From assembly GCA_903955385.1 (NCBI GenBank), contig CAJBNH010000156.1, positions 1 through 53,328 of the forward strand: a stretch of 53,328 bases of DNA, given 5' to 3'. A program made the translations under genes and the position numbers. The DNA is from an uncultured Myxococcales bacterium (GTDB lineage: Bacteria > Myxococcota_A > UBA9042). This document shows positions 1 through 53,328 of the stretch, one piece after another (the stretch's first letter is position 1; the number at the start of each line of letters is the position of its first letter). The notes under the pieces were generated by a model that saw nothing but the letters and a program-made list of their open reading frames with translations, did not search any database and was not told the origin of the DNA.

Positions 1-1001
1 CCGGTCATGCACTCGTCGAGGTCGTCGCAAGTGATGCCGTCGCCTTGGAAGCCGTCCTTGCAGGTGCACGTGAACGACCCGAACGTGTTGGCGCACGCGG
101 CGTTGGCGCTGCAACCAGAGGAGCCGTCGGCGCACTCGTTGGCGTCGCCGCACGTCAGGCCGTCGCCTTGGAAGCCGGGCTTGCAGGTGCAGACCTTGGT
201 CTCGCCGAGCATCTTGCAGGATGCGTAGGGGCTGCAGGCGTTCGCGAACGCGCACAGGTCGCTCTTGACGCAAGACTGGCCGTCGGTGCCGACCTTGTAC
301 GGATAGTCGCACAGGCACTTCCACGAGCCTTCGGTGTTGACGCACTGGCCGACCCCGCCGCAGGTGCCGACGCCGGTCTGGCACTCGTCCACGTCCTTGC
401 ACGTCACGCCGTCACCCGCGTAGCCGGGCAGGCACGCGCACTCGAAGCTGCCTTGGGTGTTGGTGCAGCTGGCGAGCGCAGAGCAGCCGCCGTTGTTCTG
501 GCTGCACTCGTTCACGTCGCCGCACGACTTGCCGTCGCCGACAAAGCCGGGCTTGCACTTGCAGGCATAGCTGCCGGGCGAGTTGAGGCAGTTCGCGTTG
601 GGGCTGCAAGGCACTTGCTCTTGTGCGCACTCGTCGAAGTCGTCGCAAGCCTTGCCGTCGCCCGTGAAGCCGGCCTTGCACACGCAGTCGAAGCCACCCT
701 CGGTATCGAAGCAGTCGGCGTTGGTCGAGCAGCCTGAGGTGCCGGTCGTGCACTCGTCGACGTTGCCACACAGCGGCGGGTCGCCTTGGTAGCCCTGGGC
801 GCACGCGCAGCCGAAGCCGCCGTCGGAGTTGGTGCAGATGGCGCCGGGTCCGCAGGGTTCCAGCACGCACTCGTCCACGTCCATGCAGAACTTGCCGTCG
901 CCGGTGAAGCCGGAGTCGCAGATGCACTCGACCTCCAGCGTATCGGTGTTCGAGCACGAGGCCGCGAGATCACAAGGGTTCAAGTCACTTCCGCAAACGT
1001 C
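1..1001 (-). repeat. Tandem EGF-like repeat array (coding)
   Basis: Read on the minus strand, eight full EGF-like units of roughly 39-43 codons plus the start of a ninth lie head to tail. Each has six cysteines in EGF spacing. Most open with D-[VFL]-[DN]-E-C and end G-F-x-G-D-G-x-x-C. Unit 6 has a longer last loop and unit 7 lacks the E in the opening motif. This is a protein-level repeat; the DNA copies have diverged, so it is not a recent duplication. Confidence 0.85.
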
Positions 1002-2018
1002 GAAGGCCAGGATCGTCACTTCCGCGCTCAGGGCCACCGCCCCCGGCGAGTCGGCGTCCTTCACCGAGACGAAGCATTGCAACAGGTCGCCCGCGGCCAC
1101 GCTTTTGCCCTGATCCGATCCGACCAGCTGCGAAACCTTCGCTTCCTGCGAGGTCGCGGCCGGATTGACGTAACCGTTGATCTTCCAACCCCACTCGTAC
1201 GCGATCGGGTCGCCGTCGGCGTCGACCGGTGGTTCAACCATCGTGCAGGTCACCGCCGACATCAGGTCCACCGGGCTGGGGTCGATCGCCAGCTGCACGG
1301 CCGACGGCGGGGCGTTGCCGATGGTGACGACGGCCTTGCCTGCGGGTCCGAAGGCCGCCGGGTCGTGCGCCTGCACCTCGACGGACCAAACGTCGCCCTT
1401 GGCGGTCAAGTCGGCAGGCACGGTCGCGGTCGTGACGTCCGTGGGCAGATCGTTCCGCAACCACTTGTAGCTATAAGTCAATTCGCTGGCGGCGCGATCG
1501 GGATCGACTGCCGGGGTCACGATCTTGGCTTGCAGATCGTCGATGCTGGTCGGCTTGACCGGCTCAATCGCGATGGTCGGAGCCCCCGGGGCGGTGTTGA
1601 CGAAGACCTTGACGTCGACCTTGGTCTCCAGACCGGCGGAGTCGATCGCCTGAACCGTCAGCGTGCGGACGCCCAGCGGCAGCGGTCCCACCTCCAGCGC
1701 CACCTTGCCGTCGCTGCCCGCCTTGCCGTCGAACAGCGGTTCCGTCTGGTGGTCCGAGTACCAACGCACCGTCAGCGTCTCAGCCAGATCCCGATCGTCC
1801 GAGACCTGCGCAGCGAGCTGCAACTTCTCATCCTTGTTGATGATCTGTCCGGGCAGGGGCGAACCGATGGCGACGGTTGGCGCAAGGTTGCTTACCGCGT
1901 CGGCGCTGTCGCCGCTCGCGTCTCCCGCGGTCTCCGACGTGACGACCTGACCGCAGGCCGACAGCGCGAGGACCCACAACGACACCGACGCGAGACTGCG
2001 AAAAGAACGAGGCGACAT
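1..2018 (-). CDS. Lipoprotein with Ig/PKD-like region and tandem EGF-like repeats (partial, 3' end off the window)
   Basis: The reading frame is open from an ATG at 2018 to the left edge (672 codons) with no stop, so the C-terminus is missing. The N-terminus is a signal peptide ending in a lipobox (L-S-A-C, Cys about residue 22), predicting an outer-envelope lipoprotein. Residues about 30-335 are low in cysteine and look like three or four beta-sandwich (PKD/Ig-like) domains. From about residue 340, eight complete EGF-like units of about 40 residues follow, with a ninth beginning at the edge. They carry the calcium-binding EGF signature D-V-D-E-C and the closing G-[FY]-x-G-D-G-x-x-C. EGF arrays usually mediate extracellular protein-protein contact; that function here is inference. 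It lies 79 nt upstream of no other visible partner and is preceded on the same strand by the TPR/deacetylase-like gene. Each unit needs three disulfides, so oxidative folding is required. Confidence 0.85.
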   Translation of the reverse strand, partial: MSPRSFRSLASVSLWVLALSACGQVVTSETAGDASGDSADAVSNLAPTVAIGSPLPGQIINKDEKLQLAAQVSDDRDLAETLTVRWYSDHQTEPLFDGKAGSDGKVALEVGPLPLGVRTLTVQAIDSAGLETKVDVKVFVNTAPGAPTIAIEPVKPTSIDDLQAKIVTPAVDPDRAASELTYSYKWLRNDLPTDVTTATVPADLTAKGDVWSVEVQAHDPAAFGPAGKAVVTIGNAPPSAVQLAIDPSPVDLMSAVTCTMVEPPVDADGDPIAYEWGWKINGYVNPAATSQEAKVSQLVGSDQGKSVAAGDLLQCFVSVKDADSPGAVALSAEVTILAFDVCGSDLNPCDLAASCSNTDTLEVECICDSGFTGDGKFCMDVDECVLEPCGPGAICTNSDGGFGCACAQGYQGDPPLCGNVDECTTGTSGCSTNADCFDTEGGFDCVCKAGFTGDGKACDDFDECAQEQVPCSPNANCLNSPGSYACKCKPGFVGDGKSCGDVNECSQNNGGCSALASCTNTQGSFECACLPGYAGDGVTCKDVDECQTGVGTCGGVGQCVNTEGSWKCLCDYPYKVGTDGQSCVKSDLCAFANACSPYASCKMLGETKVCTCKPGFQGDGLTCGDANECADGSSGCSANAACANTFGSFTCTCKDGFQGDGITCDDLDECMT

Positions 2019-2097
2019 GGGGGGACTCCTGCTGGTCCGCGCATTGTCGCACTTCCCCGACCGCAAGCAAGCGCGCACCGGGCTTTGCGTTTGCCGG

Positions 2098-4956
2098 TCA
2101 GGATTGTGCGGGTGCCACAAATTGCCCGTGGCCGTCGGCAGCAAACCGCACCTTGCGCAGGATTCGCCCGTCCGGCAGGGCAACCGTGGCGCAGCGGAAC
2201 GGCAGGTCGGCCCTCAGCATTTGGCCGTCCTGCACCCATTCGCACCCCAGCAGCCGCTCGGCCCGTGCGCAAGTCACCACAAGTTCAAGAGACTCAGGCC
2301 TTGTCGTCACCGTCACCGGAAGCGGACGCAGCTGCTGCAGCAACCGGGGCTCGGTCCAAGCCGCCACCGTCCTGCCGTCGACCCGAGCCTCTGCCCGCAG
2401 CACCTGACGCCGCAGCCACGTCGGCACCCGCAGGTCAACCGTCGCCGGGTGATCGGCATCGATCGGGATGTCGCGGCCCAACCACTCGAACACGATACGG
2501 AAACCCTCTTCGGTGGCATCCGGGGAATTGGCGATCAGGATCTCGTCGCACCGCACGACCACGGGTTCCGGCGAGTTTGCGTCGAGCCAGCGCCGCACGG
2601 CCTCAGACGCCGTGACGGGCTGTAGCGTCGGTCGGCGGCGGTTCACGTCGGCCAGATGCTGGTCCACGGTGGCCCAGTCGCCCTGGTCGGGGAGCAACGG
2701 CAGCGGCGACCGCCCCATGCGCGTGCCGATGTACTTGTCGTGGGTCATGGCGCACACGACGTGCACGCCGGGTCGCACGGCACCGTCGGCCGACTTCAGG
2801 CCGGCCACCCGCCGGTCCAGATAGGCGCGCAGCGTCGCGGCGTCGGCCAGATAGTCGCCTTCGATGTTGTATTCAGAGCGGATCTCGACCGTGCCGTGGT
2901 CGGCAGGCCCCTGCGCGTGCTCGCGGTGGCCTTGGCGGCTGGCCCGCAGCGGGTTCATGGCCGGCCCTTGCCCGTACAGCGACGGCTTGGGCCACGACGA
3001 GTCGGCGGGCACCCCCAGACGCCGCAGGGCTTGCAGGGAGCGCACGTCGTCGCCGGGGGTTGCCGCCATCTCGAAGCTGCCCGACCGGAACAGCAGTGCC
3101 TGAAATCCCGGGCGTCCCAGCCGACCCACGGCCTCGATCTGCTCGATCGCGTTCAGCAATTCTCCCACGCGCGACATCGGCTCGTCGGCCTGTCCCAGTC
3201 GGGCGAAGGCCTTGGCGAAGTACCCGCGCTCAGCCCCCGCCGCCAGCAGAAAGCGGTCACTGCAGTACAGCAGGTCGCGCTCAGCGTCGTAGGCATAGGC
3301 AAAGTTGGCGCAGGTCGGCGTGTTGAAGGCGTGCAGGTGGATGCCCAGATCGTGACCGGCCGCCACCCCGTCGGCCAGGGCGTCGGTCGAGTCGCGGTGC
3401 AGCGAGATCCAGGCGCTGTCCAACCTTCCCGCCGCTCGAGCCTGCTCCGCCGCCCATGCCAGCAGCGCAAGCGCCGACCCGGCGTCCAGCATGTGCGTCC
3501 ACGGGATCTGCCGCTGGCTGGCCAGCTGCTCGGCATAGCGCGAGACGTCGACCAGTGTGCGCCGCGCGGCTTGGGGCGTGATCTCCAGATCGTGCTCGTG
3601 AAGCTCGTGATCCTCGGTCACGATCCAAAGCATATCACCGGGTTGTGTTGCGGCGACCGAGACCTCCAGCGGCACCACCACCGCGACGCCATCCAGACGC
3701 AGCTGCAGGGCGCCCCGCCAGCCTTGGTTCGCAACTCCCGTCGCGAAGTCCGGGCGATGGCCGGTGACCTCGACCTCGACCGTCACCCGCTGACCGGTCA
3801 GCCACGGGCCCTGCGGCGCCTCGACGACCCTGCCGGTAAAGCCCAACCCGAACGGCTCGGCAAGCCCCGAGTCGAACCGGCCTACCGGTTGCCGCAGCGA
3901 AATTTCCCAGGTTACGCGCCGGGTTTCGCCGGGTCGCAGCCGCAGCGGCCGGTCGGCCCCGGCCTCGTCCGTCACCCGCTCGACCGTCACCGGTCCCGCG
4001 CCGCCAAGGTCGGTCACGTGGCGCACGTCCAGTCCGCGGCTTGCCCAAAACGCGTTTGCGTTCAGCGGGTTCAGCTGTGCAGCACGGGCGTGGGCGGCGC
4101 GGGCTTGGCTCAGGAACTCGCGTTGGCTGCGCGTGCGGGGCCGGTCCAGCGTCGACCGCCGGGCCAGACGATCTCCCAGCAGCTGCCAGACCTTGTCGTC
4201 CAATGGCTCCAGCTCCAGCGCCCGGCGCAGGGCCGCCTCGCTCTCGTCCAGCTCCTCGGGACCGTCGCCCAGCCCCTCGGCCAGCCGTCGCCAAGCCCAC
4301 GCATCATCGGGGTCCTGCAACAGCCACGACCGCAGGGCATCGACGGGGGCCGGGTCTTCGTTCGCCTTTGCGTGCAATGACTTGCGGGCAAGCGCCCAAG
4401 CCTCGGGCGTCAGCCACCCGGCCTCGGCCCACAGCTCGGCAGGGCTGCGCCACGGGGTCTGCCGCACCGGTGCCAGGCGCCCGACGCTTTGCAGTGCCCG
4501 CAGCGACCGCTCGAACGCGACGGCGTCCGACTGCGACAACCGGGCGCCCCATGCCTTGCCCTTGCCGGTCGCGCGGGTCAGTCGCACCAACAGCTTGGGG
4601 ACGATCTGCTCGGTCTGCCGGGTGCGCATCCGCTCGACCGCGCGCCCCCACGCCAGCGCCGCCGTGTCGGCCTTGCCGGTTGCCGCCGCGGCGTCGCCCA
4701 GTCGCGCGGCTGTGTGCAGCAGGGCGTCGCAGTCGCGCTCGGACCGCTGCAGCAACGCCACTTCCAGATCGCGCAACGGGGTCTGCGCGGCAAGGATCGG
4801 CAGTGCTTCCGCTATCTTGTCCACAGCGGCGGCTGCGGCCAGCTCGATCAGGCCCGCGGACTCCTGGGCCGCCTTGCGCAGCAGAAAGCCCTGATGGGCT
4901 CGCAGCTGGCGGGCGATCCAGACAGCGGAGCGCAGGCGACGGGCAAACGACGGCAT
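2098..4956 (-). CDS. Large TPR protein with polysaccharide-deacetylase-like barrel domain
   Basis: The frame is open further upstream (to 5124), but the ATG at 4956 follows a purine-rich GAGAAG and starts a clean helical N-terminus, giving 952 residues. Residues 1-190 are alanine-rich helices and about 200-305 contain TPR-like helical pairs (A-W-R-R-L-A-E-G, A-L-E-L-E-P). About 310-430 is a beta domain. Residues about 440-760 resemble the NodB/polysaccharide-deacetylase fold: T-E-D-H-E at the first strand (about 445), L-D-A-G-S, G-I-H-L-H-A-F (about 536) like the H-x-x-x-H metal motif, and R-S-G-S-F (about 625) like motif 3. The last 190 residues are beta-rich. No signal peptide is evident, so it may be cytoplasmic. 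The exact reaction is not known to me. Homology to NodB is pattern-based and moderate; a catalytically dead relative is possible. Confidence 0.7.
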   Translation of the reverse strand: MPSFARRLRSAVWIARQLRAHQGFLLRKAAQESAGLIELAAAAAVDKIAEALPILAAQTPLRDLEVALLQRSERDCDALLHTAARLGDAAAATGKADTAALAWGRAVERMRTRQTEQIVPKLLVRLTRATGKGKAWGARLSQSDAVAFERSLRALQSVGRLAPVRQTPWRSPAELWAEAGWLTPEAWALARKSLHAKANEDPAPVDALRSWLLQDPDDAWAWRRLAEGLGDGPEELDESEAALRRALELEPLDDKVWQLLGDRLARRSTLDRPRTRSQREFLSQARAAHARAAQLNPLNANAFWASRGLDVRHVTDLGGAGPVTVERVTDEAGADRPLRLRPGETRRVTWEISLRQPVGRFDSGLAEPFGLGFTGRVVEAPQGPWLTGQRVTVEVEVTGHRPDFATGVANQGWRGALQLRLDGVAVVVPLEVSVAATQPGDMLWIVTEDHELHEHDLEITPQAARRTLVDVSRYAEQLASQRQIPWTHMLDAGSALALLAWAAEQARAAGRLDSAWISLHRDSTDALADGVAAGHDLGIHLHAFNTPTCANFAYAYDAERDLLYCSDRFLLAAGAERGYFAKAFARLGQADEPMSRVGELLNAIEQIEAVGRLGRPGFQALLFRSGSFEMAATPGDDVRSLQALRRLGVPADSSWPKPSLYGQGPAMNPLRASRQGHREHAQGPADHGTVEIRSEYNIEGDYLADAATLRAYLDRRVAGLKSADGAVRPGVHVVCAMTHDKYIGTRMGRSPLPLLPDQGDWATVDQHLADVNRRRPTLQPVTASEAVRRWLDANSPEPVVVRCDEILIANSPDATEEGFRIVFEWLGRDIPIDADHPATVDLRVPTWLRRQVLRAEARVDGRTVAAWTEPRLLQQLRPLPVTVTTRPESLELVVTCARAERLLGCEWVQDGQMLRADLPFRCATVALPDGRILRKVRFAADGHGQFVAPAQS

Positions 4957-5008
4957 GGGCAGCTTCTTCTCGGGCGCGTCCGGGCCGATCCACACACGGG
5001 TCTGGCAC

Positions 5009-5036
5009 TTCGCGGGCCGGTGCGGCAGTGTACGCG
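5009..5036 (+). promoter_or_regulatory. Candidate promoter for the 5097-6631 operon
   Basis: A TTCGCG box (5009-5014) and a TACGCG box (5031-5036) are separated by 16 nt, 61 nt before the ATG at 5097, in the 140 nt gap between divergent genes. The same TTCGCG/TACGC pair with a 17 nt spacer occurs before the gene at 11144. Neither box is close to the E. coli consensus, so confidence is low. Confidence 0.22.
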
Positions 5037-5096
5037 ACGGGTGGCGACACCGCCAAGCCGCGCCGTTGCCACGCTGAAGCTCCCCACGAGGACGAC

Positions 5097-5855
5097 ATGC
5101 CACGGACGATTCCCTTTGTCGCACGAGCCCTTGTGACTACCCTTGCGGTCGCACTGGTTGCCTGCAGCAGCAACGCAGCCACCGACGCCCCCGACGCCAA
5201 GACCGAGGTCGCCGTCGATACCGCCCAGGAGTGGACCCAGGGCTACTCGGCGACGCTGACCTTCCACGGCGGCCCGGCCGACCCGACTGGCAAGGGCGCG
5301 ACGCTGCAGCTCGACCGCGACCTGACGTCCGGCGCCTCGACCGTATTCGCCTTTGGCAGCACGCACTTGCAGTGGCCGGCCATCTCGCTGTCGATGACCG
5401 ACAACGTCTATGAGATCAACGGCAAGCAGACCACCCTCGAGTTTCATCTGGGCTTGGGGCTGCTGGTCGGCTCGGGCTCGGGTCCCGGCGGCGGCCCCCC
5501 TGAAGTGCACACGCCCGCGGTAGGCACCTACCCCTTCTCGTGCAAGCCGCCGCTGTTGCGCGTGGTCTACAAGGGCTTTCAGTACAAGTCGACCTGCCCC
5601 GACCTGAACGGCGAGATTCAAGTGACGCAGTGGTCCAAGACCGCCGGCGGCCGCATGGTCGGTACGTTTTCGGGCACGCTGCACGTCTACCTGGCCAACA
5701 CCTCGCACCAAGACGACTGCAGCACCGCAGACACCGTCAAGCGCGGCGAAATCGCCGACACCGCCATCACCTGCCCGGTCGCCAAGCCGTGGACGGTCGA
5801 CGTCCAGGGCCACTTCGGCTTCACCCTGCCGCCGCCGGACGGAGGCGCCGGATGA
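5097..5855 (+). CDS. Predicted lipoprotein of unknown function
   Basis: 252 residues. The frame extends far upstream, but the ATG at 5097 has a GAGG five nt before it and begins a textbook lipoprotein signal: two arginines and lysine-poor hydrophobic core, then L-V-A-C at about residue 22. The mature part is beta-rich and has two Cys pairs (K-P-P region and a D-D-C-S region). A glycine-rich loop near residue 125 is followed by a Thr/Val-rich strand pattern. I do not recognise a family. Its last codons carry a GGAGG that serves as the ribosome site of the next gene, and the two overlap by ATGA, so they are translationally coupled. Pairing of a surface lipoprotein with a cytoplasmic reductase has no obvious functional logic. 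Confidence 0.8.
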   Translation: MPRTIPFVARALVTTLAVALVACSSNAATDAPDAKTEVAVDTAQEWTQGYSATLTFHGGPADPTGKGATLQLDRDLTSGASTVFAFGSTHLQWPAISLSMTDNVYEINGKQTTLEFHLGLGLLVGSGSGPGGGPPEVHTPAVGTYPFSCKPPLLRVVYKGFQYKSTCPDLNGEIQVTQWSKTAGGRMVGTFSGTLHVYLANTSHQDDCSTADTVKRGEIADTAITCPVAKPWTVDVQGHFGFTLPPPDGGAG

Positions 5856-6631
5856 CCCAACCCTCTGGCGAATTCCGTCCGCTGCAAGGCCGGGTGGCGC
5901 TCGTCACGGGCGCGCACAAGCGCCTGGGCCGCGCCGTGGCGCTGGGTCTGGCGCGGTCCGGCGCGCGCGTCGCCGTTCATCACCGGCATGACCCCGAGCT
6001 GGCAGCCCAGGTGGTCGCCGAGATCACCGCCAACGGCGGCGAGGCCGCTGCGTTTTCTGCCGATCTGGTCGATCCCGCGCAGGTCGCTGCCTTGGTGGCG
6101 GCCGTGGGCGCGCGGTTTCGCCGTCTCGACGTGCTGGTGGCCTGTGCTGCGGGTTATGAGCCAACGCCGGTCGATCGCGTCTCTGCCGCCGACATCGACC
6201 GGGTGCTGGCGCTGAATGCCCGCGCTCCCGTCGACCTGGTGCTGCGCTGCCGACCGCTGCTTGCGGCCTCGGGGGACGGTCGCGCGATCGTGTTCGGCGA
6301 TTTGGCCGGGGTGACGCCGTTTGCCGGCTATCTGGCCCATTCCATGGCGAAAGCGGCCCTGCACGCCGGCGTTCGCGCGCTGGCGTCCGAGCTGGCTCCG
6401 GACATCGCGGTGAATGCAGTGCTGCCGGGCACCGTCCTGACACCTGAGGACCTGTCGCCGGACGCCTGGCGGCAGTTGCAGGCGCGGGTGCCGATGGGCG
6501 GCATGGCGCTGGAAGACCCGCAGGCGCCCGTGGACGCGATCGTCGACGCCGTTCGTTACCTGGCGACGTGTGGCCGGTTCGTGACGGGGACGCTGCTGCC
6601 GGTAGACGGCGGTCGCACGGCCCGCTGGTAG
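5852..6631 (+). CDS. Short-chain dehydrogenase/reductase, pteridine-reductase-like, with His at the catalytic Tyr position
   Basis: 259 residues, the usual SDR length; start ATG overlaps the preceding stop (ATGA) and has GGAGG six nt upstream. The N-terminal T-G-A-x-x-R-L-G nucleotide motif and the H-H-R-H stretch after strand 2 indicate an NADPH-preferring enzyme of the pteridine reductase branch. The active-site region reads D150, G-Y160, H163, K167. In PTR1-type enzymes the triad is Asp, Tyr, Lys with spacing 13 and 4, and here the Asp and Lys fit exactly but the Tyr position is His163. Tyr160 lies three residues earlier. The C-terminus has the standard N-A-V-L-P-G and V-D-G-G motifs. Probable role: NADPH-dependent carbonyl or pterin reduction in the cytoplasm; substrate unknown. 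The His replacement may change or abolish the usual mechanism. Confidence 0.88.
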   Translation: MTQPSGEFRPLQGRVALVTGAHKRLGRAVALGLARSGARVAVHHRHDPELAAQVVAEITANGGEAAAFSADLVDPAQVAALVAAVGARFRRLDVLVACAAGYEPTPVDRVSAADIDRVLALNARAPVDLVLRCRPLLAASGDGRAIVFGDLAGVTPFAGYLAHSMAKAALHAGVRALASELAPDIAVNAVLPGTVLTPEDLSPDAWRQLQARVPMGGMALEDPQAPVDAIVDAVRYLATCGRFVTGTLLPVDGGRTARW

Positions 6632-6648
6632 GTCGGTCCCGGTCGCGG

Positions 6649-6676
6649 TTGCAGCACGCTGCGGTTGGGCTAACCT
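6649..6676 (+). promoter_or_regulatory. Candidate promoter for the 6727 gene
   Basis: TTGCAG (6649-6654), 16 nt spacer, TAACCT (6671-6676), placed 50 nt before the ATG at 6727. The -35 box keeps the TTG and the -10 box keeps TA and final T. It lies in the 95 nt gap after the SDR gene. Confidence 0.3.
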
Positions 6677-6726
6677 TCGCGCCCCCGGACCCCGGCCGGG
6701 TCTCTAGCCATTGGAGCCAAGTCGTG

Positions 6727-7971
6727 ATGAGCCATCAGAATTTGTTGCCACGGTCAAGCTGGGTGGCACTGGTCGTCGTGTCCGGACTGCTGGTGTCGTC
6801 GTGGGTGGCGCTGGCGGCCGAGGCGCCCAAGGTCGTCGCCAAGAAGCCCGAAGCCCCCAAGCAGACGCGGGTTTTGCTGGTTCCCGCCGCCGCTTTGGGC
6901 GAGGTGCGCCCGATCTATGAGAAGCGCATCGCCAAGGCGTTGCAGGACGTGCTGCAGTTCTCGACCCGCTTCAACCTGCTGACCGATCAGGATCGGCCGG
7001 TTGACGTGGCACCCGTGGGCGATGGCAAGACCGTGCAGGTCAAGGGCTCAGCCACCTCGCGGCGGATCGACGAGGCGGATCAGCTGCGGCAAGAGGGGAC
7101 CGACCTCGCGGCCGAAGCCAAGCACACGGTGGCGCTGGCGAAGTTCCGCGCCGCCATCGCACTGTATGAGCAGGCCTACAGCGAGCTCGTCGACTATTCC
7201 AAGCTGGCCGACGGCTATGCCCGCGCGGGTCTCTCGGCGTACTCCAGTGGTTCCGGCGCGGCAGAGGCGACCCGGCTGTTCGAGTTGGGCATCGCCATCC
7301 AACCCACGCTGGTGATCGACCGCCGCAAGCAGCCCAAGGAGCTGCTCGAGCTGTTCGACGGCGCGCACGAACGGCTGGAGAAGGCTCCCAAGGCGACGAT
7401 TGTGGTCGACGGCGGTGATGCGCCGGGAGCCGAAGCGTTCATCGACGGCGTGCGGGTGGGGGTGCTTCCCGCGCGCAAGACCGACCTGCTGCCGGGCGTG
7501 CACTATGTACAGGTGCGCGGGGAGGGTTGGCAGTCCTGGGCCGACACCGTTCGCGTGCGGGGCAAGGAGGTCAAGGTCAAGACCAAGCTGCAGCGCGCCA
7601 AGGTCGCGGTGGCCCGTCCGGTTGAAGAATACGCCATCGACGCGCTGGCCCCCTGCGCGCGCGCCGGCGAGTTCCACACGGCGCTGTGCACGCGGCCCAT
7701 GCAGGCGCTGGCCCGCCAGACGGGCGCGCAGTTCATCGTCTTCGCCGCGATCAAGGCCGATCGCTACGGACGTCTGGCCATCCACGCGTTCGTGGCCGAC
7801 GGCGGCAGTGCCGCGACCATCGGCCTGAAGCCCATCGACCTGGCTGCCGACTTGGGCGATCTGAATGCCCGTGCCGCCGAGATCGAGGCGGCCGTGTACG
7901 CGGCCACCCACCCGTTCGCCAAGGCGCGCGCGATCGGCCGCACCCCCACCGTCTACGGCAAGGGCAAGTGA
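6727..7971 (+). CDS. Exported TPR/PEGA-domain protein (paralogue of the gene at 30976)
   Basis: 414 residues from ATG 6727, with GGAG 11 nt upstream; a GTG one codon earlier is an alternative. A signal peptide (hydrophobic residues about 12-31, A-L-A-A cleavage) sends it to the periplasm. Residues about 115-215 form helical TPR-like repeats (Y-E-Q-A-Y-x-E-L and G-I-A-I-Q-P-T). Residues 222-292 form a PEGA-type beta domain: A-F-I-D-G-V-R-V-G, then L-L-P-G-x-H-Y-V-Q-V. PEGA domains are found in cell-surface proteins, often near peptidoglycan or kinases. The C-terminal 110 residues are a mixed alpha/beta region. The gene stands alone with its own promoter candidate. The protein shares its whole layout with the product of 30976 but lacks that protein's proline-rich tail and C-terminal membrane segment. 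Confidence 0.85.
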   Translation: MSHQNLLPRSSWVALVVVSGLLVSSWVALAAEAPKVVAKKPEAPKQTRVLLVPAAALGEVRPIYEKRIAKALQDVLQFSTRFNLLTDQDRPVDVAPVGDGKTVQVKGSATSRRIDEADQLRQEGTDLAAEAKHTVALAKFRAAIALYEQAYSELVDYSKLADGYARAGLSAYSSGSGAAEATRLFELGIAIQPTLVIDRRKQPKELLELFDGAHERLEKAPKATIVVDGGDAPGAEAFIDGVRVGVLPARKTDLLPGVHYVQVRGEGWQSWADTVRVRGKEVKVKTKLQRAKVAVARPVEEYAIDALAPCARAGEFHTALCTRPMQALARQTGAQFIVFAAIKADRYGRLAIHAFVADGGSAATIGLKPIDLAADLGDLNARAAEIEAAVYAATHPFAKARAIGRTPTVYGKGK

Positions 7972-8052
7972 TCCGTCATCTTTTCTGGCCGCTGCCCCTG
8001 TCGATGGTGTAGCTTTCCGGTCCGGCGCGCCTTCCCACGCCTCGGACCTCGC

Positions 8053-11052
8053 ATGTTCCGTCGTTTGCACGCCATCACCTTCGCCTCAGCGCTTTGCGCG
8101 GCCTTTGCCTGCGCGGGTTGCGGCTTGGCCGGCGAGGGCGACAGCAGCGCAACGGCCTCGCTGGACCCCCGCAAGCTGGTGCTCGAAACCGATCTCGGCG
8201 GCAGTGAGGCACGCGCCGGCCAGTTGTTCTCCGTCACCTGCCGCACCTTTGCCCCGCCGCCCGCGGGCTCGCCCGCCGACACGTGGGGGGCCGAGGTGCC
8301 GCTGCCGGGTGTCCCCACCGTGGTCGTGCTGGACGGTCCCGGCGAGCCCTTGCTGGTCGACGGCCTGCAGCTGAAGTTCGCCAAGGTCGGTACCTACCTT
8401 GTGGCGTGCCGCATCCCCGCGTACGGCTTGCAGGATCCGACACCGGCCGAGCTTGGCGTCGTTCCCGGGCTGCCCGCCGCCATCGACACGCAGCTGCTCG
8501 CGCCTGCCTCCGCACCACCCGGCACTCCGGCCAGCCCCGTCGCCGCAGGCACCGCAGTCGCCGTCGCGTGCACCGCGCAGGACGCCTACGGCAACGCGTT
8601 TGCGTCCGGGTTCTCGCTGACGCTGACGCCGCCGCTGCCCAACCCACCGATCGCACTTGCCTTTACTCCCACCAAGACGGGCACGATCGCGGTGGCGTGC
8701 ACCGTCGACGCGATCGCCGACACGACGCCCGCTCTGCTGCAGGTCGTGCCCGCCGTGCCACGCCACCTGTACACGCTGGTCGACCCGGCCGAGATCCAGG
8801 CCGGTGGTGCCACCAAGCTTGCCTGCGTCGCCAACGATGCGTATGGCAACGCGATTCCCGAGTTTCCCTTCGCGATCGATCTGCCGCCCGCCGTGCAGCT
8901 CAAGGGCCTGTACCTGACCTCGACGCTGACGGGGCTGCACGACGTGCGCTGCGTGCCTGAGTCGCTGGCGTGGAACCTGTTCGTGGTGCACGCGGCGACG
9001 CTGTCGGTGCTGCCGGGGCCGCCGAAGTTCCTGGATGTGGCGACGGTGCCGGCCAAGCAGGTCTACAAGCGCGAAGAGAAAGTGCAATTCCTGCCCTCGG
9101 TGCGGGACGCTTGGGACAACGTGGTGGGCGACGCCAAGGTGACGATGGCCGTGACGTCGCCGGCCGCCGGCTTCAAGGTCAAGTCGGCCGACACCATCCA
9201 GTTCAACCTCGACAACACGTATCTCGTGCACTTCCAGGTGGTCGACCACGGCGAGGTCGCACGTGACGTCGAGATCCTGGTCGATGGCGCGCCACCGCTG
9301 CTGACCATCGACCAGCCGCCGTGGGGCTCGACGCTCACGGGCAAGCCTTCGGTGTATCTGGAGGGCACGGTCGGCGACGCGGGCTCTGGCGTGGTCGAGT
9401 TCGTCGTGGACGGCAAGCAGCCGCCGATCGGCGCGCCAGACGCGGCGGGACTGAGCAAGTGGGGCCTGCAGCACGGGGCCAAGCACGGTCTGAACCCGAT
9501 TCTGGCCGAGGTGACCGACCTGGGTGGGCAGAAGTCCAAGGCGATCCGAGGGTTCTACTACTCGGGACAGTACTATCCGACCGACGCGCAGGCGCCCCAA
9601 GCGGCGATGGTCACCGACGGCCTGCAAGTGTTCGCGGGCAAGGACTTCCTGGACGACGGCGTGCACGACCCGGCACACCCAAATGATCTCGCGACGTTGA
9701 TCGAGGTGATGCTGGGCGGCCTCGACCCCAACCAGCTGATCCCCGGCGCCGTCAGCCAGGGCGACGTGCAGGTGACGCTGTCCAACATTTCGTTCGGCAA
9801 GCCGACGGTGAACTTGGTGCCGGTCGACGGCGGCTTGCAGTTGAAGGTCGCGATCCCCAACGTCCACACCGACCTGGCGGTCAAGGCCAAGCAAAAGCTG
9901 GGGCCGATCAGCATCACGCTCAAGGTGTCGGGCGACATCGACATCGCCAACGTTACCGTGCAGACGCTGGTGCTGTTGAGCGTGGTCGATGGCAAGGCGC
10001 AGGTCACGGTCGGTTCGAGCCAGGCGACGATCGACGGCATGAACCTGCACGTCGACGGAATCGGCGGACTGCTCGACTTTTTGTGGAACCTGCTGCTGCA
10101 GACCTACACCTCGCAGCTCGAGGCCCAGCTGGTCCAGACGCTGAACGGCCAAGTCCCCAAGCTGATCCAAGGGTTGCTCGAGAACCTGGCGCTCGACCAG
10201 ACGTTCACGTTGCCGCCACTGGTTCCGGGCGCGCCCGAGGCCCAGGTGTCGCTGGTGACCGCGCTGAAGCAGCTGCAGTGCTCGCCGGCAGGGGTGTTGG
10301 TGCGGATGGACGCCTCGTTCGTGGCCCCCAAGGGCACGGCGCACACGGTGCTGGGGTCGATTGGGCGTGCAGGCTGCATCGGCACGGTTCAGGACGCATT
10401 CGTCATCGACCAGAGTCAGCGCCTGCAGCTTGCCCTGCACGACGACGTCCTCAACCAGGCGCTGCACGCCATTTGGTACGGCGGCGCTCTGAAGATCGAC
10501 GGCGTGACGGCGACGCAGCTGGGGCTGGACGCCGACCCCAGCAAGACCGGCGGCTTCTCGCTGGAGGGAGCCACCTTCGACGTCGACTTCTTCCTGCCGC
10601 CGATTCTGGAGAGCTGCAACCAGACCGACGGCAAGTTCCGCTTGCAGGTCGGTGATCTGTACGGCAAGGCCAAGCTGCTGGACGGTGACCTGCAGCTGGG
10701 GCTGTTCCTGGGCCTCGACATGGGCGCCCAGATCGCGCTCGGCAAGTCGCCTGAGGGAGCGCCGCAGCTGTCGGTCCAGCTCGACCCCGAGCTCAACCTG
10801 CAATACGAGCTGTTCGACATCAGCAAGGCCTACGCAGGGTCCAAGTCGGTGTTCGAGAACCTGTTCGCCAAGCTGTTGGGCGACGCGCTCAAGAACGGCA
10901 TCCCGGGCTTGGACGCGCTGAAGCTGAACCTGCCGTCGCTGGACTTGGGTGGCTTGGTGCCGGGGCTGCCGGCGGGGACCAAGATCCAGTTGCAGCTCAA
11001 GAACTTGAAACGTGCGGGCGGCTACACCGCCATCGATGCCGGGCTCGAGTGA
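8053..11052 (+). CDS. Large lipoprotein: Ig-like repeats plus a tandem BPI/TULIP-like lipid-binding region
   Basis: 999 residues. A signal peptide ends in C-A-G-C (an atypical lipobox), predicting an outer-membrane lipoprotein. Residues about 35-480 hold Ig-like units, two of them with the D-A-Y-G-N motif seen in invasin-type Ig domains. From about residue 556 to the end the pattern matches the eukaryotic BPI/LBP/CETP (TULIP) fold. There are long amphipathic strands, then a helix of about 40 residues (670-713) of the kind that packs inside a TULIP barrel, and a proline-rich joint. A second barrel follows, opening with L-H-D-D-V-L-N-Q-A-L and Y-G-G-A-L-K-I (about 794-816), like the 'D-x-V-x-N-x-A' stretch in BPI. 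It ends with a helix plus G-I-P region as in BPI C-terminal barrels. Likely role, by inference: binding lipids, lipopolysaccharide or other hydrophobic ligands at the surface. The fold call rests on pattern only. Confidence 0.8.
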   Translation: MFRRLHAITFASALCAAFACAGCGLAGEGDSSATASLDPRKLVLETDLGGSEARAGQLFSVTCRTFAPPPAGSPADTWGAEVPLPGVPTVVVLDGPGEPLLVDGLQLKFAKVGTYLVACRIPAYGLQDPTPAELGVVPGLPAAIDTQLLAPASAPPGTPASPVAAGTAVAVACTAQDAYGNAFASGFSLTLTPPLPNPPIALAFTPTKTGTIAVACTVDAIADTTPALLQVVPAVPRHLYTLVDPAEIQAGGATKLACVANDAYGNAIPEFPFAIDLPPAVQLKGLYLTSTLTGLHDVRCVPESLAWNLFVVHAATLSVLPGPPKFLDVATVPAKQVYKREEKVQFLPSVRDAWDNVVGDAKVTMAVTSPAAGFKVKSADTIQFNLDNTYLVHFQVVDHGEVARDVEILVDGAPPLLTIDQPPWGSTLTGKPSVYLEGTVGDAGSGVVEFVVDGKQPPIGAPDAAGLSKWGLQHGAKHGLNPILAEVTDLGGQKSKAIRGFYYSGQYYPTDAQAPQAAMVTDGLQVFAGKDFLDDGVHDPAHPNDLATLIEVMLGGLDPNQLIPGAVSQGDVQVTLSNISFGKPTVNLVPVDGGLQLKVAIPNVHTDLAVKAKQKLGPISITLKVSGDIDIANVTVQTLVLLSVVDGKAQVTVGSSQATIDGMNLHVDGIGGLLDFLWNLLLQTYTSQLEAQLVQTLNGQVPKLIQGLLENLALDQTFTLPPLVPGAPEAQVSLVTALKQLQCSPAGVLVRMDASFVAPKGTAHTVLGSIGRAGCIGTVQDAFVIDQSQRLQLALHDDVLNQALHAIWYGGALKIDGVTATQLGLDADPSKTGGFSLEGATFDVDFFLPPILESCNQTDGKFRLQVGDLYGKAKLLDGDLQLGLFLGLDMGAQIALGKSPEGAPQLSVQLDPELNLQYELFDISKAYAGSKSVFENLFAKLLGDALKNGIPGLDALKLNLPSLDLGGLVPGLPAGTKIQLQLKNLKRAGGYTAIDAGLE

Positions 11053-11083
11053 CGGCGCCGCCACCGGCCCGTCCGGGCTGGGG

Positions 11084-11112
11084 TTCGCGCGCGGGTCTGG
11101 TCGTGGTACGCT
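11084..11112 (+). promoter_or_regulatory. Candidate promoter for the MopE-like gene
   Basis: TTCGCG (11084-11089), 17 nt, then TACGCT (11107-11112), preceded by TGG in the extended -10 position; 31 nt before ATG 11144. It resembles the pair upstream of 5097. Confidence 0.28.
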
Positions 11113-11143
11113 CCGTCGGTTTCTGGCCACGCCAAGGTGACGC

Positions 11144-13285
11144 ATGCTCGCATCCAGCCGTTCCGGTCGTGTCCTTCAGGCCTGTCTTCGCGCGTCGATG
11201 GCGATGCTGTGGCTTGCTGTGGCCTGTTCTTCCCCGCCTGCCGGTCAGTCGACCGACGACACGACGGTCCTGCCAAAGGACACGATCGGGCCGCAGCTCG
11301 ACGGGCAGGACTCGTCAGACGCGACCGACGAACCGGATGTTCCGCAGCAGCAGCCCTGCGAGACAGAGGGCGGCTGGGGCTGCCCATGCAAGGACAACAC
11401 CGACTGCGCCGACGTCGCCTATTGCATCGACAGCGAGCTTGGCAAGGTCTGTACCAAGGCTTGCAGCACCTCGTGCCCCAAGGACTGGAAGTGCGTGCAG
11501 GCGTCCGGCCGTGACCTCAGCTACGTCTGCGTGCCAATGTTCACGAACTTGTGCAAGCCCTGCAATTCACACCAGGACTGCGCCCAGCCGGGCGGCCAGG
11601 CCGGCGAGAACCTGTGTCTGCCCCGCGACGACGGTCAGGGCTTCATCGACGGCGCATTTTGCGGCACGGCCTGTTCGTCCGACGGCCAGTGCAAGTCGGG
11701 ATTCTCGTGCAAGGAAGTGACGGTCAAGGACCGTCCCGAGCCGGTCATGCAGTGCGTGCCCGACTCGGGCGAGTGCACGTGCGCGGTCAATTGGTCGGCC
11801 ACGCAAGTATCGACCGAGTGCTCCAAGACCAATGACATCGGCACCTGCAAGAGCACCCGCACTTGCACGGCCGACGGTCTGACGCTGTGCGGCGCCCAGC
11901 CCGCTTCGGCGGAGGTCTGCGGAGACAAAGAGGACAACGACTGCGACGGCGAGACCGACGAAGCCGACGCGGTGGACTGCATCGTCTACTACCCCGACCA
12001 GGACGCCGACGGTGTGGGCCAGTCGGTGGGCGCGTGCCTCTGCAACAACCCCGGACTGGGCTTCTCGATCGTGGGCGGCGACTGCAATGACCTGGTCAGC
12101 GCGATCAAGCCGGGCGTGGACGAGATCTGCAACGAAATCGATGACAACTGCAACGGCGACACGGACGAGGCGGGCGCAAAGGGCTGCGATATCTATTACA
12201 AGGACAAGGACGGCGACAAGTTCGGCGACCCCGACGACTCGGCTTGTCTCTGCAAGTCGAAGAAGACGTCCGAGTGGATCGGTGTCGCGGGCGACTGTGA
12301 CGACACGACGAACAAGGTCAAGCCGGGCGTCAGCGAGATGTGCAACACCGTCGGCGTCGACGACAACTGCAACGGCAAGACGGACGAGGAAGGTTCGGTC
12401 GGCTGCAAGCTCGCCTATCTGGACCAGGACAACGACAAGTACGGTCCCGCCAGCAGCGGCAAGTGCCTGTGCGCGCTGAACAAAATCTATACCACCGACC
12501 AGCCGGGTGACTGCGACGACGGCAACGACAAGGTCTTCCCCACCGCCATCGAGGCGTGCAACGGGTTGGACGACGACTGCAGCGGCCTGACCGACGAGCC
12601 GGGCGCCGAGAAGTCCTGCCCCCCCATGGCCCAAGGTTCGGCCGCGTGCGTGGGCGGCAAGTGCAGCCCGGTTTGCTTCAAGGGCTGGTTCCACCTGAAC
12701 GACAACCCTGCCGACTGCGAGTGCCAGGCCGATAACAGCTACGGCCTGAAGGGCGACGCCTGCCCGAACGCCATTGATCTCGGGCAGATGGGCGATGGCA
12801 GCGCCACCGTGTTCCGCTCTGGCAATCTGATGCCCGGCGAGGACGGCGATTGGTACCACGTGCTCGCCACCGACAGTCCCGACGACGGCGGCGCCTGCGA
12901 CCAGTTCGACGTGCGCGCGTGGCTGTCCAACAACCCCGGCAACCAGTTCGCGATCGACATGTACAAGGGCGGCTGCGCCGGTGCCAGCCAGCTCTGTTCG
13001 GCCGAGACTGAGGTGCAGTGGACCACCAGCTACTGGGGCCCGCCGACGGGTCTGGATGCCAAGGTGAACACGCCGATCTTGGGAGACGTCACCAAGTCGC
13101 CCGATCCGCAGATGGCAGGCGAGTGCAAGTGCGCCAAGGGCCCCGCAGGTACCGGTCTGCCGGGGATGAACATCTGCTCGGACAACTCGGCGGACTTCTA
13201 CTTCCGCGTGTACCGCAAGCCCGGACTGGCCGTCACCTGCGAGGCCTATATCCTCGCGGTGATCAATGCGCCTGCGGCCAAGTAA
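11144..13285 (+). CDS. MopE-like lipoprotein with four putative metal-binding repeats
   Basis: 713 residues; the ATG has AAGGTGA directly upstream. A signal peptide ends at L-A-V-A-C (about residue 29), so a lipoprotein. Residues about 75-200 are cysteine-rich small modules. Residues about 258-493 carry four copies of the MopE-type motif, E-x-C-[NG]-x-x-D-[DN]-[DN]-C-x-G-x-T-D-E. Between copies lie Y-x-D-x-D-x-D-x-x-G segments and G-D-C-[ND]-D segments that look like EF-hand-style calcium ligands. In Methylococcus MopE and its relatives these regions bind copper or calcium at the surface; the metal here is not determined. The C-terminal 190 residues form a beta-sandwich-like domain with G-D-W-Y-H-V, as in PPC domains of secreted proteins. 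The gene ends 46 nt from the convergent grpE. Confidence 0.88.
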   Translation: MLASSRSGRVLQACLRASMAMLWLAVACSSPPAGQSTDDTTVLPKDTIGPQLDGQDSSDATDEPDVPQQQPCETEGGWGCPCKDNTDCADVAYCIDSELGKVCTKACSTSCPKDWKCVQASGRDLSYVCVPMFTNLCKPCNSHQDCAQPGGQAGENLCLPRDDGQGFIDGAFCGTACSSDGQCKSGFSCKEVTVKDRPEPVMQCVPDSGECTCAVNWSATQVSTECSKTNDIGTCKSTRTCTADGLTLCGAQPASAEVCGDKEDNDCDGETDEADAVDCIVYYPDQDADGVGQSVGACLCNNPGLGFSIVGGDCNDLVSAIKPGVDEICNEIDDNCNGDTDEAGAKGCDIYYKDKDGDKFGDPDDSACLCKSKKTSEWIGVAGDCDDTTNKVKPGVSEMCNTVGVDDNCNGKTDEEGSVGCKLAYLDQDNDKYGPASSGKCLCALNKIYTTDQPGDCDDGNDKVFPTAIEACNGLDDDCSGLTDEPGAEKSCPPMAQGSAACVGGKCSPVCFKGWFHLNDNPADCECQADNSYGLKGDACPNAIDLGQMGDGSATVFRSGNLMPGEDGDWYHVLATDSPDDGGACDQFDVRAWLSNNPGNQFAIDMYKGGCAGASQLCSAETEVQWTTSYWGPPTGLDAKVNTPILGDVTKSPDPQMAGECKCAKGPAGTGLPGMNICSDNSADFYFRVYRKPGLAVTCEAYILAVINAPAAK

Positions 13286-13331
13286 TCAGGATTTCAGGAA
13301 ATGATGTCAGTGGCGAGGGGGCGGCTGGCCG

Positions 13332-13985
13332 TCAGTTGACGCCCGGAGCCTCGATCGCGACATAGCGGCCGACGATGACCATCGCGGGACGCACGAGCTC
13401 GTCTCCCACCATCGCACCTGAGGCGACGGCCTGCAGCACCTTGCCGTCCTGTGCCGCGTCATCGACCGGCACCGTCGTCACGGCCTGATGGCGCGAGGGG
13501 TCGAACGCTTCCCCCACTCCGTCAAAGCGCAGCAGGTCCAGGCCCACCAGTGCCGCGTCGAACTGCGCGCGGATCGCCTGCACACCCGTCACGAATGCGG
13601 GCCCCGGCGGCTGGGTGCGCACGCTGTCGAGCGACCGATCCAGCGAGTCCAGCACGCCAATCAGCCCTGTGACCGCCTTGGCCTTGGCCTGCTTCAGCAG
13701 CCGTTCCTGTTCGCGCTGCATCCGCTCGCGCGCGGCGGCGAATTCGCTGCGGGCCTTGTCGTAGGCCTGCGCGTAGTGTCGCGTCTGCGCCTCGGCGTCG
13801 ACCAGCTTGCGCTTCAGGTCGGCAACCTGCTCCTGCAGCAGGCGCTCAGCCTCAGGAACCTCAGGCTCTGCGGGCAAAACCTGCTCGGGCTCAGCGGCCG
13901 CCTCTGCGCTCGCGTCGTCGTCCGTCTCCGGATCGACGTGCGGCGCGGCGTGGCGGCGCGGATCGGCGGGGGGCTTGGTGGCCAT
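13332..13985 (-). CDS. grpE: GrpE nucleotide exchange factor for DnaK
   Basis: 217 residues. GrpE exchanges ADP for ATP on the DnaK (Hsp70) chaperone in the cytoplasm. The N-terminal 55 residues are acidic and disordered, followed by a long heptad-type helix (about 55-115) that forms the GrpE dimer stalk. The C-terminal beta domain has the family signature D-P-x-x-H-x-A-V at about 155 and G-x-x-x-x-x-x-L-V-R-P-A-M-V at about 190. ATG 13985 has AGGAG eight nt upstream. It starts only 16 nt after the groEL stop, so it is the last gene of a groES-groEL-grpE operon; dnaK and dnaJ are not in the window. Confidence 0.93.
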   Translation of the reverse strand: MATKPPADPRRHAAPHVDPETDDDASAEAAAEPEQVLPAEPEVPEAERLLQEQVADLKRKLVDAEAQTRHYAQAYDKARSEFAAARERMQREQERLLKQAKAKAVTGLIGVLDSLDRSLDSVRTQPPGPAFVTGVQAIRAQFDAALVGLDLLRFDGVGEAFDPSRHQAVTTVPVDDAAQDGKVLQAVASGAMVGDELVRPAMVIVGRYVAIEAPGVN

Positions 13986-14001
13986 CCGTCAGGCTCCTGG
14001 G

Positions 14002-15958
<1,957 letters not shown>

Positions 15959-16060
15959 CGGGGCTCCATCGCGCACGCATCGGACGTGCGGTTGTCTCGA
16001 GGTGGTCTCGGGGGTGCGGGCCGTTGCCGACCCGGCGCTGCTCGTTTGCGCAACCGAAGG

Positions 16061-16085
16061 GTTCTACTGCATTCGTTGCAGGAAC
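16061..16085. promoter_or_regulatory. Imperfect inverted repeat between groES and glyQ
   Basis: GTTC-TA-CTGCA-TTCGT-TGCAG-GAAC: two arms of nine paired bases around a five-base centre, with two unpaired bases in the left arm. It sits 103 nt upstream of groES and 159 nt upstream of glyQ in the 285 nt divergent gap. It is not CIRCE. It could be an operator for the chaperonin operon or for glyQS; no direct evidence. The rest of the gap shows no gene. Confidence 0.3.
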
Positions 16086-16168
16086 GACCCCCGTGCGGTG
16101 CGGTTGCAGCGCTGCCAAGGTAGGATGGGCGACCGGGCCGTCAAGGGCGCGTCCCGTTCCGGGTTCGG

Positions 16169-16198
16169 TTGGACCTGCTGCCCCCTGCATGGTAAGGT
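16169..16198 (+). promoter_or_regulatory. Candidate promoter for glyQS
   Basis: TTGGAC (16169-16174), 18 nt, TAAGGT (16193-16198), 45 nt before ATG 16244. The -35 box matches four of six consensus bases; the -10 box is poor. Confidence 0.28.
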
Positions 16199-16243
16199 CC
16201 CTGCCCTTGCCGGTCACACGAGCCGGCGCGAGAAGCGCGTCGC

Positions 16244-17272
16244 ATGAGCCATCCCACCGCTGCAACGCCCACGCTGCAGGACGTCATCGTTCGCTTGAAT
16301 CACTATTGGGCCTCGCGGGGTTGCGCCTTGGTGCAGCCCTACGACCTCGAGAAGGGCGCGGGCACGTTCAACCCCGCCACCTTCCTGCGCTCCATCGGGC
16401 CAGAGCCGTGGAACGCGGCGTACGTCGAGCCCTCGCGGCGGCCGACCGACGGACGCTATGGCGAAAACCCCAATCGTCTTCAGCATTACTACCAGTACCA
16501 GGTGATCCTCAAGCCGTCGCCCAAGGACGTGCAAGAGCTGTACTTGGGCTCGCTGCGCGAGATCGGCATCGACCCGCTGGAGCACGACATTCGGTTCGTC
16601 GAGGACGACTGGGAGTCGCCGACGCTGGGCGCGTGGGGTCTGGGTTGGGAGGTCTGGCTCGACGGCCAGGAAGCCTCGCAATTCACGTACTTCCAGCAGG
16701 TTGGCGGGCTGGACCTGCACCCGGTCAGCGCGGAATTGACCTACGGCATCGAGCGCCTGTGCATGTATCTGCAGGGCAAGGACAGCATCTTCGATCTGGT
16801 GTGGTCCTACGGTCCCGACGGGCGGCCGGTGACCTACGGCGAGATGTATCACGAGGACGAGGTCCAGTTCTCGGCGCACAACTTCGAGCACGCCGACGTT
16901 GCGCTGCACCTCGACTCGTTTGCCCGGTACGAGGAGCAGGCCCAGCGCATGTGCAACCTCGGGTTGGTGCTGCCCGCTTACGACTACGTCATCAAGGCCA
17001 GTCACGCCTTCAACGTGCTCGACGCCCGCGGCGCGATCTCGGTGTCCGAGCGCCAGAAGTACATCGGCCGCGTGCGCAATCTGGCGCGTCAGGTGGCCGT
17101 CGGTTACGACAACCTGCGCTATCGTCTGGGTTTGCCGATGTGCCAGCCCGACGAGCGTCAGGCGCTGGTCGAGACCCGCGAGCGCGAACAAGCTGCTGAG
17201 GCTGAGCGCGCCCGCGTCGCCGCCGAGAAGGCCGCCGCCCGCAACCAGAAGAAGCCCGAGGTGACGCGATGA
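16244..17272 (+). CDS. glyQ: Glycyl-tRNA synthetase alpha subunit
   Basis: 342 residues; typical bacterial GlyQ is about 300, and the excess is a charged alanine/arginine-rich C-terminal tail. With GlyS it charges tRNA-Gly with glycine in the cytoplasm; the alpha chain holds the class II catalytic core. Family features include the opening Y-W-A-S-R-G-C-x-L-x-Q-P-Y-D-L-E, the G-A-G-T-x-N-P-A-T-F stretch, R-R-P[11 protein letters not shown] and E-L-T-Y-G-I-E-R-L. The following glyS overlaps by ATGA, with GAGGTG of its ribosome site inside glyQ, so the two subunits are made in a coupled 1:1 manner. The gene is divergent from groES. Confidence 0.97.
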
Positions 17273-19386
17273 GCACGGAACTGCACCCGACCGTCGGGGC
17301 CGCGGCGCCCCTGCTTGTCGAGATCGGCTGCGAGGAGATCCCCGCGGGTGTCGTGCCCGTCGCAGCCGCCGCTTTGCTCGACGGGATCCTCAAGGTGCTG
17401 GACGAAGCCGGCATCGCCCACGCAGAGGCCTGCTGGCTGGGCACGCCCCGACGGCTGGTCGCCCACGTCCACGGCGTCGCTTTGCAACAGCCCGACCGCC
17501 ACGAGACGCTCACGGGGCCGCCGTTGCGCGCCGCGCAGGACGCCAGCGGTCAGTGGACCAAGGCCGCAGAGGGATTTGCCAGGGGTCTGGGGCTGACGAC
17601 CGACGCCCTGGCCGTGCTGGAGACGCCGAAGGGGGCCTACGTTGCCGTCGAGCGCACGCTGCAGGGCCGCACCACGGCGACCGTGCTGGGCGAGGCGCTG
17701 CCCGACGTCCTGCGCAACCTACCGTTTCCCAAGAAGATGCGCTGGGGGCGCGAGCGCGAGGCGTTCATCCGCCCGGTCCACTGGCTGGTCAGCCTGTTGG
17801 GCGAGACGGTGGTGCCCTTCACCTTCGCCGGGGTCGCCAGTGGCCGTCTGAGCTGGGGGCATCGCTTCTACCGCAACGAGGCCCTCGCGGTGCCGGCGGA
17901 TCTGGACGCGTACAAGGCCGCGCTGGCCCAAGCGTTCGTGCAGGTCGACCCCGAAGTGCGCCGTGCCGACATCCGCAAGCAGGTCATCGCCCTGTCCCAA
18001 AGCGCCGGGGGCACCTGGGTGCAGGACGAGGAAACGCTGGAGGTCGTGACCTATCTGGTCGAGTGGCCGGCGCCGCTGCTGGGCAAATTCGCGCCTGAAT
18101 TCTTGGAGATTCCCGCCCCGGTCATCCGCACGACGCTGCGCGAGAACCAGAAGCTGTTCACGATTCAGGGGCCGGACGGCAAGCTGCTGGACCGCTTTGT
18201 CGCGGTGGCCAACACGCTGAGCGAGCAGAGCCGCGAGACCATCGCGCAGGGCAACGCCCGCGTGGTGTCGGCTCGCCTCTCGGACGCCCGCTTCTTCGTG
18301 CGCGAGGACACCAAGGCGCCGCTGGAGACCAAGCTGGCGTCGCTGGACGACCGCATCTGGTTGGCCGGTCTGGGTTCGATCGGCGACAAGGCCCGTCGCA
18401 TCGGCAAGATGTCGGCCGCCCTTGCCGCCCGCCTGTGCCCGGCGGAGACGGTTCGAGTGGCGCGGACGGCACAGCTGTGCAAGGCCGACTTGGCGACGCG
18501 AATGGTCTTCGAATTCCCTGAACTGCAGGGCGTCATCGGCGCAGACTACGCGCTGGTGGGCGGCGAAGACCCGATCGTCGCCCGCGCCATCGCCCAGCAC
18601 TACCAGCCCCGATTTGCCGGCGACGCGATTCCGCAGGATGCGGCGGGCGCCTTGGTGTCGCTGGCGGACAAGATCGACGCGATCGTCGGGTGCTTTGCGC
18701 TCGGCCTGATCCCGTCGGGCACCCAGGACCCGTACGCCCTTCGGCGTCAGGCGCTGGGCATCCTGCGCATCATCACGGAAGGCGGCTATGCGATCGCGCT
18801 GTCAGAGCTGGTGACGCTGGCCATCGAGGGAATCGCCTCGGCCCGTGAGGGGTTGGACGCGGTCGCCTTGCGCGACGACGTGCTGCGGTTCTTCCGCGGT
18901 CGGCTGGCGTCGCTGTACCAGGCGGACTACCCGGTCGATCTGGTCGAGGCCGTGCTCGAGGCCGGGCACGACCGCCCCGGAACGATTGCGCCACGGTTGC
19001 AAGCGCTCAACAAGCTGAGGTCGGGCGAGGGGTTTGCGCCCCTTGCCGCCGCCTTCAAGCGGGTGGGCAATCTGGTGCGCAAGGCCGGAGACGACCCGCA
19101 GGCCGGCCGCGAGGTCGACCCGAAGCTGTTTCAGGAGCCCGCCGAGAGCGCCCTGCACGCCGCCGTCGCAGGTGTGGCCGAAGCGGTTTCCGGTGCCGTG
19201 TCCAGAGGCGATTACGACGCCGCGCTGGGTCACTTGGTGGTGATCAAGCCCGCGGTCGATGGCTTCTTCGACGGTGTGATGGTGATGACGGACGACGAGG
19301 CGCTGCGTCGCAATCGTCTTGCACTTCTGAGGACTTGTGCCGGCTTGTTCGCCCAGGTGGCGGACTTTGCTCGACTGCAGGCCTGA
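17269..19386 (+). CDS. glyS: Glycyl-tRNA synthetase beta subunit
   Basis: 705 residues, the normal length for GlyS. The beta subunit binds tRNA-Gly and forms the alpha2-beta2 enzyme with GlyQ. The N-terminus [11 protein letters not shown] is the family signature, and K-x-M-R-W-G is at about 160. An HD-like region with D-K-I-D appears near 465 and an anticodon-binding DALR-type helical domain forms the last 130 residues. ATG 17269 overlaps the glyQ stop. A perfect TGGACC/GGTCCA hairpin 18 nt after the stop may end the transcript. Confidence 0.97.
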
Positions 19387-19404
19387 CACCGAAACCGCAG
19401 GGGG

Positions 19405-19419
19405 TGGACCCTTGGTCCA
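19405..19419 (+). terminator. Perfect six-bp hairpin after glyS
   Basis: TGGACC-CTT-GGTCCA lies in the 55 nt gap between glyS and the next lipoprotein gene. There is no T-tract, so if it acts in termination it is not a classic intrinsic terminator; it could be an attenuator. It also covers a possible TTG start (19412) for the next gene. Confidence 0.3.
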
Positions 19420-19441
19420 GAGCAACAACGCGCGCCGCCAC

Positions 19442-20662
19442 ATGATCCGCATCGGCCTTGCCGCTGTGCTTGCGTGCGCGTCGCTCTTGGCGGCCTGCAC
19501 CGCGCAGGTCGGGCTGCCCGCCGACGACTCCAAGGTCGCCCGGTATCCCATCGCGCTTGCCGCCAGTCCTGCGGGCGACCACTTGTACGTGCTGGGGGCG
19601 AACTTCGACCGCTCCTTCCGCTCGGGTGTCTTGCGCGTCGTCACGACTCAGGACGACACCTACGTGCCGGGCGTCCAGCTCGAGGTCCCGGGTTTCGGCA
19701 GCAGTCTCGCGTTGCAGCTGACGGGTGACGTTACGCCCACGGTGCAGCGGATCTTCGTGACGGCCCGTGAGGACGACTCGCTGACCACGGTCGATGTGAC
19801 CGGCCCGACGCAGCTGGGCTGTGGCAAGCCGGATGAGAACGGCCGCTGTGACTCCGCGCACCGTCTGGCGAATGCCGACACGTACCCGCTTGGCAACGAC
19901 CCGCTGGACGCCCACTTGGCCGTCGGTCCAGACGGACGGCTGCTGATGCACGTCGTGGCGACCAGCGATGGCAAGGTGACGATCCTGGACCTCTCTGGCG
20001 CGGCGACAGGAACGACCGCCGGTGTGCCGCACGAGGTCGACTCGTTGAACTTGGGTGCCGGCCTGTCGGCGTCCGCGACTTCTCCTTGGACTGGGCGGAC
20101 CTACGTCTCGGACACCCGGGCTCCATCGCTGCACGTCTACCGCATGGAGGCCACCGGCGATGCCGCGTCGCCGTTGCGCGCCGTGCGTGAGCCGTCGATT
20201 GCGCTGCCGTCCGCAGGCGTCACCGATTTTGGCCGCGACGTGGTCCTGTCCAGCGACGGAGCCAAGGCCTATGTGGCTTTGCGCAGTCCGAATTCCGTCG
20301 TCGTCGTCGACATCGCGCCCACGCGCCAGGGTCCGGCGCGCAACGTCGTGGTCGACGTGCTGGGGGTCGGTGCGCAGCCTGCCCAGCTGGCCGTGGCCCC
20401 GGTCGGACCGGAGGGTCGCGACCTTGTGTTCGTCAGCTGCTACGGCGAGGACACGGTGTGGGTGCTCGACCCGGCGCTTCGTTCGACCGTCGCCGTGATT
20501 CCGTTCGATTACGCGCCGTACGCGCTCACGACGGTGAACGTGCCCGGCCACGGCTGGCAGCTGTATGCGGCGCTCTTCAACCACCACGACATCGCTGTCG
20601 TCCCGATCGGCCCGTCTTCGGTCGGCCGGTTCACGGCGATCCACAACGTGAAGGCTCCCTGA
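19442..20662 (+). CDS. Lipoprotein with beta-propeller (YncE-like) repeats
   Basis: 406 residues from ATG 19442. An in-frame TTG at 19412 behind GGGGGTGG is an alternative start. A lipoprotein signal ends at L-A-A-C (about residue 18). The mature part shows repeated blades of the V-x-D-x-x-P and D-G-R-L-L-x-H-V-V type with A-Y-V-A-L-R-x-P-N-S-V-V-V-V-D near 285, typical of YncE/NHL-like propellers at the bacterial surface. Function unknown; such proteins are usually scaffolds or ligand binders. The next gene starts one base inside its stop (TGATG), and both are propeller-like lipoproteins, so they probably form one unit and may be ancient duplicates. Confidence 0.85.
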   Translation: MIRIGLAAVLACASLLAACTAQVGLPADDSKVARYPIALAASPAGDHLYVLGANFDRSFRSGVLRVVTTQDDTYVPGVQLEVPGFGSSLALQLTGDVTPTVQRIFVTAREDDSLTTVDVTGPTQLGCGKPDENGRCDSAHRLANADTYPLGNDPLDAHLAVGPDGRLLMHVVATSDGKVTILDLSGAATGTTAGVPHEVDSLNLGAGLSASATSPWTGRTYVSDTRAPSLHVYRMEATGDAASPLRAVREPSIALPSAGVTDFGRDVVLSSDGAKAYVALRSPNSVVVVDIAPTRQGPARNVVVDVLGVGAQPAQLAVAPVGPEGRDLVFVSCYGEDTVWVLDPALRSTVAVIPFDYAPYALTTVNVPGHGWQLYAALFNHHDIAVVPIGPSSVGRFTAIHNVKAP

Positions 20663-23268
20663 TGGCGAACTTCCGCACCCGCAGGCCCCTTGGCGTCCGC
20701 CTCGGCACGGGTCTCGGCGTCGTCGCCGCGCTCGCGCTGTCCGCGTGCACCAACCCGGTCGCGTCCAGTCCCGACGGGGTGAAGAACCCCCGCAGCCTCG
20801 CGCTCGTGTGTCTCGGCACAGACGGCGTGCGGCTGGATCTGGCTGATTGCAAATACGATTCCGGCGTGCGCGCGCTGGTCGGCTCGGGGGCAGAGGGGGC
20901 TGTCGCCATCGCCCACCCGTCTGGCGAAAAGTGGCTCGACACCGACCCGTCAGTGCCGGGCTACACGCCGCTGACGCTGGACGGGCAACCGGGTGCGATG
21001 GCCTTCGATGCCGTCACCAGTCAGGTGTACGTCGCGCTGACCGACACGCGAGAGATTGCCCGCGTCGACGTCGCAGAGCTCGCTGCCGGGCGCGTGAAGG
21101 TGCTGGATCGCACACCGCTTTCCTTCGATCCGGCGGGCATGGTGCTGGTCCACTTGCCGCAGCCCCGTCTCGTCATCGCCGACCCCGCCGGCGGCCGCCT
21201 GTGGACGATTGCCCCCGCTTCTCTGGGAGGCGATGCCTCACCCACCTCCGTCGACATCGGCGGCAGCCCCGCGACGCTGGCCCTTTCAGAGGCCACCGGT
21301 CAGGTCTATGTCGGCCACCTGCGCGAGGGCCATGTGACGGTCTGGGACCCCGCGACCAGCTCGGTCGTGTCCCGCATCTCGTTCACCGCCGCTTGCCAGA
21401 ACGGTCTCGACGACGACGGCGATGGCCAGGTCGACCGCGCGGACTCGGGTTGCGACAGCCCACTTGACCGCACAGAGGGCAACCCTGAGCTCGGGGCCCT
21501 GTGCGGCAACAACCTGGACGACGACGGCGACGGCCAAACCGACGTGGCGGACTTGGGTTGCGCGCCGACTCCGACCACCGACACCTGCCGCAACGGCGTC
21601 GATGACGACAGCGACGGCCTGACGGACTATCCGGCAGACCCCGGCTGCAACGGTTTTGGCGACGACAGCGAGTGGAGCGACAACCCCAGCTGCCGCGACG
21701 GCTACGACAACGATGGCGACGGCCAGACCGACGCGACAGACCCGCAGTGCGTCGGCACCCCCAATGGCGTCGAGGCCAGCGCCCCGGGCGGCCTGCCGGT
21801 CGGCGCCAACGACCTGCCGGGATGCGCCAACGGGACCGACGACGACGGCGATGGAAAGACCGATCTTGCCGACTCCGGCTGTTACAACCGCGCATCGGCT
21901 GGAGAAATTGCGGCATCGACCGACCCGCTGGCGCTGGTGACGACGACGTTTGGGGGCAAGTACGCCGTCGTGGCCGACCGCGCGCACCGCACGCTGTTCG
22001 TCATCGACACGGCCACCCGTACGCTGTTGCAGCCGCAGGTCGGCCAGACGACGCCGTTCGCCCGCGCTTCCCGGTTCGACTTGCGCGAGGGGCTGGCTGG
22101 CCTGACCGTGTCGCAGCTGCCTACCGCGCTTGGGCCGGTACGGTTGGGGACGCGCGACCTGATCGCCGTGGGCTTGTCGCCGGCCGGCTTGGTGTTCCTG
22201 CAGATCGAGGGAGAGGACGGCACCCGCAGCATCGGCCTGATCACCTCGAGTTCCGTCGCCAAGACCACGGCATCGCGGCCGAACCTGACCGTCGACAACG
22301 TGACGTTGGACATCGGTGCCCAGGCCCCCGCCAAATACGCGTCCCTTGGGTCGCTGACTGAGCAGAACAGCACTGAGCGCCGCTACTACGGCCTGCAGTT
22401 CACCGAAGAACAGACCCACCACCGCACCGAGACGTGGCGCTTCACCCGCGAGGGCGTGCTGCCGGGCGGCGAGCGGAACACGGGACGCTTCGTCAAGCCG
22501 TCCGAACTCCATGATCCGTATGGCGACTTCTGCCGGATGGGCGTTGTCGCGGGCGACACGGTCATTCTGCCGCGGACGGGCGCCCCGGCGTGCGGCGGCC
22601 TTGGGGAAGGGCCCGTGCAGTACCGTGTCACTGCGGTCCGCCCCGGCTCTTTGGACCTCGACCCCGCCAGTGGTCGCCGCGATGTGCCGGTCACGGCTGC
22701 CAATCAGACCAGCTGGGACGCCACGCTCGCGACCGCCGTGCCGCTGCCGGACCTGGGCTGCCTGCCGGAAGGCGGCGTGCATTACATCGTGCGTTCGCAG
22801 GGTTGGCTGGTGTCGGGCAGTCGCTCGGGTCTGCTCAGCAGCCGCGACTCGGTCGATGGTGCCTGCGCGGTCATTCCCGCCGACGAGCTGCAGGGTTCGC
22901 GCTTGCTGGAGCCGAAGCTGAAGGCCGGCGCCCAGCTTGCGACTTGTCCGCCCCTGAAAGCCGGTGTGCTGGACCCGGCGCTCGACTCGGTCACCCTGCA
23001 GCACGCGGTGTTCTCAGTGCAGCTGGTGCCCGGGTGCGTCAAGCTCGACTCGACGCAGCCGCCAGCTCTGCTTGCCTCGATCCGCGACGCGGTGTGGGCA
23101 GTCTCGGTGTCGTCCGGCTTCGCCGCGCGCGTGTCCGACGTGGGACCGGTGCCCGTCGCGTTGCAGAGCGGCCCGAGTCTGTCCCGCGTGTACGTCGTCG
23201 ATCAGGGCACAGGCACGCTGAGCTCGGTGACGATCAGCACCGGCGAGGTCGTGACCACGCTGCGCTAG
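20662..23268 (+). CDS. Propeller-like lipoprotein with an inserted array of Asp-rich calcium-loop repeats
   Basis: 868 residues. ATG 20662 overlaps the previous stop (TGATG) and has AAGG seven nt upstream. The lipobox is L-S-A-C (about residue 28). Residues about 45-240 and from about 410 on are propeller-like strands (Q-V-Y-V-A-L-T-D, Q-V-Y-V-G-H-L). Between them, residues 245-407 are five cysteine-bracketed modules of pattern C-x-N-G-x-D-D-x-G-D-G-x-x-D-x-x-D-x-G-C. The D-x-D-G-D run resembles calcium-binding EF-hand loops, and the paired cysteines suggest disulfide-closed loops. The C-terminal 400 residues have further beta structure and several cysteines. Probably a calcium-stabilised surface protein; partner unknown. 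Its TAG stop overlaps the TAG of convergent xseA. Confidence 0.85.
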   Translation: MANFRTRRPLGVRLGTGLGVVAALALSACTNPVASSPDGVKNPRSLALVCLGTDGVRLDLADCKYDSGVRALVGSGAEGAVAIAHPSGEKWLDTDPSVPGYTPLTLDGQPGAMAFDAVTSQVYVALTDTREIARVDVAELAAGRVKVLDRTPLSFDPAGMVLVHLPQPRLVIADPAGGRLWTIAPASLGGDASPTSVDIGGSPATLALSEATGQVYVGHLREGHVTVWDPATSSVVSRISFTAACQNGLDDDGDGQVDRADSGCDSPLDRTEGNPELGALCGNNLDDDGDGQTDVADLGCAPTPTTDTCRNGVDDDSDGLTDYPADPGCNGFGDDSEWSDNPSCRDGYDNDGDGQTDATDPQCVGTPNGVEASAPGGLPVGANDLPGCANGTDDDGDGKTDLADSGCYNRASAGEIAASTDPLALVTTTFGGKYAVVADRAHRTLFVIDTATRTLLQPQVGQTTPFARASRFDLREGLAGLTVSQLPTALGPVRLGTRDLIAVGLSPAGLVFLQIEGEDGTRSIGLITSSSVAKTTASRPNLTVDNVTLDIGAQAPAKYASLGSLTEQNSTERRYYGLQFTEEQTHHRTETWRFTREGVLPGGERNTGRFVKPSELHDPYGDFCRMGVVAGDTVILPRTGAPACGGLGEGPVQYRVTAVRPGSLDLDPASGRRDVPVTAANQTSWDATLATAVPLPDLGCLPEGGVHYIVRSQGWLVSGSRSGLLSSRDSVDGACAVIPADELQGSRLLEPKLKAGAQLATCPPLKAGVLDPALDSVTLQHAVFSVQLVPGCVKLDSTQPPALLASIRDAVWAVSVSSGFAARVSDVGPVPVALQSGPSLSRVYVVDQGTGTLSSVTISTGEVVTTLR
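21394..21882 (+). repeat. Five Asp-rich Cys-bracketed repeats (coding)
   Basis: Five units of about 20 residues (starting near codons 245, 282, 310, 345 and 388), each C-x-[ND]-[GN]-x-D-[DN]-[DG]-x-D-G and ending in G-C or Q-C. Linkers of 10-35 residues are Pro/Gly/Asn-rich. They interrupt a beta-propeller in the same protein. Confidence 0.8.
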
Positions 23269-24698
23269 GTCCGCCCGCTTTCTGGGGACTCGGCCAGCCG
23301 CACGCCCTCGACCCGGCAGTCCAGGCTGCCGTCGTTCAACAACACCTCGACCGGCACCCCGACCGCGACGCCCGCTGCCAGCTGCAGGGCCGCGCCGGTT
23401 TGCGCCTGCCGCACGATGGCATAGCCGCGTCGCAAGGCCGCCCGTGGGCTCAGCGCGGTCAACAGCTGCGTCTGGCGTCCCAGGGTCTCGCGGCGCCGGT
23501 CGACCAGCGTGTCGCCATGCCGCCGCAGCCGCGCAGTCAGCTCCTCCAACTCGCGGCGCAGGGGGGCCGCAAGGTCGGTCTGGTGCTGCAGCCGCAGTCG
23601 CAGACCGTCGAGCGTGCGCTGCTGAACCGCAAGTCGCCGCAGTGGGTGCGAGGCGTGCAGGCGGTGGCGCAGCTGGGCGTGCAGCTTCTGCGTGGCCGAG
23701 ATGCGACGCGACGTTGCGTGCGCCAACCGACGCGTCCGGTCCTCCAGCAGCATCGTGCGGGTGCCGGTGATGTCGCCGCCGTCGCCCAACCGCGCCAGCA
23801 GTCCCCGCAGCTCCTTGCGTTGGCTTGCGACGACACGAACCGCGCACTGACCGGCGCGACGTCGCAGCTGGGCCACGCGCTGCAGCAGCTCGTCCAACCG
23901 GGGCACCACACACTCAGCGGCGGCGGTCGGTGTGGGCGCGCGGGAGTCGGCGGCAAGGTCGGTCAGGACCGTGTCGGTCTCGTGCCCCACGGCGCTGACG
24001 ATGGGTGTGCGACAGGCGGCGACGGCGCGCACCAGCCGTTCTTCGTTGAAAGCCCAGAGATCCTCGATGGATCCGCCGCCCCTTCCCACGATGATGACGT
24101 CGCACAGGCCCGACCCGTCCAGCAGCTCGACGGCACGCGCCAGACTCTCAGCGGCGGCCTCGCCCTGCACCTTGGCGGGCGCCAGGATCACGCGGACCGG
24201 GAAGCGGTCGTTGAGGATCCGCAGCATGTCGCGCAGGGCCGCCCCACCTGTCGCCGTCGCCAGACCCACGACGCGGGGCAGAAAGGGCAGGGGCCGCTTG
24301 CGGTCGGCGTCGAACAAGCCCTCAGCGGCCAGCTTCACCTTCAGTCGCTGCAGCGCCGCCCACAGCGCACCCTCACCGGCCAACTCGATGCGCGTGGCAT
24401 TGAGCGCGTACGAGCCCCCCTGCACCCACACGTCCACACGCCCGGTGCAGACGACGTGCATCCCGTCGCGGACCTGCAGCGCAATCCGCGCAAGCGAGGT
24501 CCGCCACACCGTCACGCGCACCCGGCTGGTGGCATCCTTCAGCTCGAAGTACAGGTGACCACTGGAGATCTTGGCGTTGCTGACCTCACCCTCGACGCGC
24601 ACTTCGCGCAGCGGCTGCAGCAGCCCACGGACCTGCTCATTCAGATCGGTGACGGTCAGGGGCGCCGGCAACAGGGTGGGTGAGGCGGGGAAGTCCAT
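23265..24698 (-). CDS. xseA: Exodeoxyribonuclease VII large subunit
   Basis: 477 residues, normal for XseA. With XseB it degrades single-stranded DNA from either end to short oligonucleotides during repair. Residues about 14-110 form the OB-fold that binds ssDNA (V-T-D-L-N-E and V-E-G-E-V-S-N at the start). The catalytic domain has G-R-G-G-G-S-I-E-D-L-W-A-F-N (about 204-217) and S-A-V-G-H-E-T-D (about 236-243). The rest is an Arg/Leu/Gln-rich coiled coil. No obvious xseB is adjacent: the upstream neighbour is an unrelated membrane protein and downstream is the convergent lipoprotein gene, whose stop shares the CTAG. No strong ribosome site precedes the ATG. Confidence 0.96.
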   Translation of the reverse strand: MDFPASPTLLPAPLTVTDLNEQVRGLLQPLREVRVEGEVSNAKISSGHLYFELKDATSRVRVTVWRTSLARIALQVRDGMHVVCTGRVDVWVQGGSYALNATRIELAGEGALWAALQRLKVKLAAEGLFDADRKRPLPFLPRVVGLATATGGAALRDMLRILNDRFPVRVILAPAKVQGEAAAESLARAVELLDGSGLCDVIIVGRGGGSIEDLWAFNEERLVRAVAACRTPIVSAVGHETDTVLTDLAADSRAPTPTAAAECVVPRLDELLQRVAQLRRRAGQCAVRVVASQRKELRGLLARLGDGGDITGTRTMLLEDRTRRLAHATSRRISATQKLHAQLRHRLHASHPLRRLAVQQRTLDGLRLRLQHQTDLAAPLRRELEELTARLRRHGDTLVDRRRETLGRQTQLLTALSPRAALRRGYAIVRQAQTGAALQLAAGVAVGVPVEVLLNDGSLDCRVEGVRLAESPESGRT

Positions 24699-24749
24699 GC
24701 GGGCAGGCTAGCGCAGATGCTCGGGGTGCGCACCTCGGGGCCGACGCGT

Positions 24750-25631
24750 CTACAGCGCCGTGCCCGCGGGCTTGGGGGTGTCGGTCAGGTCCAGCGTCGC
24801 GCGCATCTTCGCCAAGTGTTCCTGGCGCAGGCGGAAGTGATTGCGGATCACGTAGTCGCGAAACGGGCTGACTTCACGGGCCATTTGGTCGGATGGATCC
24901 AGCGTGATGACCTGCGGGTTCTGTGCGTCGTCCACGGTGTCGGTCACCACCGCGGCCAGCAGGCGGCCGCCCCGCGCGCGCCGCTCCATCATCACGATGT
25001 CGCCGGGCTCGAAGCCGTCCCGCTGTCCGGGCAGCACGGGCACCGCCTCGGCAAACGACTGCAGCAGCACCGTCAGGTTCTCGTTCGTTACGGCCCGGCG
25101 GCGTTCTTCCTGTGTGGCAGCAGGACGGGTGGCCAGACCGTACAGGCGCGGCTCGCGAAAGCGGTGGCGAACCAAGGCGTTGCGCAGTGGCACCAGCTCG
25201 CTGACCGCGCGATCGACGAGGTCGAACGAGCTTCCCTTGCTGGCGCGCGGGTCGTCCTGGGGCAGCACGGTCGCCTGAACCTTGCGGGCCAAGTGGTCGC
25301 GCGCCGTCGACAACAGCCCCTGCACCACGGCATCCGAGCGCGAGAAGTCCGCGAGAGGTGGCGCGGCGTTGGCAGGGCCACCGGGAGCGGCCCGCGGCAC
25401 GACGGCGGCCGCACGCGCCGCGTCCTCGGTCGCCTTCCGGGCCGCGTTGGCCTCCTCATGGGTTGCGTCGCGGTGGGCGCCGCGGGCGATGTCGCCGCCG
25501 ATCACGTCGACCCAGAGCCAGGCGGAACCGCCCAGCGCCGCGAACAACGCGATCATCTGCAGCGACCACAGACCCTTGCGGCGTCTGCGGCTGGACCCCA
25601 GCACCGGTCCCTTGCGATACCAGTTCGCCAT
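24750..25631 (-). CDS. Membrane-anchored protein of unknown function, weakly DUF1287-like
   Basis: 293 residues from ATG 25631, chosen because GAGG lies four nt upstream; a TTG at 25646 would add five residues. The basic N-terminus (K-G, R-R-R-R-K) followed by a single hydrophobic helix (about 25-45) gives a type II membrane anchor with the rest in the periplasm. Residues about 50-90 are an Ala/Arg-rich linker. The folded part (about 95-290) ends with P-G-D-I-V, A-A-V-V-T-D, Q-V-I-T-L-D and R-D-Y-V-I-R-N-H-F-R-L. That order recalls the end of DUF1287/NlpC-like proteins, but no catalytic Cys is seen. It sits 51 nt before xseA and may share its transcript. Function unknown. Confidence 0.75.
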   Translation of the reverse strand: MANWYRKGPVLGSSRRRRKGLWSLQMIALFAALGGSAWLWVDVIGGDIARGAHRDATHEEANAARKATEDAARAAAVVPRAAPGGPANAAPPLADFSRSDAVVQGLLSTARDHLARKVQATVLPQDDPRASKGSSFDLVDRAVSELVPLRNALVRHRFREPRLYGLATRPAATQEERRRAVTNENLTVLLQSFAEAVPVLPGQRDGFEPGDIVMMERRARGGRLLAAVVTDTVDDAQNPQVITLDPSDQMAREVSPFRDYVIRNHFRLRQEHLAKMRATLDLTDTPKPAGTAL

Positions 25632-25836
25632 CCACCCTCGTCGCAAGGAGCTTTCGGGGCAGATCGTTGCACCCGAGGCTCTTGCGTGCGGCGGAGGTAC
25701 CGACCCGGGGATCCCGCGTCAACGACGAGATCGCAAGCTGGCGGAATTGTTCAATCCGCAAAATCCTTCGTGGGATCCGCCGGATAGCGAGGATCGCAAG
25801 CGATCGGAACGGCTGGACAAAATGGACTTATCCACA
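25632..25836. other. Spacer with DnaA box, six GATC sites and short inverted repeats
   Basis: The 196 nt between the stop of trmFO and the next gene hold no ORF. They contain six GATC sites (25662, 25710, 25729, 25774, 25792, 25802) and a ten-base direct repeat GATCGCAAGC (25729 and 25792). There is a 14-base GATCGC-AA-GCGATC palindrome (25792-25805) and a bulged stem GCGGA-A-TTG/CAA-TCCGC (25741-25759) in a relatively AT-rich patch. A perfect DnaA box TTATCCACA lies at 25828-25836, overlapping the trmFO stop codon. It may be a regulatory region or a DnaA-titration or origin-like site; one box is not enough to call oriC. Confidence 0.35.
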
Positions 25837-27240
25837 GGCTTCCACAGGCGGGACTTCGCTGGCGGGCTCCACGGAGATGCCGATGCGTCGCAGCCAGTCG
25901 GGCAGGTCCAAACGAGCGCGGTCGCGCATGCCGGCCTTGCGGTCGGCTTTGTTCGGCTTGCGTCCCACCACTGCGGGGTCCAGGGCGGGGAACAGGCCAA
26001 AGTGCACGTTCGAAGGCTGGAATCCCGACGGGCTACCCTCGCGCACATGGCGCAGCAACGCCCCCAGCGACGTGGTCGGCGACGGCGGCGGCAGCTCAGT
26101 TCCCCGCAGGTCGGCGGCCAGACGCGCCCCCACCCACAGCCCGCTCGCCGTCGACTCCAGATAGCCCTCGACGCCGGTGATCTGGCCGGCAAACCTGAGC
26201 TGCGGCGAGGACTTCAGACACATCGCCTCGTCCAGCAGCTTGGGGCTGTCCAGAAACGTGTTGCGGTGCACAGAGCCATAGCGCAGGAACTCGACCTGCT
26301 CCAACCCCGGAATCATCCGCAGCACCCGCCGCTGCTCGCCCTGCTTCATCTTGGTCTGGAAGCCGACCATGTTGTACGCGGTCTTGTCGCGGTTCTCGGC
26401 CCGCAGCTGCACGATCGCGTACGCCCAGCGACCGGTGCGCGGGTCGTCCAGGCCGGTGGGCTTCATGGGGCCGAAGCGCAGGCTTTTGGGCCCGCTCGCC
26501 GCGATCACCTCGATGGGCAGGCAGCCGGGAAAGTAGTGGGCGTCCTTCTCGAATTCCTCGGTCACCGAGGTCTCTGCCTGCAGCAGCGCGTCGATGAAGG
26601 CCAGGTACTGCACCTTGTCCATCGGGCAGTTCACGTAGTCGTCGCCGTCGCCCTTGCCCCAACGCGAGGCGCGAAACACCTTCTCTTCGTCGATGCTGGG
26701 CGCGTCCAGGATCGGCGCGATCGCGTCGAAGAAGCTCAGCCGCTCCTGCCCGGTCATCCGGGCGATGTCGGCCGCCAGCGCGTCGGACGTCAGCGGTCCG
26801 GTCGCGACCACCACGGGCAGCCTTTCGTCCAGGGGCAGGCGCTCGACCTCAGTCCGCACCACGCGAATCCGCGGGTGTCCGGCGATGTGGGCCTCGACAT
26901 CTGCCGAGAACTTCTCGCGATCCACCGCCAGCGCGTCGCCTGCCGGCACCCGGTGCACGTCGGCCAGCCGCAGCATCAGCGACCCCGCGCGCCGCAGCTC
27001 CTCGTGCAACAGTCCCACCGCATTTTCGGGGGCGTCCGAGCGGAACGAATTCGAGCACACCAGCTCGCCCAACCCGTCGGTCTGGTGCGCCGGGCTGCGG
27101 CGGTGTGGGCGCATCTCGACCAGCCGCACGGCGATCCCGCGCTCTGCGAGCTGCCAGGCGCACTCGCACCCGGCCAAACCGCCGCCGATCACGACAACCT
27201 GATCGTCTTGCGGGTTCCTGTCTTGCGTGTCCTGAGTCAC
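25828..27240 (-). CDS. trmFO: Methylenetetrahydrofolate-tRNA-(uracil-5-)-methyltransferase TrmFO
   Basis: 470 residues from GTG 27240, which has GGAGG four nt upstream; an ATG at 27261 has no ribosome site. TrmFO uses 5,10-methylenetetrahydrofolate and FADH2 to make m5U54 in the tRNA T-loop. The N-terminal V-I-G-G-G-L-A-G-C-E is the FAD-binding motif. Cys62 in V-C-S-N-S and Cys205 in N-C-P-M-D match the two functional cysteines of Bacillus TrmFO. A-S-G-P-K, G-P-M-K-P and the C-terminal G-I-S-V-E-P also fit. It lacks the long C-terminal domain of MnmG, so it is not GidA. It is divergent from the redox fusion gene and is the first gene of a minus-strand run with 24750 and xseA. Confidence 0.96.
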   Translation of the reverse strand: MTQDTQDRNPQDDQVVVIGGGLAGCECAWQLAERGIAVRLVEMRPHRRSPAHQTDGLGELVCSNSFRSDAPENAVGLLHEELRRAGSLMLRLADVHRVPAGDALAVDREKFSADVEAHIAGHPRIRVVRTEVERLPLDERLPVVVATGPLTSDALAADIARMTGQERLSFFDAIAPILDAPSIDEEKVFRASRWGKGDGDDYVNCPMDKVQYLAFIDALLQAETSVTEEFEKDAHYFPGCLPIEVIAASGPKSLRFGPMKPTGLDDPRTGRWAYAIVQLRAENRDKTAYNMVGFQTKMKQGEQRRVLRMIPGLEQVEFLRYGSVHRNTFLDSPKLLDEAMCLKSSPQLRFAGQITGVEGYLESTASGLWVGARLAADLRGTELPPPSPTTSLGALLRHVREGSPSGFQPSNVHFGLFPALDPAVVGRKPNKADRKAGMRDRARLDLPDWLRRIGISVEPASEVPPVEACG

Positions 27241-27379
27241 CTGGCCTCCGTGCGGGTCCATGCGTTGGGGGGCGTGATCCTCGCTGCCAGCGCTCGCCGC
27301 GGCAAGCGTTGGGTGCGCTGCGGGGCCACAAAGGAGGGAATACCGGGCAGAAGAATCGGTTTGCTTGGGGGCGGTCCGC

Positions 27380-27407
27380 TTGCGCCCGGGACGATCCGTC
27401 CTAATAT
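27380..27407 (+). promoter_or_regulatory. Candidate promoter for the redox fusion gene
   Basis: TTGCGC (27380-27385), 16 nt, TAATAT (27402-27407), 84 nt before ATG 27492. It is the most AT-rich hexamer in the 251 nt divergent gap with trmFO. An AAGGAGGGA at 27331 in the same gap is not followed by a start codon. Confidence 0.4.
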
Positions 27408-27491
27408 TTCCCGCGCGACGCGGCCCCGCCGCACCCGACTCCGCGCCCCCGACGGCCGCTTCGTCCGGTTCCCAGGACAGGAGATTCCCCC

Positions 27492-29966
27492 ATGGCCAAG
27501 ACCACGTCCTCGCCCGCCACGCCCGCCGCCCCCACGACGGAAGGTCTGCCCGGCAACTCAGGAATCCTCTATGGACTCCTCGCCGTGCTGCTCGTCGGTC
27601 TGGGCGTGTCGGTCTACCTCGTCTACCACAAGCTCAATCTGCTGTACGACCCCGCGTTCATTTCGGGTTGCAACTACGGTGGCGCGGTCAATTGTGACAA
27701 GGTCAACCTGTCGCCGTGGTCGCAGATCTTCGGCGTGCCGATCGCGCTGTTCGGCATCGCCACCTATGCCGCCATGGCCTACATGACCGTCGTCGCCGCG
27801 CGCGCGGTGACCGCGACCGATCAAGCCGTGCGCGCCACCGGCGTCGTCGCCTTGAATGCCGTGGCGGCGCTGGCCGTCGCCAGCAGCCTGTACTCGATCG
27901 CCTTGGCGCTGTACTCGTCCGTCGTGGTCGAGGCCTGGTGCCTGTACTGCATCTCGCTGTACGTCGTGAACTTTGCCTCCGCCGCGCTGGCCATCTCCGC
28001 CGGCCCCAAGACGGTCGGTGGCGCGATCCAAGGCTCGCTGCAGGCGGCTTCGGGCCTCAAGGAACCGATTGCCCTCGCGTTTGGCGTGTGGGTGATCGTC
28101 GCCGGTCTCGGCTGGTACGTGTATGACGTCAGGGGCGAGTCGATGCGCGCCAACCTGGACGCCAAGGGCTTGGCGGCGGCCGCGGCTGCCTTCGGAGAGA
28201 CCGCAGCGCCCGCCGGCGAGGCCGCTCCGGCCAACAACGCCCCCGTCGCGGGCGTCCCCGAAAACGCACCGCCCGTGCAGCCCGTCGGCTCCGCGCCGAT
28301 CGGCGTGCCCAGCGGCAAGAAGACCGAAGACGGTTGGACATTCTTCCTCACGCCCCTGCGCGACGACGAGTACTACTACGGCAACCCCAAGGCACAGGTC
28401 ACGGTCGTCAAGTACGCCGACTTCGAGTGCTCGTACTGCCGGTTCCTGACCATGACCATGGAGCCGCTCAAGGCCAAGTACAAGGACAAAGTCCGCTTCG
28501 TCATGAAGCAATTCCCCATGAATCCGTCGTGCAACCCGTACATGGCGGGCTACGACAAGCACCCCAACGCCTGCAACGCCGCGTTTGCCGCCGAGTGCGC
28601 CGGTCAGCAGGGCAAGTTCTGGGACATGCACGACAAGCTGTATGCCAACGCGCCCAAGCTCGACCCCGAGGCCAACCGCGCCATCGCGCAAGAACTGGGC
28701 TTGAATCTGGCCAAGTACGACGCCTGCGTGAAGGACCCGGCGACCCCGGCCAAGCTGCGCAAGGACATCGATATGGCCTACGCCGCGGGCATTTACGGCA
28801 CGCCGCGCACCTACATCAACGGCCGCCTGGTCACGGGCTCGGCCTCGACGGCGATTCTCGAGTACTACATCCAGAAGTCGCTCGAGGCCCCCGTTCCCGT
28901 CGCCCCCGGTCAGGTGCAGATGGCACCGCCGTCGGACGGTACCCAGATGGTTCAGGCCAAGACCGCAACCAAGACCTTCTTCATCGACCCGTACGAGTCC
29001 GCCCTGACCAAGGACGGCAAGGCCGTGTCGGTGCCTGGCGAATCACCCGCCGAGGCCAGCTGGACCGAGGCCAACGCCGCGTGCGGCAAGGCCGGCAAGC
29101 GCCTGTGCACGGAGGAAGAGTGGGTCTCGGCCTGCACCGGTACCCCCGCCATCGACGAGAACCAGAACGGCATGTGGGCCGAAGACAACGTCGAGGGGCG
29201 CATGTACCCGTACGGCGACTTCTACGAGGCGGGCACCTGCGTCGACATGGAAGACAAGTACAAGGGCAAGGCCCTGCCCGCCGGTCAAAAGGCGCAATGC
29301 CGCACGCCGTCAGGTCTTTTCGACATGGCGGGCAACATCGGCGAGTGGGTCGGTCCGCAGGAGAAGGCGGCGCTGCTCGGTGGCCACGCGTCCAGTGGCG
29401 AGCGGGCGGCGTGCAACCAGCGCTCGGCTTCGTTCGGCCTCGGCAACCGCAACCTGACCACCGGCTTCCGCTGCTGCGCCGACACCAACGTCACCCGCGG
29501 TCCCGTCGACAAGGCGGCCCTGGCGGCCACGGGGCAGGATCTGGTCGGCAAGCCGGTGCCCGTGTTCACCGCCAAGGACCAGAATGGCATCGTGATCGAC
29601 AGCGCCCAGTTCAAGGGCAAGGTCACGCTGATCAACTTCTTTGCCTCGTGGTGTGGTCCCTGCAAGAAGGAGTTCCCCGAGCTCGTCGCCTTGCAGAAGG
29701 CCCACAAGGCCAAGGGCTTCCAGGTGATCTCGATCGGTGTCGACCGCGAGTTCAGCCGCTCGCTCGAGTTCGCCAAGGGTTTCGACCCCACGTTTTCGAT
29801 CGTCGCGGACGAGGAATCGGAGCTGATGGGGCTGTTCGACGTCTACTCGATGCCCGCCACCTTCATCGTTGACCGTCAGGGCGTGATCCGCTTCAAGGAC
29901 ACGGGCTTCAAGCCTGAGGAGCAGCTCGCCAAGCTCCGCGACATCGTGAGCGGGCTGCTGCAGTGA
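27492..29966 (+). CDS. Four-module disulfide-redox fusion: VKOR - DsbA-like - SUMF1-like - TlpA-like
   Basis: 824 residues; ATG has AGGAG eight nt upstream. Module 1 (about 25-215) is a membrane VKOR domain. It has loop cysteines Cys60 and Cys68, Ser74, and the active pair Cys150-L-Y-Cys153, the same spacing as human VKORC1 (43, 51, 57, 132, 135). An Ala/Pro linker follows. Module 2 (about 290-468) is a DsbA/DsbG-type thioredoxin fold with Cys313-S-Y-Cys316 and cis-Pro438 (G-T-P). Module 3 (about 494-663) is a formylglycine-generating-enzyme (SUMF1) fold with K-R-L-C-T-E-E-E-W, D-M-A-G-N-I-G-E-W and G-F-R-C-C. It has only one Cys (641) where FGE has a catalytic pair, so it is probably not an FGE. 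Module 4 (about 676-824) is TlpA/redoxin-like with W-Cys721-G-P-Cys724. It would oxidise quinol-linked thiols and pass electrons between modules in the periplasm. The downstream gene overlaps by GTGA. Confidence 0.93.
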   Translation: MAKTTSSPATPAAPTTEGLPGNSGILYGLLAVLLVGLGVSVYLVYHKLNLLYDPAFISGCNYGGAVNCDKVNLSPWSQIFGVPIALFGIATYAAMAYMTVVAARAVTATDQAVRATGVVALNAVAALAVASSLYSIALALYSSVVVEAWCLYCISLYVVNFASAALAISAGPKTVGGAIQGSLQAASGLKEPIALAFGVWVIVAGLGWYVYDVRGESMRANLDAKGLAAAAAAFGETAAPAGEAAPANNAPVAGVPENAPPVQPVGSAPIGVPSGKKTEDGWTFFLTPLRDDEYYYGNPKAQVTVVKYADFECSYCRFLTMTMEPLKAKYKDKVRFVMKQFPMNPSCNPYMAGYDKHPNACNAAFAAECAGQQGKFWDMHDKLYANAPKLDPEANRAIAQELGLNLAKYDACVKDPATPAKLRKDIDMAYAAGIYGTPRTYINGRLVTGSASTAILEYYIQKSLEAPVPVAPGQVQMAPPSDGTQMVQAKTATKTFFIDPYESALTKDGKAVSVPGESPAEASWTEANAACGKAGKRLCTEEEWVSACTGTPAIDENQNGMWAEDNVEGRMYPYGDFYEAGTCVDMEDKYKGKALPAGQKAQCRTPSGLFDMAGNIGEWVGPQEKAALLGGHASSGERAACNQRSASFGLGNRNLTTGFRCCADTNVTRGPVDKAALAATGQDLVGKPVPVFTAKDQNGIVIDSAQFKGKVTLINFFASWCGPCKKEFPELVALQKAHKAKGFQVISIGVDREFSRSLEFAKGFDPTFSIVADEESELMGLFDVYSMPATFIVDRQGVIRFKDTGFKPEEQLAKLRDIVSGLLQ

Positions 29967-30751
29967 TTCGCGCGGCCACGCTCGTGGTCGCAACGACGGC
30001 GCTCTTGGCCGTCGGGGCGGGCTGTGGGCGTTGGTCCGGCGATCGTCCTCCCCCATGGGTAGAGATCCAGCCAGGCCTGTCGTATGCCTTGGCCGATGCC
30101 CCCGCTGGCAGCGGCATCCCCTTGCATCTCGTACGGTTTTCGCCCCAGCGCTTCACCGCCGTCGTCACTCCCGCAAGCAGTCTGGACCGCGCGGTTGCCG
30201 TGGCCGAGGACTTCCGCCGGTCGGTGGGTGGGGTTGTCGCGGTCAACGGCGGCTATTTCGACCCGCAGCTCAAGCCGCTGGGTCTGCTGGTCAGTCAGGG
30301 GCGCGAGCTCAGTCGGCTGCGGCGCGTGGACCACGGGGTGTTCTATCTGGCGTCCGGGGTGCCGGGGCTCGTGCACGCACGGGACTGGCACCCACCGGCT
30401 GGACTGGAGTTCGCGGTCGAGTGTGGCCCGCGGCTGGTGGTCGATGGCAAGCCCCTGACGTTCAAGCCAGGTTTTGCGCGACGGGTGGCGATCGGTCACG
30501 ACGCCGCGGGGCGGGTGCTGCTGGCGGTGACCGAAGCCGAGCTCTCGCTGGCCGAATTCGCCGAGCGTCTGGCGCAGTCTGAGTCGAGGGGTGGCCCGGG
30601 GATTGTGTCGGCGCTGAACCTGGACGGCGGCTCGTCGACCATGCTCGCGATCGCCGCCGGTGACCTGCGGGTGTCGCTCGCGTCGGCCGTGGCGGTGCCG
30701 GTGGGCCTGGTGGTGGTCCCTCGCAGTCCGGTCCGACCGGTTCTGCGCTAA
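29963..30751 (+). CDS. Phosphodiester glycosidase (NAGPA/DUF2233) family lipoprotein
   Basis: 262 residues. The GTG start overlaps the TGA of the redox fusion (GTGA), so the two are translationally coupled. A signal peptide ends with G-A-G-C, a non-standard lipobox. The NAGPA domain signatures are A-V-N-G-G-Y-F-D (about 94), P-L-G-L-L-V-S-x-G (about 109) and L-N-L-D-G-G-S-S-T-M-L (about 217). In the family these form the active site that cleaves GlcNAc-phosphodiesters or related sugar phosphodiesters. In bacteria such proteins usually act on cell-wall or exopolysaccharide components. The reason for coupling to a disulfide machine is unclear; only two cysteines besides the lipobox one are present, if that. 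Substrate unknown. Confidence 0.88.
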   Translation: MIRAATLVVATTALLAVGAGCGRWSGDRPPPWVEIQPGLSYALADAPAGSGIPLHLVRFSPQRFTAVVTPASSLDRAVAVAEDFRRSVGGVVAVNGGYFDPQLKPLGLLVSQGRELSRLRRVDHGVFYLASGVPGLVHARDWHPPAGLEFAVECGPRLVVDGKPLTFKPGFARRVAIGHDAAGRVLLAVTEAELSLAEFAERLAQSESRGGPGIVSALNLDGGSSTMLAIAAGDLRVSLASAVAVPVGLVVVPRSPVRPVLR

Positions 30752-30767
30752 TCGCGTCGCGTGACGG

Positions 30768-30797
30768 TTGCGTCAGACCATGGAAACCCGCTATTTT
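30768..30797 (+). promoter_or_regulatory. Candidate promoter upstream of the PEGA/kelch/fibre genes
   Basis: TTGCGT (30768-30773), 18 nt, TATTTT (30792-30797), in the 224 nt gap before GTG 30976. A 5' leader of about 170 nt would result. No other feature is seen in the gap. Confidence 0.33.
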
Positions 30798-30964
30798 GTT
30801 CGCGCGCTCGCGGTCGTGCGGCCGCTTGTCGCCTGCGGGGGGCCGAGGTCCCCCGTGCGCCGTGCAAAGCTCGCGCGCAGCCGTTGGGTTGCGGCGCGTT
30901 TTCATGCACACTACTGCGCTGGCTCGGTGTTCGGGTGTGACGGTCACCTGGCGAGTTGCGGTGG

Positions 30965-30978
30965 GGAGGTCTAACGTG
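30965..30978 (+). promoter_or_regulatory. Strong ribosome binding site deciding a GTG start
   Basis: GGAGGT (30965-30970) lies five nt before the GTG at 30976. The frame is open 60 codons upstream, but this near-perfect site and the signal peptide immediately after it fix the start here. Confidence 0.75.
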
Positions 30979-32577
30979 CGGTTCGGCTCAAAGACTGCGA
31001 ATCAACCGCTTCGCGCGGTGTCTCTGGCGGTGCTTCTGCCCTTCCTGGCGGCGACGCTGGGCATTCCGGGCGGCATCGGCTACGGGTCCGGCGTCGCTTA
31101 CGCTCAGGAGCAGAAGCCCTATCTGGGCATCCTGCCTCTGGCGCGTCGGGGCGACGTGGGCGTGCTGGCAAGTGCTCGTATCGAAGAGTACATGCGCGCC
31201 ATGCTCGAGGCGGGCGGCTCCGTGCGGCTGCTGACGACCAAGACGATCGACCTCGGCAAGGCCTCTGGCTCTGCGGCGGTGGCTGCGGCCAAGGATCGCC
31301 CGGCCAGCCCCGCGCTCAAGGCGCTGGACAAGGCTGACACGCTGGCCGTCACCGGGCGCACCATGCTCGAGGAAGGCGAGGACACCGCCGACGCCCTCAA
31401 GCTGCTGGCGGCCGCGATCGACCGCTACGAAAAGAACTTCGTGGAATTGGCCGACTTCACCAAGCTGGTCGACGCATACGCGCAGGCGGCTTCGGCCTCG
31501 CTGGCATTGAAGCAGGACAAGGACGCCCGCGCATTCGTGACCAAGGCGCTGACCATTCAGCCCACCTTCGTCGTCGATGCGCGCAAGGCGAATCAGGACT
31601 TGCAGGCACTTGTGACCACCGTGCGCGACTCGCTGCAGAACGCCACGCTGTCCGATCTCACCGTGACGAGCAACCAGCAGGACGCCGAAGTGTTCGTCGA
31701 CGGCGTGCGCATCGGCACCCCGCCGGCCACCGCGCGCGGTCTGCTGCCGGGCGACCACTACGTCCAAGTGCGCAAGGACACCGCGACACCGTGGGGCCAG
31801 GTCTTCACGGCCAAGGGCCGGCCGCAGACGGTCAACGCGTATCTCGTCGTCGACGACCCCACCAACGAGATCGAAGTCGGTGTGCAGCCGGACGACATCA
31901 AGGCGTTCGCCTCGACCGGCAAGTTCCACGAGAAAGTCTTCAAGAACATGGCCTACCTGTTCTCGAAGCAAGTTCGTGCCGACTACCTGCTGTTCGGTGT
32001 CGTGGCCCGCAGCCCCCGGTCGCTCGAGCTGCACCTGTTCCTCTTCAGCGCCCAGCAGAAGAAGGTCGTGGCGCTTGAGAAGGTCGATTTCAACCCTACG
32101 CTCAGCGATATGCAGATGAAGATGCTGGATGCCGAGGGTCGGGTGCGTGCCGCCGTGACCACCTGGCCGCTGGCGCGCGAGGTGTTGGACCTGCCGATCG
32201 TGTACGGTGGTACCGGTGAATCGACGGTTGCGCCGCCCGAGATCGTGCCCGAGCCGGAGCCCGAGCCGGAGTACGTGCCGCCGCCCAAGCCCAAGCCGGT
32301 CCCCGAGCCCGAGCCGGAGTACGTGCCGCCGCCCAAGCCCAAGCCGGTCGATCCGCCCAAGCCCGCGCCGGAGACGGCGTTGCCCGATCCCGAGGCCGAC
32401 CCGTATGCCGGCCTGCTGGGGCCGGATCCGGATGAGGAGTCGCACTGGTACTCGTCGTGGTGGTTCTGGACGACCGTTGGCGTCGTTGCGGCGGCAGGTG
32501 GCGGCACCGGTGCCTACTTCGCGTTGCGTGCACAGCCCACCAACGCGGGCTTCAAGGCCGTCGCGCTGGTGCCTTGA
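30976..32577 (+). CDS. Exported TPR/PEGA protein with Pro/Glu/Lys repeats and C-terminal membrane segment
   Basis: 533 residues from GTG 30976. A signal peptide with cleavage after A-Y-A (about residue 43) is followed by helical TPR-like repeats (about 115-215). A PEGA domain (about 226-297) has V-F-V-D-G-V-R-I-G and L-L-P-G-D-H-Y-V-Q-V. A further alpha/beta region (300-420) follows. Residues about 422-465 are a Pro/Glu/Lys-rich linker with a 16-residue unit repeated twice (P-E-P-E-Y-V-P-P-P). A hydrophobic helix near residues 490-515 (W-F-W-T-T-V-G-V-V-A-A) then ends the chain. This could span the periplasm from a membrane anchor, as TonB-like linkers do. It is paralogous to 6727. It heads a run (gaps 66 and 101 nt) with the kelch lipoprotein and the giant protein and may assist their assembly. 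Confidence 0.86.
   Translation: MRFGSKTANQPLRAVSLAVLLPFLAATLGIPGGIGYGSGVAYAQEQKPYLGILPLARRGDVGVLASARIEEYMRAMLEAGGSVRLLTTKTIDLGKASGSAAVAAAKDRPASPALKALDKADTLAVTGRTMLEEGEDTADALKLLAAAIDRYEKNFVELADFTKLVDAYAQAASASLALKQDKDARAFVTKALTIQPTFVVDARKANQDLQALVTTVRDSLQNATLSDLTVTSNQQDAEVFVDGVRIGTPPATARGLLPGDHYVQVRKDTATPWGQVFTAKGRPQTVNAYLVVDDPTNEIEVGVQPDDIKAFASTGKFHEKVFKNMAYLFSKQVRADYLLFGVVARSPRSLELHLFLFSAQQKKVVALEKVDFNPTLSDMQMKMLDAEGRVRAAVTTWPLAREVLDLPIVYGGTGESTVAPPEIVPEPEPEPEYVPPPKPKPVPEPEPEYVPPPKPKPVDPPKPAPETALPDPEADPYAGLLGPDPDEESHWYSSWWFWTTVGVVAAAGGGTGAYFALRAQPTNAGFKAVALVP
32257..32349 (+). repeat. 48-nt tandem duplication in the PEGA protein linker
   Basis: A 45 nt block (32257-32301) recurs identically at 32305-32349, period 48 nt (16 codons). 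It encodes the Pro/Glu/Tyr/Lys repeat of the linker. The DNA identity suggests recent duplication, and repeat number may vary between strains. Confidence 0.85.
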
Positions 32578-32643
32578 GTGAGGCCGCGCCGAATGCGTGT
32601 TGCCCTCTCGGTTCCCGACCTCTTCAACTTGGGGAAGATCAGC

Positions 32644-34362
32644 ATGTGCAAGGACGCTAGCCGAAGCAACGGTGCCTGGGCCCGCAGGGTTTCGGGGGCA
32701 TTGCTGGGGGGGATCCTGCTGTTGACCGCCGGCGCGGGTTGCTCGCAGACAGCGGCCGACGTAGACGGCATCCGCCTGGTCGTTCGCACCCCCGATGGCG
32801 AAGAGAACCCGTTCGGCCTGGCCGAGGCGGCGTTCGTGGCCATCACCGCAGAGGGACCGGGCGTGGCCGAGCAGTACATCGTCAAGGTGTACGACCCCGG
32901 CATGATCATCGAGCTGCCCGGCATCCCGTTTGGTCAGCAGCGTCAGGTCCGGGTCGAGGTCTGGGGCGCGGATGAGTTCGGCAAGCCCAGCGAGCCCCTT
33001 GGCATGGGGCGCACGATGCCCGTCAACGTTGCCTCGGGCCAGTCGCCGGTGGTGCTGGATGCCTACGTGACCCGCGTCAATCGGTTTGCGCCGGTCTACG
33101 ACAACGGCGGCGGCCTCGCCACGTCCGACTCGCGCGTCGGCGCCAGCTCGGTGGTCATGCCCGACGGCAAGGTCCTGCAGTTCGGCGGTGGCACCCTCGC
33201 GGCGGGCAAGTCGCCCTACGACCCGGCGAACTACAAGACCATGATCAACAGCATCTTGCAGTACGACCCCGAGACCCGCATGACCTCCTATCTGGGCGAC
33301 GAGTACGAGGCTGCCGTCTTGGACCGGGGGCGCGTCTTCCACGCCACGGCGGTGGGCGCCAACGGTCTGGTCGCCATCGCCGGTGGCTATGTCAAGGAAG
33401 GCACCAAGAACGTCGTGACCAACAGCGTCGAGTTCTATGACCCGGTGCTCAAGGCTGTGCGTCGCAGCGAGGCGGGGACCCCAGACCTCGTCTTTGCGCG
33501 GGCCGGCGCCACGATCACCCAGATGTACGCGGGGCAGAACTACTTTCTGGTCGCCGGCGGCACCGGTCCCGTCAGTTGCGGCAACGACGGGCAGACGCCT
33601 TGCGCTGCGAACACCTGGGAGATCTGGCATCCCGACGTCGGCTTGGCGGCATACGGCCGGTTGAACGAGCCCCGCTGGAACCACGCCGCGGTGCGCGTTC
33701 CCGGTCAGGATGGCGGCTACCTGCTGCTGATCGGTGGAGAGAACGACAGTGGCGCGTTGGCCAACTTCGAGGTCGTGCAGTTCGCCGGAAGCTACGTGTC
33801 GCAGAAGAACCAGACCGAGTGTCCGGACCCCGTCGGAGCCACCTGCCCCAACAACTTCCTGTGGGAGCCGCAGACCAGGCCCATGCCCGTCGCGCGCACC
33901 TTGCCCGGCGCTGCGTTCGTTTCGTATCCGGGGCCTCGGCACTACGTCTACATCATCGGCGGCTTCACCGACAAGGAGCGCAGCTCGGCGGTGGCGCGCG
34001 TCGACGTGTTCGACATCGGCAACGGCGTTTACGTCGAGGAGGCCGATGGCTTCGCGATGTTGCAGCCCCGCGGCGCACCGATGGTCGCAGCGGTCACCAA
34101 GGGTCCTCGCGTCGGCCAGGTGCTGATCGCCGGTGGCAGCTCGAACGACACCACGCATCACGCCTCGGCAGAGTTTGTCTATTTTCCCGACCCGACCACC
34201 TCCGGCGCGCTGCCCCAGCTGGTGCCCGTCTACAATGATCTGGTGGGCGGCAAGCGGACGATGGGGACGGCTACGGCACTGCCGACCGGCCACGTGCTGC
34301 TGTCAGGGGGTACTTCAGGTTCGGCCGACCAGCTGGACATGATGGTGTGGAACCCCTTGTAG
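32644..34362 (+). CDS. Kelch-type beta-propeller lipoprotein
   Basis: 572 residues from ATG 32644, preceded by GGGGAAG seven nt upstream; an in-frame GTG at 32578 is less likely. A lipoprotein-like signal ends with G-A-G-C. Residues about 30-140 are a beta domain. From about 150 to the end kelch-like blades repeat: V-M-P-D-G-K-V-L-Q-F-G-G-G, F-H-A-T-A-V and L-V-A-I-A-G-G-Y, Y-F-L-V-A-G-G-T-G, L-L-L-I-G-G-E, Y-I-I-G-G-F-T-D, V-L-I-A-G-G-S-S-N and G-H-V-L-L-S-G-G. Six or seven blades are consistent with a full propeller. Surface-exposed binding is inferred. It sits 66 nt after the PEGA gene and 101 nt before the giant fibre gene, so co-transcription is likely. Confidence 0.88.
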   Translation: MCKDASRSNGAWARRVSGALLGGILLLTAGAGCSQTAADVDGIRLVVRTPDGEENPFGLAEAAFVAITAEGPGVAEQYIVKVYDPGMIIELPGIPFGQQRQVRVEVWGADEFGKPSEPLGMGRTMPVNVASGQSPVVLDAYVTRVNRFAPVYDNGGGLATSDSRVGASSVVMPDGKVLQFGGGTLAAGKSPYDPANYKTMINSILQYDPETRMTSYLGDEYEAAVLDRGRVFHATAVGANGLVAIAGGYVKEGTKNVVTNSVEFYDPVLKAVRRSEAGTPDLVFARAGATITQMYAGQNYFLVAGGTGPVSCGNDGQTPCAANTWEIWHPDVGLAAYGRLNEPRWNHAAVRVPGQDGGYLLLIGGENDSGALANFEVVQFAGSYVSQKNQTECPDPVGATCPNNFLWEPQTRPMPVARTLPGAAFVSYPGPRHYVYIIGGFTDKERSSAVARVDVFDIGNGVYVEEADGFAMLQPRGAPMVAAVTKGPRVGQVLIAGGSSNDTTHHASAEFVYFPDPTTSGALPQLVPVYNDLVGGKRTMGTATALPTGHVLLSGGTSGSADQLDMMVWNPL

Positions 34363-34463
34363 CTGCTGATGCTTTTCCTGCTGGTCGGCTCCTCGCCGTG
34401 CCAGCGGGCGCCTGACGCCTGGAATTGCCCGTGGTCGAGGCGCACATCGACCCGGAGACGAGC

Positions 34464-37400
34464 TTGGACGCAAGGGTGCTCACGACGAGTGCAGGTCGCG
34501 CCGGAGATGACCGGTTCGGCCGCGCCGTGCGTCGGGCGTGCTGGCTTGCGTTGTGCGCCGTGCTTGCGGGCCTGCTGCTGGCCGCACCCGCTGGCGCCAA
34601 GGTGCTGGGGCAGTACCCGGCCACACCCAAGTCCTGGAAGGTCTACGGCAAGTCGCTGCAGCTGGGGGCGTCGCTCGTCACCAACTTCACGGACTATCGC
34701 TTCAACGACAACCTGCTGCCGCAGAGCTCTGATACCGTCAAAGTCAGCCAGAAACTCCCTGAAGATGCTGTGATCATGGGGGCGTTCGTGTTCTGGGGCG
34801 GCTCTGCCCAGGGCTCGGCAGCGGACCAGACCATCGACCTGACGCTGGCGGACGGCGCCAAGGTCTCTCTGTCGGCCGACTCGTGCGACCTGCGCAACGA
34901 CGTCGAAGGCGTGGGGCTGCATTTCTATTGCCGCAAGGACGTCACCGCCATCGTCGCCCAGCATCCGGGGGCGTCGTACTGGAACGGCACCTACACGGTC
35001 GGTGGCGTCAATGCCAAGGCCGCCTCGATCCGGTTCGGCACCTCCGGCAATCCATGCCCCGACAAGCCCAACGGCACGCCCGACTCGATTTGCTGCGCGG
35101 ATTCCGACCCGAACTGTCAGGCGCGCCACGCGTCGTGGTCGATGGTCATCGTCTACGACACCAAGTTCAGCGACACGACCCAGCGCGACGTGTTCCTGTA
35201 CGACGGCTTCGTGCTGCTGGACGAGCAGGAGTACGGCAAGATCGTGCCGTTCACGCCCGGCCAGATCTCGTTCGGGATTCAGGACTTTCTGGTCGGCGAC
35301 CCGCCTGAGGCGCAGCTGTCGTTCTATGCACTGGAGGGCGACAAGCACTTGGGCAACCCGGCGCAGGACTTTGCCGGCGACAGTCCCAAGTGCCTGACCT
35401 GCTATGACTTCGTGCAGTTCAACGGCACCAAGCTGACGGGCGGCGCGGGCAACAACGAGCCGAACAACATCTTCAACTCGACGCCAGAGCCGGGCGTCGA
35501 TCTGGACACGTTCGACATCTCACCCCTGGTCAAGACCGGCGACACCACTGCGAATTTCCTGGTGTCTTCCGGCGACGGCAAGAGCAACTCGGTCGAGGAG
35601 CAGCTGGGCGGTTGCGGCGAGCTGTTCTTCTACGGTTACACGCTGCTGCAAATCAACCGCAAGGCCCCGAATTTCAAGAATCCGGTCACCAAGTACACGG
35701 TCAACGCCTCCGAAGCCGCCCCCGGCGACACGCTGACCTACACCATCGACCTGATGAACAACGGACCGCTGGACGCCGAGCAATCCCTGTTGAAGCTCGA
35801 CCAGTTTCCGCCGCCCGGCACCGAGTACGTCGCCGGTTCGACCAGCATCGACACCAAGCCCGTGGCCGATTCGGGGGGCGTCAGTGCGCTGGCGACCGGC
35901 CTGAGTCTGGCCAGCATCACCGCCCCGGCCGGTGGCAACCCGGTGCGCAAGGTGGTGTTCAAGGTCAAGATCAAGCCGACGCCGGGCGTGCAGTCGGTAG
36001 CCTCGTACGCGCTGATTGCCTACAAGTACGTCAACGGCAAGTACTCGGACAGCGTCGAGACCAACACGACCACCGTCAAGCTTGTGCAGGCCATGCTGGC
36101 TACGCCGCTGCTGACCGTGCAACCGACGTCGATCGGGCCCGGTGGCGTGGTGCAGTGGACCATTACCCTGCAGAACGTCACGCCCGCGACCGTGTCGGTC
36201 GACTTCTCGTTCGACGCTCCGAAAGAGGCGCAATTCCTTGGCGCAACCAAGTGCGCTGGCTACGCGATCCTGCCGGGCTTCAAGGTCACGGAAAACCTGA
36301 ACGGCGGCGTCAACGGGCGCGGTCGGCTGGACGTGACGGCGATTGGCGTGGGGCCCAACGCGACGGCCGCGTGCACCTTCCCCGGAAAGGTGTTGGACAT
36401 CGCAGCCTTGACGGCATTGGGCATCGCGCCGATCAATGGCCACAAGGTCTCGGTCCAGTCGCCTGTCACGATTGCCGGTAAGGTGGTTCTGACGGACGAC
36501 CCGAACCAGTCCGGCACCGCGGACCCAACGGCCTTCACCATCGTGGTTCCCGCGAATTTCACGGCCTCGTCCAAGACCGCGCTGGACATGAGCCCGTCGA
36601 CGCCGCTGCGGCCCGGCGACGACGTGCAATTCACCATCACGCTGACGAATTCAGGTCCCGGCGACGGTGTCGTGACGGTCACGGACCCGCTGCCCGGTGC
36701 CTTGCAGTTCCTGTCCAGCCCCAATGCGGAAGTCCAGGTCAGCGGTCAGGTCGTCACCATCGCCAACGTCGCCGTGGCCGTCGGCGCGACCAAGTCGTTC
36801 ACGTTCCTGGCTCGCATTCGGCCAGAAACTGCCCCCGGCATCAGCTTTGCCAACATCGCCACCCTGAGCCCCTCGGACGGCGGCGCGCCTACGGTGGTGC
36901 AGACGCCTCTGCTGACCGTGCAGGGCGGCCCCGACCTCTCGACGACCGTCAAGACGGCGCAGGACTTGAACGGCGGAGCCCTCGAGCCGCTGGACGTCAT
37001 CCAGTACAACATCGCCATCGCGAACACAGGGGTGCTGGCCACCGGCAGCCTGCAGGTGTCGGACCCGCTGGATCCGTCTCTGGAAAACGTTGCGAACATC
37101 AATCAGGGCGGCGCGTTTGACGCGGGTTCGGGCAGTGTCCTGTGGAGCCTGCCGTCGATTCCGGCGGGCGGCCAAGTCACGCTGACGTTTACCGCGCGGG
37201 TCAAGGCGACCGTGGCCAACGGCACCTCGATTGGCAACATCGCCACGGTCAAGGCCGCCGACCTGCCCCAGCCCGTGCAGCCGTCGGTGACGCTCAAGGT
37301 CCAAGCGGCGCCGGTCATCAGCGTGTTCACCAACACGGTGGTCTCGTCGTCGGGCAGCGTGTTCAAGCCAGGCGATACGGTGACTTACACCTTGACGGTG

Positions 37401-40400
37401 CAGAACACCGGCAAGGGCGCGGCGACTCAGGCGGTCGTGAAGTCGACTTACGACCCCCTGCTGCAGGTGCAGTCGGCCAGCGGCGGTGGCGTGGTCGCGG
37501 GGCAGCAGGTCACGTGGAGCTTGGGGACGCTGCTGCCAAACGGCTCTGCGCAAGTGCTGACGGTGGTCGCCAAGCTGCCCGCTGCGGCGCCGCAGGGCCA
37601 GCTGGTCTCGAATCAGGCGTCGCTGACGGCGGATGGCTTGGGCGCGCCGGTGCTGAGCGACGACCCGGTCAAGCCAGGCACGGCAGATCCGACCGTGTTT
37701 GCGGTCACTTCCGCCCCCAACCTCTCGACGGCCAAGAAGAGCTTCACCGACGTGAACGGCGGCTTCGTCCAAGGCGGCGACATCGTCACCTTCCGCATCG
37801 AGGCCGGCAACACGGGCGACTCGCCCGCCTCAGGCGTGGTCGTGACCGACACGCTGTCGACCGCGCTGACCGATGTCGTGGTCAAGGGCGGCACCTTTGA
37901 CGCGGCCACCCGCAAGGTCACGTGGACGCTGCCGGCAACGCTGCAACCGGGCGCCGCCCCTGCGGTATTCGAGCTGCAGGCCACAGTCGCCAAGTCGACA
38001 CCGTCAGGCACGACGGTCACCAACCTTGCCAGCATTGGCTTCAACGAGACGCCCAAGTCGGCAACCACCAACACCATCTCGTTCCAGGTCCAAAACCTGC
38101 CCGACTTTGCCGCGTCGACCAAGGCGGTGTCGGCGCAGATCGTGAAGGCGGGCGACCCGGTGACGTGGACGCTGTCGATCACCAACACCGGCAATCAGGC
38201 GGGTACGGGCGTTGTCGTGACCGACGTGTTGCCGCCCGAGCTGACCGACGTTGTGGTCCAAGGCGGCACCTACGACCCGACGACGCGGACCGCGACGTGG
38301 AATTTGGGCACAGTGGCGGCCGGGGCGACGGTTGTGCGGACGGTGACGGCGGCGGTCAAAAAGCCTCTGGAGTCGGGCACTCAGGTCTGCAATCAGGCCA
38401 AGATCCAGTCGATCGAGACGCCCGCCGCCGTGCTGACGAGTCCGCCCACGGTACCTCCCACACCTGCTGGGCAGCCCACCTGCTTCAATGTCGATGCCAA
38501 GCCGACGCTGACCTTCACCAAGGACGTCTTCCACGCCTCGACGGGCGTGCAGATCAACCAGACGGTGGTCAAGCCCAAGACGCCGGTGCGTTACGCGCTG
38601 AAGGTGCGCAACACCGGCAACGCACTGGCGAAAAACCTGGTGGTGCGCGACGTGGTGCCGCTGGGGCTCGATGCGATCGTGGCGCTGGACGGCGGCAGCT
38701 ACGACGCAGGCTCCCGCACGGTGACGTGGCCGGCGCTCGCGACGCTGGGTGTCGCGACGGGCGATGAGCTGGTGGTGCGCTTCGAGGCGGCCGTGACCGT
38801 GGGGCTGGACGATGGCGCAGCGCTGCCGAATCAAGGCGAGCTGACCTACGACGGTCTGGCGTCGCCGCAGAAGTCCGACGACCCGACGACGGCGGCGCAG
38901 GCCGACGCGACCGTCCTGACCGCGTCGTCCAGCATCGACTTCTCCAAGACCACGCTGACGGTGGTCGACACGAACGGCGCCCCCACCAAGCCCGGAGATT
39001 CCCTCGGGTACACGTTGACGCTGAAGAACGAGGGCGACGGCACTGCGAAGAACGTGGTGGTGTCGGTGCCGCTGGATCCACGGCTGCAGGACATCGTGGC
39101 AGGTCAGGGCGGCGCGGTGCTGGGCGGCGTGCTGCAGTGGCAGGTCGGTTCGCTGGCGCCGGGTGAAGGCGCGACGCTGACGCTGCAGGCCAAGATCACG
39201 ATTCCGCAGCTCGACGGCGCGGTCGTCACACTGCAGGCCCAGGTGGCGGCGCAGGGGTTGGGTGCGCCGGTGCTGTCGGACGCGGACCTGTCCACGCCGG
39301 TCAAGGAACCCACGAAGATCACAGTGGTTGCCAAGCCCGACTTGTCCGCAAGCGCTTGGACCTACCAGGACTTGAACGGCGGACTGATCGAGCCCGGCGA
39401 CGCCATCGCCTTCCAGCTGACCCTGAAGAACATGGGAGACGCCATCGCCTACGGCACGATTGCCAAGGCGCTGCTGCAATCCCAGGACTTTGCTTCGATC
39501 AAGCCGATGGACGGCGGTCAGCTGGTGAACGGTGCCATCGCATGGGTGGTACCGGTCGTGGCGATCTCGCCGCAGGGCGATGTCACGGTGACGTTTGTCG
39601 GCACGCTGGCCGCGACGCTGCTGGACGGCGCCAAGGTCACGGTGCAGGCCGAGCTGCCCGGCGTCACCCAAGCGCCCTCGCTGACGCTGACGGTCGAGGC
39701 CAAGCCGCGGTTCGAGACCTCGGTGCTGTCGGCTGAGGACGAGACGGGCTGGCAGGGCCAGGTGAATCAGACCGCACCCGGCCACACGCTGCGGTTCGAC
39801 CTGCTGGTCAAGAACAGCGGCAAGTCCGAAGCGAACCTGGTGGAGGTCAAGCTGCAGCTCGCGGCGCAGCTGCAGGCGATTCAGGCGGTGACGCCCGGTG
39901 TTGTGACCGGCACCAACGTGACCTGGACCGTGCCGACGCTGCCGGCGGGTGGGTCCGCGAAGTTCGTGGTGCGCGCCCAAGTGTCGCCTGCGGCCAAGGA
40001 CGGCGACGCGCTGCCGACGCTTGCCTCGGTCCGATCGCAGGAAGTGCCGGACCTGACGCCGATTCCGGGCCCGACCCTGACGGTGGTGCTGCGGCCGATC
40101 CTCAAGGTGGTCAAGACGTTCGAGGATCTGACCGGCAAGCACCTCTACCCCGGCGATCGGCTGCGTTTCTCGATCACGGTGTCGAACCTGGGCAACGCGC
40201 CTGCGCAGGGCCTGCTGGTCTCGGATGACGTGGTGCCGGCCCTGACCGAGCTGCAAGCTGAGAGCGGCGGCCAGGCGGTCGGGCAGGCGCTGTCGTGGTC
40301 GGTGCCGACGCTGGCGGCGGGTCAGTCGGTGACCGTGTCGGCACAGGCAAAGGTGGCACCCGCGGTGCCCAACGGTTCCTCGCTGCTCAACGTGGCGCGG

Positions 40401-43400
40401 GCTCAGGCGCAGGGCGTTCCGGCCGTGCCGTCGAACGAGCTGCAAGTGCCGATCTCGTATCCGGAACTGCAGGTCCTTGCCTCATTCGTTCCGGAGGCGC
40501 CAGCTCTTCCGCCCGTGCAGCCCGGTCAGTCGGTGTCGCTGCAGGTGATCGTGCGGACGGTCGGCCCTGAGACGGCGTCCGGCGTGCAGGTGGTGGCGGG
40601 CATCGACCAGAAGGTGTTTGATGTCGTGACCTTGCAAGGTGCCACTTGGGACGCTCAGAGCGGCACCGTGCGGTGGACGCCGACCGACACCGCCCAGCTC
40701 GCCTCGATTTCGCCGGGCACCGACGTGGTGCTGCAGGTGGGGCTGCGGGTGCGGGCGCTGGCGATTCACGGCACGGTGGCCGAGTCGACGGCGACGGCGC
40801 GCGAGGGTGAGACGCAGCTGCCCTATCAAGCCGAACCGGCGACGGTCAAGGTCGCTTCGGTGCCCGAGCTGACGATTCACAAGACCGTGCAGGACATCGA
40901 CGGCGGCAAGGTCGGCCCGCTGGACGTGCTGCGCTACCGCATTCGGCTCGAGGTCAAGGGCGGCGCGGCGGCGCAACATGTGTCGGTTGAGGACGCCATC
41001 GACCCGTTGCTGGAGGTGCTCTCGGTCGGTCAGGGTGGCGAGCTCGTGCAGGACCGGGCCGGGCTGTCGACGATTCGCTGGACGGAAGCAAAGACTCCGG
41101 GACTGCTGGCGATTCTGCCCGGCGCTCAGGTCGCGCTCGACGTCGAGGTCAGGGTGCGGGCCACCGCCAGCGACGGCACGATCATCCCGAATCAGGCGAA
41201 GGTGCAGGCCGATGCGCTGACCGAGGCCCAGCCCAGCGACGACCCGGTCACCGCCGTCGTGGGCGATCCGACGACCGTGACGGTGCGGGTGCAGAGCGCT
41301 CTGGAAGCGTCGCAGAAGTTCGCCGAGGACGAGTCGGGCGGCACGCTGCTGCCGGGCGACATCGTGCGGTGGCGCATCCAGCTGGTGGCAAGCGCGGACT
41401 CGGCGCTGACGGGCGTGAAGCTGGTCGACCCGGTGCCTGCCGGTATGGATTACGTGCCTGGCTCGACGCTGGTCAATGGTCAGCCGGTCCAAGAGGTTCC
41501 GGGCGAGTCGCCGCTGTCGCTGGGGCTGTCGGTCCAGTCGCCGGGCGGTCAGTCGGGCGTGCTGCAGCCCGGGGTCGACAAGGCCGCGACCGTCACCTTC
41601 CGCACCCGCGTGCGGGCCGACGTCCCGACGGGCACCGTGATACGCAACACCGCCACCGCTTGGGCCGACAGTGCGCCGCCCACGCCGATTGGCCCCGCAG
41701 AGTTGGTCACCGGCCCCGGCGCCTCGCTGCACCAGACTCGCAAGACCGTGCAGGTGCTGGACACCAACGGCAACGGCACGGCGGATCCGGGAGAAGAACT
41801 GCAGTATCTGGTGCGCGTTGCGAATGCTGGTCAGGCGCCTGCGCAGGACGTGACCTTCGAGGACCCGATCCCCGACAACGCCCAGTACGTGCCGGGTTCG
41901 CTGTTGCTCGACGGCCAGCCGGTCACCGATGCGGTGGATGGCGACGTCGGCCGGTACGACAGCGGAGCCAAGGTCGTTCGGCTCGCCTTGGGTACGCTGG
42001 CCACCGGCGCGGTGCGTGAGGTCGAGCTGCGCGTGCGGGTGGTGGGCGGACCGACCGTCAGCAATCAGGCGAGTCTGAAGGCCAAGGGTCTGGACCCCGA
42101 GCCCAGCGACGCGGACGACGACGACGGCAACGGCGACCAGCCCACGGTGGTGCAGGTTGGCTCGGGCGCCCCCACGCTGCGGGTCGACAAGGTCGCGCAG
42201 GACGAGAACGGCGGTCTGGTGCAGGCCGGCGACTGGTTGCGCTACACCGTGACGATCCACAACCTGTCGCCCACCAATCTGGCGGACCTGCGGCTGACGG
42301 ATGCGCTGCCGCAGGGGATCCTCGATCCACAGGTCACGGACCTGCTGCCCCAAGGCGTACAGGCACCTGCGGGCGTGCAGGTAGCGTTGCAGCCCGCGGA
42401 CCAGGGCGAGCCGGCGGCGCTGACCCTGGACGGTCTGGCGGTGGACGCAGGCGAGTCGGTGACAGTGTCGATGCGGCTGCGCGTCGATCCCAAGACGGCG
42501 TCGGGACAGGTGATCTGCAACACCGCGGTGGTCGAAGGCAACGGGCGGCGTCGCGGGCAGAACTTCGCCGCCGAGTCCAAGCCAGCTTGCGTTACCCTGG
42601 GCGCGATGGTCGGTCAGGGCTCGCTGGGCGGCGCGGTGTTCGAGGACGTCGGCCCCGATGACGCGGTCTATCAGGACGGAGCAGACACCGTATTCCCCGG
42701 CTATCAGGTCGAGTTGGGGCCCGTCGCGGACCAGCAAGGGCCTCTGCAGACAGCGATCACCGATGCCAAGGGCATGTTCCGCATCGCACCGGTGACGGAC
42801 GGACCGCGGCGGCTGCGGGTGCGCTCGCCCAACGGCACCGTGTACCTGGACCGCACGGTCGACGCCAAGGACTTCCCCGACGGTCGGATGGACCTGTCGC
42901 TGCGCCCCACCGGCCGCGTGTACGACGCCTCGACCGGAGCATTGGCGGCTGGCGTGCTGTTGCACCTGTTCTACGACCAGAGCGACCCGCTCGCGCCCGG
43001 CCAGCTGGTGCCCGCCGACGCGCTGCCGGCCGGCCAGCAGGGCCAGCGCACCGATGCGACCGGCGCCTACCTGTTCTCGCCCCCGGCGAACCACGCCTAC
43101 CGCATCGGCGTGGCGGTGACCTCGTCCGGTTGGGCCTTCCCGCCCAAGGCGCGGGCGCCAGAGCCGGGCCTGCTGACGCTGGACGGGGACGGTCTGGTCG
43201 TGGCCGAGACGTTGCCCAAGGCCGGCGCCGCGCTGCCCAAGTACCTGACCCGCTTCACGTTGCAGCAGCCGGGCGCGGTTCCGCCGCCGCCGCCTCAAGA
43301 CCCTGCCACGCCTCAGGCCGGTGCGCCCGTGTCGCCGCGCCACAACCACCTGCCGGTGGACCCGCTGTCGAAGTCGGTGCGCGTCGCCGTTCACCTGTCC

Positions 43401-46400
43401 AAGGCCGAGGCCGCGGTGGGCGAGGTCGTTCACGTCACCGTCAAGCTGATCAACGACTCGACCGCGACCCTGCTGGCCGACCCGGTGACGGGTGCCGGCG
43501 GTGCCGAGCTGCGCTATGTGCTGCCGGCCGGTCTGGGGCTGGTGCCCAACTCTGCGCGGTTGCTGTCGCTTCCGGGCAACGGACTGGAGCTGTCCTGGCC
43601 CGTCGCCCCGCTGCAACCGCCGCTGCTGACCGTTCGCCGGGTGTCGCCGACGATGGGGCAGCCGGTCGGGCTGGATCTGGTCCCGGGTGGCGAAATCACC
43701 TTGCAATTCCAAGCGATGGTGCTGCCGTCGGCCCGTATCGGCGAAACACTGCGCAACGTGGCGCAGGCCTTCGACACGGGGGGTGGTGCCCTGAGTCGCT
43801 CGGCCGAGGCTTCGCTGCTGGTGCAGGCCGACCCGCTGTTCGACCGCGGCATTGCGCTGGGCAAGGTCTACTGCGACGACAACGCCAACGGCCAGCAGGA
43901 CAAGGGCGAGCAGGGATTGATGGGCGCCCGGGTGTACGCCGACAACGGCTACTACGTCTCGACCGACCCCTATGGTCGCCTGCACTTCGTTGACCTGACC
44001 CCCGGCAACCACCTGTTCAAGATCGATGTCGAGACGCTGCCGCCCGGCTCGACGCTGACGACGCCTGAGCGCATGGTCCTGTACTTCACGCGAGGCGTGC
44101 CGTTGCCGCTGAGCTACGGTGTGCAGTGTGCAATCGCGCAGAGCGGCCCGACCAAGCTCGAGCTGGCCCCCGCCGCGGCGCCGCCGGCCAAGCCCGCTGC
44201 CGGCACCGGGCTCGTGCTGCTGGAAGCCACGACCGCCACGCTGGACATCGCGCTGGACGGCAAGCCCCTGCAGCCCCGGTTCGTGCGAGCCAAGCTGGTG
44301 GTGCCGCCCGCACCCGGCGCGCCTGCACCCGGTGGGCTCGCACTCGGCCCGCCTGCCCCTGCTGCAGCACCCACAAACGAAAACTCGGCTGCGCGCTTGG
44401 ACCCGAAGGGCGAGCTGGTGCTGTCGGTGACGGCCAGCAAGGGCTTTGCGCGCCACGTGTTGGAGATTCGCGAAGTTGCTGAGGGCGGCACCCGCGGCGC
44501 ACTGGTCTACGAGAGCGCGCGCGGCGGCGACCCGACGGACCGCGTCAGCGTTGCCTTTGCAGAGGTCCGGCCGCTCGCGCTGGTGCCCGGCCGTCCGTAC
44601 TTGGCCCGGGTCCGCGCAGAGACGCCGCACGGCAGCCGGGCGTGGTCGGCCCCCATCGCGTTCGAGCTCGCCAGCAACGTCGCCAGCCAGTGGAAGCGCA
44701 CCGCGCTGCGCCCGCTGCTCGCGTTGAACGGCCACGAGGTTGCGCTGGATGCCCAGGGCCGAGGTCAGGTGTTCGTGCAGCGGCCGGCGGATGGTCGGTT
44801 GCTGATCGGGCTGCGCGCGCCTGACGGCTCGGGCCGCGACGAGTACATGACGCTGGGTGCCACGGCCTCCGCGCCGGGCTTTGCCCCGCCGACGCCCGCG
44901 CTGGACATGCCTGCGGTGCAAGCGCCTGTTGTGCCTGCTGTTTCTGTTCCTGCTGTTTCTGCTCCCGCTGCGGTGCCCTCCGCGCAGCCCATGGCGTCCG
45001 CACCGGCCCCGACACCGGTGCCGGGCCCGGTTCCTCCGACTCCGGTGCCTGCGCCTGCGTTGCCGCCTGCTGCAGCCCCGGCCGTGCCGCCGCCGCCGCC
45101 GATCCTGTCTGGGGCCGTGGTTGCGCCGCCTCCGTTGCCGTTGCCTTCTGCCGCCGCTCCTGTCCTCCCCGTTGCCCCCGCGGCACCCGCACCGCCCGCA
45201 GCCACCGGAGCGCGCATGGCGGTGCCGCTGACCGGGACCTTTGGTACGGGTTTGGCGATCGCCGGTTCAGCCCTGCAACCCATGGCGCTGACTTTGAAAC
45301 TGGTCGGTCCGACGGCTCCGCTGCCCGTCTCTGGCGGCCGGATCCTCGGTCGCGTCATCCTCAAGGCCGACGGCGTGCCGACGGGTGCCCGCTCCGCGGC
45401 CGTCGTGCTGGTCGACTTGAAGGGCAAGGTGTTTGCGCGTACGCCGTTCGGCGTGCCGCTGCCGCGCAGCTTCTCGTGGGATCCCTCAGAGGTCCGCGGC
45501 CTCGAGCCCGGTCTCTACGGTCTGGCGCTCGAAGTCCTGGACTCGGATCCGATGGCACCCCAAGGAACCCGCGGCTGGCGCTCGGCCCCTGTGGCGATCG
45601 AGCTGGCGGCTGCTGGTCTGGCACTGGTGCCGCCGGGTGACCCCGACCGCGTGGTGCGCGCAGAGCTGTTCGACGCGAATGGCGAACCTACGGACTCGAT
45701 GAAGGAATGGCTGGGCAAGACCGCCGCTCAGATCAAGCTGGCGCCCGACCGGCTGGCTGTGGTGTCGGTGCATGACCACGGCACTGGGGACGGCAAGGCC
45801 CGCTCTGACCGCGCCGCCGCCGCGGTGGCCAAGGTGCTGCTGGATCAGGGGGTTCGCGCCGATCGGCTGCTGGTGCTCGGACTGGGCGCTCAGGTGGCGG
45901 ATCCGAAGCCGGGTGGCGCCAAGTTGGGCTCTCATCGCGTCGAGGTCCGCTACCGTGGGCTGGTGACCGGCGCAGGCGAGGATGCCGGGACGCCGTTTGC
46001 GATGTCGGCGGGGTTGTGGATCGACAGCCAGCGCGTGTGGCCGGGCGTCGGTGCGCTCCCCGCGACCGTGCAGGTGCGCGTGGGGGCGATGACCCAGGTG
46101 GTCGAGCAGCACGCCGACGGCACCGCAGCCCTGTTCAACCGCGTGTTCTCGATGCAGCCGCCCGGTGACAAGGCGGCGACCGCTCCGCAGCCTGCCGGGT
46201 ACGACACCGCCGACTTCGGCGCTGAGTTGCTGGACGCACTGGCGGCCTCGCAGAAACCTGAGGCGGCGCAGGAAGATCCGAAGGCCAAAGCCGACCCGAA
46301 GGCCAAGGTTGCACCACCGGTCAAGGCCGTCGACGGCGCGAATGCGGGCGTGGTGACGCTTGCCGCCGGTGCGACGCCCACGGTGGCTGCCGCGGACCTG

Positions 46401-49400
46401 CAGGTTTGGCTGCCCAAGAACACGCTGGAGCTCGGCGCTCAAGAGCTGGCCGTGCGCGGCCGAACCCGTCCGGGCAACCATGTTCAGATCCAGGGTCAAG
46501 AGCTGCCGGTGTCCGACGACGGCCAGTTCTACGCGTTGGTGCCGCTGCCGGTGGGTCCCAGCACCCTGCAAGTGACGGCGACGGACCCCGCGGGCAACAA
46601 GGCGATTCTGGAGCGGCCGGTCTCGGTACGCGACAAGGCGTTCTTCCTGCTGGCGATTGCCGACACCTCAGTGAGTCACGTCGGCGCGCGGTTGCAGGAG
46701 GCCGACCAGCAAGGCGGCTACAAGACCGGGCAGGTCCAGCTGTTTGGTCGCGGTGCCGTTTACCTGAAGGGCCGCATTTCCGGCCAGTACTTGGGCTTGA
46801 AGGATCTGCGCTACACCGCCCACATCGACACGGCGCGCGACCCGAATCTGGCCGACTTTGCGACGGATCTGTTGGATCCGACTCGCTTCTACCCGGTCTA
46901 TGGCGACGCATCGAACCTGGTGCAGGACACGCCCGGACGCGGCCCGCTTTACATCCTGGTTGAGGCGCAGGACACGCGCATTCAGGTCGGCAGCCTGCGC
47001 GCGGCCATTCACGGCATCGAATTGGTCAGGTACGACCGGGCCTTGTACGGCGCGTTGATCGACGTGCGCCGCAAGCTGGCCGATGTGCTCGACACGCGCT
47101 TGCAGGTGTTCGCCGCGGGCCAGGACAAGGCGGTCGAGCGCCACACCGACGTCATGCGCGGCACCGGTGGGTCGTTGTACTACTTGAGCAGCCGGGACGT
47201 GCTGGACGGCAGCGAGCGCATCGAGCTCGTGATTCGCGACCGCATTTCCCAGCTCGAGATCGCGCGGTTGCCCCAGACCCGCAACGTCGACTACGTGCTC
47301 GAGCCGCGTCAGGGCCGCATCATCTTCAAGTCGCCTGTGTCCAGCGCCGTGGACGCCACGTTTGCCATCGGTCCCATGGGTCTGGCGGGCCAGAACCTGC
47401 AGTGGAGCGGTCACCCGGTCTTCATTCAGGCGGTGTACGAAGCCCGCACCATGACGACCACCGACGGCGGCACGTTTGGCGCGCAGCTGCAAGAGCGGTT
47501 GCTGGACGGCAAGGTGCAGCTGGGGGCGTCCTATGTGCAGGAAGGTCGCGGCGAGTCCACGCCCACCTACCGCATGGTCGGTGCCGAGGCGAGCGTGCAG
47601 CTGGCCCAGCGCAGCAAGGCGACGGTCGAGTACGGCTACAGCCAGTCGCGCGACAGCTTGGTGGCCGTGTCGGACGACGGCGGCCTGACGTTTGGCACGC
47701 CCAACGTCGCGACGACCAAGACGCTGGACGGCGCGGCGGTGGCGGGTCACGCGGTGCAAGTGCGGGTCGAGACAGACTTTCGCGATCTGGTCGGCAAGCC
47801 CGCCGGGCTGCCGGCAGGGTCGACGCAGACCACCGCAGAGCCTGAGATCGGCCGCATCCGCGCCCACTACCAGTACGTCGGCCAGGGCTTCCAGTCGGGC
47901 GGCGTGGTGGCGCAGCAAGGTCAGCAGAAGTTCGGGGTGGACTCGCAGTTCGCCTTGGGCAAGCGCAACGCCTTGCAGCTGCGCTACGACGGCAATCTGG
48001 TCGACGCCCGCCGCGACCTGTACGCCGGCACCGGGCTGGACTCGCAGTGGGGCGCGGGCAGCGAGGCGACGGCGGGTTCGTTTACCGCCTGGCATCGTCA
48101 CCAAGTCGGGCTGCAGGACGTGCACCGGCTGGACGAGCGCTGGACCTTGATGGGCTCGACGGCCTACGGCTACGGCCTCGACGGCTCGGGCGTGGGCCAC
48201 CACAGTCAAACGGTTGCGGGCGGCGCAGCGTGGAAGGCGACCGACCGGCTGACGCTGCGCGCGGAACAGCAGGCGATCTTCCTGGGTGATCAGGCGGAGT
48301 TCCGCGACGACGCCGGGCTGTGGGGCGCGGCGGATCGGCTGTCGACCAGCGCGGGCATCGACTGGCGCATCCTCAAGGGTCTGTCGCTGACGGCGACGGA
48401 GCGGCTGGGCTGGGGCGGCCAGAACGCGACGGCGGCGGGGCTGCGCACCGAGCTGGACGACACGACCCACCTGTATGTGCAAGAGCGACTGGAGGATACG
48501 TGGCTGACGGGCCGCGCGGTCAGCTCGACGGTGGTGGGAGCAGAGAGCCGCTACGGCACCGACAAGCTGAGCCGAGCCTATGGTGAGTATCAGGTCGACG
48601 CGCTGAACGCCGGCCGGATGAACCGCGCCATCATGGGCGTGGGCAAGCGCTTCGAGGTGGCCAAGGGCGTGACGCTCGACGCCGGCTACGAGCGACAGCA
48701 GACGTTTGGCGGCGTGACGGGCGAGGCTTCGCGCGACGCGCTGTCGGTGGGCGGCGAGTGGCTGAAGTCCGACGTCTTCAAGGCCACCACGCGTCAGGAA
48801 GTCCGCATCGACGAAGGGGATCAGGCCAACGGCGGCGTGCGCAAGCTGCAGATCCTGACCCTGAACAACCTGCAAGGCGCCCTGAGCCGCGAGCTGACCC
48901 TGTTTGCCCGCGCCAACTACGGCCGCACGCAAAACCAGACGCTGAACACGCTGGAGTCCGAGGCGCTGGAAGCCACGCTGGGCACCGCCTATCGCCCGAT
49001 CGGCCACGACTGGCTCAACGTGATCGCCAACTACACGCACCTGATCGAGAAGCGCCCGTCGAACCTGAATGCCGGCCTGACCGAGCGCGCCGTCAAGCAC
49101 ATCCTGGGCATCGAACCCGTTGCTGAGCTGCCGTGGCACCTGCAGATCAGTCAGAAGGTGGCGTGGCGGCGGGCGACCGAGCAGCTGGGCGACCTGCCTG
49201 CGTTCGACAGCGACACGGTGCTGCTGATCACGCGACTGGGCTGGCACGCGACCGAGCAGTTCGATCTGGCGGGCGAGTACCGCTTCCTGACCACCGCGCT
49301 GACGGGCGACCTGGAGCACGGCGCGCTGTTCGAGGTGGCGTGGATTGCGGCCAAGCAGCTGCGAGTCGGGTTGGGTTACAATTTCACGCACTTCGCAGAG

Positions 49401-49469
49401 TCCACCACGGGCGACATCGTCACGAACGACGACGGCGGCTTCTTCCTGCGCTTGATCGGCCTGTACTAG
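34464..49469 (+). CDS. Giant (5001-residue) DUF11-repeat surface protein with SdrD-B domains, OmpA-like domain and C-terminal outer-membrane barrel
   Basis: The frame is open from 34425. I chose TTG 34464 because GGAG lies six nt upstream; a GTG at 34527 is also possible. After a signal peptide (A-A-P-A-G-A), residues about 45-405 form a cysteine-containing head with W-S-M-V-I-V-Y-D and L-Y-D-G-F, as at the N-termini of other DUF11 proteins. Residues 408-2714 are 17 tandem DUF11 Ig-like repeats, each about 125-145 residues with G-D-x-[VL]-x-[YF]-x-[LI]-x-[LV]-x-N-x-G. Two SdrD-B/Cna-B-like domains (2717-2930 and 3129-3221) flank an 18th DUF11-like unit. A fibronectin-like domain, a Pro/Ala linker (3473-3585) and an OmpA-C-like domain (3739-3832) follow. 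Residues from about 4060 to the end are long amphipathic strands ending L-I-G-L-Y, typical of a BAM-inserted barrel. It is likely a self-anchored fibre or adhesin. Confidence 0.92.
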   Translation: MDARVLTTSAGRAGDDRFGRAVRRACWLALCAVLAGLLLAAPAGAKVLGQYPATPKSWKVYGKSLQLGASLVTNFTDYRFNDNLLPQSSDTVKVSQKLPEDAVIMGAFVFWGGSAQGSAADQTIDLTLADGAKVSLSADSCDLRNDVEGVGLHFYCRKDVTAIVAQHPGASYWNGTYTVGGVNAKAASIRFGTSGNPCPDKPNGTPDSICCADSDPNCQARHASWSMVIVYDTKFSDTTQRDVFLYDGFVLLDEQEYGKIVPFTPGQISFGIQDFLVGDPPEAQLSFYALEGDKHLGNPAQDFAGDSPKCLTCYDFVQFNGTKLTGGAGNNEPNNIFNSTPEPGVDLDTFDISPLVKTGDTTANFLVSSGDGKSNSVEEQLGGCGELFFYGYTLLQINRKAPNFKNPVTKYTVNASEAAPGDTLTYTIDLMNNGPLDAEQSLLKLDQFPPPGTEYVAGSTSIDTKPVADSGGVSALATGLSLASITAPAGGNPVRKVVFKVKIKPTPGVQSVASYALIAYKYVNGKYSDSVETNTTTVKLVQAMLATPLLTVQPTSIGPGGVVQWTITLQNVTPATVSVDFSFDAPKEAQFLGATKCAGYAILPGFKVTENLNGGVNGRGRLDVTAIGVGPNATAACTFPGKVLDIAALTALGIAPINGHKVSVQSPVTIAGKVVLTDDPNQSGTADPTAFTIVVPANFTASSKTALDMSPSTPLRPGDDVQFTITLTNSGPGDGVVTVTDPLPGALQFLSSPNAEVQVSGQVVTIANVAVAVGATKSFTFLARIRPETAPGISFANIATLSPSDGGAPTVVQTPLLTVQGGPDLSTTVKTAQDLNGGALEPLDVIQYNIAIANTGVLATGSLQVSDPLDPSLENVANINQGGAFDAGSGSVLWSLPSIPAGGQVTLTFTARVKATVANGTSIGNIATVKAADLPQPVQPSVTLKVQAAPVISVFTNTVVSSSGSVFKPGDTVTYTLTVQNTGKGAATQAVVKSTYDPLLQVQSASGGGVVAGQQVTWSLGTLLPNGSAQVLTVVAKLPAAAPQGQLVSNQASLTADGLGAPVLSDDPVKPGTADPTVFAVTSAPNLSTAKKSFTDVNGGFVQGGDIVTFRIEAGNTGDSPASGVVVTDTLSTALTDVVVKGGTFDAATRKVTWTLPATLQPGAAPAVFELQATVAKSTPSGTTVTNLASIGFNETPKSATTNTISFQVQNLPDFAASTKAVSAQIVKAGDPVTWTLSITNTGNQAGTGVVVTDVLPPELTDVVVQGGTYDPTTRTATWNLGTVAAGATVVRTVTAAVKKPLESGTQVCNQAKIQSIETPAAVLTSPPTVPPTPAGQPTCFNVDAKPTLTFTKDVFHASTGVQINQTVVKPKTPVRYALKVRNTGNALAKNLVVRDVVPLGLDAIVALDGGSYDAGSRTVTWPALATLGVATGDELVVRFEAAVTVGLDDGAALPNQGELTYDGLASPQKSDDPTTAAQADATVLTASSSIDFSKTTLTVVDTNGAPTKPGDSLGYTLTLKNEGDGTAKNVVVSVPLDPRLQDIVAGQGGAVLGGVLQWQVGSLAPGEGATLTLQAKITIPQLDGAVVTLQAQVAAQGLGAPVLSDADLSTPVKEPTKITVVAKPDLSASAWTYQDLNGGLIEPGDAIAFQLTLKNMGDAIAYGTIAKALLQSQDFASIKPMDGGQLVNGAIAWVVPVVAISPQGDVTVTFVGTLAATLLDGAKVTVQAELPGVTQAPSLTLTVEAKPRFETSVLSAEDETGWQGQVNQTAPGHTLRFDLLVKNSGKSEANLVEVKLQLAAQLQAIQAVTPGVVTGTNVTWTVPTLPAGGSAKFVVRAQVSPAAKDGDALPTLASVRSQEVPDLTPIPGPTLTVVLRPILKVVKTFEDLTGKHLYPGDRLRFSITVSNLGNAPAQGLLVSDDVVPALTELQAESGGQAVGQALSWSVPTLAAGQSVTVSAQAKVAPAVPNGSSLLNVARAQAQGVPAVPSNELQVPISYPELQVLASFVPEAPALPPVQPGQSVSLQVIVRTVGPETASGVQVVAGIDQKVFDVVTLQGATWDAQSGTVRWTPTDTAQLASISPGTDVVLQVGLRVRALAIHGTVAESTATAREGETQLPYQAEPATVKVASVPELTIHKTVQDIDGGKVGPLDVLRYRIRLEVKGGAAAQHVSVEDAIDPLLEVLSVGQGGELVQDRAGLSTIRWTEAKTPGLLAILPGAQVALDVEVRVRATASDGTIIPNQAKVQADALTEAQPSDDPVTAVVGDPTTVTVRVQSALEASQKFAEDESGGTLLPGDIVRWRIQLVASADSALTGVKLVDPVPAGMDYVPGSTLVNGQPVQEVPGESPLSLGLSVQSPGGQSGVLQPGVDKAATVTFRTRVRADVPTGTVIRNTATAWADSAPPTPIGPAELVTGPGASLHQTRKTVQVLDTNGNGTADPGEELQYLVRVANAGQAPAQDVTFEDPIPDNAQYVPGSLLLDGQPVTDAVDGDVGRYDSGAKVVRLALGTLATGAVREVELRVRVVGGPTVSNQASLKAKGLDPEPSDADDDDGNGDQPTVVQVGSGAPTLRVDKVAQDENGGLVQAGDWLRYTVTIHNLSPTNLADLRLTDALPQGILDPQVTDLLPQGVQAPAGVQVALQPADQGEPAALTLDGLAVDAGESVTVSMRLRVDPKTASGQVICNTAVVEGNGRRRGQNFAAESKPACVTLGAMVGQGSLGGAVFEDVGPDDAVYQDGADTVFPGYQVELGPVADQQGPLQTAITDAKGMFRIAPVTDGPRRLRVRSPNGTVYLDRTVDAKDFPDGRMDLSLRPTGRVYDASTGALAAGVLLHLFYDQSDPLAPGQLVPADALPAGQQGQRTDATGAYLFSPPANHAYRIGVAVTSSGWAFPPKARAPEPGLLTLDGDGLVVAETLPKAGAALPKYLTRFTLQQPGAVPPPPPQDPATPQAGAPVSPRHNHLPVDPLSKSVRVAVHLSKAEAAVGEVVHVTVKLINDSTATLLADPVTGAGGAELRYVLPAGLGLVPNSARLLSLPGNGLELSWPVAPLQPPLLTVRRVSPTMGQPVGLDLVPGGEITLQFQAMVLPSARIGETLRNVAQAFDTGGGALSRSAEASLLVQADPLFDRGIALGKVYCDDNANGQQDKGEQGLMGARVYADNGYYVSTDPYGRLHFVDLTPGNHLFKIDVETLPPGSTLTTPERMVLYFTRGVPLPLSYGVQCAIAQSGPTKLELAPAAAPPAKPAAGTGLVLLEATTATLDIALDGKPLQPRFVRAKLVVPPAPGAPAPGGLALGPPAPAAAPTNENSAARLDPKGELVLSVTASKGFARHVLEIREVAEGGTRGALVYESARGGDPTDRVSVAFAEVRPLALVPGRPYLARVRAETPHGSRAWSAPIAFELASNVASQWKRTALRPLLALNGHEVALDAQGRGQVFVQRPADGRLLIGLRAPDGSGRDEYMTLGATASAPGFAPPTPALDMPAVQAPVVPAVSVPAVSAPAAVPSAQPMASAPAPTPVPGPVPPTPVPAPALPPAAAPAVPPPPPILSGAVVAPPPLPLPSAAAPVLPVAPAAPAPPAATGARMAVPLTGTFGTGLAIAGSALQPMALTLKLVGPTAPLPVSGGRILGRVILKADGVPTGARSAAVVLVDLKGKVFARTPFGVPLPRSFSWDPSEVRGLEPGLYGLALEVLDSDPMAPQGTRGWRSAPVAIELAAAGLALVPPGDPDRVVRAELFDANGEPTDSMKEWLGKTAAQIKLAPDRLAVVSVHDHGTGDGKARSDRAAAAVAKVLLDQGVRADRLLVLGLGAQVADPKPGGAKLGSHRVEVRYRGLVTGAGEDAGTPFAMSAGLWIDSQRVWPGVGALPATVQVRVGAMTQVVEQHADGTAALFNRVFSMQPPGDKAATAPQPAGYDTADFGAELLDALAASQKPEAAQEDPKAKADPKAKVAPPVKAVDGANAGVVTLAAGATPTVAAADLQVWLPKNTLELGAQELAVRGRTRPGNHVQIQGQELPVSDDGQFYALVPLPVGPSTLQVTATDPAGNKAILERPVSVRDKAFFLLAIADTSVSHVGARLQEADQQGGYKTGQVQLFGRGAVYLKGRISGQYLGLKDLRYTAHIDTARDPNLADFATDLLDPTRFYPVYGDASNLVQDTPGRGPLYILVEAQDTRIQVGSLRAAIHGIELVRYDRALYGALIDVRRKLADVLDTRLQVFAAGQDKAVERHTDVMRGTGGSLYYLSSRDVLDGSERIELVIRDRISQLEIARLPQTRNVDYVLEPRQGRIIFKSPVSSAVDATFAIGPMGLAGQNLQWSGHPVFIQAVYEARTMTTTDGGTFGAQLQERLLDGKVQLGASYVQEGRGESTPTYRMVGAEASVQLAQRSKATVEYGYSQSRDSLVAVSDDGGLTFGTPNVATTKTLDGAAVAGHAVQVRVETDFRDLVGKPAGLPAGSTQTTAEPEIGRIRAHYQYVGQGFQSGGVVAQQGQQKFGVDSQFALGKRNALQLRYDGNLVDARRDLYAGTGLDSQWGAGSEATAGSFTAWHRHQVGLQDVHRLDERWTLMGSTAYGYGLDGSGVGHHSQTVAGGAAWKATDRLTLRAEQQAIFLGDQAEFRDDAGLWGAADRLSTSAGIDWRILKGLSLTATERLGWGGQNATAAGLRTELDDTTHLYVQERLEDTWLTGRAVSSTVVGAESRYGTDKLSRAYGEYQVDALNAGRMNRAIMGVGKRFEVAKGVTLDAGYERQQTFGGVTGEASRDALSVGGEWLKSDVFKATTRQEVRIDEGDQANGGVRKLQILTLNNLQGALSRELTLFARANYGRTQNQTLNTLESEALEATLGTAYRPIGHDWLNVIANYTHLIEKRPSNLNAGLTERAVKHILGIEPVAELPWHLQISQKVAWRRATEQLGDLPAFDSDTVLLITRLGWHATEQFDLAGEYRFLTTALTGDLEHGALFEVAWIAAKQLRVGLGYNFTHFAESTTGDIVTNDDGGFFLRLIGLY
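35685..42605 (+). repeat. 17 tandem DUF11 (Ig-like) repeats (coding)
   Basis: Seventeen units spanning codons 408-2714 of the giant protein. The signature is a G-D-x-x-x-[YF] strand near each start, N-[TLS]-G about ten residues on, a D-x-[LV]-x-x-x-L turn, [LW]-x-[LV]-G-x-[LV]-x-x-G-x-x-x-[TS]-[LV] and a closing N-x-A-x-[VL]. The copies are well diverged, so this is old expansion and not slippage. Repeats 4, 6, 10, 14 and 17 begin D-[LIVE]-[ND]-G-G, possibly a calcium site. Confidence 0.85.
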
Positions 49470-49510
49470 GCGGTGCAGCGGCGGCGACCTCGGTCCCAGC
49501 GCGGCGGACA

Positions 49511-49541
49511 TTGACAAGCCGGGCCGCGGCAGTGAATAGAG
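49511..49541 (+). promoter_or_regulatory. Candidate promoter downstream of the giant gene
   Basis: A perfect -35 TTGACA (49511-49516) is followed 18-20 nt later by AATAGA or TAGAGA (49535-49542). It lies 48 nt before ATG 49590 in the 120 nt gap, so the small lipoprotein and the two genes after it may be expressed apart from the fibre gene. Confidence 0.42.
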
Positions 49542-49589
49542 AGCGGTACACCACGCGGCCAGACGGCCGGCGCGGGCAAGGACGGGGAC

Positions 49590-49949
49590 ATGCTGGGACG
49601 CGAGAAAGCGATGAAGGCCAAGGGGTTGGCACTGCTGCTGGCCGTGCTGTCGATTGCGGCGGTGGCGGCTGTAGTCGCCGCGTGCGAGACCGAAGCGCCG
49701 TTTGCCCCGTGCGAGCTCGATGTCGAGGTCACGTCGAAGAACATCTGCTCGGGAACGGGCGGCGACACCAGCTGCGTCGTCACCAAGCATCCGCACTGCA
49801 CGCAGGACATTTGCCTGAGCTACTACGGCAAGGCACCCGTCTGCACCCAGACCTGCACCAGCAACTTCGACTGCCCGACGGACAGCTTCTGCTGGACGTT
49901 TGCGGAGGAGAAGGGCGAGAAGTACTGCGTGCCCAACTCACTGAAGTAA
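49590..49949 (+). CDS. Small cysteine-rich lipoprotein
   Basis: 119 residues from ATG 49590, which has AAGGAC close upstream; a second ATG at 49611 (M-K-A-K-G) also begins a good lipoprotein signal but has a weaker ribosome site. The lipobox is V-A-A-C. The mature 88 residues contain ten further cysteines, enough for five disulfides. The last part has C-x-x-N-F-D-C-P-T-D-x-F-C, a pattern also present in the N-terminal region of the MopE-like protein (C-x-x-N-T-D-C-x-D-x-x-Y-C). Family and function are unknown. It follows the giant gene by 120 nt and precedes the SH3b gene by 43 nt. Confidence 0.82.
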   Translation: MLGREKAMKAKGLALLLAVLSIAAVAAVVAACETEAPFAPCELDVEVTSKNICSGTGGDTSCVVTKHPHCTQDICLSYYGKAPVCTQTCTSNFDCPTDSFCWTFAEEKGEKYCVPNSLK

Positions 49950-49992
49950 CCCACTTTCCGCGCGGCTGGGCGGTGGCCGCAGGAGGCAGCCC

Positions 49993-50823
49993 ATGCGTCG
50001 CGTGTTGATGGCGGTCGGCTACGTCTTGGGTGCCATCGTGGCGCTTGCGCTCGTGGCATGGCTGATGACGGGTGGACTGCAGCAGCTGTTGTCCTGGATG
50101 CCACCGGGCGTGCGGAAGATCATCGGCGAACCAGGCACCGAGAAGGTGATGCCGGCAAGGCCCGATCCCAACGGAGCACCGTGGGAGAAGCGCGGATACC
50201 AGCCGAGCGACGACGAGACCGACACACCGATGCCGAAGATGAAGCCCTCGGTCGCTGGCGAACCGGAAGAGTCTGCTGAGGAAGCCGCGACCCCCGACGA
50301 GAACGCCGTCGAGCCCGCCGCCAGGCCGGAAGATGAGGCCGCTGCTGCCGCCGTCCTCGCCCCGATTCGGTCTTTGGACGAGGCCGCCGGTACCGCCATC
50401 GAGGCGTACGAACGCAACCCTGAGGACCAAGGCAAGTACCTGACCGCAGAGAAGGCCGTCGCCACGCTGCGCACCTTCGCCCCCGCCGACGGCACGGCGT
50501 CGGCCCTGCGCACCGCGGCCACCGAACTCCGCGACGAGCGGGCCGTGGCGCGTGCGGAGGCATTGACGGCCGCCCGCGCCATGGGTCGCGCCACCCACAA
50601 GGTGCATCTGGGCGAAGACCAGGCGTCGCCCTTCCTGGCCGTGCGAGAGGCCGCCAACACCGAGTCGCGGCTGGTCGCCGAGCTGCTGGACGGCACGCTG
50701 GTCCGCGTCTTTCTGGACAACGGCAACGGCTGGTACCGCGTCGAAGCCGTGACGGGAGAGTCGGCGGGCAAGGGCGGCTATGCGCGCGGCAAGTGGCTGC
50801 AGAAGCTCCCTCGCCCCAAGTAG
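49993..50823 (+). CDS. Membrane-anchored protein with C-terminal bacterial SH3 (SH3b) domain
   Basis: 276 residues; ATG 49993 has AGGAGG six nt upstream, the best ribosome site in the window apart from 30965. One transmembrane helix (about 7-27) anchors it; no lipobox. Residues 45-115 are an acidic, proline-rich linker. Residues 120-200 are alanine-rich helices. Residues about 205-275 form an SH3b-like beta domain, with L-A-V-R-E-x-x-N-T-E-S, L-L-D-G-T-L-V-R and G-N-G-W-Y-R-V-E. SH3b domains often bind peptidoglycan. The neighbours (giant fibre, small lipoprotein, HtrA) suggest an envelope role. A GC-rich hairpin follows 46 nt after its stop. Confidence 0.85.
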   Translation: MRRVLMAVGYVLGAIVALALVAWLMTGGLQQLLSWMPPGVRKIIGEPGTEKVMPARPDPNGAPWEKRGYQPSDDETDTPMPKMKPSVAGEPEESAEEAATPDENAVEPAARPEDEAAAAAVLAPIRSLDEAAGTAIEAYERNPEDQGKYLTAEKAVATLRTFAPADGTASALRTAATELRDERAVARAEALTAARAMGRATHKVHLGEDQASPFLAVREAANTESRLVAELLDGTLVRVFLDNGNGWYRVEAVTGESAGKGGYARGKWLQKLPRPK

Positions 50824-50868
50824 CCGTCCGGCCTTCGGAATACCTCAGCGCTCCACAGCATTGACCGG

Positions 50869-50900
50869 AAGACCCCGCCGTCGGGGCCTTGCTGCCTTTT
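50869..50900 (+). terminator. Possible rho-independent terminator before the HtrA gene
   Basis: AAG-A-CCCCG-CCGT-CGGGG-C-CTT: eight base pairs with one A/C mismatch and a four-base loop, followed by a T-rich stretch with TTTT at 50897-50900. It would end the SH3b gene transcript or attenuate the HtrA gene, whose start is only 14 nt further on. Confidence 0.42.
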
Positions 50901-50913
50901 GCTGGAGTCCTGC

Positions 50914-52371
<1,458 letters not shown>

Positions 52372-52383
52372 CGCAAGCGGTCT

Positions 52384-53328
52384 TCAGGGTTCGACTTCGA
52401 CGTCCTGCAGCCGTGTGAACAGCGCGAGCGGTACGTGACCGTCCGGCGCCCGATCCGCCGGGGGGGCTTGCATTCGCCCAAGGCCGCAGACCCGGTGCAC
52501 GCCCAGCCGCTCCAGCACCTGCAGTGTCGGCGGACGTTGGGCCTGCGGAACGGCCAGCGCAACGGTCGACAGTCGGCCCGCGCGACCCGACAGGCGCCGC
52601 TCGAGCTGTTCAAGTCCTTCCACCGCCTCGAATTCCAACCCGCGACCGCCGGGTCCCAGTGCAGCGTGCGCCGTGCCCGCCAGCGCCTCCCGGTCCCAGC
52701 GGCTCGCCAGCCACCAGCCGTCGCCACGGGCCACCGCTCGCAACGGGTCGCCGGCCGCGGCAAAGGCGTGTTCTTCCGCCGCCATCGCCCCTTTCACCTG
52801 CCAGCGCGGGTCCAGCCGCCCGGCGGGAAACCGCGCGGCCGTCTCGCCCAGCGCCTGCGCCAGGTCCGCGTGCCAGGCTGCCGCCAACCGCGCGTCGCCC
52901 AGCGCGAGCACCGTTCGCAGCGACATGCAGCCCCGACCGTCGGCCAACAGGGCGTCGTGGGCAAGCGCAAGGGCCTGTTCTCGCCGCGTTCTTGCGTCGA
53001 CGTCGGCGAGGACGACCGCGCACGACTGCAAGTCGCCGTGGGCCCGCACCGACCCGGCAAAGCCCGCCCGACCCGCGCGCTGCAGCACGCCTGCCACCGC
53101 GTCGTCGCCGCCATAGATCGCGAGCGCCTGCGCGCCCATCAGGAAACCGCGCCAGGCGGTGTCGTCGCCGCGCTCGAATGCTGCGACCTCGATCCGCTCG
53201 GCCACGGTCGGGTCCACGATCCGCAGGGCGTCTGCCAGGTTGCCGGGCGCGCGCGGATCGCCCGACCCCGGCCGCACCCGCACCCGATTGCCCGCAATCA
53301 GCGGCTCGGCGACCGCCTGCCACGTCGC
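52384..53328 (-). CDS. LuxC-type acyl-CoA reductase (partial, 5' end off the window)
   Basis: The frame stays open to the right edge: 15 further codons upstream of the first internal GTG (53283) read A-E-P-L-I-A-G-N-R, as in the family, so the start is outside the window and 314 codons are visible. LuxC-like enzymes reduce fatty acyl-CoA or activated acids to aldehydes with NADPH. Supporting motifs are A-G-N-x-V-x-V-R-P-x-S and a Y-G-G-D-D-A-V segment. The G-C-M-S-L-R motif follows, containing the probable catalytic Cys (G-C-x-S-x-R in the family). The C-terminus is alanine-rich. Its 3' end is 12 nt from the HtrA gene, in convergent orientation. Partner luxE/luxD-type genes are not in view. 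Confidence 0.85.
   Translation of the reverse strand, partial: ATWQAVAEPLIAGNRVRVRPGSGDPRAPGNLADALRIVDPTVAERIEVAAFERGDDTAWRGFLMGAQALAIYGGDDAVAGVLQRAGRAGFAGSVRAHGDLQSCAVVLADVDARTRREQALALAHDALLADGRGCMSLRTVLALGDARLAAAWHADLAQALGETAARFPAGRLDPRWQVKGAMAAEEHAFAAAGDPLRAVARGDGWWLASRWDREALAGTAHAALGPGGRGLEFEAVEGLEQLERRLSGRAGRLSTVALAVPQAQRPPTLQVLERLGVHRVCGLGRMQAPPADRAPDGHVPLALFTRLQDVEVEP

Follow-up and report, generated by a model that had tools for sequence, protein, structure and literature searches.

A conserved Myxococcota protein joining VKOR, DsbA, SUMF1-fold, and TlpA-type modules on one polypeptide

Introduction

In the VKOR family, thiol oxidation drives quinone reduction, and E. coli keeps its disulfide-forming (DsbA/DsbB) and disulfide-correcting (DsbC/DsbD) pathways apart. 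What, then, may be the function of a single protein that joins a VKOR to two different thioredoxins? This question is raised by a gene on a contig of 53,328 nucleotides from an uncultured Myxococcales bacterium (CAJBNH010000156.1; the whole stretch is referred to as the window). An earlier note, made from the sequence alone, had proposed that VKOR, DsbA-like, SUMF1-like, and TlpA-like modules are combined here in an order not known to have been described, and that the chain could either pass electrons to quinone from two thiol donors or couple oxidation with isomerization. As a whole, this interpretation was partly supported by the analysis reported here.

Results

Architecture of the fusion protein

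The gene consisted of one uninterrupted reading frame of 824 amino acids plus a stop codon (Table 1). From the N- to the C-terminus, the order of the modules was a five-helix VKOR, a DsbA (Thioredoxin_4), a SUMF1/FGE fold, and a ResA/TlpA-type thioredoxin. All four Pfam matches to the 824-residue protein were above the curated cut-offs and far beyond chance, and the PDB profile and fold matches, including a separate one for the SUMF1 module, bore out the presence of four modules on one polypeptide. An assembly join or frameshift between modules, which the earlier note had considered, was excluded because the identical order recurred at full length in over 20 genomes, each assembled separately. 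In the AlphaFold (AF2) model of the whole chain (30-sequence alignment), the domains were confident (mean pLDDT of 86.5), and the relative placement of the domains was not fixed because of a pTM of 0.64. The chain contained 20 cysteines, versus the eight redox ones counted earlier (C60/C68/C150/C153, C313/C316, and C721/C724), all of which were found at these positions.

Table 1. Positions in the window of the fusion gene, its modules, and conserved downstream genes.
Feature	Position	Strand	Evidence or remark
Four-module protein, complete gene	27492..29966	+	Single ORF; orthologues full-length in 22/22 same-family genomes
VKOR module, aa 24-211	27561..28124	+	PF07884; alignment to solved VKORs; AF2 helices
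Disordered Ala/Pro-rich linker, aa 229-265	28176..28286	+	AF2 pLDDT <50
DsbA module, aa 283-466	28338..28889	+	PF13462, PF01323; invariant columns
SUMF1/FGE-fold module, aa 486-666	28947..29489	+	PF03781; PDB profile; fold match; Cys conservation
TlpA/ResA-type thioredoxin module, aa 685-824	29544..29963	+	PF00578; ResA/CcmG matches; clade with separate TlpAs
NAGPA-family phosphodiester glycosidase	29963..30751	+	PF09992, E 3.4e-22; overlaps fusion by 4 nt
Kelch-repeat putative lipoprotein	32578..34362	+	Two mostly conserved CX7C cysteine pairs; candidate client
DUF11/SdrD_B-repeat protein, 5014 aa	34425..49469	+	Last in conserved gene order; candidate client

Oxidase modules: VKOR and DsbA

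Pfam PF07884 matched residues 29-167 with an E-value of 1.9e-23 (83.5 bits vs. a cut-off of 27.5), and AF2 predicted five VKOR helices: residues 24-52, 84-106, 111-146, 151-170, and 193-234. The cysteines characteristic of the family were all present: the loop pair C60/C68 and the CXXC pair C150/C153 in the last core helix. The loop spacing of 8 and the serine at +6, both pointed out in the earlier note, fitted the alignment with solved VKOR/VKORL chains, and this serine (Ser74, counted from the second loop cysteine) was conserved in at least 90% of the aligned relatives. Given the five helices, the C-terminal modules would be periplasmic, provided that the protein shares the topology of the Synechococcus VKOR.

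The following domain matched Thioredoxin_4 (PF13462; E 1.4e-23, residues 293-461) and DSBA (PF01323; E 1.3e-19), with an active site of C313-S-Y-C316 and a cis-proline position at Thr437-cisPro438. A CXXC- and cis-Pro-containing Thioredoxin_4 domain C-terminal to VKOR is the arrangement of a VKOR-DsbA fusion. This module carried additional invariant cysteines: C347, C361, C369, and C412.

SUMF1-fold module

The FGE-sulfatase profile (PF03781) matched residues 516-621 (E 1.2e-11) over profile positions 89-190 only, and the N-terminal part of this Pfam domain was absent from the module. SUMF2, EgtB, and FGE were matched in a PDB profile search. Since the fold search with the full chain was dominated by thioredoxin matches, the module was modelled alone (residues 483-668, 30 sequences; pTM of 0.83); the top PDB fold matches were OvsA and human FGE (E 3e-6 to 9e-6, TM ~0.55), and bacterial FGE and SUMF2 were also matched, which confirmed a SUMF1/C-type-lectin-like fold.

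In the aligned relatives, this module ranked among the most conserved parts of the protein, with eight invariant cysteines: C531, C539, C548, C583, C603, C641, C661, and C662. FGE has structural disulfides C218-C365 and C235-C346 and catalytic cysteines C336 and C341, and needs three cysteines in the stretch corresponding to that from W619 to the terminal GFRCC motif of the fusion (PMC4505483). In a HMMER alignment with the C336S chain of human FGE, C531/C661 aligned to C218/C365 and C548/C641 to C235/C346, and the active-site pair C336/C341 aligned to glycines (G631 and G636), the stretch from the catalytic to the C-terminal positions being a weak part of this alignment. Independently of this weakness, only one cysteine (C641) was counted between W619 and C661 of GFRCC in the aligned relatives. 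Since the catalytic cysteines are missing and the equivalents of the structural disulfides are kept, the module is almost certainly not an FGE, and FGE activity was rejected as its function.

Four disulfides are likely from the sequence comparison: 531-661 and 548-641 by homology, 539-662 by co-occurrence, and 583-603 by elimination. C539 and C662 were present together or both absent among the SUMF domains compared: in those from elsewhere in the genome, RLP paired with RCA or RCV, and the single other RLC paired with RCC. Two mismatches of RLC and RCC (L026 and L031) were dismissed; they were the fusion itself, picked up by a loose pattern. A non-catalytic role in binding or spacing is slightly favored for the module. 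The earlier account of redox modules therefore stood for VKOR, DsbA, and TlpA, in which the motifs were intact, and did not extend to the SUMF1 module, which added no further redox active site.

TlpA/ResA-type module

AhpC-TSA (PF00578; E 4.1e-24) matched residues 685-801, and the AhpC-TSA and Redoxin matches together spanned residues 685-812. The active site was W720-C721-G-P-C724, with a Met787-cisPro788 position, and E727, three residues past the second cysteine, occupied the position of Glu80 in ResA (Gln in one relative, L030); the thioredoxin fold, WCxxC, and this glutamate together are features of ResA/CcmG (TlpA-like) reductases, and the correspondence to Glu80 is not unique to isomerases. 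WCGPC is also the motif of general thioredoxins, and the redox direction of a thioredoxin-fold protein is not reliably readable from its sequence. By sequence and fold, the module matched 3gl3, ResA, CcmG, and DsbE (TM ~0.7-0.9), and it scored under the NCBIfam cut-offs for ResA (NF002854: 86.3 vs. 170 bits) and DsbE (TIGR00385: 72.4 vs. 123 bits). No Pfam match to the N-terminal dimerization domain of DsbC was obtained at E 0.1 in the 824-residue protein. As the earlier note had stated, both thioredoxin-fold modules have an intact CXXC, and both motifs were retained in every relative covering these positions. ResA, CcmG, and StoA are proteins of reductant provision (PMC3961690).

Distribution and conservation

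The protein was carried by all 22 sampled genomes of the family of the source genome, by eight genomes from other families of the same class, and by several in other classes; 49 of 284 Myxococcota genomes scored E<=1e-60 in a protein search. The four-part order is thus a property of a conserved Myxococcota family and not unique to the window. When 84,980 species were scanned with peptide patterns, with limited sensitivity outside Myxococcota, full-length relatives turned up in Myxococcales and deltaproteobacterial MAGs or in MAG records with vague names. The VKOR, DsbA, SUMF, and redoxin domains were present in all relatives not cut by a contig edge. Among 33 aligned relatives, only 30-63% identical overall, 19 of the 20 cysteines were identical wherever the position was covered; C60 was replaced by Trp in one relative (L027). 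VKOR-DsbA alone was common in other Myxococcota genomes.

Several variants were observed. A five-module protein, VKOR-DsbA-DsbA-SUMF-TlpA, was found in the same class (L033, 217-3096), and some genomes of the family of the source genome (G005, G007, G011, G012, and G015) encoded further paralogues of the four-module protein (L128-L131 and L153-L155), bringing the total to as many as three. A MAG titled Klebsiella pneumoniae (L047, CAMDBH010000007.1) contained the fusion at 62% identity together with the whole family gene order, and this species label is evidently wrong.

Split form and phylogeny

In ten genomes (L157-L161, L195, and L200-L203), a three-module VKOR-DsbA-SUMF protein ended after SUMF, and a separate, apparently exported TlpA was encoded directly upstream on the same strand at all ten loci; the two genes overlapped by 4 nt at two of the three loci with estimated start codons. 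Selenocysteine was considered for the in-frame TGA in several of these matches (f23, f20, and f33) and rejected: the codons were ordinary stops after SUMF, with the TlpA gene upstream.

In a TlpA tree, built from few columns by a quick method, the 53 fused and 10 separate modules grouped in a single clade (SH-aLRT 99) that excluded 55 other TlpA-like proteins. In the VKOR+DsbA tree, the SUMF-bearing proteins grouped together, apart from plain VKOR-DsbA (support of 90), and the ten split proteins formed one clade (98) nested among the fused ones; the three-module label of L113 and L031 in this tree reflects only a locus or contig end. The simplest history is that SUMF and TlpA were gained once and that a single fission came later, two separate fusions being a possible alternative. 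Adjacency in the split form and common descent argue that the TlpA module is a working partner and not a passenger. Under either history, TlpA and VKOR-DsbA-SUMF have remained associated, and this is the strongest indication of joint action; these comparisons suggest that the TlpA arm very probably belongs to the same pathway as VKOR-DsbA.

Redox genes and gene neighborhood

In the 95.6%-complete genome, the fusion was the only VKOR match and no DsbB was found; the same searches were positive in control genomes. Two to three DsbD_TM proteins were encoded, two of them with a C-terminal thioredoxin-like part, together with several other TlpA-like proteins, four sulfatases, and eleven other FGE-family domains, which scored far higher than the fusion (E down to 6e-57 vs. 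1e-11). The genome also encoded proteins in which two or three DsbA-type domains stand in tandem. Those with three Thioredoxin_4-like domains (L002, L003, and L004, on contigs C8, C24, and C194), mostly with CPFC or CPYC, have an unusual make-up and may be partners of the only VKOR.

The order fusion-NAGPA-PEGA-Kelch-giant DUF11 protein was kept on the same strand at ~19 loci of the family, as far as the contigs reached. The product of the NAGPA-family gene, the first of the four conserved downstream genes, had two invariant cysteines (C21 and C154), and eight cysteines in the N-terminal region of the 5014-residue protein were nearly invariant. Upstream in the window, a 936-residue protein (20458-23268, + strand) contained CxNGxDDDxDGxxDxxDxGC repeats, with almost all of their cysteines conserved; it had no Pfam match at E 0.001 and is probably a calcium-binding, disulfide-rich protein. 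The neighboring proteins with conserved cysteines, several of them probably exported, and this repeat protein are possible clients. A universal gene cluster was rejected: loci outside the family, fused or split, shared no neighbors, and the NAGPA-PEGA-Kelch-giant order followed the fusion only within it. Because the context differs outside the family, the cluster cannot define the function, and the reading of these proteins as clients is suggestive only.

Discussion

The best explanation, with a probability of roughly one half, is a VKOR-DsbA oxidase with a built-in TlpA reductase/isomerase arm, in which the SUMF1 module serves for binding or spacing. The protein would be an inner-membrane disulfide-bond catalyst carrying its working arms on a single chain. 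By analogy with the known families, the DsbA module would take electrons from the cysteines of exported proteins and pass them through C60/C68 and C150/C153 of the VKOR to quinone. The TlpA/ResA-type module may act in the opposite sense on the same clients, reducing or reshuffling wrong disulfides, and may be recharged by a DsbD/CcdA-type protein, at least two of which are encoded in the genome. The disulfide-braced SUMF1 module may hold the client or separate the oxidizing from the reducing thioredoxin. Of these parts, a quinone-linked oxidase is highly probable, and assignment of the TlpA arm as a reductase/isomerase is about evenly balanced. A clostridial VKOR-DsbA complements the loss of both dsbA and dsbB in E. 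coli (PMC12453122), and in H. pylori the CcmG-type protein HP0377, which has reductase as well as isomerase activity, works together with the oxidase HP0231 (PMC4491210); together with ResA, CcmG, and StoA, we consider these precedents to favor an oxidase with a reductase/isomerase arm. On the other hand, if nothing separates them, a strong oxidase and a reductase within the same polypeptide might short-circuit one another, which counts against this explanation. A more tentative extension is a self-contained disulfide proofreading machine, in which VKOR-DsbA makes disulfides by way of quinone, the SUMF1-derived module binds clients, and the ResA-type reductase/isomerase arm corrects wrong disulfides.

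It is unlikely that the VKOR instead oxidizes both the DsbA and TlpA modules, each with different clients and with SUMF1 as a spacer. The conservation of both CXXC motifs would be compatible with such a two-donor oxidase, and the two DsbA modules of L033 indicate that thioredoxin additions to this VKOR do occur; however, the TlpA module groups with the ResA/CcmG/DsbE reductases by sequence and fold, which favors oxidation plus isomerization over two donors to quinone, and in the split form TlpA lies outside the VKOR chain. A role in cytochrome c maturation, in which DsbA oxidizes and TlpA reduces the CXXCH of apocytochrome, a division of labor that may also hold for HP0231 and HP0377 of H. pylori, is improbable: the similarity to ResA/CcmG and the HP0377 precedent (PMC4491210) point toward it, but no cytochrome c maturation gene was recognized among the neighbors of the fusion within the window, no neighbor was shared outside the family, and the other TlpA-like proteins of the genome could serve instead. 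Slightly less probable still is a plain VKOR-DsbA oxidase, in which SUMF1 and TlpA are passengers for stability or anchoring without a redox step. In related genomes, the common protein is VKOR-DsbA without additions, which is sufficient elsewhere (PMC12453122), but the added modules are no less conserved than VKOR and have invariant cysteines as well as CXXC, and the TlpA gene adjoins the VKOR gene in 10 of 10 split cases. An active formylglycine-generating oxidase using the VKOR chain, which the fold, the Pfam family, and the four sulfatases might suggest, is scarcely credible given glycines at the catalytic positions, C641 as the sole cysteine between W619 and GFRCC, and eleven far higher-scoring FGE-family domains in the genome.

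The preferred oxidase with a reductase/isomerase arm is of interest because a quinone-linked oxidase covalently joined to a reductase-like thioredoxin, for which the natural split versions serve as controls, opens a direct approach to how both coexist and to whether fusion permits proofreading. A proofreading machine, if true, would place normally separate oxidizing and reducing pathways on one chain. The SUMF1 module suggests re-use of this fold in oxidative folding without formylglycine chemistry. VKOR-DsbA fusions are of a known kind, and neither the four-module variant nor its split counterpart seems to have been described: in line with the earlier note, no open-access paper describing the order was found, subscription papers and preprints being outside that search, nor did the open-access literature yield a paper connecting VKOR to myxobacteria or, in this sense, to formylglycine-generating proteins.

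Among known systems, the Synechococcus VKOR homologue (PDB 4nv2) and the VKOR-DsbA of Clostridium sp. share with the fusion the four redox cysteines and a periplasmic thioredoxin-fold domain past the fifth helix. The fusion differs from known VKOR-DsbA and VKOR-thioredoxin proteins in the addition, in a fixed order, of a SUMF1 fold and a ResA-type thioredoxin, and from the former also in the extra invariant cysteines of the DsbA part. The TlpA module resembles ResA, CcmG, DsbE, and StoA in fold, WCxxC, the Glu at +3 from the second cysteine, and export, but scores under the ResA and DsbE cut-offs and is joined to an oxidase or encoded next to one. The closest functional parallel to such a pairing is H. 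pylori, in which a CcmG-type protein with isomerase activity, HP0377, stands beside the periplasmic oxidase HP0231 (PMC4491210); these are separate proteins, with an oxidase of another family, no VKOR, and no SUMF1 module. The SUMF1 module shares with SUMF1/FGE and the paralogue SUMF2 (1y4j) the fold and the equivalents of two structural FGE disulfides, but differs in the absence of the catalytic cysteines and of the N-terminal part of the Pfam domain, and in two more probable disulfides.
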